DNA of 64,000 bases from Aotearoamyces nothofagi. Taxonomy: Eukaryota; Ascomycota; Leotiomycetes; Leotiales; Tympanidaceae. How positions within the stretch are numbered: the first letter of the stretch is position 1; the number at the start of each line of letters is the position of its first letter. The position numbers and the translations under genes were made by a program. Shown here one piece after another: positions 1 through 64,000 of the stretch. The notes below the pieces were generated by a model. The model saw only the letters and a list, made by a program, of their open reading frames with translations. It was not told the DNA's origin and did no database searches. The stretch spans positions 372,001 through 436,000 of the forward strand of contig JADDTR010000002.1 of assembly GCA_015345905.1 (NCBI GenBank). Reading direction: 5' to 3'.

Positions 1-274
1 GCTTATTCCGTCCGCAGAGGCATGCGAGGTGCATATGACGTGCACGCCGAGCATCCAGCAGGACAGTTGCAGAGTTACAGTTACAGTTACAGGACGTGAC
101 AGGACATGACGGTGTGCTGTACAAGGGCATGTACTGTACAAGGACAGGACAGGAAATGCCAGTGTACTGTACAAATACAACGACATGCCATCGCATCGCT
201 CGTAAGGGCACTGGGCGAGGGGGGCAGCTGGCTAGGACTGACACACAGCGAGTGCAGGCCCTGTGCAGGGACGA

Positions 275-470
275 CAGGTACAAGTACAGCCTACAGGTGC
301 AGGTGCAGGACAGCCTACCGGTACAGCATACAGGTAGAGGGACAGCCTACGGGGACAGCCTACGGGGACAGGTACAGCCTACAGGAACAGCCTACAGGAA
401 CAGCCTACAGCGACAGGTACAGCCTGCAAATACAGCCTACAGCCTGCAGGGACAGCCTACAGCGCAGGGG
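275..470. repeat. Degenerate short tandem array (ACAGCCTACAGG-like)
   Basis: Repeated words such as GGGACAGCCTAC, GGTACAGCCTACAG and GGAACAGCCTACAG follow one another with small changes. The unit is about 14-20 bp and the copies are imperfect. Related GTACAG and TTACAG words start at about position 70. This looks like a decayed minisatellite. Confidence 0.75.
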
Positions 471-623
471 TCGAGGTACCGATCAATCACCAGCCAGCCA
501 GCCAGCCAGCCACGCCAGGGCAGCGAGGTTGCTTCCTGCTGTGCGGCCCTTCTGGCCCTGCATGACGATTGATTGTATCGTCTGGTCCGCGAGGATGATT
601 CTCTACTGATGGACGGCTATCAT

Positions 624-725
624 TCATTGTATGATTGTATTGTATGATTATATTTGTATGGCTATATTGTATGGCTGTGTTGTATGGTTATAATGTATAA
701 CTTAGTTATATTGTATGATTGATTA
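624..725. repeat. Degenerate TTGTATG tandem array
   Basis: The words TTGTATGATT, TTGTATGGCT and TTGTATGGTT recur roughly every 10-16 bases, separated by ATAT-rich spacers. It is a simple-sequence tract of no evident function. Confidence 0.65.
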
Positions 726-1889
726 CATGCTGCCACAGCCCGACAGAGGGCCCAGAGAGCCGATACGAGCGCTGCCACGTGGTCACGAGTCGGCTGCAGG
801 CCAGAAAGCCCAGAGCAGAGGGCAGGAGGTGTTTCATGATGCAAATAGCCACGGCAGAGAGAGGCCGGATTGGCATCATGTGCCGCACTTACTGTGCCGT
901 AGTTACTGTGTCGTACTTGCTTTACTCTTACCCTACGTGCCGTACCTACTGTGTCGTGCACCGCATGTCGACTCTGCCTTGGTTCGCAGGTCCTCGGTCA
1001 CGGGAACAGCACAGCTCCTGCAGTAAGTGCTGTCTGTGTCTGTAGACTGCACACAAGTAAAAGGCTGCAGGACTGCGTATTGGCCCCTGCCGTGCCTTCC
1101 TATTCCTGGATTGACAAGCCCCTCCTCCTGCTTTGGCAGCCGGGCCAATAGCTGTCTTAGCAGAGAGTTCGTCATCAAAAGCCTATTTCGGGAGCCAGAG
1201 GAGCTCTGGAGGCTCTGGCCGGCCACCGCGGTCCACCGAAGGTCTCCGGCGTGCTTTCGGGCGGAGTTCCTGTAAGAATCCTATTCCACTGAACAGAAGG
1301 GCCAGACAAAGGGTCGCAGGACACCCGGACGGGGAGGCTGCAATCCGGCCGGCCGGTTTACTTGTTTCTACAGCTTACTCGCTTCGATGGTTGAACGATA
1401 TGTCTGCTCAAAAAGATCTCGTCGGTAGCTGACAGCACTCGTTCCTCTATAGTATCCTGTATCCTGTGAATGTCCGTGATTTGAGGTTCGAGGTCGGGAA
1501 GTGTATGCCGAATTAGGCTTGCCTTTATCTCTTGCTTATCGGCCAGCGGAGGAGCCGTTATTAACTTTATCACTGCTGCGTCGGCCAACTTGAATGGCGG
1601 CATCGATCTACCTCTCCACGGCCTATGTCGGTATTGTGTGGATCTGAGATGGCTGTGGATCGATTGTGAGCCCGCTGCTTGATGTCGGGGCAGATGTAGC
1701 AGGTCATCCCGAAAGGCAGAGTACCAAAGCCTATGCTCTATCCTATGCTCTGCGTTCTGAATAGAAAGAAAGCTACTGCCGTTCCATATAACAGGGAGAC
1801 TGTTGTCAAGGCTATAGCAATTTCCACAGCCTTCTTTTTCCAGACCTCATTGACGTTGAGCTCTTCAATTTAATCTTCCCGACCTTATC

Positions 1890-3419
1890 ATGGCACCCTT
1901 CAAAGATCTTACCTATGATGTTATTGTTGTTGGTGCTGGCTTGAGTGGTCTTCAGGCCGCCTATGATATCCAGCAAGCAGGCTTCACCTGTATCATCCTC
2001 GAGGCACGTGATAGGGTTGGAGGAAAGACTTGGAGCGTCCCTCTTGCCAACGGCAAAGGCTGCGTTGATCTTGGGGCAGCTTGGACCAATGATACCAACC
2101 AATCCTCTATTTATGCCTTGACTCGGCGCTTTAGTATCGAGCTTGTTGAGCAGAATACCACCGGGAACTGTATCATGCACGAATCCGATGGCTCTACCCA
2201 CCCGTTTCCATATGGAGAGTCACCCAAGGTATGACTAGTCAGCATTCTTCCACCCCGAGCCATTCAAAAAAAAAAAGGCTGAGTTGCATTTCAGTTCTCG
2301 GCAGCAGATGTTCAAGACCTCGAGCGTATCCGCGACATCATTCATGATCTCTCTGTAGCAAGCACGTCAGATGCTAGCAGCGTAGAGGACTATGACCAGA
2401 TGAGCGTTGAGCAATTTGTTCTCAGCAAAGGTGGATCTGCAAAGACATTAGAGATGATTAGAATCTGGACCCGAGTCATGCTGGGAGTCGAGGCCAAGAA
2501 TATGAGCGCTCAGTTCTTCATCAACTATAACGGCAAGGGTGGGGGCCTGAAGCAGCTTCGCTCTGATCAGAAGCATGGTGGGCAATACCTTCGCTTCAGA
2601 AAAGGTCAGTTATCCATTTCCTAGTATATAGAAAATATTCTGACCTGCATTCTAGGAACCCAGTCTATCGCACTTAGCCTTGCTGCTCTATTAAAGGTAG
2701 GGAGCGTGATTCTCTCTACTCCAGTCCAGAAAATAACAGATGTTTCTTCCGGAACTACCATCACAACGAGAGATGGAAGAGTGTACAAGTCCAAGAAAGT
2801 AATCATCAGCGTGCCTACACCATTATATAAAGATATCATCTTCGATCCCCCGCTGTCAGGGGCGAAGCTCACCGTCAGCTCCGGAACTGAACATGGGTAC
2901 TACACGAAGGTTATTCTCTGCTATTCTACACCGTGGTGGGAGAAATCAGGTCTGTGCGGATTATCCATCTCATTTGTCGGTCCAGTCGGCGTGGCCCGTG
3001 ACACATCTGTTGCCGCCGATGGTCAATACTCCCTGACCTGTTTCATCGGCGGCGACGTGGGAAGACAATGGTCAAACTTGCCACAACATGAACGGCGAGC
3101 GCAGGTGCTTCATCAGATTGCACGAGTCTACGGGAATGCCGAGGCGGTATACTCTCCAACAGAGGTCTTTGAGCAGGAATGGACAAAGGAAGAATGGAGT
3201 AAGGGAGCACCATGCCCAGTCATGTCACCTGGGCTGCTGTCAAAGGCTGGACATGCATTAGCAGAGCCGGTTGGCAATAGGCATTTTGTTGGCACAGAGA
3301 CTTCGGATGTCTGGAGTGGATACATGGAAGGAGCAGTCAGGTCCGGAAGTCGTGGAGCAAAAGAAGTGATAGCACTTCTCAACCCCCCTGCTTCTCTACC
3401 TATACTGGCCAAGCTATAA
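1890..3419 (+). CDS. Flavin-containing amine oxidase (MAO-N-like), peroxisomal type
   Basis: Model: join(1890-2228, 2295-2604, 2656-3419), 470 residues. Flavin amine oxidases oxidise primary or secondary amines to aldehyde plus NH3 and H2O2. What shows this: an N-terminal FAD dinucleotide-binding motif at about residues 10-40 (VIVVGAGLSGLQAA, then LEARDRVGGK), and a C-terminal FAD-site signature FVGTETSDVWSGYMEGAV. Both introns have clean signals (GTATGA..TTCAG of 66 nt, GTCAGT..TCTAG of 51 nt) and keep the frame. The length fits fungal MAO-N (about 495). The last three residues are AKL followed by stop, a PTS1 peroxisomal import signal, in line with MAO-N, which ends in ARL and is peroxisomal. 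It converges on the ketopantoate reductase gene. The exact amine substrate cannot be read from sequence. Confidence 0.9.
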
Positions 3420-3520
3420 TTCCTTGCTAAGGAGGAGTTGTATAATTCTTACAGCAGTCCGTACAAGTCTATATGCGCGTGATCTTCAATACAAAAAGAG
3501 TCTGGGTCATGATGACTCTA

Positions 3521-4674
3521 TCAATGAATACTTCTCTTGGGTGGCACGACCACCAAACCCCGTGCCTCTTTCGTCCTCCATTGCAATGCCTTGCAGATTT
3601 CATAAATGACCTTGAGCGTAGGCGTCGGCACTCCAATCTTCTCCGCTTCCCGCAACGGTTCTCCCACCAGGTTCTCAAACTCGAGGTAGTTCCCCTATAC
3701 AGAGTCAGCCTTGATCATCAGTGGATATAATATAATCCGGTGCAAACCTTGTCGATATCACACTGCATGCTTGGTTTCAGGTACAGGTCGATGGAATCGA
3801 AGTTGATCATGAACTCAATGATGTCCTCCGGCAGCTTGTGGCCCAGCGCTGTCGCAGTGGCCAGGACCTCGCGCATCGCAGGCCTCACCAAGCCCTCGAT
3901 CACCCCATCGGCCAGGCGCACGCGCGCATCATCGAGCCCCGTGATGGCGCAGATGGGATTCAAGCAGGCGTTGAAGACCAGCTTCCGCCACCTCGACCAC
4001 GGCACGTCGTCGCAGAAGGTGCAGTCCGTCCTCCCCGCCGCGCTATACATGTCGATGAAGTCGCGCGCCGCGGCCTCCTCGGCGCGCACGTCGAGGTTGG
4101 GGTTGCGGAAGGGCCCGAGCTGCAGGCAGTCCTTCTCCTCGTGGACGATGTGGCCCAGCACGGCCTCGTACGAGTCGATCAGCGAGACGCCCGACAGCAC
4201 GATGTTGCGCGGGAAGCGCGCCAGGAAGGGCCGCTCGATGTTGAGCCCGTTCTGCACCAGCACGATGGCCGTGTGCCCGGGCGTCACGGCGGGCGCGACC
4301 AGCTCGACCAGCGTCGGGTGGATGTCGGGCACGTTCTTCGTCACGCAGACGATGTAGTCGTACGGCGCGGCGCCCTCGTCCTGCGCGACGCTGGGGACCT
4401 GGTTGAGCACTGTGGGCAGGAGGCCGCGGTGAGCTTGGGGGGTGCCGGGCACGTGACGGAACACGGGGCCGGGTCAAATACCTGCTGTTGGGCGCCAGCC
4501 TCTGAGCTGGCCGTGGTCGACCGAGTCGATGGTGAAGCCGGACTCCTCCACGACCTGGAAGTTGGACCGCAGCACCGCCGTCACGGCTCCGATGCCTCCA
4601 AGCTCGATGTTCAGCGCGACGATGGTCCCGACGGCGCCTCCGCCGACGAGGAGGACGTTCTTCTTCGCGGCCAT
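3521..4674 (-). CDS. Ketopantoate reductase family protein (2-dehydropantoate 2-reductase)
   Basis: Model: complement(join(3521-3694, 3748-4409, 4482-4674)), 342 residues. The ApbA/PanE family reduces 2-dehydropantoate to pantoate with NADPH in pantothenate/CoA synthesis. The start MAAKKNVLLVGGGAVGT gives a Rossmann GxGxxG at about residues 10-15. IVLVQNGLNIE and the catalytic-Lys segment WRKLVFNACLNP follow, then the C-terminal helical domain. Introns: GTATTT..CACAG (72 nt) and GTTTGC..TATAG (53 nt). An in-frame ATG further upstream (4818) would add a Lys/Pro-rich leader; the start next to the Rossmann strand is preferred. The middle exon is very GC-rich, above all at third codon positions, unlike the genes on either side. 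Fungal members of this superfamily may act on other 2-keto acids, so pantoate synthesis is inferred. Confidence 0.88.
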
Positions 4675-4927
4675 TGCTTCGGGCTCGACGGCGACTCGGG
4701 CAGGCTGGTTCTGTGATTCAGGGTGCTTCGGGGCGCGGATGGGAGGGTGTCTGGGAGCGGTGTCTACTTCAATCTTTGCAGGTGGAGGGGGATGTTGTGT
4801 GTTTTTTTTTTTTGGCACTTCTCTCTTTTTTCTACTTATCGATATTGTGGATACATGTCACGGCGCGGCAAGCATCGGCGCTGGAATGGGATACCCCAGG
4901 ATTGCAAGACTACTACTGTACGGCAGG

Positions 4928-4963
4928 GCAGGCACAGCAGGCACAGCAGGCACAGCAGGCACA
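4928..4963. repeat. 9-bp minisatellite (GCAGGCACA)x4
   Basis: Four nearly exact head-to-tail copies of GCAGGCACA. It lies about 250 bp upstream of the ketopantoate reductase start. Confidence 0.9.
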
Positions 4964-5192
4964 GAGCGCGATGGACGCCGAGCAGACACTGCGGCGCCGC
5001 ACCCAACCCAACCGTAGACAGTGTAGCATAGCATAGCGATCGATGCTCTCGCGGGGCCAACAGCCGCTCGGTTCGCCGTACACGCCATGTCCAGCGGCCG
5101 ATTGTCGCCTGGCTTGCCCGGCTTGCCCGTCTCTGCTGGCCGACTTCGGGCGCCGGCCAGAATGTCGGCCAGTCCTCAGTTCTCGGTCTCCA

Positions 5193-5250
5193 CCACGACA
5201 ACACGACAACACGGCAACACGACAACATGGCAGCATGGCAACATAGCATG
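5193..5250. repeat. Short tandem repeat (ACACGACA/ACATGGCA type)
   Basis: Consecutive copies of ACACGACA, ACACGGCA, ACATGGCAGC and similar words; imperfect 8-10 bp units. Confidence 0.8.
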
Positions 5251-6044
5251 GCCGATTCAGACGCTCAGAGTCGACACTTGGTCGCTGTGGCAGCGCGCTG
5301 GTCGCCCGTTTCGCCATGATGTGGCGATGGTGGGTGATGGAGTCTTTGTGGGCTGTACAGTAACCACGGTCTTCTGAGAAGCCAAGTCGGTGACTGAGCT
5401 ACTATGTTGAGGCCAGGGACTTCATGCTTTCAGCAGGCAGTCGGCAAACCGGCTGGCTTCTGGATCCCGCCTGCTGCTCACTATGTCTATCCGGATATTC
5501 AGGCTGCTTGCTATACCCGTGGTGTCTATATGAAGGTTTGGTTTGCTTTTGGCAAACGGCTATATGTACACAGACGCAGGACCTATATGTCTTCTGTAGC
5601 ATATACTGAGTCTATAATATCTCTGCAGGCAGCTAAGCAAACGTAGGGAAAGTCGTGATCGGAGATGACAGCAGTACAGCTACAGCTAGGAGATGGGAGT
5701 GCTCCTGTAAGTTGTGAAAGCTCCCAGTGCCATCTACAAAGCCAATAGTCTAATAGGGAACTAGACAGCTGGAGCTTTGGCTAGCATGTCAGTATGAAAG
5801 GCTATTTAGCAACAAAGAGTCTAGACAATAGATCTGTATCTGTTTGGCCGTGCTTTACTTTAGGTCATATCTTGAACGTTCTTGCCTAGCCCGATCGTCG
5901 TCACTGCCGTGTCAAGTACATTCGCTCTTTCCTTGCTCATGCACTCTATAATTGCGTCCTATTCTATCCCTCCGCAGTATTCTCTTACCTGGTTCACTAT
6001 CTCCCTTTTTTTCATATGAGGCCTTGATACAAGCTGTGGTGGTC

Positions 6045-8073
6045 ATGCTCCGCCGACGCCCGACGACGATATCTTTGTCGGATGAGGACGTGAAAGAGTA
6101 TATGCGAACCGGCCGGCGAACACGTGATGAACAGGAAGGAAAGCAGCTTGATTATGACAGACAGCGATCACCGCTGGAATCCAAGATTAACCAGATCCTC
6201 ACAACAAACGGTTTGTACATCACAGCTTCCGTGGTGCTTCAACTCCCTAATAGCTTTGAATTAGTTCCTGATATCAACGGATGCTCCCGCGATACTCGCC
6301 TCTCTCCTGTTGATTCTATAGAAGGTTATACACATCCCTACTCACCTAGTGCCGAGGTGACAGAGTCGATAAGTGCAGATGGCATAGAACCAGATCTTCC
6401 AACCTTACTTGAGAATCTTCCAGCCGTCCCAGACGTGGACATCGGTGCTGAGGACGAAGATGGCTATATTCCCATTCTCTTCATGGGCTCTTCGGGATAT
6501 CTCGATGAGCACACCGGGTTTTCTCGACTACATGATCTTGAGCCGCCTTCGTCACCTAATAGACATGCATTTGATTATGGTGGGTTTGTTGAGGATACAT
6601 CGCTAGACTCCTCCTTATTCAGTAAGTGGACTACACGCCGTAGGTTAAGGACTTCCTAGCTATATAGCCTATTCAGCTCATCAGCATTGCATGCAGCACT
6701 AACAATGTTTCTTTTAGCCCCAGGAGACCGAGACGTGTCTACTCCCCGAGAGAGCCAGCTGCCCAGCGTGCAGAGGCTTCGTAATCAGATTCCTTTTCCT
6801 CGATCACCTCTATTTCGAGCCCACGGTGCTTCGTCGTCTCCAGAAAGGCCCACCGTTAGCCTCCTCACACCACGTGTGGCTTTATATGGCACTCCTGGTT
6901 TGCTGTTATCTCAGCCAGCTCGACGACCTAAAGCTTACAGGCCTCGCACGCTCAGTTATTCCTTCGAAGATTCTGAGAGAGCCAGTGCTTCTTACGAGGA
7001 TGATAAAACATCAGACAATGAGTCTAATCCAAGCAGACCTCATCTGGAAGAGCGTAGAAGTCTACATGATGAGTTACGTGGAAGCTCGCTTCATAGTTCT
7101 GCGCATAGCTCTATGTATGATGCAGACGCACATGAGACTAGCACCTTATCATCTTCACCACCGGGAAGCAATGAACAGAGAACAGCATTGGTCGTAAGCC
7201 GTCAGGTTGAAAAGGTATCTGTGGAGAATAGGGTATTCTATTTCTCTTCACCAGAGCTACCATTGCCGCCCCCATTTTCCACAGTTTCTCGCAATGTATC
7301 CGGCACTGGGCCACTACCATCAACAGCAGGCGATGAACCTCGTTCTAGGAGGCCATTGAGCAGTACACCAGAGCCTACTAGAGCAAGCCCTGAGAGTCCA
7401 ATATCTATTCCACCAGTTGCTGAGACTCCAGCTGCAGGACGCAATGAAGAACAGCCTAGCCCGAACGTAAGCTGTGCCACCCGTCAAACCATGCCAATGA
7501 TTAACATAACAACAGTCTAGCAGTACAGTTCGCAGTTTAGTAAATTTGCCCACACGCCTAAAGTCTGCGTACCGTAGTCGTTCGCCCCACCGTTCCACTT
7601 CTCATACTCATTCTTCTACTCTATCATCAATGCCAGCTCCAAGACAGCCGGCCTCCCCACACGGGCGAGGCGTTCTGCCGCCGAATACACCTCGCAGCAG
7701 TCTCCAGGTCTACGAAGATCGACTGCCTGCAAGTATCCAGCTCCAGACGCCTGATCATCTGCCTGAGGCACGCCACCGGAGTCGATATCACCCTTCTTAT
7801 ACTGCTCCTGCTCAGGGAAGATCGGGCACCTCCCAGTCTTCTCGATTCACCCGTACTGGATATCGGCGCAGAGGAGGCCGGAGTGATAGCCCTATCGGCA
7901 TGAGCACACCTGGCTTTAGAGGTTTGTACGGCGGGCAGGAGAATGGAGATGATCAAGTCATGTTTAACCGGGTTTCACGAAGGTTGTTTGCTCTCCAGGA
8001 GGCGAGGGCAGGTGCTAGGTCTACGTATGATGCATCGGATACGGAACTGTCCTTTCTTGGCGAGCACAGGTGA
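6045..8073 (+). CDS. Cdc26-like N-terminus on a long disordered protein
   Basis: Model: join(6045-6621, 6718-7466, 7516-8073), 627 residues. The first residues, MLRRRPTTISLSDEDVKEY, match the signature start of Cdc26 (human [20 protein letters not shown]). Cdc26 is the small APC/C subunit whose N-terminus is held in the Cdc16/APC6 TPR channel. Cdc26 is normally under about 120 residues. Here the same frame runs on without a stop into a Ser/Pro/Arg-rich, apparently disordered protein with no domain I recognise (acidic stretch near residues 120-190; SPLFRAHGASSSPERP; ending SDTELSFLGEHR). Intron 1 (96 nt, GTAAGT..TTTTAG) is well supported. Intron 2 (49 nt, GTAAGC..AACAG) was chosen because it alone keeps the frame open. 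Upstream of 6045 there is no in-frame ATG. The Cdc26 identity of the N-terminus is likely; the fusion may instead be a mis-joined neighbouring gene. Confidence 0.6.
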
Positions 8074-8216
8074 TTGATTGCCTTTAGAATTCTTATAGGT
8101 CGGCACTATACCGTATGAGCGGCAGTGGTGCAGCTGTCTGGCCTATTACTAGTATTAAACTCTGCGAGGTATTATCAACAGCTAAGGCTGTCTTTTGCTC
8201 GTGATGCATCTCGACA

Positions 8217-8494
8217 ATCAGTGCTAGGGAAAGGAGTAGAGGCTGTACAAGTACTAGTTACTGATGTGCGTTACAAACTTTGTGACTAGAGCGGGCCTCA
8301 GCTGGGCACGTGATCTGGTCAGAGCCTGGCACTTTGCCCTTGATTTATCTCAGGAATCAGTGCTATAGAGAAGCAAGAAGCTGCACAAGCACCCGCTACT
8401 AATGTGCTCTCTAAACTTTGCTACCAGAGAGGGGGCTCTGGCTGTGCACGTGACCCAGACAGCCTGGCAAGCTATCTGCCCAATGCGTAATCAA
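8217..8494. repeat. Two degenerate ~139-bp direct repeats with CACGTGA
   Basis: Copy 1 starts at 8217 and copy 2 at 8356; both open with ATCAGTGCTA. Shared blocks in order: GCTGYACAAG, RCTACTRATGTGC-like, AAACTTTG, GGGC-rich, GCACGTGA, then AGCCTGGCA. The CACGTGA boxes lie at 8307-8313 and 8447-8453, 140 bp apart. A weaker relative may precede them at about 8110-8210. CACGTG is the core of E-box/Cbf1-type sites; binding here is inference. Confidence 0.7.
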
Positions 8495-8818
8495 CCCCGG
8501 CTCCCGCTCAATGATTGGCTTCCTGCGCACTGCCGTCCTGGCTGCTCCCGTCCTCCCTGCCTGAGGACAGAAGCTCCGCGAGTGGGGAGTAAACACACGT
8601 GACCGCATGTTGATGGCCAATTTCCGTCGCTCCGTGTGTTGTTGGCTGGATGTGGAATGGCGCGGAATGCCGTAAACTGCCGTGGTTGTGCAGCGGACGT
8701 CTCGGCTGCTCGGGCTCCGCATGCGCCTCAGGCTGCCCCGGCTCCTTACGTTACCGTCGTCGTCCCTCTCGTCCCTCCCGTCCCTCCCCTGTCTCTCCGC
8801 TTCGAGGTGCCAAGCGAG

Positions 8819-8825
8819 CCAATCA
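8819..8825 (+). promoter_or_regulatory. CCAAT box (CCAATCA)
   Basis: CCAATCA fits the CCAAT-binding (HAP/AnCF) consensus of fungi. It lies about 345 bp upstream of the ATG at 9168. Function is inferred from motif and place only. Confidence 0.35.
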
Positions 8826-9167
8826 CAGCGTCCACATCTCGCCTGCGTCCCTGTCGTCTCATGCAGCTCACTCGCAGCGACAGGACTCAGCCTAACGCCG
8901 GATGGGGTGTAGTGTCACTAGCCGATAACGGATAAGCCGCTGCTCACGCAGTCCCAGCCCGTACCGTACAAGAAGCAGCTTCGCTCTCGCTCGCTCTTCC
9001 TCAAAACATTCACATTCACGCCTTCTATCCTTCCGTCCGACTCTTTCTTCGATCCATCACTCTGTCTTTTTGTTTAGTTATATACCTTCGCTTGCAACCC
9101 AATTCGTCCTCCAATCTCCCGACGCCTTCATCTCCCAGAGTTCGCTTTCATCTCCTCCAGCCTTATC

Positions 9168-10220
9168 ATGATGGGTTCCTTCTCACAGTCCTTCTCTTCG
9201 AGTTCGCCAGTTGCTATTTTACGGCAACAACAGCCACCCCAGTGTTTCAGCCAAGGCCTACAAACGTTCGATGATATCTCGCCCTTGAGTAAAACTTCAC
9301 GAGTTCCGGCTGCCTATCGGTCACAATCGCAACCCCAAAACCCGTCGACCGCCGGCCGCAAGCGCTCCCGTGACGAGGCCGCGGAAAATCTCGAGCATGA
9401 TAGCTACTTCTTGACTACTACGATTCCTGCCCAGGGGTCAGAAGAGGTCGGGCAGGATGGCGAGGGTATGGTGCTTACCAAACCCAATGGCTTCGTCGTC
9501 GACACAGGCAATACAACTGGTACATGGGATGGAGAGAAGGCCTCGTTCTCACAACCTTCAGAATCGACATCCATCCAAGATCGTCAGATCCTACGAAAGC
9601 ATAAGTCCCAGAGGCTACATTTCTCCACAACACCGGCAATCGAAGAGGAAAGAGGCTCCGAGAATGGAGCGACAATTGCACCAAGCCCACCAAAAACGTC
9701 TGGCTCTGGCCGCGAAGCCCCTGCCGTCGATGACTTTACAATTCATCTTGGGATTGGATGGAGCCGTATCAGTAATGACGTGCATATCCAAGCTGCAGCA
9801 CGAGGCTGGACGAAGTTCATCGAGAACCACTACCCGGTCAGCAATGTGCAAATCAGGCTGCAAAGCAAAGGATTGGCAAGCTTTCTGATCGAGGCACAGG
9901 AGGGCTGGTACTTATTCGGAGAAGATTTGAAGCAAGGACGACTGCTATCAACTTCATCGGAGAAAGCATTCCAGAATCTGAGGACATCCCCACCGGTCTT
10001 TGATGGAGAAGCAGTTCTCTTTGCCGCTGTGGAGACCCCGAAGACTGACGTGGAGACGAAACCAGAGCTGAATATAAATGGAACGCATGATCTCTCGCAG
10101 ATTGCGTTAAATGGTACGATAAATGAAGGACAAGTGCCTCAACAGGCAACTGCAAATTGGAGTTCCGATGCCACTGAACCTGCTGGACAGGGGCTAGAGG
10201 TAGAGATGGATATGAGCTGA
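9168..10220 (+). CDS. Conserved fungal protein of unknown function
   Basis: Single exon, 350 residues, starting MMGSFSQSFSSSSP. I do not recognise a named family. The N-terminal 190 residues are Ser/Gln-rich and disordered, with a basic patch AGRKRSRDEAAEN at about 63-75 that could be a nuclear signal. A compact folded-looking block follows at about residues 192-270 (FTIHLGIGWSRIS, AARGWTKFIENHYP, GWYLFGEDLKQGRLLS). The rest is acidic and low-complexity. Codon use and a clean ATG in a C/T-rich promoter support a real gene. Nuclear location is a guess. Confidence 0.8.
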   Translation: MMGSFSQSFSSSSPVAILRQQQPPQCFSQGLQTFDDISPLSKTSRVPAAYRSQSQPQNPSTAGRKRSRDEAAENLEHDSYFLTTTIPAQGSEEVGQDGEGMVLTKPNGFVVDTGNTTGTWDGEKASFSQPSESTSIQDRQILRKHKSQRLHFSTTPAIEEERGSENGATIAPSPPKTSGSGREAPAVDDFTIHLGIGWSRISNDVHIQAAARGWTKFIENHYPVSNVQIRLQSKGLASFLIEAQEGWYLFGEDLKQGRLLSTSSEKAFQNLRTSPPVFDGEAVLFAAVETPKTDVETKPELNINGTHDLSQIALNGTINEGQVPQQATANWSSDATEPAGQGLEVEMDMS

Positions 10221-11128
10221 TTTAATGGGATTATTTGGAGGGTTGGATCATGGTTGAAGGAACGGCAGGAAGGAGTGAATGGTATCGTTGGCGTATTAAA
10301 AGGTTGCTTTTGGTGTAGGATGGTTGCTTTGCATCTGGTTCAAGAATCATGTATGTGATAGCATATGGTAGGGTAGGTATGGGTATGGCTGCAGATTGAC
10401 AGCCTTGAATATATGTTATTAGATACTCCGTACAAAAAATTCAATATCCAAAAAAAAATAGAATCTTAATTTTGGTTTGATATTTGTCGTATTTCTACAA
10501 GGCAGTCAATAAAGGTGACAGGACGCCTCTTGTGATTTATTCTGATTAAAAACTCATGTGTTATGATTCGCAATTGACGAGGTCACGAGATGAGATGAAT
10601 TCGTGTACCCAAAAGCTCTCGCCTACAAACTGGCAGGCAAATTTTGTTCCTTTGCAATCTTACACATGCTGGCAGCTTGACTAGGTGACCTATCATTTTT
10701 ATCTATCCAATTCTTCAAGCCTAGCATTTCATTGAATCCAGTGCAAGGAGACGGGCAATTTCCGCCACTTTCTTCGTGATCGTCAGGTACACACGAGTAT
10801 CGTATCGGGGTGGCAAGATCCAAAAGTCACGTGAGACCAGAACAAAGATTCCTACATCGCGCTTTCTAATGAAGAGAGAAGCCAAACGTATCAAGTAACT
10901 AATTGAATTAATGAAGAATAGCATCTTTCTCATTGCAATCTTGGTGTAATGCAGAGCAAATTTGCCTAAAGCAATGCAAGGACGCCATAAGTTATGCAGG
11001 GTATGCGCAAGACCTAAAACTCTTGCGCCATAGCAATGCTGTTAAACCCAGCCAAACGCCCAACCAGACGAAGACGTACAATAACTCTGCCCAGTGCGAT
11101 ACCAGTTCCCATAATCATACATCGTGAA
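10221..11128. other. Intergenic region between convergent genes
   Basis: This is the shared 3' region of the 9168 gene and Kcs1. It is A/T-rich around 10420-10560, as expected for 3' ends. I see no gene, repeat or structured RNA. Confidence 0.55.
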
Positions 11129-14100
11129 TCAGTAACTCACCTCCTCTTCATCGATTTGATTATCCATGCGTCCATGCCCCTTATCCGTCATGTCTCTGAT
11201 TCTTCCTTTAACAATGTTCACACCCCTCATTTTCTCTTTCTCCATAATCTCTCGTTGAATATTTAGGAAATAAGTTCTCAGGCTCTTCAAACCTCTAAGA
11301 AAGCCCATGTCCGGCTCGTTCGGATGGCGCGGTGGGCACGGCTTTTCCTGCGCTGGAGCGTTCTCGACAGTAACGCAATTTGCAAAGTCTGCGATCTTAA
11401 AATCAATATCGCAGCCCCTGCTATTCTTCAGCTCTTTGCTTGTCGCTGAGTTATCGGTGCTCGCGCTCTCATCTTCCACGTCACCATCGTAGAACATCAG
11501 TAGACTCGCAGCGTAGAAGCGATACCCATAAAGATGTCTAATTAGAACCTCTAACTGAGATAGCTTATGAAGAATGGACGGAATATGGCGCAGGACGCTG
11601 GAATCATCGACTCCATCGTAGAGAAAGCGCATAAGAGCGTCCTGAAACTCGCGTCCCACTTTGAGATCACGCCCAAAGTATTTGTCTTGGAACACGTAGC
11701 TCTGTGTCGCCACGTCCCATACCTGCAGACCACAAACGCGTACGCCGAGTTGCCTGGATGTTGTCTCGGCACACTTGCGCCGTTGCGATTGTTGCTTCTT
11801 CTCATTTGCCTCTATACCATATTGACGTGTACCCATCTTAAGATCCATGATACATGGTCTCTTCATACCTGCAGTGAGATCCTCAAGAAGTAAGAAATAC
11901 TCTACACGAGAATCTCCCTGTGTCTGAGCTTCTTTTGGATTAACGGGTCGATGTATCAGCAAGAGAGGGTTCTCTGGCACATCTCTCGCGGCTGGTAGCA
12001 TCGTTCCTACGCCATCGTTTACAACAGTTGAAACCAAGGTCGTGGTAGGTTCAATTTCCACTGCATGTTGCGGTTTCTGACTCTGGACCTCCAGCGAGTC
12101 TTGTGTCGCCCTAGCATTGATAGAAGATTCTGGGTCCATCTTAAAGACGTCATCTTCACCGTCTCCTTTGTATCCGGCATCGTCCGCTTCTTCGAAGTAC
12201 TTAAGGTTTCCTCTGGCATCGTCGCCTTCCTCGGGTCTGCGACGAAGTCCACCACTTGAGTACCGACGCTTTCTCTTGCTTTTGTGCGGCTCTGCTAATA
12301 TTTCTGGTTCGGGTGCGCTTGTTCCTGACTGGTTTTCATAGCCAGTTTCAGCACTTGCATCCTTCAAGATATCACGTGCCTGGCTATTAATATGTGAAGC
12401 ATCGGTTTCTGGCCGACCCGTTACTAATGGAGCATGTCCATTTTGTTCAGTGGCGCCTATAATTGCTCTCCTACGCATAGATTCTTCATAACCCTCTCCT
12501 CTGGTTTCCGAGTTACTATGGCTCTGCTGTGCTGCCATTAGACTAGACTCGGAATTCGAATTTCTGAGCATACTAGGGTTTCCCGCACGGTGGGCTATTG
12601 CACGATGCTGGTGGGCTGGCTTCTTGTGCCGTTGAATTGGGATGGGGTGTTGAAGGAAAGCTTCGCCAAAGACTTCGTTTCTTAGTTTCTTATTTACGGT
12701 CGTTGCTCCCCAACTGGCAGCATGCTTATCAGAAAGTGTAGGGCGGAAAGTGAATTCGCCATTGGGGGGCGGAGGTTGACTTTGACTTAGTCGGCGAGTC
12801 GGTGAAGCTAACATCGAGTAGCTGTCATTGACTGATCTATTTCTTGGGTCTAAGGAATGCAAAGGCTGCTGTAAGAAACTCTTCGGTATGAGATGTCGAT
12901 TATCCGCGAAGGTTACAGTTGGCGTCGGCACCGGACCTGATTGCAGCGACTGACTTATCATACGTGGTAAGTCATTGGCTTGATCATTCTTATTTTCCGC
13001 CGCAGAATTAGGTTTCTCCTTGATATCAGTGCCAGCCTTAGAGGGTTGGCCTAGGTTATCGAGAGCGCCTTCAATATTGTCGTTGTCGCCTTTTATGGTA
13101 GGTTTACGTTTCTGTTTTTCAAAGGTTACATTGAGAACCCCAATATATCTGCCAAAATTTCAAAATAGCCCCGTTAGCAAGTGTAGGTCGAAGGGAGTGA
13201 TCGATCATGTAGGGTATCGGAGTTTCTTTGCTGGTACTCAGCTTCAAGCCGCTTGAGCAAGAAGGGTGAAATAAAGTATACATACCTTGGCATAAACTTC
13301 AAGAGCGCCGGGTGGAACCGCTCAACGGTCTCATAAAATTCATTCTCCCTGCTGTTCAACTGTTTACAGACAGCTCGTTTCGAGAACCGCCACAGAGTGG
13401 TATGACCACCAACTTGGTGTTTATATGGGATAAGCTCTATAGCCTCCAATGGCGCTTTCGTGGCTTGCTGCTGATAATTAAGATGATCTTTAGAATTCTT
13501 GGCCATGTACTCTTTCGCTTGAGCTGTACCAGTTGGGGTGGTCTCGAGATCATCTGTAAAACTTGACTCCTCGCCTTTAGTTGAATAACCCCCATCGCTG
13601 ACTTGGTCATACGATTTGTCAGCGGTCACGGCTGGTTCAGAAGTGTAATCAACTTTAACTCTGTCGGGGCGCTCGCCAGATTTAGGTGTTTTGTGGGCCG
13701 TGGTTATGTCTTGGGGGCCTCTCTTGGTGCTCTCACGAGGCTGTACTTCATGCTCGACGAGCCATTCTTCAGGTTCAGTTGACGTTTGTCTTTGATCTTC
13801 ATACCTAGAGGCAACAGTCCCCTTGGCACCAGGAGTCGCATGTTCGGACGTCTTACGTGACGCTTGATGGGGTACGAAGAGGGCTGAAGATATCTTCTCT
13901 TCACTTGAATCGTCTTCCTCATCGCTGCGACCCTTAGTGGGGGAATCTTCTGCAGCTGTTTCCTCAACCTCAATGATTGGTCCGATTAGGTCCTGATCTT
14001 CGTGACTTGGCTTTAATCTTTCCGAATCAGTAATAGGTAGACTCCTTGAGAACGATGAGCCCTTCTCAGCAGCCGGAGTCAGATTGTGCCGTTTCCGCAA

Positions 14101-15246
14101 ATCGTCAAGCAGCTGTGCAGGCAGTGCACTAGGTCTGTCGTTGATGTCTGTTCCCATTCCCGTGGAGATATCAGCAGATTCCGCGACATCGAATGTGGCG
14201 CTCGTACTAGGGGAAGGAATGCTTAAATTATTCCTATAAGTAGTACCTGCATCGCTTGCCTCCAATGTCTTTTTGCCACTCATTTTACTTACCGAAGCTG
14301 GTATTGAGCCATCGTTTGTATTCGTGGAATAACTAGAATCCGTGGTAGCCTCCTTCGTTCGGGAAGACTTGTCCTTTGACCGTCCGGCGTCCTTGCTCTC
14401 ACGCCTTTTCGGCTTCTCATCTGGTAGCCCTTCTTTGAAGAACCGAAGACTATGACTTGCTTTCCGACTCCGATTATTTGGCTCGATACCTGCCAGCGCC
14501 TCAGCAATGGACTTTTCCACCTGACCTTCCAGAGCTTCATCTGAATCCTGTTCTCCAATTGACCACGCCTTCTCAGCAGATGCTCCTGGGTGTGCATCTC
14601 TCCATGACCTATACCGTGCTCGCAAGCCCTCCGTTGGCGGGTTATCAGAGATCGTGCCCAATGCGCCTGGGCTGATAGATGCCGACGGGTGGGGCATGCC
14701 AGTATCTCCAGGATTGCTTGATGATGCTGCTTTGGGTCTATCTTGAATCGTCCTCTCCTTATGCGTTCGCTCGAGTGAAATCCCTCTGCCTCTTTTTGTG
14801 CTCAGGAAGTCTCTGTGGCTCATCAGCACGGAGTTGACTCGGTCCATGTCGGCGAAATTGAAACTGGTAGAGCTCCCAGTGGGCGTCGACCCCATGCTGA
14901 GCGAAGGGGCAGGTCCATGTGCTATAGCCGTTGCCATTGCGTTTGTAGATGCGCCGTCGCTATGTCGGTCATGCGTATCGTTTACGTGCAGGGAGGACTG
15001 CCAGCTGTTGGCCCTCGCCACCGGAGCTGGTAAAGCGCTGGAACGTGTAGGTGCTGCGCTTGACTCGTCTACCTCGGGAGTAGGTGAAAGCATTAACGTG
15101 AGGAGAGAAGAAGAAGGCTGTCTTCGCGCAGATGTGCGGCGCGGGGAGGTCTTTTGGTCGGCATCTTGACTGAGGTCCTGGCCCTGGTCAGGCTTCACCG
15201 ATCCGGTGTGTGCGGCATTTCCGGGCTCAGTAGGGGACTTTGACAT
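11129..15246 (-). CDS. KCS1: Inositol hexakisphosphate kinase Kcs1
   Basis: Model: complement(join(11129-13148, 13286-15246)), 1326 residues. Kcs1/IP6K adds a beta-phosphate to InsP6, making 5-InsP7, a signal in phosphate homeostasis and stress. Exon 1 is mostly disordered but ends in the conserved block TTLWRFSKRAVCKQLNSREN followed by FYETVERFHPALLKFMPR. The 137-nt intron (GTATGT..GGCAG) joins this exactly to YIGVLNVTF, the usual IP6K sequence. The kinase core has the inositol-kinase signature PCIMDLKMG (PxxxDxKxG, about residue 1083), ASLLMFYDGD, and the catalytic DIDFKIADFAN segment. The ATG at 15246 is the first in frame. The long N-terminal extension is normal for fungal Kcs1. The stop lies inside a donor-like GTGAGT, so an extra 3' exon cannot be ruled out. 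Confidence 0.95.
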
Positions 15247-17116
15247 GAGGCGGACATTTATCGAGTGCCAAGGCAATGTGGGATATTGATTCGCAGAAGA
15301 AAGGCCTCAATGGCAGGAGGAAGAGCGGACAAAGAAGGGTACAGAAACGGCGAAATCAGCGCGGTCCTGGACGGTAACAGATTACGAGTTACAGAGAGAA
15401 AGCTTGGTAATCTGGGTTGCAAGACACTGGACAGTGAGCATTCACGCAGCCGCTGTTCGGGGTTCTATGGGCTATCGGTGGGCGGTCCTTGCAGGCTGTT
15501 GCGTGTCTTGAGTCGCTGTTATGTCGTATCGACAGGAAACGTGGGGTGCACAGAATTTGGTGGTTGAATTGAAAACAGTGGGAGCGGAAACGGAGCGAGC
15601 GGGCGCCTGCCAAGAACAGGACGGAAGGTACGTACTCAGCGGTGCTGTAGTGTGGTAGCGGGAGTGCGCAGTGCAGCTGCCCCAACAAACAGCGGCCACA
15701 GGCGACGGCAGCCGCAACCCACAACCCACAACCACAGCCCGCCGGGCACGACGGCGCAGGGACGGTCTGACACCCTGAGGGCCGATGGGAACAGCCTGGA
15801 GAGAGCTTCAGGGTCCTCGCCATGGCCCCTAGAGGAGGCCGTCGCAGCTCGCCGTGTGGGTACGGAAGTGTAGCGGACGGGCCTGTTCCTGTTCCTGTTG
15901 CTGTTCGCGCGGCTTGGGCTGTTTCCAGAGGCACGTACCAAAACACCGCAGCAAGTGGTCCGAGGTATTTGTGGGTATCACTCCATCATCGCCGTTCCAG
16001 TCGCTGAAGTGCCGGCAGCCAGCGCTCCAAGCCCGCTGAGTCCACTGTCAGTGTCGAAACCCGCAGCGGCTACTGGCCCTTTGCAGTCCTCGAGTGCAGT
16101 GCCCTACAGCGCCAGTCCGCCAGGAACAAGAGACCGGCGGCCCACGGGCGATCTAGAGTTGTTACGAGTTGCCGCGCAGGGACAAGGGCTGGGCTGGAGT
16201 ATACGAGCATCCAGCCAGCGCACTGTCACCCATACACTTGTGCCGGTTATGAGGTACGTATATATCTGCCTCTGTCGAGTATAACGGGTGTGGGTAGTGA
16301 GGTTTCTGCAGTATCCAGCTAAAGAGATTCCCAACAGAGTACGAAGGACGCATACAGAGCACACAGAGCACACAGAGCACGTCGTCGCAACGCGCACGCA
16401 CACATATTTGCCTCGATTGCGATTGCGACACCTGGCTGGTCGCTGACGCAGCCGTCGCGAGTCCTGAGTCGGCCCTCCTGGCCCTCTTTTCCTCATGCTG
16501 CAAAGGCCCCTCTCGGATCTGAACCACTGTATTCCCCGCCACACCGTCTGTATCCAGTCGTGCCAGTGTCCGCTACTGCTGTCGACTGAAAGTTTGCTGG
16601 AACGCGAGCCTACTGTGCACAGTATTCATGTGCTCATGCCGTCACTGCCAATCGTTTGCCAACGTGCAGGCCTTGACCGCTCTTGCAATACAAGAACCCT
16701 CACAGAGAATCTTCTCTACAATTGGGTATTGTGCTCTTTCCCAAACCATATCTCTCAACTGCATCTGCATACAATCCGTGGTGCAAATATGACATTACGA
16801 ATACGCACTATCTATTGATTGATGCCGTATGTCGTGTATCACTTGCCGTGGGGCCTGTTTATAGGGCTGGCCGGTGCAGCAGGCTGGCACGCTGGGCTAG
16901 CCTGCACCGTGAGGATACGGCGCTGTAACCCCATTGATATTCGACATGTACAGCACTGATAGTCTATGTTCAACTAATCCCCGGGGTCTGATAAAGAAAA
17001 ATAGTAGATGTCAATGTAATTAACTACAAGTGCGCTTTTTTGCTTCCCACGCTTATAGTGCCTAGATACCGTTGCTCCGAGAAACCTTCTCCCTCCTAAA
17101 CACCGCGGTGTTATCG
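15247..17116. other. Intergenic region, nothing supportable
   Basis: This is the promoter and leader of Kcs1 at the low end and the 3' side of the next minus-strand gene at the high end. It contains a short ACAGAGCAC tandem (about 16355-16382) and GC-rich low-complexity DNA. The open frames there overlap on both strands and lack protein character. Confidence 0.55.
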
Positions 17117-20100
17117 CTAATTGGCTATGCCAGATCTAAGGAGACGATCCCTCCTTGTCTCTTTTTGACTAATATCCTTCTCGGACGTATCACCTCTAGC
17201 CTTCCGAAGCTCAGTATCAACATCCCAACCCTCCAGGAAGCTACCCATATCCTCAATCACTGCGTCGAGGTTCTCATCTGCATTGTACTCTGCGATGCTG
17301 TTATCAACTGCTGTGACTATTCCCCTAGGAGTAATCGAGAATGAGGACACGGTTGGCGATAGTTCCCGGTCCTTATGGCGTTCAGTTGACTTCTGGCTCT
17401 CGGCCCATTTGAGGTTATCACCCCTTGCCATCTCGTCACAGCTCCAGTGCTTGCCAGTCACATAGTCGTAGATCCATGTATCTTCCTCATGGGTATTAGA
17501 TACTAGTTTTTCATCATACGAAGTCTCCCGGTCAGCGGCAATGAAAGCCTCTGCCATGGCATTAACAGCAGGAGAGCTCTGAGGGAGTTCGGCAATGCTA
17601 CGAGGAGCATTCATAAATCTTGTAGCTGATTCATCTGTGCACATCAAGTCTCTCGTTCCCTTCAGCTTCCAGTGGAATTTATCATCCAAATGTGTCATTC
17701 GCCGTGCTTCTGGTGGTGGAGGTGGGGACTCAAAGCCCTTTGCTCGGCTTGTTGGGTTGTCAAAGGTATTTTCATCCGGAGCATCATTGGCTATGCCGTT
17801 GGAAGGCAAGTGACCAAATGAGACACGTTTGTTTTTCTTGACAGACTTAGACTTTTTAAATGCGCTGGACCAAGGATTCGCAATTGCAGCATCAAATAAA
17901 GCTTGAGTGCCCAGTAACAGATTACCAGAGTCCCTTTCACTTTGCGATAGTTGAGGAGGTGGTGTCATTATGTCTCGGAAAGGTCTGTAGTCTTCGGGTG
18001 TTGTAGACTTTCTTACTAAGGTAGTCTGGACTGTTGTCGTTGCTATATCGTTTTCTTCAACGCTGCCTCCTTGTGGGCTGTTAAGGGACGGTGTCGTCCC
18101 TACATCCTCGTCATATTCATCTATGTTATCCGAGACGTCAGCGTCTGAGGCGTAACCGGTTGTGCAAGCAGGAAATGGATCCACGTTAGTAATTCCCCAA
18201 GGGCTTTGTACAGCCGCTATAATAGGATTGCCCTGCTGGAGCACTACATCATTTCCATCATGGGCTAATGAGTTCCGTAACATAGCATCGTTCAGTTGTC
18301 CTCGTCGAGAGGTGTCGTTATTATCTCGCTGTTGCCCTCCAACATGCAATAATTGTCGGTCCATCCTCTCTCCATCATGATCAAGGCGTGTGGTCTTAGA
18401 AGGCCCAGGTGATTCCACATCTTCTAACTCATCAGATTGTGTACTAGATATAGATACACTGCGCTGTTGAGATGGAATCACCTGTGGATCGGCTTCCTGA
18501 GGTGTAGCCTCATGAGGTTTACCCTCCTGGTACTCTTCAAATTCTTCAGCAATGGAAGATTCTTTTGGTTGGATATAGAAGTCGAGCTCTTCAGTTATTA
18601 ACGTTGGTCTATTGACTGCCACAGAAGACTTGTCCTTATATATCTGAGAATGTAACTCAACCGGGGAATGGTTGTTGAATTCTTCATTAACCATAACCCA
18701 GCTATTGTCAGAGTTTTGAGTTTGTTGAGTAGTATTTTGGAGTTCGTTGTAATGTGGCTCACATGACGAACCCACTATACCAAGGCTCTCGAGCTCACTG
18801 AACGTCGAATTTATATGCTTCGTCTCATTCTTACCTGCTGATACTGAAGCAGATCTGACGGCTCCACTATCCCTTTTCAAACCAGGACGGGCTGGAGCAT
18901 CCTGCTGCTGCTCCATACTAGACTCATCATTGTTTAGCCTCCATTTCGTTTTGCGATACTGAAAGCTACCTGGGACAGCCGAAGAAGGCGAATTGACGAA
19001 ATTTAACTTTGAATGGAAGGGCTCCTTTGTACCATTCATATCAGTCGTCGCTCCAAGCTTTGTCGCCGGTATGAAGTTGTTCTCATGGCGGCTCTTCCCT
19101 AATGAAGTTGTCCGAGGTTTGTTTGTAGCACATGTAGCATCTTCCAAAGACAGCTTCTTAACCTGTTTCCAAGACCTAATGCCCTCATTCTCGATATCAG
19201 AAAGATTCCTTTCGAACACCTCTAGTGATCGTTGTCTCGAATTAGGAGTCGCTGCTTTGGTGTTTTTCGCCTTATTACTAGGCTCAGCAACTTGTGTGAG
19301 ACTCCGTAGATTATCAAAATCAAGAGGATCTTGTCCATGAAAGCCATCAGTGATGAACGCCAATTCTAAGTCACCCGGCTTTCGAAACTCCTCAAAGACC
19401 TTTGTCTGCTTAGGTAGGGAATGTCCCATTGCTAGTGCTAGCTCTTGGGCTCCACTACTGCTAATGTGTCGATCTCTATTTCTACATCTTTCGGGTGCTG
19501 TTACCTTTGAAAACTGTTTTGCTGTAACAGACGCCATGCTGGCATTGATCGGAGAAAAGGCACACCCCTTTTGCTGTTCCGCAAGTATTTCGTCCCGTGT
19601 ATTTACTTCGATCATCTTTCCAGTAATAGCGCATAGTCCGCCCACGCCCGCGGGGAGTGTGCTCAGGTCGAGGGGCATATGGCCTTCTAGAGAAAGTCTA
19701 CCTTCAGATAGTGCAGATGATGATAGACGCAGTTGTGTACAGTCAGACTTGGTAGACTTCGGAGACGATCTTACGTTCAGCGGCTTCTCAGAAACTCGCC
19801 TTTCTAGTCTAGTTGGCGTTGGTGATGCATTTAGTGCCTGATCACCTCTTGGATATTTCGATATATGAGCTCCTCTCAACCAGCTTGTGTGGGCATTTCG
19901 TTTCTTCCGTTTATCGTGTGGCAGCGTTGCCAACTCCTCTGGTTTCATGGCAACATTGCTGTCAACAAGCTGTTCCAAATATTTCTGTGATACCTGTAGC
20001 ATATCCTCGTCTGCAGATTCGCTTGAGTGATGCATTGGGAAATCCTTGAGCCCTTTGCATATCGGGTTTTCAGCCTCAGCTTCAGCATGATGTCGGACGC

Positions 20101-20500
20101 TTTGTTCGGTCAAGTCGTCATGACGTGTGTGCGCATTATCAACGTCCTGTGGTACCGCCCCGACGCTCTTATGGAAGGTATCACTGTCGAACCGCTTCGT
20201 GTTGTCTATTGATGATGCCCTGACAACAGTTCGTAAATGTTTCCGAGGAGCATGACGCCATGGATTCGCCCATCCTTTTTCATTGCCAAATGGCCCCTTA
20301 AGTTGCGCGGACTGAATGAATGGTGTATTCCCTCGTAAGTATGCCAATCCGATTGCTTCTCGCCTTTTCTGTCGTTGAGCTTTGCTGATAGGGCTCTCAT
20401 CGACATCAGAACCTTCAACAATAATGTGCTCAGAAACCTGCGGAGCCGAGCTGCATATTGGTTCATTTCTCCAGGAGTACGTATCCATGAAGGAGGCCAT
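17117..20500 (-). CDS. Large disordered fungal protein ('protamine P1'-type family)
   Basis: Single exon, 1127 residues, first ATG at 20500 (MASFMDTYSWRNEPICSS). It resembles a Eurotiomycete family that databases often label 'protamine P1'; that label has no functional basis. Conserved-looking blocks are the N-terminus (EHIIVEGSDVDESPISKAQR, then GNTPFIQSAQLKGPFGNEKG) and a later AVQSPWGITNVDPFP. Near the C-terminus come YRPFRDIMTPPP, IANPWSSAFKKSKS and NKRVSFGHLPS. The rest is Ser/Thr/Glu/Asp-rich with many SP/TP sites, which suggests a phosphoregulated disordered protein. No enzyme motif, membrane segment or zinc site is seen. The KRVSF-type motif resembles a PP1-docking (RVxF) site, which is inference. 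Confidence 0.85.
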   Translation of the reverse strand: MASFMDTYSWRNEPICSSAPQVSEHIIVEGSDVDESPISKAQRQKRREAIGLAYLRGNTPFIQSAQLKGPFGNEKGWANPWRHAPRKHLRTVVRASSIDNTKRFDSDTFHKSVGAVPQDVDNAHTRHDDLTEQSVRHHAEAEAENPICKGLKDFPMHHSSESADEDMLQVSQKYLEQLVDSNVAMKPEELATLPHDKRKKRNAHTSWLRGAHISKYPRGDQALNASPTPTRLERRVSEKPLNVRSSPKSTKSDCTQLRLSSSALSEGRLSLEGHMPLDLSTLPAGVGGLCAITGKMIEVNTRDEILAEQQKGCAFSPINASMASVTAKQFSKVTAPERCRNRDRHISSSGAQELALAMGHSLPKQTKVFEEFRKPGDLELAFITDGFHGQDPLDFDNLRSLTQVAEPSNKAKNTKAATPNSRQRSLEVFERNLSDIENEGIRSWKQVKKLSLEDATCATNKPRTTSLGKSRHENNFIPATKLGATTDMNGTKEPFHSKLNFVNSPSSAVPGSFQYRKTKWRLNNDESSMEQQQDAPARPGLKRDSGAVRSASVSAGKNETKHINSTFSELESLGIVGSSCEPHYNELQNTTQQTQNSDNSWVMVNEEFNNHSPVELHSQIYKDKSSVAVNRPTLITEELDFYIQPKESSIAEEFEEYQEGKPHEATPQEADPQVIPSQQRSVSISSTQSDELEDVESPGPSKTTRLDHDGERMDRQLLHVGGQQRDNNDTSRRGQLNDAMLRNSLAHDGNDVVLQQGNPIIAAVQSPWGITNVDPFPACTTGYASDADVSDNIDEYDEDVGTTPSLNSPQGGSVEENDIATTTVQTTLVRKSTTPEDYRPFRDIMTPPPQLSQSERDSGNLLLGTQALFDAAIANPWSSAFKKSKSVKKNKRVSFGHLPSNGIANDAPDENTFDNPTSRAKGFESPPPPPEARRMTHLDDKFHWKLKGTRDLMCTDESATRFMNAPRSIAELPQSSPAVNAMAEAFIAADRETSYDEKLVSNTHEEDTWIYDYVTGKHWSCDEMARGDNLKWAESQKSTERHKDRELSPTVSSFSITPRGIVTAVDNSIAEYNADENLDAVIEDMGSFLEGWDVDTELRKARGDTSEKDISQKETRRDRLLRSGIAN

Positions 20501-21026
20501 GGCGTCGCCTCTTGTCGCTAAACACGTTTGAATCAACCTGGCATTGAGATCTTGTGAGGTTATCGAACAAGCAAGCGAAATCTGTGGAGGATCGGCATCG
20601 TCGAACCGGGGGTGTCCGTGATTTTTCGCGTATTAATTTACGCGTGATCACATGATGCGACAGTGCAAGAAACATTGAATGTGACGCGATGAAGAAGAGA
20701 TGCTTTAAGACATTGTAGATATAATATATGTTCCAATATACATAGGTTTAATCTTGTATCTACTAATCCTTAGACAATATTTGACATTTGAGTAGGAAAG
20801 TTATATTCTGACTTATAATATTCATGTCTGTACAAGTACAAGTACATTTAATTTTATATCCCCTCTACACTCAGAATATTTATAATGATATACTAAGATA
20901 CTCAGCAAATTAAATATATCAATCGAATCAAATTGTACTAGGCTTCTAAGCTTGACGGTAATTAAAAACGGGACTTTACTATTTATTTTATGCTACCTAT
21001 GACTGACTTACCGGGATCTGTAGTCT
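20501..21026. other. A/T-rich intergenic region
   Basis: It sits between two minus-strand genes. From about 20700 to 21000 it is strongly A/T-rich, as expected for the 3' end of the rhomboid gene and a promoter. Nothing else is seen. Confidence 0.6.
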
Positions 21027-21956
21027 CTAGGTCCTCCCCCTAAGCACAATGAGCCACCATGCCGTACCGATAGCCATCCCTCCTAGATGCTTTTTTAGAG
21101 TAAACATTAGCAACAGTCCCATAAGGACTAGACGGGAGGCACGGTATACGCACATCTATGTGGCCAATGAATGGCAATATATTATTTTGCACACAGAAAA
21201 CACTCAATGCAGCAAATCCCAATGCCGAGAATGCGTAAGCCCGTGGAAGAGCACAGGCTGCCAGCCCAAATAGCCCACATATACTCCCAGATGCCCCAAT
21301 AGCGGCTCTGTCGCCCTGCGGACCAACTGGCTTGCTGGCAATCCCCTCTCTGATGGCCCATTGCATGAGTGCTGGCCAGTATACTTGAAGAAGGCCTCCG
21401 CCAACTCCTGCGCCCAGCCACACCTGGACGAAAGTGCGAGCTCCATAGAGTGTTACCACAGTCCGACCAACACCCCAAAGAGTCAGCATATTAGCACCTA
21501 GATGCCACAACCCGAAGTGTGTAAATGTCGACGTGATCAGCGTCCACCATCGGCCGTCATTGAGATTCCTCCTAGATATTACAAAGTTCTCATCAAATGC
21601 TCGGAGAGCTGAATTATCACGTCGAAGGCGTCTATACTCGTCAAGTCTGACTGCAGGGTTCTGTTTTAAGGTCTGGCTATGGTATAGGTATACACCAGAG
21701 CATGCTGCTATAAAAGACCCGACAACACGTTCGGGGCTAGCTCTTTGACGCTGAGACGTAGAACCAAAATATCTTCGGGCAATTGACTGATTGCTGGGAT
21801 GCGCGCGTATCGAGCGGCTCTGGAGGTATTCAGGTTAGGAGGTGAATGATCTCAAGTGCCTCTTCCTCTTTCTAATATAAAAAAATGAAGACTTACAATG
21901 TTTCCTGGAGTCTGCAGACCTAGCCGGCTTAACGCCCCGCGAAGGAAACCTACCAT
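21027..21956 (-). CDS. Rhomboid-family intramembrane serine protease
   Basis: Model: complement(join(21027-21089, 21154-21819, 21897-21956)), 262 residues. Rhomboids cut transmembrane substrates within the membrane. Catalytic features are all present: TFTHFGLWHLGANM (His and Asn of helix 2), the serine motif GASGSICG, and GHIDHLGGM, the C-terminal His region. GHID is the end of exon 2 and HLGGM the start of exon 3, so the 64-nt intron (GTGCGT..AAAAAG) splits the motif. Without splicing, the last helix (AIGTAWWLIVLRG) is lost. Intron 1 is 77 nt. The N-terminus (MVGFLRGALSRLGLQTPG, then SIARRYFGSTSQRQ) is basic and Ser-rich like a mitochondrial presequence. A first membrane span, VVGSFIAACSGVYLY, follows. 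A mitochondrial inner-membrane site is likely but inferred. Confidence 0.88.
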
Positions 21957-22559
21957 TTTAAGGGGCTTCAGATGAAAAGGGCCCTATTGGTATGCGCCTT
22001 TTGACTATGCGCCAAAGAGTGCGGGCTACCCTGTGTATGAGACGCAAGCTTCAATCGCGAGGTTGGCCGTTCATGGAGTGCAAACGAGCTCGAGAAGAAG
22101 CAGTCATCGGACGACTAGCAAATGAGTGGAACCGTCACAGGGGATTTACGCTCTCGGTGGGGTTTCAAACTCCTGGAAATGCGCTTCTCTGTAAGGCCAT
22201 CAGGCATTTCATCCAATTCCGGGCGGTGAAATGCGCCGCGAAGACCTGGCAAGTTGCTCCGCCAACGGATATGTATGCATAACGGAGGAAAGAGCATAGC
22301 GCAGAACCCGAGATACTGAATCCAATGGACCTCAGGATTCAACGCGTCGGGATGCGCGACCACCTTTGAGTAGATACTAACACAGATATTTCTCCACGAC
22401 GTTCTTGCAATCAACATCATATAGCATTGGTAGTTCCCCGAGAACAATAGATTCGTCTACGCGATTGTCAACATCAACAACAGCGTTGCTTCCGCCTCAA
22501 TGACGGAACGTACATGAATAGTCGACAACGTTCCTTCACCACACAGATACGTCTTCACT
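21957..22559. other. Divergent promoter region (rhomboid / Cdc11)
   Basis: About 600 bp separate the divergent start codons. No gene-like frame or repeat is seen. Confidence 0.6.
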
Positions 22560-25500
22560 ATGGATAACGCATGGCTTGATTCGCTGTCCGAAGACTGGGT
22601 CTCACAGCCGCGGTCGGCTGGATCTCCCGTTGGATCCCTTCCCTCATTACAAGGAGACACACCTACATCAGATTCGTCCCAGAACCATAACAAGTCCAGT
22701 CGCATACCTCTCTATAGTTCTCGAAAATCATCTTTGCAGGAGATCAACTCAAATAACCTGCCATTGAGCGAGCGCTGCGCAAATGATAGCAATATCCCTC
22801 TTTCACAACGCGCCTTGAGGCGTTCCTCAAAACTTCGAAATGAAATATCAAAAGGCCCTCGAGGTCATGCGCGATCGCGAACAGTATCAGCATCTACTAC
22901 AGGATCAATAGAACATCATACAGTGCAACACAAATCCCTGAGTGTGTCGCCGCAAAAGTCTAGGGAACTACAAGAAACCCCCGAGTGGAAGAAGAGGTTG
23001 TTGCATGGCGATGTTGCTTATGGAGAACAGCGTGATCTTTTCAGTCCTGTGGGCCTTGAGAATATCTTTCGACCTCCTCCATCGCATAGGCCATCATCGG
23101 CCAAGTTGCCCGAACCGCGCTTTCAGGAGGATGTAACAATGCCATCGAGTCCTCCTATTTATGCACAAGGGAGCCAACCCCAGCACATGCCATCTTTCAC
23201 AACTGGAATGGGGAAACATACGCAATCATGCCCCCGAGACGAACCAAAATCCACGAAATATAAACTGCCAGATATGAGTATTGAGCAGTTCTCCGAGGAT
23301 GATCTAAGTCGAGGCAGTAGCTTTCACCCGGTCTTATCAACTCCTCAAAATGTAACGCACCCCTCCCAGCCGATTCCTTCATCAGAGGACCCCGTCGCCG
23401 ATGTTCCGCCCAATCAAGCAGAAGATCCTAGGCGGCTGGTTAGTGGACAGAGCGAATTGCGCCATGAAGACCTTAGTCCTATCTTTATTTCACGTCATAA
23501 CACTACCGACGGACGAATTGATTATGCCGCGCTCGATATGTCCGCTGACGAATTGCAGCAGCGCCTTCAAGAATTGAGCGTCAACATGGAGAGCGAGTCA
23601 TTTCGCATCGAGGAGCATATCTCACAGGTACTCCCGGGAGATGCTACCTCCAATACAGAGGACTTTGCTCACAATGGGAAATTCGTCAGCCTGGATCGAG
23701 GTGGACGATCACAAGAGGGTTCATTCAGGCATTGCATGCTGAGTTCTTCGTCAGTACCGGTTATTGATGAATCTGCCATGTTGCAAGAAGAGTCGATCGA
23801 AGCTAGCACTCCAAAACAGCTTCCCACTATTCGAAAGATACGCGTTTCGGATGTTGAGATGTCCTCGGATGAAGCGGTATCGCCCTCAATCCCACGTACA
23901 CCCCATCCTAGCCCCGTGAAGGATGATCGCCTTGCGCCAAATAGAGGATCTGGTAGTCCACTGAAATTGTTCGGTGCATATGACACTTTCACGAACCAGA
24001 AGCTATTGAGGAGGCTAAGTCAGTTTGAGAACAGCTTGCCTGACGAGGAAGATCAGTCCGGCATGGCAGATACGAAAGCTGGAGGAAAAGGATCTGAATC
24101 TCCCAGCCACACCGAAATGAATGAAGCGTATATTGATCCGTCTAGCCCACTAAAGCGATATGAAGTATCTCAGAAGCCCCATGGTCGTGCTACATCTGGA
24201 GATATCAATAGGTTCGGTGAAGGGTACCTGGATCAATTCGAATTTAGTGAAGAGGTGTCTATAGAAACGAAACAATCGTTGAACGTGGAAGACCGAAGCG
24301 ATGTATCCTCACGCTCGAAGACCGAAGCCACCCAGCCTCGGTTTGCCTTCCACCTGGAGTCACCGTTGACTGTAGAAACAACAACAACAACCCATCGGCA
24401 AATGAAACGTGTAGGGAGCGCTTTAAGTACCCGGAGGTCTCGTCGTCGCCGGCCGACCGAGGCCGATCCATCTATTAATCGTACTTCCTCTCAACAGTTG
24501 TATATTTCGAACACTCCACGGAAACGTACTGGAGATGTCGATGGTAAGAGATTACCTAGATCGCCTCTTAAAGACCCAACCCCAAAGCGTCGCAGGACCT
24601 TACACAAAACCGATATATCTCATGATTCCTTAAATGAGACGACGACTGAATCAATCATTGAAAGCCATCAGCAGATGCAATCGGTGATTGGCAGAAAGCG
24701 AAAAGATGCTCGACATGATGACAATCATCAGTCTGCAAACCCTCAAGTTATGGCGATGCGTCAGATCTTGAGACCTCGCACTCCGACGCCAAGTCAGCGC
24801 AGTGGTCAAGACCATGACAACGATCATTCTGACCTACCGGTCAACTGGAGCCAAAAGGCAAAGCTAGAACAAGAAGAGAAGATTGCTCGGGTCCAAGCGG
24901 AATTAGATTCTGTGGAAGATCTCAAAGGTGCAGCTGGCATTGCAATAGGGAAACCTATGCTTGATGACAGTCGAAAAGGATCTGTGACAACTCAAGACTT
25001 TCTGGATGAGGCGAAGAAGATCATGGCTGGCATTCGAGGAAGGGCACGGCCACGCAGCGGTCTTGTCAGTGTAGATGAATCAGAGTCCGAGAACGACAAA
25101 CTAGAAACCGACGCAGGACAGTCATCAAATATAGATCAAGAGGATTCATATCAGGAGTCTACAAAGGAACCTTTCTCGAGGCCGCCGAGCCGCGAAGGTG
25201 GTGGGCCTTTGCCACGAATGCCACTGAAACAGGAGGACCCTGAGCTTCTGAGTCATTTGAGAAAATATGAGGAGTTGAGTGATATGGATGATATCATCGC
25301 CTCATCTATGAAATCTCTTAGCCTGGCTAAGGATGCCATGAATACTGCAGTTGAAGTTGATCGACTTGCAAATGAAACAGTTAGCAGAGCATCTGGACGA
25401 AGCCTGAATCATGAGGTTACCTACGAGAGCGACCCTCCTAATATCCAGATTACAGAGTATCCTGAATTTCGAAGGAAGCGTAAGCTCTCGACTTCTTCGG

Positions 25501-28394
25501 CACCAGCGTCGGCTGAAGAAAATCATGACCTAGAATTCCTTTCTCATGGATCTAGTGCTTCAGGGCAGTCAACATCACGATCGATACCGACAGGCTCATC
25601 TAGGGGGTCAGATTCTCGCCGAGTAATCGCGCCTCATACTGTATCTCACCTAATTCCCGAGCAACTTGCGGGTATGGAGTTTGATCGTGAGAAAAGCATT
25701 TGGGTCAAACGGAAGTCTGTAAGTCCAGAGAAGACGAATGGCAATTTCTTGCCTTCTGATGGTAGCGACGACGATCCATTCGGGGATATCCCCGACCTTA
25801 CAGTTGATGAGACTCAGGAGATGCAGCGGATAAAATCCGTGGCCGCAAGACAGAGAGAGGAGGCCAGGCTATCTGAAGTTCAGGAGTATCGGAAGCGTAA
25901 CCTAACTTCCATTCAAGAAGTAGAGACAAATGAGCATGTCTTGACTGAAGTCCGAGCTGAACCAATCCACCCAGATGTTGCTCCATCCTCGGAGCCCTCT
26001 AAATATACTCGTTTCGGCTCAAGTGGTACGGTTCCAAGCACTCGTGCGACTTCATGGGGCGATACCCAAAGACCCACAGAAGATGAAGTAAAGGATGCAG
26101 CTACCCAACAAGCCATAAGTAAAGCTGTAACCTCGACAGCCAGTGAGATACGCCAGAAAGTTGTCCAGCATGTTGAGCAGGCTGAGGAGGTGGAGCAGGA
26201 GATATCCATTTATGAGAGTCGCGTTCAGTCGTCGACAGAGAGGGCAAAACGTCGTAGTGTCACCATATCGTTCTCATCGCCACTCGCCTCCATAATCCGT
26301 CATGACGAGTACGAAGACAGCATTGCAGGCCAAGGAGATGACATTAATTATGGAGACAAATTTGAGAGAGAACAGACTATGGAGCAAGATAGTATCAATA
26401 TCGGTCAGCATGGCAGTGTCAAAATATTACATGCCAGTACAACTCGCCCCTCACTAAGTACATCATCCCGGCGGATGTCCCTTGGTGGCCGTGCATTTTT
26501 TGCTCGTCCCGTATCTCGCATTGATGAGCGAGACGAAGAATCATTCTCGGCTCATATGGACAATGATCATCATCGAAGGAGTGTCAGTGTCGTGATATCT
26601 ACTCCTATTCCGCAAAGAAGCATGCCAACCGATGTTGCTACCATCCCAATTTCGAGTGTTACTAGGAGAAATGACTCTTTGTATCAACTGAGCCCACTAC
26701 CGGATTTTACGATAAACCAGCCTGATGAATCTTTTGCTTTAGAAGTTAGCTACGTCGCGCGGCGTCAAGTCAATAACAGAACTGCCGACGGGAGACGAAT
26801 TTTATCAATCTCTGTCAAAGAGCTTGTCCAGAGCATCACTGATGTCGAACCTTACGAGCCTTTCTGGGAACACATGAAACAAATCGAGCTCAAGAGTAAG
26901 AAACTCCAGTGCTTGCATATGCTCAGCGAGTTTTGTGGCCAACTGGAGGATTTAGATGTCTCAGGAAATGCTATTTCGCAGCTTGATGGTGCTCCCGAAA
27001 CCGTTCGACATCTTCGAATCTCCCGAAATTGTCTCTCTGACCTGACATCATGGCATAAGCTCAGGAATCTCCAGTACGTAGATGTTTCAAATAACGACCT
27101 TACTAGCCTAGAAGGCTTCAAGGATCTTGTGCACTTGAGGGCATTGCGAGCAGATAGTAATAAGATCCAATCGTTGAATGGTGTCCTCCATCTGGATGGC
27201 CTCATAAGTCTCAGGTTGAGAGACAATATCGTGGATAGCCTTGACTTTGCGGGGAGCAAACTTCAGCGCTTGGCGGAACTTGACTTGAAGGGAAATCTTG
27301 TTCATGAAGTCCTTAACATCCAAGAGCTACGATCGTTGACAACGTTGAACCTGGAGGATAACATCCTTCAGGATATCATGACGGAAGGCACTGATGTATT
27401 TTGGGCCCTAAAATACCTTAAGCTGGGAGGCAATATGCTTAGCTATATCAATGTAAGCAAATGTCCTAACCTTCGCCTTCTTTACCTGGATCGCAACCGC
27501 CTCGGTAGTGTCACCGGTCTTCTCAAGACCAAGCATCTGGACAGTCTCTCCATGCGTGAGCAGCAAGAAGGTTCTTCAATAGACTTGACCTTCCTTGATG
27601 AAGCCTTCGAAATCCGCAAACTGTTTCTATCTGGTAACCTGCTCACAACTTTTGCTCCTCGTGTCGATTTTCTCAATCTTCAATATCTCGAACTTGCCAA
27701 CTGTGGACTGGAGACCCTTCCGGTGGAGTTCGGTCAAATGATGTCAAACGTTCGTGTGTTAAACCTCAACTTCAATGCGCTCCGGGATATCAAGCCTTTA
27801 CTAGGTATTGTCCGACTCAAAAAGCTGCATCTCGCTGGCAATCGTCTTACCAGATTGCGGAAGACCACGAACGTACTTGCACAATTTCGAAGTCTCACAA
27901 AGGTTGATCTGAGGAACAATCCTCTGACACTTGGCTTCTACACTCCAGTTACAGAAAAGCGACTCGTCATTCATGCTAGTATAGAAGATGATGGCGAGGT
28001 ACAGGACATTGATCCTTTCACCTTGGAAGATAGCAACAGAGCCAAGGATGCTGCGTACGCTGGAAGACTGGATATGGAGACGAAAATGAGAAGGAGAGTA
28101 TTCGAAATGTTGATGCTGGTTGGCTGTGCGAGGTTAATCATCCTTGATGGATTAACCGTGGATCGATCGAGTTTAGAGGCGCGCGATAATGTTTGGGAGG
28201 AGCTTGTGAAAGCTGGGGTTGTTGTGAATGGAGCATCTACAGCGCTTGACACTACCGCGGATGGCCCCCCGCCAATGGACGAGGTGGCCGAAACGGCCCA
28301 AGAAGGCGTTACCGGAAAGGATTGTGCGGAGTTTACGGAACAGCAGGACAACAGCTCGGAAGAGCTATGGCAGGCAGAGGACAGTTTTGCTTAG
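22560..28394 (+). CDS. snaD: Septation initiation network scaffold Cdc11/SnaD (Nud1 family)
   Basis: Single exon, 1944 residues. The Cdc11/Nud1 family is the spindle-pole-body scaffold that recruits the SIN/MEN kinase cascade (Sid2-Mob1, Cdc7, Spg1). In Aspergillus nidulans the orthologue SNAD is needed for septation and conidiation. The N-terminal 1400 residues are disordered and hold the typical EWKKRLLHGDVAYGEQRDLF block at about residues 142-161. The C-terminus, about residues 1440-1790, is a leucine-rich repeat domain (LEDLDVSGNAIS, LQYVDVSNNDLTSLEGFKD, LAELDLKGN, VRVLNLNFNALRD, LKKLHLAGNRL). A capping segment with LVGCARLIILDGL ends the fold. This order and size match fungal Cdc11. Many SP/TP sites fit regulation by mitotic kinases. 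The orthology call rests on domain order and the N-terminal block. Confidence 0.88.
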   Translation: MDNAWLDSLSEDWVSQPRSAGSPVGSLPSLQGDTPTSDSSQNHNKSSRIPLYSSRKSSLQEINSNNLPLSERCANDSNIPLSQRALRRSSKLRNEISKGPRGHARSRTVSASTTGSIEHHTVQHKSLSVSPQKSRELQETPEWKKRLLHGDVAYGEQRDLFSPVGLENIFRPPPSHRPSSAKLPEPRFQEDVTMPSSPPIYAQGSQPQHMPSFTTGMGKHTQSCPRDEPKSTKYKLPDMSIEQFSEDDLSRGSSFHPVLSTPQNVTHPSQPIPSSEDPVADVPPNQAEDPRRLVSGQSELRHEDLSPIFISRHNTTDGRIDYAALDMSADELQQRLQELSVNMESESFRIEEHISQVLPGDATSNTEDFAHNGKFVSLDRGGRSQEGSFRHCMLSSSSVPVIDESAMLQEESIEASTPKQLPTIRKIRVSDVEMSSDEAVSPSIPRTPHPSPVKDDRLAPNRGSGSPLKLFGAYDTFTNQKLLRRLSQFENSLPDEEDQSGMADTKAGGKGSESPSHTEMNEAYIDPSSPLKRYEVSQKPHGRATSGDINRFGEGYLDQFEFSEEVSIETKQSLNVEDRSDVSSRSKTEATQPRFAFHLESPLTVETTTTTHRQMKRVGSALSTRRSRRRRPTEADPSINRTSSQQLYISNTPRKRTGDVDGKRLPRSPLKDPTPKRRRTLHKTDISHDSLNETTTESIIESHQQMQSVIGRKRKDARHDDNHQSANPQVMAMRQILRPRTPTPSQRSGQDHDNDHSDLPVNWSQKAKLEQEEKIARVQAELDSVEDLKGAAGIAIGKPMLDDSRKGSVTTQDFLDEAKKIMAGIRGRARPRSGLVSVDESESENDKLETDAGQSSNIDQEDSYQESTKEPFSRPPSREGGGPLPRMPLKQEDPELLSHLRKYEELSDMDDIIASSMKSLSLAKDAMNTAVEVDRLANETVSRASGRSLNHEVTYESDPPNIQITEYPEFRRKRKLSTSSAPASAEENHDLEFLSHGSSASGQSTSRSIPTGSSRGSDSRRVIAPHTVSHLIPEQLAGMEFDREKSIWVKRKSVSPEKTNGNFLPSDGSDDDPFGDIPDLTVDETQEMQRIKSVAARQREEARLSEVQEYRKRNLTSIQEVETNEHVLTEVRAEPIHPDVAPSSEPSKYTRFGSSGTVPSTRATSWGDTQRPTEDEVKDAATQQAISKAVTSTASEIRQKVVQHVEQAEEVEQEISIYESRVQSSTERAKRRSVTISFSSPLASIIRHDEYEDSIAGQGDDINYGDKFEREQTMEQDSINIGQHGSVKILHASTTRPSLSTSSRRMSLGGRAFFARPVSRIDERDEESFSAHMDNDHHRRSVSVVISTPIPQRSMPTDVATIPISSVTRRNDSLYQLSPLPDFTINQPDESFALEVSYVARRQVNNRTADGRRILSISVKELVQSITDVEPYEPFWEHMKQIELKSKKLQCLHMLSEFCGQLEDLDVSGNAISQLDGAPETVRHLRISRNCLSDLTSWHKLRNLQYVDVSNNDLTSLEGFKDLVHLRALRADSNKIQSLNGVLHLDGLISLRLRDNIVDSLDFAGSKLQRLAELDLKGNLVHEVLNIQELRSLTTLNLEDNILQDIMTEGTDVFWALKYLKLGGNMLSYINVSKCPNLRLLYLDRNRLGSVTGLLKTKHLDSLSMREQQEGSSIDLTFLDEAFEIRKLFLSGNLLTTFAPRVDFLNLQYLELANCGLETLPVEFGQMMSNVRVLNLNFNALRDIKPLLGIVRLKKLHLAGNRLTRLRKTTNVLAQFRSLTKVDLRNNPLTLGFYTPVTEKRLVIHASIEDDGEVQDIDPFTLEDSNRAKDAAYAGRLDMETKMRRRVFEMLMLVGCARLIILDGLTVDRSSLEARDNVWEELVKAGVVVNGASTALDTTADGPPPMDEVAETAQEGVTGKDCAEFTEQQDNSSEELWQAEDSFA

Positions 28395-29257
28395 GTGGCA
28401 TGGGACGCATAAACGAATACACGGCGTAATGACCACGGTGGATGACAAACGGGGTGTTCAATGACTGGATATGGCACTTGGAGGAGTCTGGCTACGGACT
28501 CCAGTTTTTTGCGTTAGTTATACTCGTAGAAGGTGCTCTGCATTGGCTAATGATATCTCGATGTCCAATCTGTCTGTCTGTGCTGCCCTGCGCGCCGTCA
28601 CGTGCCTACTGATCTGCCGGGTTCCCATCGCTCGAGCTCCAATTGTCGTAGTGGGATACCTTTTAACTATGATTACGACCCGCCGTGGCCCTCTTAAGAC
28701 CCCGCTCTAATACGTCCGTGGTGCCCACTGCCGCGGCCTCCGTTCCTGTCCCTGCCATAAGAACCCGATGCACGAGACGCAGTGGCTGCAGCTTGTGTGG
28801 CTCTTCGGTTGCACGGCTGGGCAGGTATCGACGAGAGGTTCTTTTTTTGCTTCGCTACCTTACCTGCATGTCGCTGACTGGATAGGCTTCCCTAGTAGAG
28901 TGCCGTCTTGAAACTGCCCGCTGGGAAGTAGTGACGGACTGGAGCTTATTTGAACTTTAATTACCCAACACAGCTGGATGGGTGACCTCATGAGGATGCT
29001 GCAAAGTGTTTTCGTCAATGATTAACGAGAGGCTATGCGCTATATACATATGCTCACGCTTGTAACTGTCCCATTGCAAGGCCTAATAGGATATTAGATG
29101 GTTTCTTGGGTGTATCCTCTCAGGCCTCACCTGCATGACATTTGACTCGTCGAGACATGGCAAGGCTCTCTAGCAGCATGAAATAGAGAAGATCCCCCGC
29201 CCATTATCTATAAATGCATTAATCGCTTCGTTGCTTCGTAAATTCGTTAACCGCACT
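28395..29257. other. Intergenic region between convergent genes
   Basis: 3' flanks of Cdc11 (+) and the Cys-rich protein (-). No gene, repeat or RNA is seen. Confidence 0.55.
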
Positions 29258-30143
29258 TTATGATCCCTCCTTTTCAGCTCTTAAGCAGCCCAGACACCTA
29301 ACCTCTCCATCCACGCCCCTCTCGACGCAGCACTGACTGCATATCATTCCTCGATGCTTCCTTCCAGTGCTGTGCCTTCCATCTCCACCTTCCTCTACCT
29401 GAACGCCTTCTTGCGTCTTGGATGTTAGTTGCTCATCTGCATCGAGCCTTCTGTCGTCTCCATCGTTCACCGTACTCTGAAACGAAAAGGACATCCCGTC
29501 TTTATCCACCTCCATCGGTTTGTCATCCTCGGAGCTTTGAAGGGCGGGCATAGATACGTCAGGGCCTAAGCACTCTCTGATACAGATATAGCAAGTCCTC
29601 ATCCCACAGCCCTCGCAATCTGCATACGAGTCTAAATCGCTTCGGAATGTTGGTTTACGGTGGCAAATGTGACAGGGACTTAGATCTGTGTTCGCATAAA
29701 TGCTTTTGCCCTCCGATCTGTCGTCATTTCCTGTCTGTGACGTGGAATCCAAATCTATGTTTTCAACCTTATTATCAGCTGCACTGTATAGGTCGGCGCT
29801 TAGTATATGGCCAGAGTCATGTGGCTGATCATGGGCTTGTGGTATAACCCGCTGTCGTTTACTTTCATGTAGACGTGCTGGCTTATTGGATCGTGGTTTC
29901 AGAAAGAGTCTCTCGTGATGGTTCGTGTGGTTCGTGGGGAAGTCGAGTGAGGCATGCGTGACATATTGCGAGTTGCTAAATGGTAAGACATGTATCAGCG
30001 TGTACCATTTATACATGGAAGATGCCCGTGAACACTAACCAGTTAACCTTCAATTGCAGATCAGAGTCCGCGAGTGGCCCTTGGTCTCTCTTCCTCTTGG
30101 TGCCACCAGTAGAGGAGCTGTGGACCTGGGCTATGGAGGGCAT
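29258..30143 (-). CDS. Cys-rich putative zinc-binding fungal protein
   Basis: Model: complement(join(29258-29975, 30040-30143)), 273 residues. Exon 1 starts MPSIAQVHSSSTGGTKRKRD with a basic KRKR patch. The 64-nt intron (GTTAGT..TTTAG) joins LQLKVN to CNSQYVTHASLDF. Two Cys clusters look like a RING/PHD-type zinc site: CHICHRKP, then YADCEGCGMRTCYICIREC (about residues 133-170), and near the C-terminus MICSQCCVERGVDGEVRCLG, then CL. Spacing does not fit a canonical RING closely enough for me to call ubiquitin ligase activity. It is probably conserved in Pezizomycotina. Nuclear location (KRKRD, KRQR) is inferred. Confidence 0.82.
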
Positions 30144-30567
30144 CGTTTAGCACTCTTGTCTCACGGGTCAAAGTCTCCGGCATGGAGGAGAAAAATCAGG
30201 AGGTAAATGGGCTTGTATATATGGACGCAGGACCACGCGACCCCCCAAAGGATTTGAAGAGCGTGGTCGCAAAGATGAGGATGCCAGTAGGTTATCGAAT
30301 TTCGTAGTCAATCGTTGAGTTCGGCTGAGCCATTGGGATTTATCCCGTCGCTAAAGAAAGGGCAGGGGTCTAGACGTTACAAACATACTGTAGTTCCCGT
30401 TTACTAACTTCGCCCCTTTAACTCTAGTGACAAAAGAGATATCACTAAGATTGTTCTTCAGTTCTAAGGAAATCCACACTTAGTATCATATAGGTGTTAT
30501 AATTCTAATGGTTTCTATATATGCAACGCTCGTATGTCAAAAAGCAAGATAAATGGAGTGGCACTCA
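30144..30567. other. Intergenic region
   Basis: Promoter of the Cys-rich gene and 3' side of the next minus-strand gene. Nothing distinct is seen. Confidence 0.55.
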
Positions 30568-33500
30568 TTATCCATTAACCACCGATTGCCAATTTTCCCA
30601 TGAACAACCACAGCCTCCTGTTCCGCCGTCGAACCCCCCAAGTGACGGAGTTGACACATTACTAAATACACTTGGTGCAGGATTGATTCTCGTGCCTCCA
30701 AAAGCTCTGTTTTCTAAATGTATCTGCCCACTACTCGAATTTACATGCTCCCTAGTATCCATCTGGTAACAATACACAAGCTTCAGTGTTGGGTCACCTC
30801 CATGACGATCAGTAGTGATCGTGATAGGGTACGGAAACGATCCTGGTTGATTGAAGTCATTCGCGGTCTGATTTGTAGTTGAAGAAGATGTGCCTGACCC
30901 CGTAGAGTTGAGCAGCGTGGCTGAGGTCCCCCTTCGTGTCCACATCTGAACAAGAAAGCGTGTTTGAGCCCATGTACATCGCACTAAAGCCTCTGACTCT
31001 GTAGCACCACCATTTTCATCGTCTGGTACCTCGCCATTATCCAGGTTGGAGCCGTCAAGCAGTGCTGTTGACTTTAGGAAAATAGAGCGGTCAAAGTAAC
31101 TATAAAACCCGTAATGCTCTGTCAAAAGACCACGGTCAAAGAGTCGTAGTGGTTGCTGTACAGGTAGAGGTAGTAAATTTGCTGGGGCTGCTGTGCCGTC
31201 TAGATTGAGGCTAGGAGGAGGAATAAAGGAGGTAATGTTTGGAAACGGATCGCTGGAGTTGCTTCGCTTCTTTAGTAGCTTTGCCGTGATGTTCAATGAT
31301 GATACAGAAGAAAGAAGAGTAACATAGAATGGTGTCGCTTCTCCAGCCTTTTCCGTTGCGACGACGCCGTCCGTGGTATTGCCTAAAAAGAACTGCTCTG
31401 CAATAGTAGGTGCTGCCGGCGACGGCGTGAAAGATACGGCCTGCCGTGCCTTGAGCATAAGCTCATTCACAAGCTGTCTAGCTGAGACAGCATTTCCAAC
31501 AAATCTGCGCGCTATAATGGTGCTATCCTCAGTGATATTTGCGAAGGTAGCGTTTGAGGCGCTGCTATTGTCCCACTCAACAAGCAGTCTAAAGTTGGGT
31601 TGATTGGGAGCATTAGGAGATACACCTGCCTGTAGTTCTTTTGGCAAGGTACAGCTCCAGAGGGTGGCAGGGAAAACACATCCTGTATCCGTTTTAGTAT
31701 TGGCGGGTGCGGCGACGGTTGAAACACCGGTGAAGATAGGTGGGAACCCGGTCAAATTCAACCACTGGGACGTCTCAATCGCCTTACTACCCGGTTTTCG
31801 ATGTAGTTGTGTTGCAAGAACCACGATGAGGATAATCATAGTCAAAATCCCAATTACCAGCCGTACCCAGTATCTCCGTCGCTTACGGCCCTCCGCACCT
31901 GTTCTTCCATAGCAACCTCTTTTAGGAATGCAACCCCTTCCACGCCAGAGGCCCCCAGCTTTGCGAGCTACTGCATCCTCTTTTTCATATCTTTGGCGTC
32001 TAGCTTCGACTTTACGCGCCTTCTCTGACGATCTTTCAAGATCGACAGGAGTCAAGTGAAGGGGAGCTGCCCGTGCTGGTAAGTCCGGGTACCCGGAATT
32101 TAGATTGATGGGCCTTCTCAATGGAGGTGTCAGGGGTACGTCCGTCATAGCTATAGCTCCTCTTGAAGACAGAGCTTGTTGCAAACCAGGAGATAATGGT
32201 CCTGGCGATGCTGGTTCCCGGAAGTTCCCAGCATGATCAGGAGGGTACACAACATGATATCTCGGGAAGTTGGGTCTTGGAGGGGAATACGGTGGAGGCT
32301 GATGCCCCTCTCGAGAGTTCAAGGAATGTTGCTGCGTAGTATTGGTCGGCTGAGAGTCTAAATTGCCTCGGTCAGGATTGCGTGGGTCCCCAATAACGGT
32401 ATCAGGTCGGTTAAGATCATTTCTAGGCACAAAGGGATCCTGACTCGCAGCTGTGAATGGAGTGAAATGTGAATCAGCAAGAATAAATGGAGTCACTCGA
32501 TCCGACGGACTGATAGTCAAGTCCATTGAAGATGTAGGCTTAGAAGAGCCACTTCTCTCTAAGCTATCATTGCTGGCTGGCAGGGCTTCATCCTGATTTT
32601 CGGCATTAGCTGCTGGATTCGAAAGTGTGGCACCTCCAAGTCCACCAGAAGAAAGCATGAAAGGCAACGTCCCACTTGATTCTTTGATCCTGTGATTGTG
32701 CACAGGAGAATGTATTACGATTTCTGATCCAGACAGCTTTGGAGTGCAGTCAACAGTATTCCGTTTATCCCACCAGGCATCAGAAGCTATTGTTGTCGAC
32801 GTTTCAGGGGTCGACGGCGAGAACTGTGTTTCCAGTGTCTTTTCTCTGTGATTCTGTGCACTTGAAGCAGATATTGCAAGGCTTGGCAGAGCGGGATGCG
32901 GCTGAGTAGCTAGCTGCGGTGACGACAGTGTGTTCGATCGAGTGAGAAAAGGCGAGAGGATGTGATTCCACCATCCCCTGGATGCCCGATTATCTCCAAC
33001 AGTATTCACACTTGCGCGATTGTTTGCTATTTCTAATCTAGCAGGTACTTTGCGAGAAAGAATGGGACTCTCGTCTTCCTCAAAAATAGTGCACGATGAG
33101 ATGGCTTGTGATCTCGGGGATCTAGGAGGAAGCTCCTCGTCATCATCAGTAAAGATGGTATACATCGAATCTCGAGAATAGTTGCTGTCCTGTCCTAGTT
33201 TATGTTTCTGTGGTACGTGTTGAGTCAAAGAAGGTATTTGTGGCACGGGAGGTATATCTGAGGACTGATTGAAACTGGGCGGATTGATAGTCGAACGCGA
33301 GTACAGACTTGATGTTGTACGAGTAGAACAGCTTGAGGCCACAGAATTAAACCCCGACGGAGGCCATGCAGTCTGGTACTGTGCTGGAGTGATAATAATC
33401 GTAGGCGTTTCAGGCACATCATCACCAGGGCTTCGACTCTGGTAACTCTGTATTATGTTCGAAGTTTCTGACAGAGCTGTCTGTGGGCTAGCTATATGAT

Positions 33501-34254
33501 TTTCCACCCTTACAGATGGTATGGATATCCCAATTACTATTGGGCGGTCGTTTGGAGAAAGGTCATCTTCGTATTTAAGGGAGATAGGACGAAGCCGATT
33601 TTCATCGAGATCGTCTGTTCCTTTGTCCATCCTTAAGCCAGTAGCACCACGAGCACTCCGAGAACTCTGTGGCGCCTCTGCCTTTCTCGTTCCGCTAGAC
33701 TTCGCATCTTTCCCTATTATCGACTTCCAGAACCCTACAGGATTACTGGGAGCCTGGCTATCAAGAGCTTGAAGAGCGGCTAGGTCAACGAAGCACCCGG
33801 CATCGAGCACATTTCGCGGTGCTTCTTGGCGTACAGCGGGCTTCTGGATATGTGGGGATGGGCCGTGATGCTTTGAAAAGTTTGTGACGACTTTTATCCC
33901 TGCTCTTTGGTTTTGTCTCTTCTGTCTCTGCCTAGATTTCTCCCTTGTAGGTTTTTGAACAGAGTATCGCTTTGCAGGCACAAGTATGCCTTGCTGGATG
34001 CTTTTCTGAGATGCCCTCACAGGCTTTTGTAGCGCCGGCCACTGTGTCATGCGGGAAGTAGATGCGTTGATCTTCTCAGCTTTAGGCAGTGCAGGCTCTT
34101 CGTCATTCCACCACTCGTCGTCTTCCTGAGCATCGAAAGGTGTATCAAAAGGATCATCATGGCCGTTTGATGAGGGCTGCAACTCCGGTCTCTCATCTGT
34201 GCTGTGCGAGATGCCATGGCCATCATTCCCAGCTGGCTGGGTTGCCTGGGACAT
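30568..34254 (-). CDS. Fungal single-pass membrane protein, function unknown
   Basis: Single exon, 1228 residues, ATG at 34254 (MSQATQPAGNDGHGIS). The first 780 residues are disordered and Ser/Pro-rich. They are followed by a basic, Arg-rich stretch (CIPKRGCYGRTGAEGRKRRR) and one transmembrane helix at about 795-818 (VIGILTMIILIVVLATQL). The C-terminal 400 residues look luminal or extracellular: many N-x-S/T sites (NSSASNATFANIT, NITAKLLKKRSNSS), several Cys, and a predicted beta-rich fold ending GGCGCSWENWQSVVNG. The layout is a type II membrane protein. Related fungal proteins are sometimes labelled 'glycoprotease family', which I cannot support from any catalytic motif here. Confidence 0.85.
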   Translation of the reverse strand: MSQATQPAGNDGHGISHSTDERPELQPSSNGHDDPFDTPFDAQEDDEWWNDEEPALPKAEKINASTSRMTQWPALQKPVRASQKSIQQGILVPAKRYSVQKPTREKSRQRQKRQNQRAGIKVVTNFSKHHGPSPHIQKPAVRQEAPRNVLDAGCFVDLAALQALDSQAPSNPVGFWKSIIGKDAKSSGTRKAEAPQSSRSARGATGLRMDKGTDDLDENRLRPISLKYEDDLSPNDRPIVIGISIPSVRVENHIASPQTALSETSNIIQSYQSRSPGDDVPETPTIIITPAQYQTAWPPSGFNSVASSCSTRTTSSLYSRSTINPPSFNQSSDIPPVPQIPSLTQHVPQKHKLGQDSNYSRDSMYTIFTDDDEELPPRSPRSQAISSCTIFEEDESPILSRKVPARLEIANNRASVNTVGDNRASRGWWNHILSPFLTRSNTLSSPQLATQPHPALPSLAISASSAQNHREKTLETQFSPSTPETSTTIASDAWWDKRNTVDCTPKLSGSEIVIHSPVHNHRIKESSGTLPFMLSSGGLGGATLSNPAANAENQDEALPASNDSLERSGSSKPTSSMDLTISPSDRVTPFILADSHFTPFTAASQDPFVPRNDLNRPDTVIGDPRNPDRGNLDSQPTNTTQQHSLNSREGHQPPPYSPPRPNFPRYHVVYPPDHAGNFREPASPGPLSPGLQQALSSRGAIAMTDVPLTPPLRRPINLNSGYPDLPARAAPLHLTPVDLERSSEKARKVEARRQRYEKEDAVARKAGGLWRGRGCIPKRGCYGRTGAEGRKRRRYWVRLVIGILTMIILIVVLATQLHRKPGSKAIETSQWLNLTGFPPIFTGVSTVAAPANTKTDTGCVFPATLWSCTLPKELQAGVSPNAPNQPNFRLLVEWDNSSASNATFANITEDSTIIARRFVGNAVSARQLVNELMLKARQAVSFTPSPAAPTIAEQFFLGNTTDGVVATEKAGEATPFYVTLLSSVSSLNITAKLLKKRSNSSDPFPNITSFIPPPSLNLDGTAAPANLLPLPVQQPLRLFDRGLLTEHYGFYSYFDRSIFLKSTALLDGSNLDNGEVPDDENGGATESEALVRCTWAQTRFLVQMWTRRGTSATLLNSTGSGTSSSTTNQTANDFNQPGSFPYPITITTDRHGGDPTLKLVYCYQMDTREHVNSSSGQIHLENRAFGGTRINPAPSVFSNVSTPSLGGFDGGTGGCGCSWENWQSVVNG

Positions 34255-35146
34255 GATGTATTCCAGTAGACTTTCTCCAAAAAAGCCTTCCTCGATATCA
34301 ACGCGGATACTGCCCTATTAGGTCTGTAAATTCGTATAGTAGCACGAGATTGGGCATTAACTGGTTAGCATGTAGGTGAATCTTGACATGACTATGGCTT
34401 GGGTTGGCAAAGAATTTGAAGATTCGCTGCTTAGGAAGAAGCTCTCGAGTCGTTTCTAAGGCTACAGGCAGGCTCGAATGAGTGTCTAGTAGTTAAATAG
34501 TGGCGTTTCGTCGACAAAGAGCACATGTCTCATTGTCGCAAGAGTGAATAAAACAGCGAGACTGGAGCCAAGAGAACAGATCTGGACAACAGAATCATAG
34601 CAGAGTGCACGTAATCAGCCACGCAGACCTACAGCAGAAGCCACAATAGCAGCCATACAAAAGGGACCAAGAAGTGGGAAAACATGGGAAATCGGTTGAT
34701 TTTCCCTGGGTGCGGCGACGCAGCATATCATCGCGTTTACAAGGCCAACAAGGATGCAGTGGGCCTCGAGGGCACGAGATGCTGGTTCTTTGGATGCCAT
34801 CTGATGGCAGTCGCGGAGGCTGGTGGCCAGCGGCTCTGCTGTGCTTGGCCCAGCCTGCAGCGCTGGCCGTTGGAGGAAGCTGCCATACGCGCCGGACGTC
34901 TCGATCTGAACACGATGGCACGATTGGTTGGCGCTTAGCCACCCAAGACTTGCCGACTCGCGGGACGATTGAAACACCAGGGAACGGGGGATGCGTGTGC
35001 CGGACGTCCAGTCCGTCCTCGTGCGCAGCGCAGGGCGCGATATCATGAATGGCAACTGGAGAGAGAATTCCCGGATGTTGTCGTTGAAAGGGAAGAGGGC
35101 GAGGGGAGAGGAAGAGGAGAGGGAGGGGCTGGCTGGACAAGGCAGA

Positions 35147-35190
35147 CATCGAGGCATCGAGGCATCGAGGCATCGAGGCATCGAGGCATC
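35147..35190. repeat. 8-bp minisatellite (CATCGAGG)x5.5
   Basis: Exact head-to-tail copies of CATCGAGG. The lack of divergence suggests recent expansion. Confidence 0.95.
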
Positions 35191-35781
35191 ATCTACAGCC
35201 AGTAGACTACTGACTGTACTACTGACTGTACGAAAGCATAGATCCAGTAGATAATTCCAGTATCTGGCGATTATGCAGTCGCAGGGGATTATACAGTCGC
35301 AGGGGCTGCCTTGTATGTGGGCAAAGTTTAAGATTGAGTGCCGGCCATTCTCCAGTCCTAATCTCCAAATGGCAGCCGGAAATGAGGTTTTCCCCATCTC
35401 CGAACGTGCAAGGCTGAACGAAAAGTGTACAGTTCAGTGCAGTGAAGTGCAGCACTGTAGCCTCGAGTCATGCGCAGTGGCCACAGACGTCTAACCAGGT
35501 AGATTGGGTGGTTCTTGCAGCGTCCACGCTCTTTTGCAGAGCGAAGAGGAAGAGGCCCTGCCCTGGAGGAGGCCGACTACCGTACGAGTTATGGCTACAG
35601 GCTACGGGCTACTGGACCTCGGGTGCTTCGGTACGGTGCCGCAGCTAATCTCTCCCTGACTGACCCCCCCCCCAGCCACTAATCTTCTGCCTGTCCTGCT
35701 GTACCTGCTCGTTCACCAGGGTAAAGCTGCCGCCGTGTAGTCTATCTCTACCTCCCATGGCAGCCTCCTGCTGTGCACTGT

Positions 35782-35885
35782 ACAGTATCTGTGCTGTTCA
35801 GTATCTGTGCTGTTCAGTATCTGTACTATTCGGTATCTGTATACTCTACAGTATCTGTACTATTCAGGATCTGTATACTCTACAT
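35782..35885. repeat. CAGTATCTGT tandem array
   Basis: About six imperfect copies of a 16-22 bp unit built on CAGTATCTGTGCTGTT and CAGTATCTGTACTATT. Confidence 0.85.
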
Positions 35886-36006
35886 CTACAGCTACCAACT
35901 TACTGCTCACTGGCAGGCGCCAGAGGTCGAACGCAACACAGCGTACTGTATATGCCTCTTTGGAGGCCCCCTGCTGCTGTCCCCGTCTTACTGTATCCGT
36001 ACTCAA

Positions 36007-36032
36007 CTGCTGCTGCTGCTGCTGCTGCTGCT
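36007..36032. repeat. (CTG)8 trinucleotide run
   Basis: Uninterrupted CTG triplets ending in CTT. It lies outside any supported reading frame. Confidence 0.9.
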
Positions 36033-36750
36033 TCCCTACAGCAGGATGCCGCGGACCCCTACAACTTGCCGGCAAGCTGCCTCTCCTGAACCTGCTTGCC
36101 GCCGCTCCAACCGGGTCCCTTCAATTGATGTTTCCCGTCTATTATACACCAAAGAATGCCGCTGCCCCCCCATCCCCCCTTTCCGTCTGCGCATCCCATA
36201 TCGCCGGGAGTCCAGGAGCGGAGGGTGCATGCACTCCTTTATGCTGTAGTCTGTGCCCCGATTGCCCTCCTCCGATCTCTCGTAAATGCAGGATAGATAG
36301 TAGGCGCAACAGGGCCCGGGCAGCCCCTTGTTTACACTTTGAAGCACCCGGAACACGCGAGGACGGCAAAGGACACTCGTTCATTTACAGACGCGCCCGC
36401 CCCCTTTTCCGAGATTGAAGGCCAGCTGCGATATATAACTCTCCCTGCCGCGTGTGTTTGGCGTCACCAGCGATCCCTCGCCCGTTGAAAAGCGCCGCAG
36501 CGTCTCTTCCGGTGGCACTTCAGCTGTATTGTATATTGCATGTCGGTGCAGAGGCCGGCGAACCCGCCCAGCGAACCCGTCCAGCGTCCAGCGCCCAGCG
36601 TCCAGCGCCCGCCGTCCGCCCGCCCGCCGTCCCTCCGCGCGCCCTCCATCCGCGGGCCTTTCTTTCGCTTGGCACCGCGAAAACTCTCGCGCCTTGCTGT
36701 GCGATATCTCTTTCGGCACATCCACCATTCCCACGCCCTCCGTGCAGACT

Positions 36751-36815
36751 TTCCCAGCTTGCCCAGCTTGCCCATCGTTCCCAGCGTTCCCAGCGTTCCC
36801 AGCGTTCCCAGCTGC
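36751..36815. repeat. 10-bp tandem array (CCCAGCGTTC type)
   Basis: CCCAGCTTG copies pass into exact CCCAGCGTTC copies, about six units in all. Confidence 0.85.
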
Positions 36816-37298
36816 CCACTGCCGCCCTAAACGACGTCCATTCCGCCCCGTCGCCCACCACCGTCGCCGTTGCCGTCGCCCTCAGGCTGCCTGCCCGGCT
36901 GCTTCTGGCCACTTTCCCTTTGCCGCTGCGAAAAACCGCACGCCTGCGTCGCTTATCTCGTCACGCCCCCAGCACCACCCTATCCCATCCGGCAGCCCTG
37001 CATTCACCGGACGGTCTGCGACCTTCTGGTGAGCTCTACATCCATCGAGCTGGCTTCCCTGAACCCCACCTCGACTTCCTCCTCGACACTCGGATCCTCC
37101 TTCTCCCATCGCCGGCGTCGGTCATCTAATGCCAACCCGCCGCACACTCTGAATTTCGACAGCCCCGAGGCCAAGTCGCTCTCGCGAAGCACAAGCTCGA
37201 CACTTGCTCCAATTCCAGGTATGTTTCTGCCGCTGCGCGAGTCTGATGTCGTCCAGCAGCACTCGCTGATTCTGACTGTAGGTACACCCGTCCAGCCC

Positions 37299-38806
37299 AT
37301 GACGCTGTCACGGAGCCCCTCCCCACGGGACGAAGGTGGGTGGTCGAGCCCGGGTCTCACACTGGATGCAAGCGGACGGGACACACCTTCAGGCAGTCGA
37401 AGCACAAGTGGAAATGGAAATCCAGTGACTTGGGAAGGTGCCAAGAAGAAAAGCCAGGTCGTCAACGGAGGATTCCCGTCATTTTCGACACAAAACAATG
37501 GCTTCTTCCTCCGTCATTACCGCAATATCTCGAATAGCTTGCCTAGGTTTAACATCACCGCCGACGACAGCCATGATTACAGCTATGCTGAGAAAGAGAA
37601 GCTTGGCCGCGGACGGTGGCTGCCCAATAATGGTAGCAAGGCAGCTCGCGCTAGGAATTACACTGTCCATATGTTTCGCAAATTTAGGCTCCGGTCTATA
37701 ATCATTCTGGCTCTTGTGCTGTCGATAATTTTATTCTACTCTACACGTAAGTATCGCTCGTCTCGTCTTTACCACTCACTCCTGACTGACCAACTCAGCG
37801 TTACACTACTGGTGGCGCAGAGCGCCTATTTTAGGAGGCGGCAAAAAGTTTGTCATCATACTCGCAGCGAACCAGGGAGGCGGCGTTATGGAATGGAAAG
37901 GACCCAGGGAATGGGCAATTGAACGAGATAGTGTCAGGAATAAGCGGAGATACGCCAAAAAATGGGGGTATGATCTTGAGATTGTCGATATGAGTACGAA
38001 GAAACGATACGCACATGAATGGAGAGAAAGCTGGGAGAAAGTGGACACGATCAGGAATAGTTTCCGGAAATACCCTTCAGCAGAGTGGTACGTATATTCG
38101 TTATGCTTAATTCCACGTAGATAGATTGCTAACAAGTACTAGGATTTGGTGGCTCGATCTGAACACATTTATAATGGAGCCATCCTATTCCCTCCAGTCC
38201 CATATCTTCAATAATCTCGCCGAAAACACCTACCGCGACATCAACTATTACAACCCTCTCAATATCACTCATCCCTTCACTTCTTCGCACCTAGATTCTG
38301 AGGATCTGTCCCCCGTCGGCGATGGCAAAGCCCAATCCATCAACCTCATCATCCCACAAGACTGTGGTGGCTTCAACCTTGGATCCTTCTTTGTTAAGCG
38401 TAGCCACTGGACCGACCGCCTCCTTGACATATGGTGGGATCCGGTAGGCTACGAGCAGAAGCATATGGAATGGGAGCACAAAGAGCAAGACGCCCTTGAA
38501 TTTCTCTATACTGTCCATCCCTGGATTCGACCCCATACAGCATTCATTGAACAGCGGAAAGTTAATTCATTTCCACCTGGAGCATGCGGGGAGAATGGAA
38601 ACGATGCGAAGATCCACTACGACCAGAAAGCCAGGGATTTTGTTGTAAACATGGCAGGCTGCGAATGGGGCCGTGACTGCTGGGGCGAGATGTACAACTA
38701 TCGCGAACTGAGCAACTACCTGAACCGCACATTGTGGGAGCGCTTCAAGGAGGATATCGTGGCCGTTATCTGGTTCAAGATCACTGGAAAGAAGGTCAGA
38801 CTATGA
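37299..38806 (+). CDS. GT34 mannosyltransferase, Mnn10/Mnn11-like
   Basis: Model: join(37299-37746, 37799-38087, 38143-38806), 466 residues from the first in-frame ATG (MTLSRSPSPRDEGG). GT34 proteins are Golgi type II glycosyltransferases. The Mnn10/Mnn11 branch extends the alpha-1,6-mannan backbone in the M-Pol II complex. Order: cytosolic tail, membrane anchor at about 130-148 (LRSIIILALVLSIILFY), then the catalytic domain with FVIILAANQGGGVMEWKGPR, WWLDLNTFIMEPS (DxD-like site D251-L252-N253), and NLIIPQDCGGFNLGSFFVKR. HKEQDALEFLY and VNMAGCEWGRDCW follow. Introns of 52 nt (GTAAGT..CTCAG) and 55 nt (GTACGT..ACTAG) restore PLHYWWRRAPILGGG and SAEWIWWLDLN. A coding-like leader in the same frame extends upstream to 37029 without an ATG. 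Confidence 0.88.
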
Positions 38807-39319
38807 GTTGGCTCTCGTAGGAGCAACCTTGAACCATTCTGACGCCATTTCTATTATCCCTCGGCTCGATACACATTTTACAGCACCTGTGCTTCAAAAG
38901 ATATGCACTTATTACCCAATTTAGATGATGCCTACGATACCTTACTATTCTTGTACGATATAATAAATCGTCAGCCAACCGACATAGATGCCGGATTTCC
39001 CTCAAATTCATTTTGCTTTTTCTCTGCTTCATCATCTCTCAAGATGCATTGCATGTCCTCGGGGGCGGAAACGCGCCCCACCCTCAAATAGACTCTGGTT
39101 GTGTGTGGCGTACGCGCAGTTTGGCCCCCGGCCTGTTGCGGATTTTATACTTGTATAAGTACTATGTTCTCCCTGCCGCTCACGGTGGCAATTCAGTATA
39201 GGGAGAATTGGAATGGATTATGAAAGGGCCTCCCAAGTCGCGATCTTGATTTGATATAAATGCTTTTTAGATTATGTGAAGTGATTATGATACTTGCTAT
39301 TTACCGTGGCGTGGATGTG
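38807..39319. other. Intergenic region between convergent genes
   Basis: 3' flanks of the GT34 gene and Pex6. Nothing else is seen. Confidence 0.55.
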
Positions 39320-42300
39320 TCAATACAACCCCTCGTCATCTTCCACATCGCCCTCCTGGAACCCACTCACGGCCTTCCCCTTTCCTTTTCCACCCGTAGG
39401 AGGCATATGTCCATTCGAGGCTATCATATCATCGTCGTCTCCATCACTGTCATCGTCTTCACTCTCGCGAGCTTTGCCCTTTCCCTTACCCTTATTCCTC
39501 GCCTTTCCGTTTGATCTAGAGCTCATAGTCGTAGCTGGTGCCGACCGATGTGCGATTTGCCATTCCGGAACCCCTGGATGGGCTACCGTTCCATTGCTCC
39601 TTGCCGCCTCGGATTTGGCCTTTTCGAAATTCTTCTCATCTACACTTTCAAACTGCTCTCTAACACGTTTGTAGTGTTCTAGCTCCTTGGCGCTAACGCT
39701 GGGAATGAGTTCCCGCTGAGCGTCAAAGAAATCCTCTTCTGTGACGAGGACAGAGACATCCTCCTTCGTCGCATAATGGTCGAAGAAATATGCTGTGGTG
39801 ATCTTACCTGGGCGGGAGGAGTCGGGGACCGGCGCGGAGTTCAGCTGGGCGATCTTCGCGTCAACTGCGGATGCTTGTCGAGTGACGGCTTTAAGCATCG
39901 CGTCGGAGCAGAGTGCGTAGAAGTCTGCACCGGTATAGGTAAAAGGGAGTTGGGCAGCAATGCGTGGAAGGGAGAGCGTGGGGGACATGGTGAATCTGTT
40001 GATTGACGTTAGCTCGTCCTCATAGGCCAAAGTAGAGCAATACTTACTTCCTAGTCAAGGCCTCCATTATTGTTGCTTGTTTCTCATGAGTATCGCTTAC
40101 TCCAAGGTAGAGCATTTTGTCAAATCTACCTGGGCGGAGTAAGGCAGCATCGAGAAGATCAGGCCTATTAGTTGCACCAATAACAAATACACCTCCACCC
40201 CCTTCTTCTCCATCACTCATGCCATCCAGTTCTGCAAGGAGTTGGGAGACAATACGGTCCATAACTCCGCCACTATCACCCTGGTTTCCACGTTTTGGAG
40301 CCACGGAATCAAGTTCGTCAAAGAAGACAACACATGGCCTTGCATCTCGAGCACGTTGAAAGACGCGCCGAACATTGGCTTCGGATTCGCCAATGTACAT
40401 GTTGAGAAGTTCGGGGCCCTTGACAGAAAAGAAGTTGAGTGAAAATTCGGTTGCAATAGCTTTGGCCAGGAGGGTTTTTCCTGTGCCAGGAGGGCCATAG
40501 AACAGGATGCCAGATCGTTTCTTCATGCCTTTAGCAAAAAGCTCCGGTCTCTCCAAGGGCAGTTGGATGGTTTCCATTACGGCGTCTTTGACGTTTGTTA
40601 GCCCTCCAACATCTTCCCAGCTTACGTTGGGAATCTTTGGTGCGCCAATAGCATCGGCAAAGTTCTTCCTAGCAGCCTCTACGGCCAGGTCAAAGTCTGT
40701 TTTGATGAGGCAACGGCCAGACGGACCACCGGCGACTTGAACATCCCTGACTGTGACAGTGGATTCAGAAGACATCGAGTTTGATGCGAGATCCTCAATT
40801 CGAGTTCGTTTCGCAACGAGGGCACGATCTACCACATCAACTAGATCACCAGCAACGAGCGCTGCAGTTTTAACAGCCACGGCGCCAAGGTCGACGTCTG
40901 CAGCCAGAGAAACTCCTCGAGCATCTATAATGCTGCGAATGATAGCCTCTCTCTCCCACTCATCAGGAGCATTCATATCCAGTTCATGAGTGAACAGGCT
41001 TCGCACACCATCAGGGATCTTGTCGACTTCGGTAGTTGTCGCTACGAGGACTCTAAAATCTGCCAAGATATCTTTGAGAGCGGTGACCATTCTATCAGCT
41101 GTTAAAGCCTCGATGTGGCGAATTAGGAGAGCACAATACTCAGGCCCGCAGGTCATAGCGCGATCTGCCCTGGCCTTGAGGAAAGCCTCTGTTTTAATAT
41201 CGCCACCGCCGGCACCGCCTTCGCTCACAATATCATAGGCATCAATATAGAAGCTGTGGAGACCTATGTCTGAGCAAGCTCTACCCGCTACTGTCGTTTT
41301 GCCAATATTCCTTTGTGTTGATACGAGAAGAATTGCAAGCGGCTGGATATCCAAATGAATCGCTCGAGGACTTGTTGCGGCTGCTATCAATTCTCTTAAG
41401 CGACGGCGTAACGTAGTAATATATTGAGGTCGAGGTTCTAGTAGCGAAGATGGCAAAGACTCTAATCCTGACTTGGAAACTTCTCGTAGTCCGAAGTATA
41501 ACTCCCATGGATTGTCCATTGTAGCAGGCAGGCGGCTTTTTTCTGACCCTGCTTGCACGATTTGTGTCGAAGATGCATCAATTGAAGCAACACCCCCCCA
41601 GATATCTTCTTCATCGGATGGTTCAGTATTATCAGGTCTAGCTGCGGTAACATGGCCTATTTTGAACCATACGACGCCGGTAGTCTTGGAGAGACTGAAG
41701 TTTTGTGGTTCTGTAGTGGCCAGCATCTCATCCGAAAGATCTTCCCTTGTAGACGAAGATTGATATAACGTTCGTCCAAGAGTCTCATCAATTGGAATTC
41801 CTACGAGATCACCAGTTTTGATTACACGAATACGTTGCGAAAAGTGACGCTTTAGCCCTGTTAACGAGGCAGTCTGTAAAGTTCGTTCTGTAGCAAGAGG
41901 GGAAACAATTTTCAACAAGGTAACCTCTCTTGCGAATGGCGGGCGCGATGAACTTGTGATCTTTGGCTGTAGAGGCTTGCTAAACTGCTGGACAGGCTTC
42001 AAGGCTGATAGTCTAAGGTAGGGTGGGCTACCTAGATTTGCCAATAATATTGGCGAGAGATAGGCGGTCGGTGACGATGGCTTCGAAACTTGAGAATCAA
42101 AGAATGAAGGCCTTCTTCCTTCTTGTCTTTTACCAGGGATCTTACTCATGGGCCGATGAGAGTAGCTTTCTGGAAGACTGTATACTTTGACTGGACGCCA
42201 AGTGAAATCCTCATCAGGTGTTTGCCCAAAGCTTCCCAGACTCCAGAGACCCATACCAGTTGCTGGAGGCTCAGATGCGGTTTCTAATCTAACCCAGTCT

Positions 42301-43692
42301 CCGGAAAAGCATCCGATTTTTGCCAGAGAATTGACACCAACGAATATCCGAGTTTCCTCATCATCTTCAGCTGAAGGTGACGGTCGTAATAACTCTTCGG
42401 GCAAAGACCGCATTAGACCTTGCGCTTTGAACAGGCGCCCCCGCTGCCCTCCTGCTCGTGCAGTTGTAGCAGTAAATGACGAGAAGACCGAGCCAGGGGT
42501 ATTGATGCCATTGGTCCTCCTGCCAAGCCCTAACGTATGAGGTGTACCTGGCTGTATTGTGGACATACCGCTAGCATTATGTACGGGTAGCATGGGAGCC
42601 TGTAGAGATATCATATCCTCCATAGAATCGTCAGAAAGATCATCATTTTCCAGACTAGAGACCTCCGTCTCCGTCTCCGTCTCAATCTCCGTCTCAGTAG
42701 CAGAATCGCCGTCTTCAATCGCTGTATCTGTCTTGTAACGATCTTCTGCAGCGGAGAAAAACTGTTCACTGGAGGTATCCTCATCTGTCTCGGTAACCTG
42801 GTTTAGCATACGATTCAACGGTTCATCCCGAGGCTTTCGATTGTCCCTAGTATGACGATGTGTCCGGGTGATAATGATACGACTGTTGGGTGACAAAATT
42901 CCCTGTCCCACAGGCTCACACAAAGTTACCTTAGCTGGCGTGGGTGGGTTATGTGTGATTGGATGTGGTGGAAGGGGGAGCGCAAAAAGGTCGCCAGAAT
43001 GAACGACTTTCAGAGATGACAAGGCTTCCCTAACTGCAGCAGTAAGACGAACCTCTGGCAGAGCCAGCCCCTCGCCATTGTTATGATAGCCATTGGCTTG
43101 TGGGTGTTCACTATGAAACGTGCCTTCTCCGTCCTCAAGCCTCTTCGCCAAGTCGCCGTCAATGCTCACAAACACTGTGTCCAGAACAAGAGGTAGAACA
43201 TCGAGAGCTAGTACTTCGATTCCATTCCTACTATGACTGAACAGCTTCGAGGGAGCTGTTCTTTGAAGCTGCTCGGCAAAGCCCTGAAGAGCAAGTGATG
43301 AAGGTGAGAATTGAATTGTGGAAGTCGCAAGTGCTGTAGAGTGCGTTACTGGAACTATTGTCCAGTCGATATCGTCGACAGTGGTATAGGGGGCTTTAGG
43401 TGATATAGCAATATGATGGAGTTCGGGGAAGTCTGCGGTCCCATTTCCGTTCGTTTGCTCTGCTTAGAAAATGGTCAGACTATTCAGCAAGCACAACCAG
43501 AGGATTCCTCGGAGTACCTTGCTCGACGATGGGAAACAAGCTCTTAAACAGATCCTCCGAGAGGACGCCAACATCTCCCTTCACATGATCATCCAGCACG
43601 AGTCGGGCACTCAAAGCGGGCTTATCCTGTCTGCGCCGCCTCTTGCGCTTTCTAAGATTCGGTATCACAGCATTGTCCATAGCTGAAGCCAT
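39320..43692 (-). CDS. pex6: Peroxisomal AAA-ATPase Pex6
   Basis: Model: complement(join(39320-39995, 40048-43459, 43518-43692)), 1420 residues. Pex6 with Pex1 forms the hexameric motor that pulls ubiquitinated Pex5 from the peroxisome membrane. Exon 1 starts MASAMDNAVIPNLRKRKRRR with the typical basic block, then LSARLVLDDHVKGDVGVLSE. Domains: N1/N2, a degenerate D1 ATPase (LLVSTQRNIGKTTVAG, about residue 770), and a complete D2 with Walker A YGPPGTGKTLLAKA (about 1041), Walker B VVFFDELDSV (about 1098) and FVIGATNRPDLLD. The 52-nt intron (GTAAGT..AACAG) joins EALTRK to FTMSPTLSLPRIA. The first intron (43460-43517, GTACTC..AGCAG) is my inference from a broken frame; its acceptor could lie 3 nt earlier. 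The C-terminus has a Lys/Gly and acidic low-complexity tail. Length matches fungal Pex6. Confidence 0.94.
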
Positions 43693-44583
43693 CTCTCAGG
43701 ACGACAGGAGCGCGAACGACCGAGGAGATAGGTGCGGTCGCCTACGCGTTGGAAATTGAGTTATCGTGACATATTCTATCCAGGCGGGCTTCTAGCACGG
43801 CAGCCAAATGGCATTGCAGCTGTAGCTGTATCAGAGCCGGAGCATAGAGGACTTTTTGCTCAACAAGAAGCGGAGGTTGTTCACCAGGTCGGCGTGGAGT
43901 GCGAGTCCGTCACACTCTCTCGGCATCTCAGTTCTGGTGTGGGGAATCAACGATGCCATTTGGGGCCTAGAAGGCTGGAAGCCGAGGGACAGCTTGAAGA
44001 CGCTCAAGCCACAGGCAGCACAGCCAGAACAGACAAGCAAGCACCGCAGTGTGGCGCAGCGCTTTGAGAAGAAAAGACTCCGACAGCAGGGCACCACCAT
44101 ACATTTCACGGCATCAGACGTCTCCAGTGCGGGCCTCGCTCTCCGACGAGTACAGCAGCGGTAGCAATGGGAGGGGAGGCCCACGGCGTTTAAATGTGTA
44201 GATGTGTAGATGTGTAGATGTCTAAAGGCTCCGACGCTCCAACAATCCAACGCCTTGATGCATTTCCACAGTAGGCCCAACCATCAACTGCCACACGAGA
44301 AATATCTGGAGAGTGCGTACTGCTAATTCGCCTCCGGTGCGAAGCTTTGGCTGCAAAGGCTGGGCCTCCTCGCAGTGTCCACGATGCTCTGGGCCTTGAT
44401 ATCTTTCTTGGTGCGGCATCAAGGCGGCATCAAGGCCGGCCGGAAGCGAAGGGCGATGTACCTGAGGTGCTTTGGTGGCGAGAGGGGTGGTGTGAACGCT
44501 GCAGCACTACGCATGAACTACCGTACCCTACATCCTGTACTGTACCGTACCCTACCAGGCTTTGCTTCCGTGCCATTTGCTGC

Positions 44584-44700
44584 AGTGTAGTGTAGTGTAG
44601 TGTAGTGTAGTGTTGTGTAGTGTACTGTAGTGTACTGTACGCTGTACGCTGTACTGTAGTGTAGTGTAGGGTGCTGTACTCTACGCTGTACTGTACGATA
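44584..44700. repeat. 5-bp GTGTA/GTACT tandem array
   Basis: About seven copies of AGTGT/GTGTA pass into CTGTACGCTGTACT words. It is a simple-sequence expansion in a promoter region. Confidence 0.9.
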
Positions 44701-44879
44701 CCTTCCGATTCTAGGCACAGCCCCCCTAGGGTACGTACTCACTGGTACTGTGCGGTGCCCAGGGACTGTTGCCAGGGACTGTGCCCAGGGACTGTACTCG
44801 TACCTACGCTACCTTAGCACTGGCTAGGCGTGCCCATTCCTCTCCCTAGCGACCTCCCCACCTGCCTGCCAGCCTGCAC

Positions 44880-44990
44880 AGCCTGCCCTAACTACCCTAA
44901 ACTGCCCTCAACTGCCCTAAACTGCCCTAAACTACACCCCAACTACCCTAACTACCCTGCCCAGCCTGCCCTAACTACCCTGCCCACGCC
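44880..44990. repeat. CCCTAAACTG / CCCTAACTA tandem array
   Basis: Around ten copies of CCCTAACTAC, CCCTAAACTG and close variants. It superficially recalls the telomere-type CCCTAA word but the units are 9-11 bp and mixed. Confidence 0.85.
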
Positions 44991-45615
44991 TCCACCCGCC
45001 TCCACCGCCCTCTCAGAGCAGGCGGAGGCAACCTGTAGCGGCCGCTGCTCCCCACTGCTGGCCACTGACCGCTGCCCGCTGCCCACTGACCGCTGGATGG
45101 TCGCTGGTCAGCCGCCCGCCGACAGCCAGCATGGATTGGAATCTTGGTCGTAGCCCGTCCTGAGCGAATTTCTTCCCGCTGTATATATCCTGTATACGGT
45201 GTGGTGTACATACAAGTTGACCTCATCTGGCATTCCTGTTCCCGTTCCTGCTCCCGTCCCTCTTCCCGTTCCTGCTCCTGCACTCTCTACAGCCTGCCAC
45301 TTACTCAGCATTCTCCGGCTTCCCCAATTCCTTCTTTTGCTCCTTGCGCATTGCCCAGTCGCGCCTGCAACAACATGTAACCTTGGCCCTCTTGCACGCC
45401 TTCTAGCATTTCCATTTATTGCCTGAGCATTGGCCGATTGAGAGCACCTTACATCGCCGTTGTCCCGCCGTCCATATCTCTGCCTCGTCGACTCTAGACA
45501 GTCTCGCCGGCACCGAGCGCCATTCGACACTGCATAGAACTTGCAGCTCGCCTTGACCCTGCGTAAAGGCGTGCCAACAACCTTATTCCAACAGCCTTAT
45601 TTATCTTTACACACG

Positions 45616-47958
45616 ATGGGCGACGAGGGCCTGCAGAGCCAGAGCAGTACGTCTCGAAACTCCGAAAACCCAAACCCATCTTCAAAGACTGCATCACCAA
45701 TTGCGGCTATAAAGTTTGCTCATCAAGCGGACAAGCTCTCCCATGTTCACCAAGACCCAGAGGGGCACGATGCAGGCGGTACTGCGATTCAAGCCGAATG
45801 GATTACACCCCATGATCCAATCATAGTCACTGCAGATGGAGGTAGATTACCAGGCGTCCCTCTTGCAGAAGCAGAGAAGCTTAACAGGCTTTACGAAGAG
45901 ATAGATGGCCGCGAGGATGTTGTGGTTGATGAGGCCTTCGTTGGTGAAATACGAGAGAAACTGGTCAATGGAGCTCCTTCTCCTGACGGCAAAGACCACT
46001 CCACATCAGCACCTCGAAACAGGAGTGCTTCGGTACAGAAATCTGCCGAGAGCTCCCTTAGAAAAGCAATGCCTCCATCTCACACGAATCCTCTTTTCCC
46101 ACCGCTTCCTCTGTACGGACCTCCATCCCTCGTGCGGAATCTCCAATGCTGTACTTTTAGAGCGACCTCTGCCATCTTATCTTTAGCATTCCTTGGTGTT
46201 ATAGTTCTGGGCTCTGCGTTCACCAGCTTACCCTTAATGTTCTCACATATTTGGCTTCGACTTACTTTTCGTGATCCCGATGCACGACGGCCATTTCACG
46301 AGGAAGAAAAGCGGCGCGAACGTATCAGAAAGGAGGCAGAACATGCTTGGCGAAAAAAGATGTCTGAACAGCACAGTAACACGAAGCTTGATGAGGACAA
46401 TGAAGATGAAGCTGGCGAGAATGACGGTTTTATCCCCACCGAAGGAGGACCAGATCCTTTGGTGTGTGACGTTGGGTATTATGCCCGAAGAGTTGGTCTC
46501 GATGTTGAGGAATTCAAGGTCCAGACTGAGGACGGTTTCATTATAGCTCTTTGGCACGTGTACGATCCGCGTGAATATACTCCACTGCCTTCCTCCGAGC
46601 GTGAATTTCGTGGGCCTGAAGTTTTCACTACACCGAGGTTAAGCTCTGTGGACTCAGGTTCTCCCAGAAGCCAAAAGAAGAAATTCCCTGTTCTGATGAT
46701 TCATGGCCTGCTGCAATCTGCTGGAGCCTACTGTACCAACGACGATGATTCGCTTGCCTTCTTTCTTTGCAAGTCAGGTTACGACGTCTGGCTTGGTAAC
46801 AATCGATGTGGTTTCAAGCCGGAGCATACCTTGTTGGAATACTCGGATCCGCGCATGTGGGCCTGGAATATTCGTCAGATGGGTGTCATCGATCTTCCAG
46901 CGCTCGTGTCACGTGTACTCTTCGTAACTGGTTTCGAGAAGCTCGGTCTAATCTGCCACTCCCAAGGTACTACAGAGACCTTTGTTGCTCTCGCCAAAGA
47001 ACAGCGTCCAGACTTGGGTGACAAAATCACCGTCTTTTGTGCCTTAGCACCAGCTGCATATGCAGGGCCCTTAATTGGGAAGATGCATTTTAAGTTTATG
47101 CGCGTTATATCTCCTGCCATGTTTCGCTTTTTTTTTGGTATCCATGCTTTCATCCCATTCATGATGACAATGCATCAAGCCTTACCTGGTAGACTGTACG
47201 GCGCTATGGGCTACCGCGTTTTTAGCTTCCTTTTCAACTGGACTGACTCCCGCTGGGAGCGAGGTCTGCGTGATCGGATGTTTCAGTTTGCTCCCGTCTA
47301 CGTATCTGCAGAATCAATGAGGTGGTGGCTCGGGCGGGAGTGCTTTGCAAAGCATAATTGCATTCTCCAAACTCGGGAAGAAGGAAGACAAGAAGATGTC
47401 GAAGACGAAATGGATGAGTATTATGAGAAAGTAAAAGCGAATACACAGGCCAATCGAGACCCCCATGGAAAGCCATCAGAAATTGACGGCCGGACCCATG
47501 CCACATCAGGGCATCGGAGAGATGACTCGGAGGGGAAACATAGGAAGAAGCCAAAGGGCTCAACTGCTTGGTACGATGAGCATGTGCCTCCATTTGCGCT
47601 CTGGGTCTGTGGCTCAGATGACCTGGTCGATGGGCGGCGGCTGTTGCGACGTTTTGAAAGGGGCAGAGAACCCCACGTGAAAATCGTGCATTCAAAAATC
47701 ATTGAAGAATATGAACATCTAGATGTAATCTGGTCTATGGATGCGATCGAACAGGTGGGTAAAGAGGTTCGAGATGTGTTGTGGAAAACCTGTAATGCCA
47801 GAGACAAATGCAGAGTCCCAAAGGGATGTGAACAGGTTGAACCGTGGGTCCCAGGAGAGAAAAAGGCTGGCCCAACTGCGGATGGTGTGGATGAAGATGA
47901 AGAGCAGAGTAGCAGCTCGGATGAGAGGGAGGATGTGGCTATGCATCCACTTCTATAG
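45616..47958 (+). CDS. Membrane-anchored acyl/steryl ester lipase (Tgl1/Yeh-like)
   Basis: Single exon, 780 residues from the ATG at 45616 (MGDEGLQSQSSTSRN). This alpha/beta-hydrolase family (acid lipase type) cleaves steryl esters and triglycerides. A membrane segment at about 178-205 (ILSLAFLGVIVLGSAF) precedes the lipase fold. Then come VLMIHGLLQSAGAY (oxyanion HG), YDVWLGNNRCGFKPEHT, and the nucleophile elbow GLICHSQGTTETFVAL. The catalytic Asp is likely in CGSDDLVDGRR and the His in EEYEHLDVIW. An ab-lipase lid-like region starts at DPLVCDVGYYARRVGLDVEE. The N-terminus and the highly acidic C-terminus are disordered. Steryl-ester preference is inferred from resemblance to Tgl1/Yeh1/Yeh2; lipid droplet or plasma membrane location is unknown. 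Confidence 0.9.
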   Translation: MGDEGLQSQSSTSRNSENPNPSSKTASPIAAIKFAHQADKLSHVHQDPEGHDAGGTAIQAEWITPHDPIIVTADGGRLPGVPLAEAEKLNRLYEEIDGREDVVVDEAFVGEIREKLVNGAPSPDGKDHSTSAPRNRSASVQKSAESSLRKAMPPSHTNPLFPPLPLYGPPSLVRNLQCCTFRATSAILSLAFLGVIVLGSAFTSLPLMFSHIWLRLTFRDPDARRPFHEEEKRRERIRKEAEHAWRKKMSEQHSNTKLDEDNEDEAGENDGFIPTEGGPDPLVCDVGYYARRVGLDVEEFKVQTEDGFIIALWHVYDPREYTPLPSSEREFRGPEVFTTPRLSSVDSGSPRSQKKKFPVLMIHGLLQSAGAYCTNDDDSLAFFLCKSGYDVWLGNNRCGFKPEHTLLEYSDPRMWAWNIRQMGVIDLPALVSRVLFVTGFEKLGLICHSQGTTETFVALAKEQRPDLGDKITVFCALAPAAYAGPLIGKMHFKFMRVISPAMFRFFFGIHAFIPFMMTMHQALPGRLYGAMGYRVFSFLFNWTDSRWERGLRDRMFQFAPVYVSAESMRWWLGRECFAKHNCILQTREEGRQEDVEDEMDEYYEKVKANTQANRDPHGKPSEIDGRTHATSGHRRDDSEGKHRKKPKGSTAWYDEHVPPFALWVCGSDDLVDGRRLLRRFERGREPHVKIVHSKIIEEYEHLDVIWSMDAIEQVGKEVRDVLWKTCNARDKCRVPKGCEQVEPWVPGEKKAGPTADGVDEDEEQSSSSDEREDVAMHPLL

Positions 47959-48276
47959 CATGCTGAGGCACCTCAGCCATTCGGAAGATTCCGAACCTCG
48001 TGATTTGGATATGTTCATACAGGGAACCTTAGTACATACATGGAGTAAAGAGGAGCATACAAACGCCAGTGTCGGAGCTTTACAGTTGGTTAGCTATTTT
48101 AATAGTCACGAGATACGAACCCAGATATATATAATTATACATAAATATAGACATTTAGACGTGGAAGATTTTATGTAGTGCTTTGTATTCCCTTGTCATG
48201 CAAGACGCAGTTCTTATTGAATAGGATATAGGCATAGGAGGATTGAATGGCCGGTTCTATTGAACAGCTTCGATAA
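47959..48276. other. Intergenic region between convergent genes
   Basis: A/T-rich 3' flank of the lipase and threonine aldolase genes. Nothing else is seen. Confidence 0.6.
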
Positions 48277-49591
48277 TCACCTATAGGCTTTGTGGCCTAC
48301 CTTGTCCTCGTCGGGTGTCCCATCTAACCCTTTACTTCTATATTCTATCACCTCCTTCATGACCAGTTCTAGCCTCGCCACTGCCTCGTCTGAGATCTGA
48401 TAATGGACCACCAGGCGTCCGCCACCAAGCTTGAGCCCCTTGTCTTTGCCCAGGCTAACAAACCGATCAGGAGTTATTCGCGCATCTTCAAGGTCAAGCC
48501 AGACCATGTTCGTTTCTGTAGGCTTCTCCAGCTTCCCACCCAGTGCTTGCCAGATGCCTGCGATCCTCTTTGCCATCACGTGGCTGTTCTTCAAGAGGCC
48601 GCCTTCACCATTCGGGCCTTTCCCAAATGTCTCGTCGACTGCGACTCTGGCAGCCGCAGTCACGACACCGGGCTGTCTGAGTCCTCCGCCGATACTCTTC
48701 CTCACCCACCGTGCACGCTTGATGAAGGTCTTGGTGCCAACCAGTATGCTACCTACCGGTGCGCCCAAGCCTTTGCTGAAGCACAAACTCGCCGAATCGA
48801 AAAGGCTCGTGTATTCCGGCAGACTACCTGCGCCGGCAGCAACAGCCTCCCATATCCGCGCTCCGTCAAGATGCACCTTCACTCCATGCTCCTTGGCGAA
48901 CTCTGAGATGCGCTGCACCTCAGACAGCGGCATGATGATACCGCCGAGTGTGTTCTCCAGAGATATGACTCTGGTCGGGCACACATGCACATCGTCAGAG
49001 AGGACGATGCTTTCCCTGACATCCTCTAATGTCAGGTAGACGCCGTTCTTAGGCACAACTCCTTTCACCAAGGCTCCGCACAGAGTAGCGACGCCGCCGG
49101 CTTCCCATTCCAGAATGTGTGCGCGATGGTCGCACAATACCGAGTGTGGGGGCTGCGTCAGGTGCGAGCGCAAGGCGAGTTGGTTGCCCATGGTGCCAGA
49201 AAGCACGAAGAGTGCGGCCTCATGGTGGGTTATCTCGGCGAGGTGTTCTTCAAGGGAGTTTGTGGTGGGGTCTTCGACGAAGACGTCGTCGAGGAGGGTG
49301 GTGTTTTGGATGGCGGCTAGCATGGAAGGCGTCGGGGTTGTGACGACATCGCCTGTTCATGGTTAGGAGTGGCTGCACGACTTCAAGGTTATACAGCAGA
49401 GGTGAGAGACGGACTCCTGAAGTCGAATGCCGCTGGTCCTGCATATCCACACCAGGCATTCTGCCTTGAACGAGGGGCATCCGTCGGCTCCAAGCTAGCA
49501 TCGCTATTAAGACCATTCAGGTCTCTAGACTCAACCGTCGATATTGTCCTAGCACCCTGCTGCCACCAGTATTCTACCGGCTTTTGTGCAT
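48277..49591 (-). CDS. L-threonine aldolase (PLP-dependent)
   Basis: Tentative model: complement(join(48277-49352, 49415-49524, 49578-49591)), 399 residues. Threonine aldolase splits threonine (or allo-threonine) into glycine and acetaldehyde. The main exon has MLAAIQNTTLLDDVFVEDPT, the PLP-ring stacking region HHEAALFVLSGTMGNQLA, and VHLDGARIWEA (Asp binding the PLP nitrogen). The Schiff-base lysine is in LCFSKGLGAPVGSILVG. The 62-nt intron (GTCCGT..AACAG) restores the conserved AGPAAFDFRSDVVTTPTPS, so that junction is firm. The far 5' end is not: the frame upstream stays open but has no ATG. I propose a 14-nt first exon (MHKSR) ahead of a 53-nt intron with a weak GTAGAA donor. Family membership is sure; substrate isomer preference and the start are not. 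Alanine-racemase-like relatives exist in fungi. Confidence 0.85.
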
Positions 49592-50850
49592 GAAATGGGC
49601 GAAGAGAGTTTCTGGCAGGGCCGTGGGCTAGCAGCGGGGCTTTGTATCAGTCAGTTAAAACAGCATGCGGGATTTGAACTTCCGAGATAGGGTAGTAGGG
49701 CAGGACCTTTTCTTCCGACAAGCTTTTGATATCTCACAATCGCTCTGGATATGTCACGGGGCTTAATGGACACGGCCATTACTGTATCGCCAAGTGTAGA
49801 GAGAGTGCTTGGTCGTCCGAGATCGAGGCCTCGGTATTTATCTATCCTCTTATCGATAAGGGATATCTCAACCCATGTAAGCAACTACCCACGCGGGTGA
49901 CAGAAAGGAGCTGGCACACCTCTGTATGCACACCTCGATAGTGTAATTATATTACAGCAACATTCTAAGTTCCAGTATCGAGATAAATTCCGGGATATCT
50001 CTGAAAAGGCAAAATAGGCAGGGAGTTCCAAAAGAAAGATGAGCGCCAGCGGGGAACATACAACAGCAGGCTAGTCATCACCCAACTACTAACCTGCAGA
50101 GTTCAAGCTTTGAGCAGATCGATATTTAGATATGATCTTCCTAGCTAAGTGGATAGGCAATGCTGCCCTATACAGTCTGGAGGCCTGTGGGAAATAAAGA
50201 TGGGGCTCCCCTATTTTTACTGAACAGATAATTTGAAGTGTGTCGAAGTGATCCGAAAAGATCGTGCAGCAATGGAGCGACTCAGGGGAGCAACATTGAG
50301 GCGTCGTGTATCAAGCAGCGTCAGCCAGCTGGACTTTGCAGATACAGATTCGTCTTCTATCATCAGACAACGAGCAGCTCATGCACAGTTAACTGGAGAA
50401 AGAGACTGGGTCACGTAATATTGCAAGAGCTTTTTTTAACTTCGAAGGCATGGCATAGTTCCTGCATTGCCAAATATTTCTCATCAAAGCTGGTTTCCTG
50501 GTCCTGTGCTTCCCATCTAATACAGCCTCTGTCCTTGTATTTTGTCTTTCTTCAATACACGAGCATGCGATACATCCCCATTTAACTTAACCCCCATAAG
50601 CCAAAATGAATGCTTTGGTCCTTGCTGCCATCTTGATCTATCCCCTGCCTTTTCCTCCACCTTTGCAGGTTTCGCTATGTCGCAGTCGGTTGCATCGAAT
50701 TCGCACAATAGGGATTCGAGGCATGAGCAGATCTGATGCGAGACCTGAGGAGATGATTGGACGCTAACTAAGGTGATAAGAGTTTTCCGAGGCTCTGGGG
50801 GGCATGGAACAATAGCGGGTTGTTAAAAGAGACTCTAGGGCTTTCGATGT
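49592..50850. other. Intergenic region, nothing supportable
   Basis: No gene is seen. A stretch around 49655-49790 on the minus strand looks faintly like a decayed tRNA but fails pairing (see rejected items). Confidence 0.5.
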
Positions 50851-51476
50851 TTAATACCGGTAGCGGGTAGAGTAATCCTTAGGGCTGACGACTAATCCAC
50901 GTCCCTTTTTAGCCCCACGATAAATTGTCTCGAGAATGTCGATAAGTTCCTGTTTGTCCTCAAGCACCCAATTCAACTTGTTATTATTTCCCGTTCCAAA
51001 ATCGCACATCATGTGCTTGTTCCGAAAGAAAAACATGATCGTCATCGGGTCATAGAGTTCTTTACAACAGACGTCAGCGTAGATTCTCGAGAAGAAGAAA
51101 ACGAGAAGAAGAAAATAAAGGTTTGGCAGCTAAACTTACCATACATCTGCTTGAAATCGGGTACTTGATCTAGAAGGACATTCATGTTAGATTCCACTGC
51201 TGTAATTAAAACTGAGGTAACTCACCCAAGTCGCATACTGCTGTAAAGTTAGTGTTCATATTCTATTTGTGAGGCATGGAGTCCGGATGACTGACCGTAA
51301 ATCACTGCAAAGTTCTTCACCTGATCCGCAATCTTATATAAAACCTCGTCTTGGCGCATGCAATCTTGGTCCCAGTCTCGCCCGAAACGGATGACTACAA
51401 GGCGTTCATCCTCGTTCATTATTGCTTGGTCGACATGCCAGCCTGTCACCAGGTGGGGTAGGACGACGGAACCCAT
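50851..51476 (-). CDS. dim1: U5 snRNP thioredoxin-like protein Dib1/Dim1
   Basis: Model: complement(join(50851-51059, 51140-51169, 51226-51240, 51296-51476)), 144 residues. Dib1/Dim1 (human TXNL4A) is a U4/U6.U5 tri-snRNP protein that sits near the 5' splice site before activation. Sequence: MGSVVLPHLVTGWHVDQAI, LVVIRFGRDWDQDCMRQDEV, KNFAVIYAVCDLDQVPDF, KQMYELYDPMTIMFFFRNKH, GTGNNNKLNWVLEDKQELID, IYRGAKKGRGLVVSPKDYST. It is close to full identity with other Dim1 proteins and of normal length (142-144). The second exon is a 15-nt microexon (encoding AVCDL) and the third only 30 nt; all phases agree. Introns are 55, 56 and 80 nt. It is one of the most conserved genes in the window. Confidence 0.96.
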
Positions 51477-52374
51477 GGCGCGTTTTGGATGTCGATAAGG
51501 CTGTTCTGAGGACGGTTTTCGGGGGTTCAAGAATCGATCAAAGCACAAATCCAGGCATAGCCCTACTTCTGTAGACGGCTTGGATGTCTTTCTGTAGCAA
51601 GATGTAGAGGTGGCGGAGAAGGAAATGATCGCGAGCCAAGTATCCGACAATTGTTGTTGGAGCCTTGCTAACGGAGCGAGGTTTGGTTATGAAATTGTTG
51701 GCGGAGAATATGTATTGCTGCCTTACTCCCCGCATGCGGGTAAATATTACTCCGTAACAGAAAATCGTGCATTAGTTATCCTTTTTCAACTTCGGCCCCT
51801 AGTAATAGACAATGTCCTAAAGTAGAAGTGCTAAGTTTTAAGTCACACACCTTATCTATCAGTGTTCACTTATAGTTAAAAAGGAATAATCAAAGCTAAT
51901 CAAAGATATGAATTTCTCGGAATTTGTAACGAAAGTATGAAACACATTATGTGCGTTATCGTTCAATCGAATGACCGTGGCTATATTAAATACCACCCGT
52001 CAAACTACTGTTCCTACCTAGTACTAGCAAGACCTGTTAAATCAAAGTCTTGCCCTGTTCGGAGCTTCAGTAGCTCCTAGCAATCCGCTATAACCAGACT
52101 CTCTACTCTCTACATCAACCGCCATCCCTTTAGACTGAAGGCCTAGAACCTCAGGAGCGTATATAAAATATCAGGATTCTCCACTGATGCCCCCGCCATC
52201 CAATGTCATATCTTTACTAGAATCGAAAATGCTGTTATACCCCACGGTTAAATAGGCGGCTGATGCAAATCTCAGCATCGAATATATGTCACCGGTATTT
52301 GGACCGACCTGATTATCGACAGCGCAATCGTGCCGAAAAAACAGGATATGTCCTCTGCCATAATTCAATGCTTC
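51477..52374. other. Intergenic region
   Basis: Promoter of Dim1 and 3' flank of the GRF gene, A/T-rich from about 51780 to 52000. No gene or repeat is seen. Confidence 0.55.
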
Positions 52375-53529
52375 TCATCCTACCTTTCCCCTCCCTCGTC
52401 CACGTTTGTTTATGACGCTCTGCATCATATCACTCTTGAAGTGCCTAATAATGGCTTTGTCCATTTCTCGCTCAGTCTCAAGTGTTGTTATCCTTTCTTG
52501 CAATTCTGTAATCTTGGCATCTTTCGACTTTAGAGCAAGGCGTGTGATATCACGGCCTTTCTCAATGCCCTGGTTCCGGAGACCATGTTTGTCGAGGAGC
52601 CTGCGTAGTCTCTGAGTTGTATCTTCATCGATAGACTGATCTTTAAGTAACTCCATGACTTCTTCAGTGATGTCGTAACCTGCCAACCCAATCATAGTGT
52701 CGCTGCTAAGGCCCCCGGCATCACGAAAACGAGTCGGCGTTGGCGAAGCAGATGGGCTCATGAAACCATGCTCCTCATTTCCATCCCACATTCTACCCTT
52801 TAGCCTAGCGGTGGAGGACGTAGAAAAAATGCCACTTCCCCTTGGGCCTCCGGTGCTTGGAGTTGGCCAGGCCTTCGCCTCGTCTCTCTTCCTCTTAGTT
52901 CCCGGTGTGGCTAGTACGTTAAATCTATCCAATTTTCGAGGCGTTTCTGGTGCGATTTGTTTAAAATTGGCAGGATCCCGTGGAGTAGTTTCATTTGATT
53001 TAGTTGACGGTAGGGTATGTATTGCCTCCACTTCCTGGACAGCTCTTATCTCATCATCCACTGACAAAGGCCAATCTCCATATTCTTCTTCATCTCTACT
53101 AGTATTATCTGACATCCATTCACTATCCGCTTTAACTTTGCAATCCGTTGAATTCTTGTCTGTTGTGTTTCTCGCAGCCGACACTGCCAGAGTAGCTTCA
53201 GGTTCAGATCGTGAATTATTGATTACTGTTGTCATCTCTCGATACGCTGCATCCTCTTCCCATAGGAATAAACCACAACCTCTTTCTCTAGGTTCTTGAC
53301 AGGTGTAAAACCACCGACCTTTGTTGGGGCCCTCTTTCCGAACGAGGAAATGCGAAGCTGGAAGACGTGGGTTACAGTTGCCTGTTATTAGAATTAGTAG
53401 GGGTATTCACAAAAGCAGTAGGGGCAATTTACAATGCCAGACACCATCTTGAAAGATGCCCTTCAGAGGTATCTTCTTGGGAGTACTATAAGTCTCACGG
53501 CTGCCGGGTTTGCGAGGAGTACTGAACAT
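52375..53529 (-). CDS. GRF-type zinc-finger protein
   Basis: Model: complement(join(52375-53381, 53433-53529)), 367 residues. The GRF zinc finger (as in Topoisomerase III alpha, NEIL3, APE2) binds single-stranded nucleic acid. The finger spans about residues 28-80: GIFQDGVWHCNCNPRLPASH, FLVRKEGPNKGRWFYTCQEP, GCGLFLWEEDA. The Cys residues are in CNC, YTC and RGC, and the GR-F residues are in KGRWFY. The 51-nt intron (GTAAAT..AACAG) lies inside the finger, between WH and CNCNP. The middle is disordered and acidic; the C-terminus (about 280-355) looks like a coiled coil (ITELQERITTLETEREMDKA) ending in RGRGRGKVG. No nuclease or topoisomerase domain is attached. A role in DNA repair or RNA binding is inference. 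Confidence 0.88.
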
Positions 53530-54021
53530 GATTGTAGTGGCGTGTGAAGGAATGTAGAACGTAGAATGCGATGGTAGCTAAAGGCAAAGACACTCAGATA
53601 ATATAAACCTCGGCATCGTCATAGAAGTAGATGCGATCATAACGTCCAATAGAGCGATGACGAAACTTGAAAGCATAGGCGGAACAAAGACGGGGTTGCA
53701 AAATGTGTCGTATCCTAATCAACCAGCCGTTCCCAGCTATTTCCTTATCGGTACGATAGCGATAATTCAGTACTTGTGTTCTTCAACTGAATTGCAAGAT
53801 GACAACGACACCAAGACTGCTCAAAGTTTTCCTGAATTCTAAAGTGTATATAAATCCCAGTTCCGTATTCTGCGATTTCAAATATAAAATAAGCTGAATC
53901 TCGTAATGTAACAGTCACTTCAAAACTGTAAATATTCTGCGGATACTCGCCTACTTTGTAAGCCAAGACACGTAAGCTTTAGTGTATAGAATCAAATAAG
54001 AAATTCCGCTACAAATTGACA
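53530..54021. other. Intergenic region upstream of tRNA-Tyr
   Basis: Promoter of the GRF gene and 5' flank of the tRNA. A/T-rich at 53830-54010. Nothing else is seen. Confidence 0.55.
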
Positions 54022-54060
54022 CCCTCGGTCGTCTAGTTGGTTTATGGCGTCCGGCTGTAA

Positions 54061-54073
54061 TTGAATCAGTCTC
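54061..54073 (+). other. Canonical 13-nt tRNA intron
   Basis: It lies directly 3' of position 37 of the tRNA-Tyr, where the tRNA splicing endonuclease cuts. Placement may shift by a base. Confidence 0.85.
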
Positions 54074-54088
54074 ACCGGAATGTCGCGC

Positions 54089-54144
54089 GTAAGAACGCCC
54101 AAAAAAAAACATTGTTACTCAGTCAGCTGCTAACAGCTGTACAG
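54089..54144 (+). other. 56-nt spliceosomal-type intron inside the tRNA T stem
   Basis: Donor GTAAGA (54089), a run of nine A, branch-site consensus GCTAAC (54129-54134) 11 nt before the end, and acceptor TACAG (ending 54144). Length and signals match the mRNA introns of neighbouring genes (47-60 nt). It falls between T-stem positions 52 and 53, a place where tRNA endonuclease introns are not found in eukaryotes. A shift of one base is possible because G occurs on both sides of the boundary. Confidence 0.85.
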
Positions 54145-54174
54145 GTTCGACTCGCGCCTGAGGGACATGTTTAC

Positions 54175-54181
54175 TTTTTTT
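54175..54181 (+). terminator. Pol III terminator (T7)
   Basis: Seven T residues begin 9 bases after the tRNA discriminator base, a normal Pol III stop. This supports the gene being a transcribed Pol III unit and not a relic. Confidence 0.8.
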
Positions 54182-55300
54182 ATCTTTACTTTTTACTCCA
54201 CAAGAGGTTATATAAAGCATTTGTCTATCTTGTCGACTTCTTTAATTTTTGAACTTCTATGAAATAAGCGAGATCCGATGTCCACGATGCACTAAGCGAA
54301 CCGTTGCTAAGGACTACTAAGGTCTGGATTGCTACGACTCGACCGCAGAAATCCGTATATTTGAAAGGAAATCCTATTGACAATTGAGTTTAATCAGAGG
54401 AACTTTACAAACCAGGATCGTCTCGAACCTGCTCGTGGTTGTTAATATATCAATAAAAGCCGTTGTAAGAACCGAGGCCACGACCCCTGTAGTATAGACT
54501 ATATCTGTAACCTTGGTAGAACTACTTTTACTATTATATCGATTGATGGGCAACGGAAACATCTATCAAGCAAAAGAAATACTGTTTGATACTTCCTTCT
54601 ATGATCCGTCTAACGGAGTCCGTTGGACCCTTTCGCAGTCTCTAGATAGAATACGTCGACTACTAGTAGTAAATACATATATCAATAATCAGTAATTGGA
54701 GATTCGAGACTAGAGTATTTATTACTAATATTAGCTTGCTCAGCAGAAGAAAGCAACAGCATGTCGGATTATTGAATATATCCTTTAAAAAACTTCGAGG
54801 TTTTTGAGCAGGCATCTCTTTTATATTAACACCTTAATTTCGCCAAAAGAAATAGAAGGCAGCTAAGAATCATTTGATGCTGTCTCTTACAACAAGGAAT
54901 AACTCCGGCTTCTCCACTTAGTGACAGTGTCCATGATATATGATGTTGACAACGACAGCTAACAATGCCGAAGGTCCCGTGCGAGGGTAGTCCTGCGACG
55001 GCATGCTTTCTGAGCGTGATATTACGGCGATGGCACGAAGATCAAGTCACGTTCCAATTACTCCGGAGCACGGAAAGGATAGTCATTTATTTGATATTCG
55101 ATAAGATTAAACAATCCAGGGCCTTCCCTCATGACACATGTCATGTCCTCGTCGTCCTGAATAGACTTCAGTTGGCGTGTCCGCCCCGGGAGAAATAGGC
55201 AAGGCGGCAGGTGAGGGTAGATGTCTGCATGCGCGCGGAGGAACGATTCTCGGCTTCGCTCGGCAAAGGCGACGACGGACGCTGTTGCGATTGCATGCAG

Positions 55301-55305
55301 CCAAT
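55301..55305 (+). promoter_or_regulatory. CCAAT box upstream of SDHA
   Basis: CCAATGA at 55301-55307 fits the fungal HAP/AnCF site and lies about 130 bp before the SDHA start codon. Respiratory and iron-sulfur genes including succinate dehydrogenase are known targets of the HAP complex in Aspergillus. Function here is inferred. Confidence 0.5.
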
Positions 55306-55433
55306 GAGAGAAGTTCCATTTTATGTACTAAGCAACGATTATATTTCCAGTGTTGACCTCATTGATTTACCTTCCACACGCGTGCGGATCTAATCTGAGG
55401 CCCTCTCTTCTTCTGGTGCCAACGTTATCCAAT

Positions 55434-57660
55434 ATGTCTTCAATAGTAATGCGCCGGCTCACATTTGCTCCTTCGGTATGCTATTGCTCGCTCTATCCCA
55501 GATCTCTGCGCCGCTTCCCTAACCCGGATGATAGCTCTCGAAGACTCTGAAGAGCCAGACCAGGACATTCTCTTTGACAAGACCTGCAGGTAAGCACCTC
55601 TGCACTTCACACAACTGGATTGCAGTTATTGATAACATACCCGAAGCTGGAATCATCACACACGCACCCCTCCGCGCAAAGGAAGCATCACCTTTCAGTG
55701 CTCACCAATACCCAGTTATCGTACGATCCACCACGTTCGAATTTTCATTGATACATTTCTAACCTCTGATATAGGATCACGAGTATGATGCTATTGTTGT
55801 TGGTGCCGGTGGAGCCGGTCTGCGAGCAGCATTTGGTCTTGCTGAGGCAGGGTTCAATACAGCTTGTATATCGAAGCTTTTCCCTACTCGAAGTCATACA
55901 GTAGCGGCACAGGGAGGAATTAATGCAGCCTTAGGAAATATGCACGAGGATGACTGGAGATGGCATATGTATGACACCGTAAAGGGCTCAGATTGGCTCG
56001 GGGACCAGGACGCTATTCATTACATGACGAGAGAGGCGCCAGCCAGTGTCATCGAATTGGAGAACTATGGGTGTCCTTTCTCAAGAACCGACGAAGGAAA
56101 GATGTAAGGTACCCTGTTTCAAAAAAAGTCGAATACCTAAGACTAATTTCGCCAAGTTACCAAAGAGCCTTTGGTGGGCAATCTCAAAAGTTCGGAAAAG
56201 GTGGTCAGGCATACCGATGCTGCGCTGCTGCAGACAGAACCGGACACGCTCTTCTGCACACTCTTTACGGGCAATCGCTAAAACATAACACGAACTATTT
56301 CATCGAATACTTTGCTCTGGATCTGATAATGGAAGACGGTGAATGCAAGGGTGTTCTTGCATATAATCAAGAAGACGGCACGCTTCATAGATTCCGCGCC
56401 CACAACACTGTTTTAGCCACTGGTGGTTACGGCCGTGCATACTTCAGCTGTACATCTGCGCATACCTGTACAGGCGACGGAACGGCTATGGTAGCGCGAG
56501 CCGGTCTACCCTTACAAGATTTAGAGTTCGTTCAATTCCACCCAACTGGTATTTATGGAGCTGGCTGCTTGATCACTGAAGGGTGTCGTGGTGAAGGTGG
56601 ATACCTCCTCAACTCCGAGGGTGAGCGATTTATGGAAAGGTATGCCCCTACCGCCAAGGATCTTGCCAGTCGTGACGTTGTTTCTCGATCAATGACCATG
56701 GAAATCCGCGAAGGCCGTGGTGTTGGCCCGGAAAAGGACCACCTCTATCTTCAGCTCAGCCATTTGCCAGCTGAGATTCTCCACGAACGTCTCCCTGGTA
56801 TTTCAGAGACAGCATCTATTTTCTCTGGTGTCGATGTCACAAAGCAACCAATCCCTGTTCTACCAACTGTCCACTACAACATGGGTGGTATTCCTACGAA
56901 GTATACTGGTGAAGTTCTCACAGTTGATGCTGAGGGGAAGGACAAGGTCGTCCCTGGTTTATTCGCATGTGGTGAAGCTGCTTGCGTTTCCGTCCATGGT
57001 GCCAATCGTCTAGGAGCCAACTCATTGCTCGATCTGATCGTTTTCGGCCGTGCTGTATCACATACTGTTCGCGACAACTTTGAACCAGGCATGCCCCACA
57101 AGGAGATCAGTGCTGATGCTGGCGCCGACTCGATCGCCGTGCTCGACAAAATCCGAACTGCCGATGGGCCAAAGAGCACATTCGAAATCCGAGCATCTAT
57201 GCAGAAGGTTATGCAGACCGATGTCAGTGTTTTCCGAATGCAAGAATCGCTGGATGAGGGTGTCCGGAGAATCAAGGAAGTCGATCAATCATTCTCACAA
57301 GTTGGAACCAAAGACCGAAGCATGATTTGGAACTCGGACTTGGTTGAGACTTTGGAACTGAGAAACTTGTTGACTTGCGCGTGAGTATCCTTATTCCTAA
57401 TTTGAACTGCTCAATCATTTGCTGACTGTTATATGTATAGCGTCCAAACTGCCGAGTCTGCAGCAAACAGAAAAGAGTCTCGTGGTGCGCATGCCCGAGA
57501 GGATTACCCAGAACGAAATGACAAGGAGTGGATGAAGCACACCTTGAGTTTCCAGAAGACTCCACATGGAGAGGTTGACTTGAAGTATAGGGCCGTCGTC
57601 AGCCACACCTTGGACGAAAATGAGTGCAAGGCAGTTCCTCCATTCAAGCGTGTCTACTAG
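55434..57660 (+). CDS. sdh1: Succinate dehydrogenase flavoprotein subunit, mitochondrial
   Basis: Model: join(55434-55475, 55535-55589, 55647-55720, 55775-56103, 56157-57380, 57441-57660), 647 residues. It is the FAD subunit of complex II, oxidising succinate to fumarate in the TCA cycle. The first three exons give a mitochondrial presequence ([32 protein letters not shown]) followed by [22 protein letters not shown]-binding [12 protein letters not shown] is at about 67-78; the FAD-linked His is H98 in [11 protein letters not shown]. Then [58 protein letters not shown] and [20 protein letters not shown]. The C-terminus is [12 protein letters not shown]...PPFKRVY. The five introns (53-60 nt) were placed by frame and by the highly conserved protein. 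Intron 4 uses an AAG acceptor. Length fits the family. Confidence 0.96.
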
Positions 57661-58168
57661 TATCTTTCCGTATGATCTCGATGTGCTGTTAAAGCTTTCG
57701 GGTGTAGCATAGGTGCAGGCAGGGTAGGGTTAAATTGTTTTTATACGTTCATGCTTATAGCTACAACAATGCGAAAAGTCGGAATAATATATCCTAGACT
57801 TCTAGCATGCGTAAAATAAATATATGATAGCTCTCATGCTAAGTCTTCGGACACTAGGAAGCTTGACGACGCCTTTTGGGTGTCTGGACGTCAAGTGGGC
57901 AAACAGGGTTCCTCGTCAGATCTGTAACCATTTGGGAACGATAAGTGAACCGAGCTGAAGGTTTTTGGATCACTCTTTAAAATAGTGTAACTAAGATAGA
58001 TAACTTAAATGAAGTTTCTGCTCAATCGCTAATGCCTTAATCGAGAGAATGTCTCGTTGGCCTATAATGCATCATGTCGTCGTCATCTAAATGCTGTAAT
58101 ACGAATAAGTACCAATCAATACCCGAGGCATCAATAGTTACCCCACTGCAACAGTCATGTATATCTAT
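57661..58168. other. Intergenic region between convergent genes
   Basis: 3' flanks of SDHA and the PX gene. No gene or repeat is seen. Confidence 0.6.
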
Positions 58169-61100
58169 CTATTCCGAGAGGACCATCCTCAACATAGCAA
58201 TGAAGCTTTCCTGCAACTTATGTACCTCTGATACCTCTGGCTTTACGGGCTCGCCCGCGCTTCTCCTCAGATGATCCTGCTTTTTTGCCCTCCGCCTCCT
58301 CTCTGCAACGATGGGATCAAGCTCATCGGTGTCATCATCTTCGTCATCTGATTCAGAGTCTTCGTAATCTATGTCTTCCAAATCCATTTGGTCAAGGCCA
58401 AAATCGCTGCTCTTGAAAGCAATCACCCCCGGAGCTATCTCCACATTGGTACCTGTACCTTCAGCAGCCATCTTTTGCCGTGTCTTATCCTGATGCCATT
58501 TCTTTCGTGCCTCTTGCCATGAAATGAGCTGCTCGATTTCATAGAGAGCCTTTTTCTGATCGATTTGATTGACAGAGACAGCCCCAGCAAAGAGAGCATT
58601 GATATCAATCTTTCCGCCCTTTGGACCCTGTCGCAAGAACTCAAGGATGCCCTCAATCCAACCCATTAGCTTTTCGAAAAGTCCATTGTCGTGGAGGTGC
58701 ACTTCGTGAACAAACTTATAGAAGTTATGTTCATGGCGTTGGCAAAGATCGATGAAGGCTTGTACTGTCTGGTTGGGATCGGCGGATACGTCCTGCTCTT
58801 GACACCTCTCAACAACCTAACTCTGTTAGCAAGTGGCTCGATAGCCTTGAGGTACTTACTGACCTGTATCATATCATCGATAAACATAGAAAAGTCTGTG
58901 ACGCTGTTGTAGACATTTGCCGACTTGTAGACACGGACGAGGGGCTCATAGAATATCGTGAACAGATCTCGTAGAAGCTGAAGCGTAACGGGCTCTTCGA
59001 TCATGCTTAGCATCATAGACTTGTCGCGCTGTCGCGTATAGAGCTTGAGGAGCTGTTTAAGATACGAGAAGAGCTGCGCTCCTTGCTTCATCTCTTCATC
59101 AACATTGTCAATAGCGTTGTTCCAAGCAACATACGCATTGAAAATTTTGCCAATCTGCTCCCCGTTCAGAGGCGGCTCAATGAGCTCTGATCGAAGGATC
59201 GCCACAATCAGATCTACATTGTCGGTTTGAGCTTCAGATCGAATGTTGTTTTTAACCTCCACTGAATTGTAGGTAAACGCCTTAAGCTTCTCACAGAAGA
59301 CTGGTTCGCCGATCTTTGCTGCCACACCATCAATCGACTTTTGGAAGGCTCTGATCCCATCATTCAACGTAAGAGAAAATATCCTCTGCATTAATGACCT
59401 GGCTCCAAAGGGTTGCGCAAGGAAGATATCCAATATGCTTGCCATCACCGCCGCGGGATTGGCAATGCGGATAGCATTCTTAATAATTGTATATGGTATC
59501 ATCGAATGTGCTTTCTTTGCTTGCGCGAATACCTCTGGTGAATTATCCTCAGCTAAGAAAAGATGATAGATGGTTGCTGCAACTTCTATCCGGAGCCACT
59601 CTGCAAACTTCTGATACTGAATACTTAGATCTTGTATTGTATCTTTGACCTTAATTTCCTTAAAGAGGTTTGTCAAACCGTTCCTCTCAATGATGTCCTG
59701 TCGGAATCTTTGAAAATTTCAGCATTGCTAGAAGAAATAGACGCAAGGTATAAACTCACTCTTCCATATACACATCTAATTCTGCTGCACGCTTTCGGGC
59801 GATTTCGTAGAACTGTTTCTGCTCTTGAAGTCGCTTCTCATCCATAAGTTTACGACGCTCAATATCGAGCACGTCTTCATCCTTTGGGGTTATAGGTTGG
59901 AATGTCAAGAAATCCTGAATGGTCCGGGTTTGCGCGATCTGTGGATTCTGTAATAGGGACCGCAGGAATGCCCTGAGTGATATACGCTGACTTTCGCGGA
60001 AGAGCAGAACAGGCTTCGTAAAGAATTAGCAGATGATATGTCAGGATATACGATTGATTCGTACCTCTTCAACAGAAAAGCTTCGCCCATCTGGTGATTT
60101 TTGTCCATCAATGGAAGATCGAGGAGATCCCTTCATACTGGAAACTCTAGATGCTGAACGTCGGTGGTCTGAGAGCCTCTGGAGTTAGCTCGATTATTAT
60201 AACTACAAGGGAGGATGATGTTCTTACCACGCGGTACAAGGCCCCTCCTAGACCCTAACCCGTCCACTCGATCTGCTGGTAGTGTACTCATAGTGGATAC
60301 AGATGATAAGGAAGAGGTATCGTCATCATTTCCACCCGTAACACTGCTGAACAAATTTGAAGCAGTTGAACTTTGCTTATTTTTCCTAGGCAGAGCGGGG
60401 AGAACTTTCCCCGGGAGTTCCGTATGTAACTTTTTGTACATTTTTACGAAGTCCCCATATCGGCGGCCAATGTAATGTTCTAACTCCCCTTTCCTTTTGA
60501 CACGAAGTAAAAATTGCTAGAATAAAATTAGTCAGGCGGCAATATCACATTATAGTAATAGCTAAACACATCATGGATCTAGGACCATTTCGTTTGGGGA
60601 CTTACTGCGTGCTTATGATATCTTATATTCCTTTTTACTTGTACAGTTCCAACGCCAGCAACATTCACGTCCCAACCATTGATATAATTGCCTTCGGGAA
60701 GTGTAGAAAGAACTCCGTGCTCAATAGCGCCGCTCTCCACAACTTCAAGTTCCGAGAATCGAATCCGTTCCTCATAACCGGAAGCTGTGGGGATTCCAGA
60801 AACCATCATCAGTTCTACCAGCTTTTGACTTTTCAATGCCAATTTTCTCCGTTTCGTTTCCTCCAGGCGGTCCTCGGAAGAAGATATATGCTTTTTTGCG
60901 AAGGATTCTAAAAACTGATCCAAAAGAAAAGGTGTCAGCGGAGATGGACTTTGGAGGTCTGAATGCATAGACTACCCACCACCTGCAGTTTGTCTTGCCA
61001 GAATTCCTTCTCCCTAGCTTTATCTAGGAATGGGAACTCTCGCACATGATGCACAAAGATATACCGTAGTATGGGTAGATCTGAGTCTAACGGTGATACT

Positions 61101-61406
61101 TCCCCGAATTCCGAGCGGAATGGGGCCCCGAATCTTTGCAGAGCAGTTGGTGAGCTGAGTTCGTTGATTTCGTAAGTAACTTGCTGTCCGATCAGTTCGC
61201 GCTTGAGGTCTACAGTATGTCAGTTATTGGTGTCAACTATCTGATGTGCAGGCGTGCGTACAATGCTCTTGCTTGCCAGTAAGAATCTGGCTGTTGGGAA
61301 GAGCAGCGCTCTTCTCGCGGACTGGCAAGACAGCATCGCTTCCCACCGTCGCAGAACCATTCGCGACTGTCCGGCTATCATGTTCTGCTGTGTTAGATGT
61401 TGCCAT
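58169..61406 (-). CDS. PX-domain protein with PX-associated domains (YPR097W/Lec1-like)
   Basis: Model: complement(join(58169-58816, 58864-59707, 59760-60013, 60065-60168, 60228-60516, 60606-60914, 60983-61209, 61262-61406)), 939 residues. The yeast relative YPR097W/Lec1 is a lipid-linked PX protein of the endosomal/Golgi/mitochondrial surface. Order: MATSNTAEHDSRT; an N-terminal PX-associated helical domain (EHYLKRELIGQQVTYEINEL, FVHHVREFPFLDKAREKEFW); a PX domain at about 190-280 (FLLRVKRKGELEHYIGRRYG, DFVKMYKKLHTELPGK). Then a Ser-rich linker and a long helical C-terminal domain (LFRESQRISLRAFLRSLLQ, IPYTIIKNAIRIANPAAVMA, FIDLCQRHEHNFYKFVHEVH, GWIEGILEFLRQGPKGG). It ends in an acidic tail. 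Seven introns of 47-89 nt all preserve frame; the junction at 60168 uses the second AG after the branch site because only that one keeps the frame. Phosphoinositide binding is inferred. Confidence 0.9.
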
Positions 61407-62236
61407 CTTATGGGCATTAACTCCCCTGGGCAATCTGAGAAAGGTGTTGGTAATTGAGGAGACCCGGAAGCCTGCCAGTTATCTGGGACGGCAAGGCTCC
61501 TTCGCTTGGTGGGGACGGCTTCTTGATTGCCAACGTATGTAGTAGTGTTTATCTCCACTTAGCGGGGTAAGCTTGGATGGGTGTAAGATTATTACAAGCT
61601 GAGGATTACTGGCACAGTTATTCACTGTGTTCGGTTAAAGCAACTGTTGTACCTGGGCACATTACGAGGGCAAATTCTGCAAATGGGAAACTTCGCAGGG
61701 TGATAGAGCACGCCAGAACGCAGGAAACCAACTTGCCGCGAAGGTTTGGCACCTGCAGCATGCGCTCTAAAAACTTTTAGCAGGGCGTCGGGGGTGTGCC
61801 GGGGCGTGCAGGGATCGTTGGCTAGTAGTGAGTGACGGTGACGTTGCTGCCGACGACGGCGTTCTGTAAATAGCAATAACTCAACAGGTCACGCAGCTGG
61901 GGAATGAAACATTTTTCATCATCCAGCTTTTACAACGGCGACGGCTATGCAGTCTGACCAGGCGCAAGTGATCTTTTGGCATGCCAAATACTTGCTGTTA
62001 CGGTATTATCCCTCCATGAATGGAGTAGGTTGTGACTGCCTCCACGCTCTGTTTCCACTACGAATGATCTCTCGACCATATGATGGTCTCAAATGGCAAC
62101 TGCCAACAAAACATCGGCTGGATAATCTGGGAAGTGAGACACTAATGGCTAAGTATAAGACTTGTCATCACGCATAAGCCGATTAAATCCAGGACTTTCA
62201 GGATTGTAGCTTTGGCAAGAATCACAGGCATATAAA
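61407..62236. other. Intergenic region
   Basis: Promoter of the PX gene and 3' flank of the next minus-strand gene. No gene, repeat or RNA is supported. Confidence 0.55.
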
Positions 62237-63461
62237 TTATAGCTCATCGAATGCTCTCAGGCGAGGGTCGTCCTCTAGAGGCTCTACAGGTTCCGCAGGC
62301 CTTCGTAACTCCTCTAGGGCCTGCAAGATAGACTTCTTGAGATTAACAGTCTGGTTGAGCAGTTTCCCTTCAACTTCAGACATGTTCACAGCGATGTCTG
62401 GCGCGTCCAGTCCCTTCGTCGCCCCCTGGCCTTGCGTTCGAGCAAGAACGTACTGGAAAACAAGCCCGCCGACCAGAACCAAGAGAACCGTAGCGATCAC
62501 TCCCCATAGTACCTTAATTCTGTTGCGTGTTTTCTCCTGCCACTCCCCTTCCAACTTCTCCCAGCTTTCAACCTTTTGCCTGACAATTTCCACCTTCTTC
62601 GCAAGTATTTTGACCTTTTCCCGGCCTGTTTGAACCCTGGCTTGAAGGCCTTCGATTTTGAGTTGTTGTTGATTAAAGTCTTCCATGCCATCTAACTGAG
62701 TCTTAATGTCCGTAACGACGTCCTGCGATTCCACCTTGAAATTGTCATTCAAACGCCGTGCCATTGTCGCCAGTTCCTTTAAGGAAAGTATAGTGCTTTG
62801 CAGTGTACTGAGCTTTTCAAGGACAGAATAATATGTATTGTCTAGGCGTCTCGTTGTATCGCTTGAGAGGGTGTTCAAATATGCCAAGGATTTATTCAAC
62901 TCCCTGTTTTAAGTTGTTAGTAAGAAATATGGACGGCTGAATGAGAATGGCTTACTGAGCACGCAAGATGCCTTTCTCCCTCTCTCGCTTTACCTCACTC
63001 TCTTTGATAATGCGCTTTTCCTGCTGCGGCATTGCCATGGCCGAAGTATTATCTACAGACCTAAGGAGGCTTGCTCTTCTAGTGCCACTACGACTATCAT
63101 CCGATGTCACGCCCTCGTTTCGACTTCCTTCGGGTGTAGTGCTAAGATATAAAATAGGTGCTTCACTGCGGGGGACCTTCTCTTCCCTATCTCTACGATA
63201 TAGGTGAGGATAGTAGTGATGGGAGTCGTGCACATCATGCTGTTTCGTAGTAGTGGGTGGGGGGATTTCTGAAATCGATCGATGTAGTTGATGCCGCGGT
63301 CGCGGGGGCGAGACATACCCTGGGAGCTCAGCAACATTTTTTGACATTATTGGCTGACTTCGGGCCCCTGTAGGATGTGATGTGTCTTCCATTGAATGAG
63401 AAGTCACCGACGATACTTGAATCTGTACGGCTAGTGGAACAGCCGACAATGCAATTGACAT
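62237..63461 (-). CDS. Coiled-coil protein with one C-terminal membrane segment
   Basis: Model: complement(join(62237-62903, 62956-63461)), 390 residues from the ATG at 63461. Two later ATGs (MEDTSHPTGARSQ, MSKNVAELPGY) are also possible starts. The 52-nt intron (GTAAGC..AACAG) joins GILRAQ to ELNKSLAYLNTL. The first 150 residues are disordered. Residues about 150-295 form heptad-rich helix (LDNTYYSVLEKLSTLQSTIL, LQARVQTGREKVKILAKKVE). One membrane helix at about 296-319 (LWGVIATVLLVLVGGLVFQY) is followed by about 70 residues. I do not recognise a named family. The layout recalls nuclear-envelope or ER-anchored coiled-coil proteins, which is only a guess. Confidence 0.8.
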
Positions 63462-63692
63462 GTGAATAAACGAGCATTAAATCGCCACGACGTTCTCAAG
63501 TAATGGCTTACAGTCTACAGGGGTTTTGCATTTTTCTCTTTCTTTTATACGAGCGATTGAAAAGATAGTGCGATGGCATGCTATGTACTATGTTTTTACT
63601 TCGTTTTCTATATGCTGCTAACCGGGTATTTCCCCCAACGCCATATCCACACTTTACGCCAGCAATGCTAATATTCGTTCTCTATCACCGTA

Positions 63693-64000
63693 TTACGATT
63701 TGAGCATCTTATTTCTCTTCTCCTTTCTCTTTAATCTCTCAACCCGCTTCCTGTGCATTGTTTCAGCCAACTTCTCGTACCGCGCCTTCTCTTCCTTCGC
63801 GGCCCGCTTGTCCTTAAGTGCTTGTATCCTCCTCTGATGGCAAGGTTAGAAATGTATGCTGATAATACGAATGCTACCGAGTAATGTACGTACCTGCCTC
63901 TCTGCTTCCTTCTCATCCTTCATCTCCTTCTCCTTAGCCTTTACTGTTGCCATAGCCTTTCGCTCCTCGACACGCTTTTCGTAAGTCGAATTGCCAGCTT
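63693..64000 (-). CDS. cgr1: rRNA-processing protein Cgr1, C-terminal part (cut by window edge)
   Basis: Partial: complement(join(63693-63833, 63894->64000)). Cgr1 is a small, very basic nucleolar protein needed for 60S pre-ribosome processing. Visible residues: [35 protein letters not shown], then after a 60-nt intron (GTACGT..ATCAG) [46 protein letters not shown] and stop. This is the diagnostic Cgr1 tail of Lys/Arg/Glu-rich coiled coil ending in [12 protein letters not shown]. The N-terminal part lies beyond 64000. Confidence 0.92.

Follow-up and report, generated by a model that had tools for sequence, protein, structure and literature searches.

The window, as we call the whole stretch of DNA analysed here, is 64 kb long and corresponds to bases 372001-436000 of contig 2. 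It carries a tRNA-Tyr(GUA) gene at 54022-54165, the sequence and coordinates of which were described correctly in the initial annotation. The features of this gene are as follows.

54022..54060, + strand: tRNA-Tyr(GUA) exon 1, positions 1-37 (acceptor 5' strand, D arm, anticodon)
54029..54040, + strand: A box TCGTCTAGTTGG, 7 of 8 consensus letters
54061..54073, + strand: ordinary 13-nt tRNA intron after position 37, of the tRNA splicing endonuclease (SEN) type by position (ARAGORN)
54074..54088, + strand: exon 2, positions 38-52
54089..54144, + strand: 56-nt GT-AG insert between T-stem positions 52 and 53, with 5' site GTAAGA and 3' end TACAG
54130..54134, + strand: branch-site motif CTAAC, with the branch A at 54133, 11 nt from the insert end
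54144..54154, + strand: B box GGTTCGACTCG of the unspliced gene, its first G being the last base of the insert
54145..54165, + strand: exon 3, positions 53-73 (T loop, acceptor 3' strand, discriminator A73)
54175..54181, + strand: T7 run, a Pol III terminator by its form

It had been proposed that the gene folds into tRNA-Tyr(GUA) only when both the 56-nt insert and the 13-nt intron are removed, and ARAGORN and a scoring of deletions agree with this. ARAGORN finds no tRNA in the native segment 54022-54165 and, after deletion of 54089-54144, reports a tRNA-Tyr(GUA) with a 13-nt intron. When all deletions of 40-80 nt were ranked by a cloverleaf score, with the ends and the anticodon given, there was a single best product among 1026. 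It arises from three sliding deletions, one of which is GT...AG. The T7 terminator described 3' of the gene is indeed present. Two other details are to be corrected. The stems had been called perfect except for one G-U pair; there are two such pairs, one in the acceptor stem and one in the D stem, and the latter consists of 3 pairs with the fourth position unpaired. The A and B boxes, said to be kept, are both there, but position 9 is a C, which leaves the A box one letter short of its consensus, and the B box borrows its first G from the insert.

A catalogue of tRNA genes was drawn up from this single genome (25,475,336 bases in 55 contigs), which was searched with the family model, for the B box and for the T loop plus terminator, an upstream acceptor stem being sought thereafter. 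The RF00005 family model gave 29 matches in the whole genome (63 of 791 candidates scored). All 85 sites of the B-box pattern were covered by retrieved stretches, which were read by script. One genome pattern search returned 219 matches, tRNA candidates being taken from the matches listed; another yielded 90 entries, of which six, representing five sites on contigs 22, 29, 31, 37 and 43, were left out. Candidates were selected on acceptor pairing, T8 and the T arm, and the intron motif played no part. The genes with a GT-AG insert were then chosen by eye from the candidate listings, while the initiator tRNA-Met (iMet) gene was found through patterns of its own. The catalogue comprises about 59 tRNA genes: 40 plain genes called by ARAGORN (41 distinct calls minus L054, whose 190-nt intron was judged false) and 19 with a GT-AG insert. 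The plain set takes in five long candidates, to which we return below. Anticodons read by hand differ from those of ARAGORN in several plain genes: L069 and L090 (Phe by ARAGORN) read as Asp, L007/L016 (Arg) as Met, L146 (Glu) as Lys and L150 (Ser) as Val. Val-AAC is absent from the catalogue and, with these readings, so is tRNA-Phe(GAA); having no Phe gene, the catalogue must be incomplete. The Phe and Val-AAC genes may be hidden by introns of a similar kind.

At least 19 tRNA genes, about one third of those catalogued and the window's Tyr gene among them, carry a GT-AG insert of 50-67 nt. In 18 of them, Tyr included, the insert measures 50-64 nt, starts with GT, ends with AG and has CTAAC, CTAAT, CTGAT or TTAAC close to its end. 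That of iMet is 67 nt long, reads GTAAGA...TACTAAT...TTAG and lies within the D stem. This initiator gene is the single genome match of each of two patterns, both of which lead to the same, interrupted gene. The 18 further genes rule out a lone curiosity of one Tyr gene. The insert sites, numbered by hand, are distributed as follows.

8/9: Gln-TTG
9/10: Leu-AAG
10/11: Cys
13/14: Ile-UAU
18/19: Lys-CTT (two genes) and Thr-TGT
19/20: Gly-CCC
24/25: Ala-AGC and iMet
26/27: Gln-CTG
28/29: His, Ser-GCT and Trp
51/52: Asn and one Ser-AGA
52/53: Tyr
53/54: Arg-CCT and the other Ser-AGA

None of the 19 inserts is at position 37/38, and none lies in the anticodon loop, in the stretch from the anticodon loop to the T stem, in the T loop or in the acceptor stem. 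Some of these genes, for example Tyr (54061-54073), hold a canonical 37/38 intron as well.

Removal of the insert restores the tRNA throughout the set. As long as the insert is there, ARAGORN identifies none of the 19 tRNAs correctly, making 7 wrong calls among 18 and finding nothing for iMet; after removal it reports a tRNA in 19/19 and the right anticodon in 18/19, Ile-UAU being misparsed with another anticodon. Once freed of its insert, the iMet gene is read as a tRNA-Met(CAU) in which each of the four stems is paired. Such a tRNA finder, which misses or miscalls every one of these genes as they stand, may overlook whole families. It must be noted that ARAGORN also accepts many deletions shifted by several bases, so that its verdict alone leaves the boundaries unfixed and a stricter cloverleaf ranking matters. 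In this ranking the GT-AG product comes first, ties included, in 15 of the 19 genes; in five of these 15 (both Lys, Gln-TTG, one Ser-AGA and Ile) the top place is shared by 2 to 24 products. A single best product exists for 12 genes; ten of these have a GT-AG deletion among the sliding forms of that product, and the other two, Gly and Thr, have none. The GT-AG product ranks second in Gly, third in Ala and Thr and ninth in His.

The inserts were compared with 61 distinct predicted mRNA introns, taken from the window and 73 other, partly overlapping stretches (285,795 bases). These had been selected by open frames, GT[AG]NG, a length of 45-80 nt, a branch motif within the last 22 nt, and AG. The median length is 56 nt for the tRNA inserts and 55 nt for the mRNA introns selected at 45-80 nt, GTAAGT is the commonest 5' site in both, and the spacing from branch motif to AG is alike, although this agreement is only partly independent because the selection imposed the same features. 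GTAAGT and GTAAGC are the most frequent 5' sites of the inserts, intron position 5 is a G in 19/19, and the branch motif is CTAAC, CTAAT or CTGAT in 17 and TTAAC in 2. The inserts display the features of U2-type introns: GT...AG together with a 5' site, a branch motif and a host-like length. Short introns with GT and AG also show up in the SDH1 and PEX6 genes, as gaps in their tblastn alignments. By similarity these two host proteins place the fungus among the ascomycetes, in the Leotiomycetes, and not among the basidiomycetes, as had first been supposed: SDH1 is 93% identical to that of Pseudogymnoascus over 87% of the query, and PEX6 is 74% identical to the proteins of Pseudogymnoascus verrucosus and Cadophora, with best matches at 75-77%.

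The full pattern (GT[ACT]NG, CTRAY or TTAAC, AG), which was written once the inserts had been seen, is present in 19/19 inserts, and simulated sliding inserts of the same length have it with a mean probability of 1.1e-4. It occurs in none of the 23 plain tRNA genes tested, out of 40. Across the whole window the pattern occurs 79 times, no more often than in simulated sequence, where the mean is 82.65, so that a match elsewhere says little by itself. The view of the initial annotation, that the Tyr gene holds an mRNA-type intron in a Pol III tRNA gene, gains from the recurrence of such inserts, which no fewer than 19 tRNA genes contain, and from their resemblance to the 61 predicted mRNA introns. 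It is strengthened further by the only initiator tRNA gene found, which is interrupted too.

In all 19 genes the unspliced and the spliced form differ by one letter at most in how well their best A and B boxes match the consensus. For Trp the site picked by the script overran the gene end; the true Trp B box, CGTTCAAATCG, lies well away from the insert and is the same in both forms. The Cys A box is completed by the insert's own TAG. The kept boxes fit the use of an internal Pol III promoter, with possible chance help from the insert ends. By sequence, then, the features of a working gene are a spliced cloverleaf and internal A and B boxes in the 19 genes, and a T7 terminator in Tyr. No run of five or more T occurs in any of the 19 inserts. 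This depletion was dropped as evidence for Pol III, the predicted mRNA introns being likewise devoid of T5 (0/61).

It is very improbable that the inserts are non-canonical introns cut by SEN, as in Cyanidioschyzon merolae, the ectopic tRNA introns of which are held to be processed by endonuclease. The available parts of two papers (PMC9602550, PMC4033280) document introns in the D, anticodon and T arms of C. merolae tRNAs, all three of which may occur in one nuclear gene, and the D- and T-arm sites recall those found here. Anticodon-loop introns, some of them long, are also frequent in the tRNA genes of the present genome. However, a bulge-helix-bulge, which we take to comprise four central and two inner pairs, is formed at the junctions of 0/19 inserts, and SEN-type introns were rejected on this ground. 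Moreover, the inserts lie elsewhere than at 37/38, and GT, branch motif and AG are all present in 19/19, though introns of the SEN type require none of the three. Indeed, according to the accessible part of a review, tRNA splicing relies on structure and not on GT-AG motifs (PMC13149111). Unlike the C. merolae introns, then, the inserts combine spliceosomal motifs with the absence of a bulge-helix-bulge; from the canonical 37/38 introns of eukaryotes they differ in position, length, motifs and presumably enzyme.

That the inserts interrupt tRNA pseudogenes, having landed by chance in dead copies, is most unlikely too. Insert-free copies do exist for some of the tRNAs. Although a query with the D arm and anticodon of the window's Tyr gene is found once in the genome at up to 3 mismatches, a second, diverged tRNA-Tyr(GUA) gene (L019) lies on contig 20 with only a 12-nt anticodon intron. 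An uninterrupted copy had been named beforehand as possible evidence against function, and in view of L019 the window's copy could be dispensable or dead. Empty-site paralogs, with flanks near-identical on both sides, accompany Leu-AAG (L063 interrupted, L052 empty), Asn (L102, L011) and Ser-GCT (L145, L032), and Trp has a diverged insert-free paralog (L148). Against decay stand the spliceosomal pattern of 19/19 inserts, the cloverleaf restored by their removal, and the initiator Met, Cys, His and Gln tRNAs, for which no other gene was found. No insert-free gene was found in the genome for Cys, His, Gln-CTG, Gln-TTG, Lys-CTT, Gly-CCC, Thr-TGT, Arg-CCT, Ile-UAU, Ala-AGC, Ser-AGA or initiator Met. 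The close-similarity search, which covered the first nine of these, passed over the diverged L019 and L148 and, with yeast letters, the iMet gene, so that a diverged Cys, His or Gln gene may have escaped it. The firmest case for a need to remove the insert is initiator Met. By its sequence the window's Tyr gene is likely functional, less surely than iMet since L019 exists. As to junction patterns, that of iMet has three matches in bacterial records of genome_contigs and none in viral_contigs, where the Lys junction pattern has 11, which we guess to be phage tRNAs.

The empty sites could mean that the insert arrived once the gene had been duplicated, or that the other copy lost it, and might suggest recent introner-like or other mobile elements in place of individually gained spliceosomal introns. 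This is extremely unlikely, as 18 of the inserts (all except that of iMet), used as queries, gave 18 matches in the genome, each to its own source, and no copy family appears at that sensitivity. The introner-like origin put forward in the initial annotation finds no footing in this result; reverse splicing, its other suggestion, is possible. The two Lys-CTT genes (L058 and L098) share their insert site, and their inserts have diverged in the middle with conserved ends. Being unrepeated and differing between paralogs, the inserts look like individual introns of different age. The same Lys(CUU) pair also differs at the anticodon, where a 12-nt intron is present in one gene only.

We therefore favour, with a probability of about 0.9, the reading of 54089-54144 as a spliceosomal intron of the ordinary U2 type that sits in a nuclear tRNA gene, at least 19 tRNA genes of this genome having such an intron. 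From the sequence we infer that the spliceosome removes it, and the transcription, the splicing and the order of steps might be pictured as follows. Pol III, directed by internal A and B boxes that stay usable despite the introns, would transcribe the gene in full. Through its 5' site, branch site and AG the short intron would be recognised by the spliceosome and excised in the nucleus, whereupon the tRNA body could fold. RNase P and RNase Z would then complete the tRNA, with SEN endonuclease and tRNA ligase acting where an anticodon-loop intron is present. It is also fairly probable that the spliceosome serves in this fungal lineage as a second, essential tRNA-splicing machine, and that tRNA genes are acquiring introns at places where the A and B boxes stay unharmed. 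If so, the sole iMet, Cys, His and Gln genes found would yield no tRNA without the spliceosome, and translation would depend on spliceosomal splicing of Pol III transcripts. The spliceosome would then be able to act on Pol III pre-tRNAs, and translation would be coupled to splicing capacity. Such tRNA genes would also let intron gain be watched, for instance by reverse splicing, at the Leu, Asn and Ser paralogs. They would offer a clean setting for this because their exons are short and conserved and some paralogs have empty sites.

The literature searched, which excluded most subscription papers and all bioRxiv preprints, yielded no earlier description of nuclear tRNA genes with spliceosomal introns, and priority is not certain. 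The accessible portions of PMC4090602 and PMC4033280 do not contain the string 'spliceosom'. The nearest precedents are U6 and U3. The available part of a 2017 paper (PMC5832005) describes the introns of fungal U6 snRNA and U3 snoRNA as normal spliceosomal ones, citing Tani and Ohshima 1989 and Canzler 2016, and names U3 and U6 as the sole small structured RNAs then known to be often interrupted by introns. The likeness is that small structured non-coding RNAs, one of them (U6) transcribed by Pol III, contain GT-AG introns with a branch site. In contrast, the host genes here encode tRNAs; their promoters are internal and have to be left intact by the intron, and a second, SEN-type intron is often present in the same gene. 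Spliceosomal introns have reportedly been described in ascomycete rDNA too, by Bhattacharya in 2000 and Rogers in 1993. These are likewise mRNA-type introns in a non-coding, non-Pol II gene, but the genes are Pol I rRNA genes and not tRNA genes.

Several other tRNA and Pol III genes deserve mention. In L020 (contig 22, 218611-219418) three tandem tRNA-Ile(AAU) genes, read by hand, have an identical body and differing anticodon introns; ARAGORN parses an intron in one of the three. The five long candidates of the plain set, L034, L089, L149 and two tandem genes in L164 (contigs 23, 17, 9 and 19, respectively), are tRNA-like, with anticodon introns of 67-92 nt according to ARAGORN. No GT-AG pattern was seen by eye in these long inserts, and the five stand outside the 19. 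The two L164 genes have in common a conserved core that adjoins the anticodon stem. The five may contain unusually long SEN-type introns, or may be other Pol III RNAs with tRNA-like ends. The 5S rRNA gave 16 matches, each spanning model positions 1-120 (47 of 1231 candidates scored). For U6, with 48 of 1604 candidates scored, there were two matches, neither of them interrupted. One, L037, has the normal ACAGAG box. In addition there is L038 (contig 1, 1441107-1441217), a second U6-like gene with ACAUAG in place of this otherwise invariant box, which is perhaps a pseudogene.
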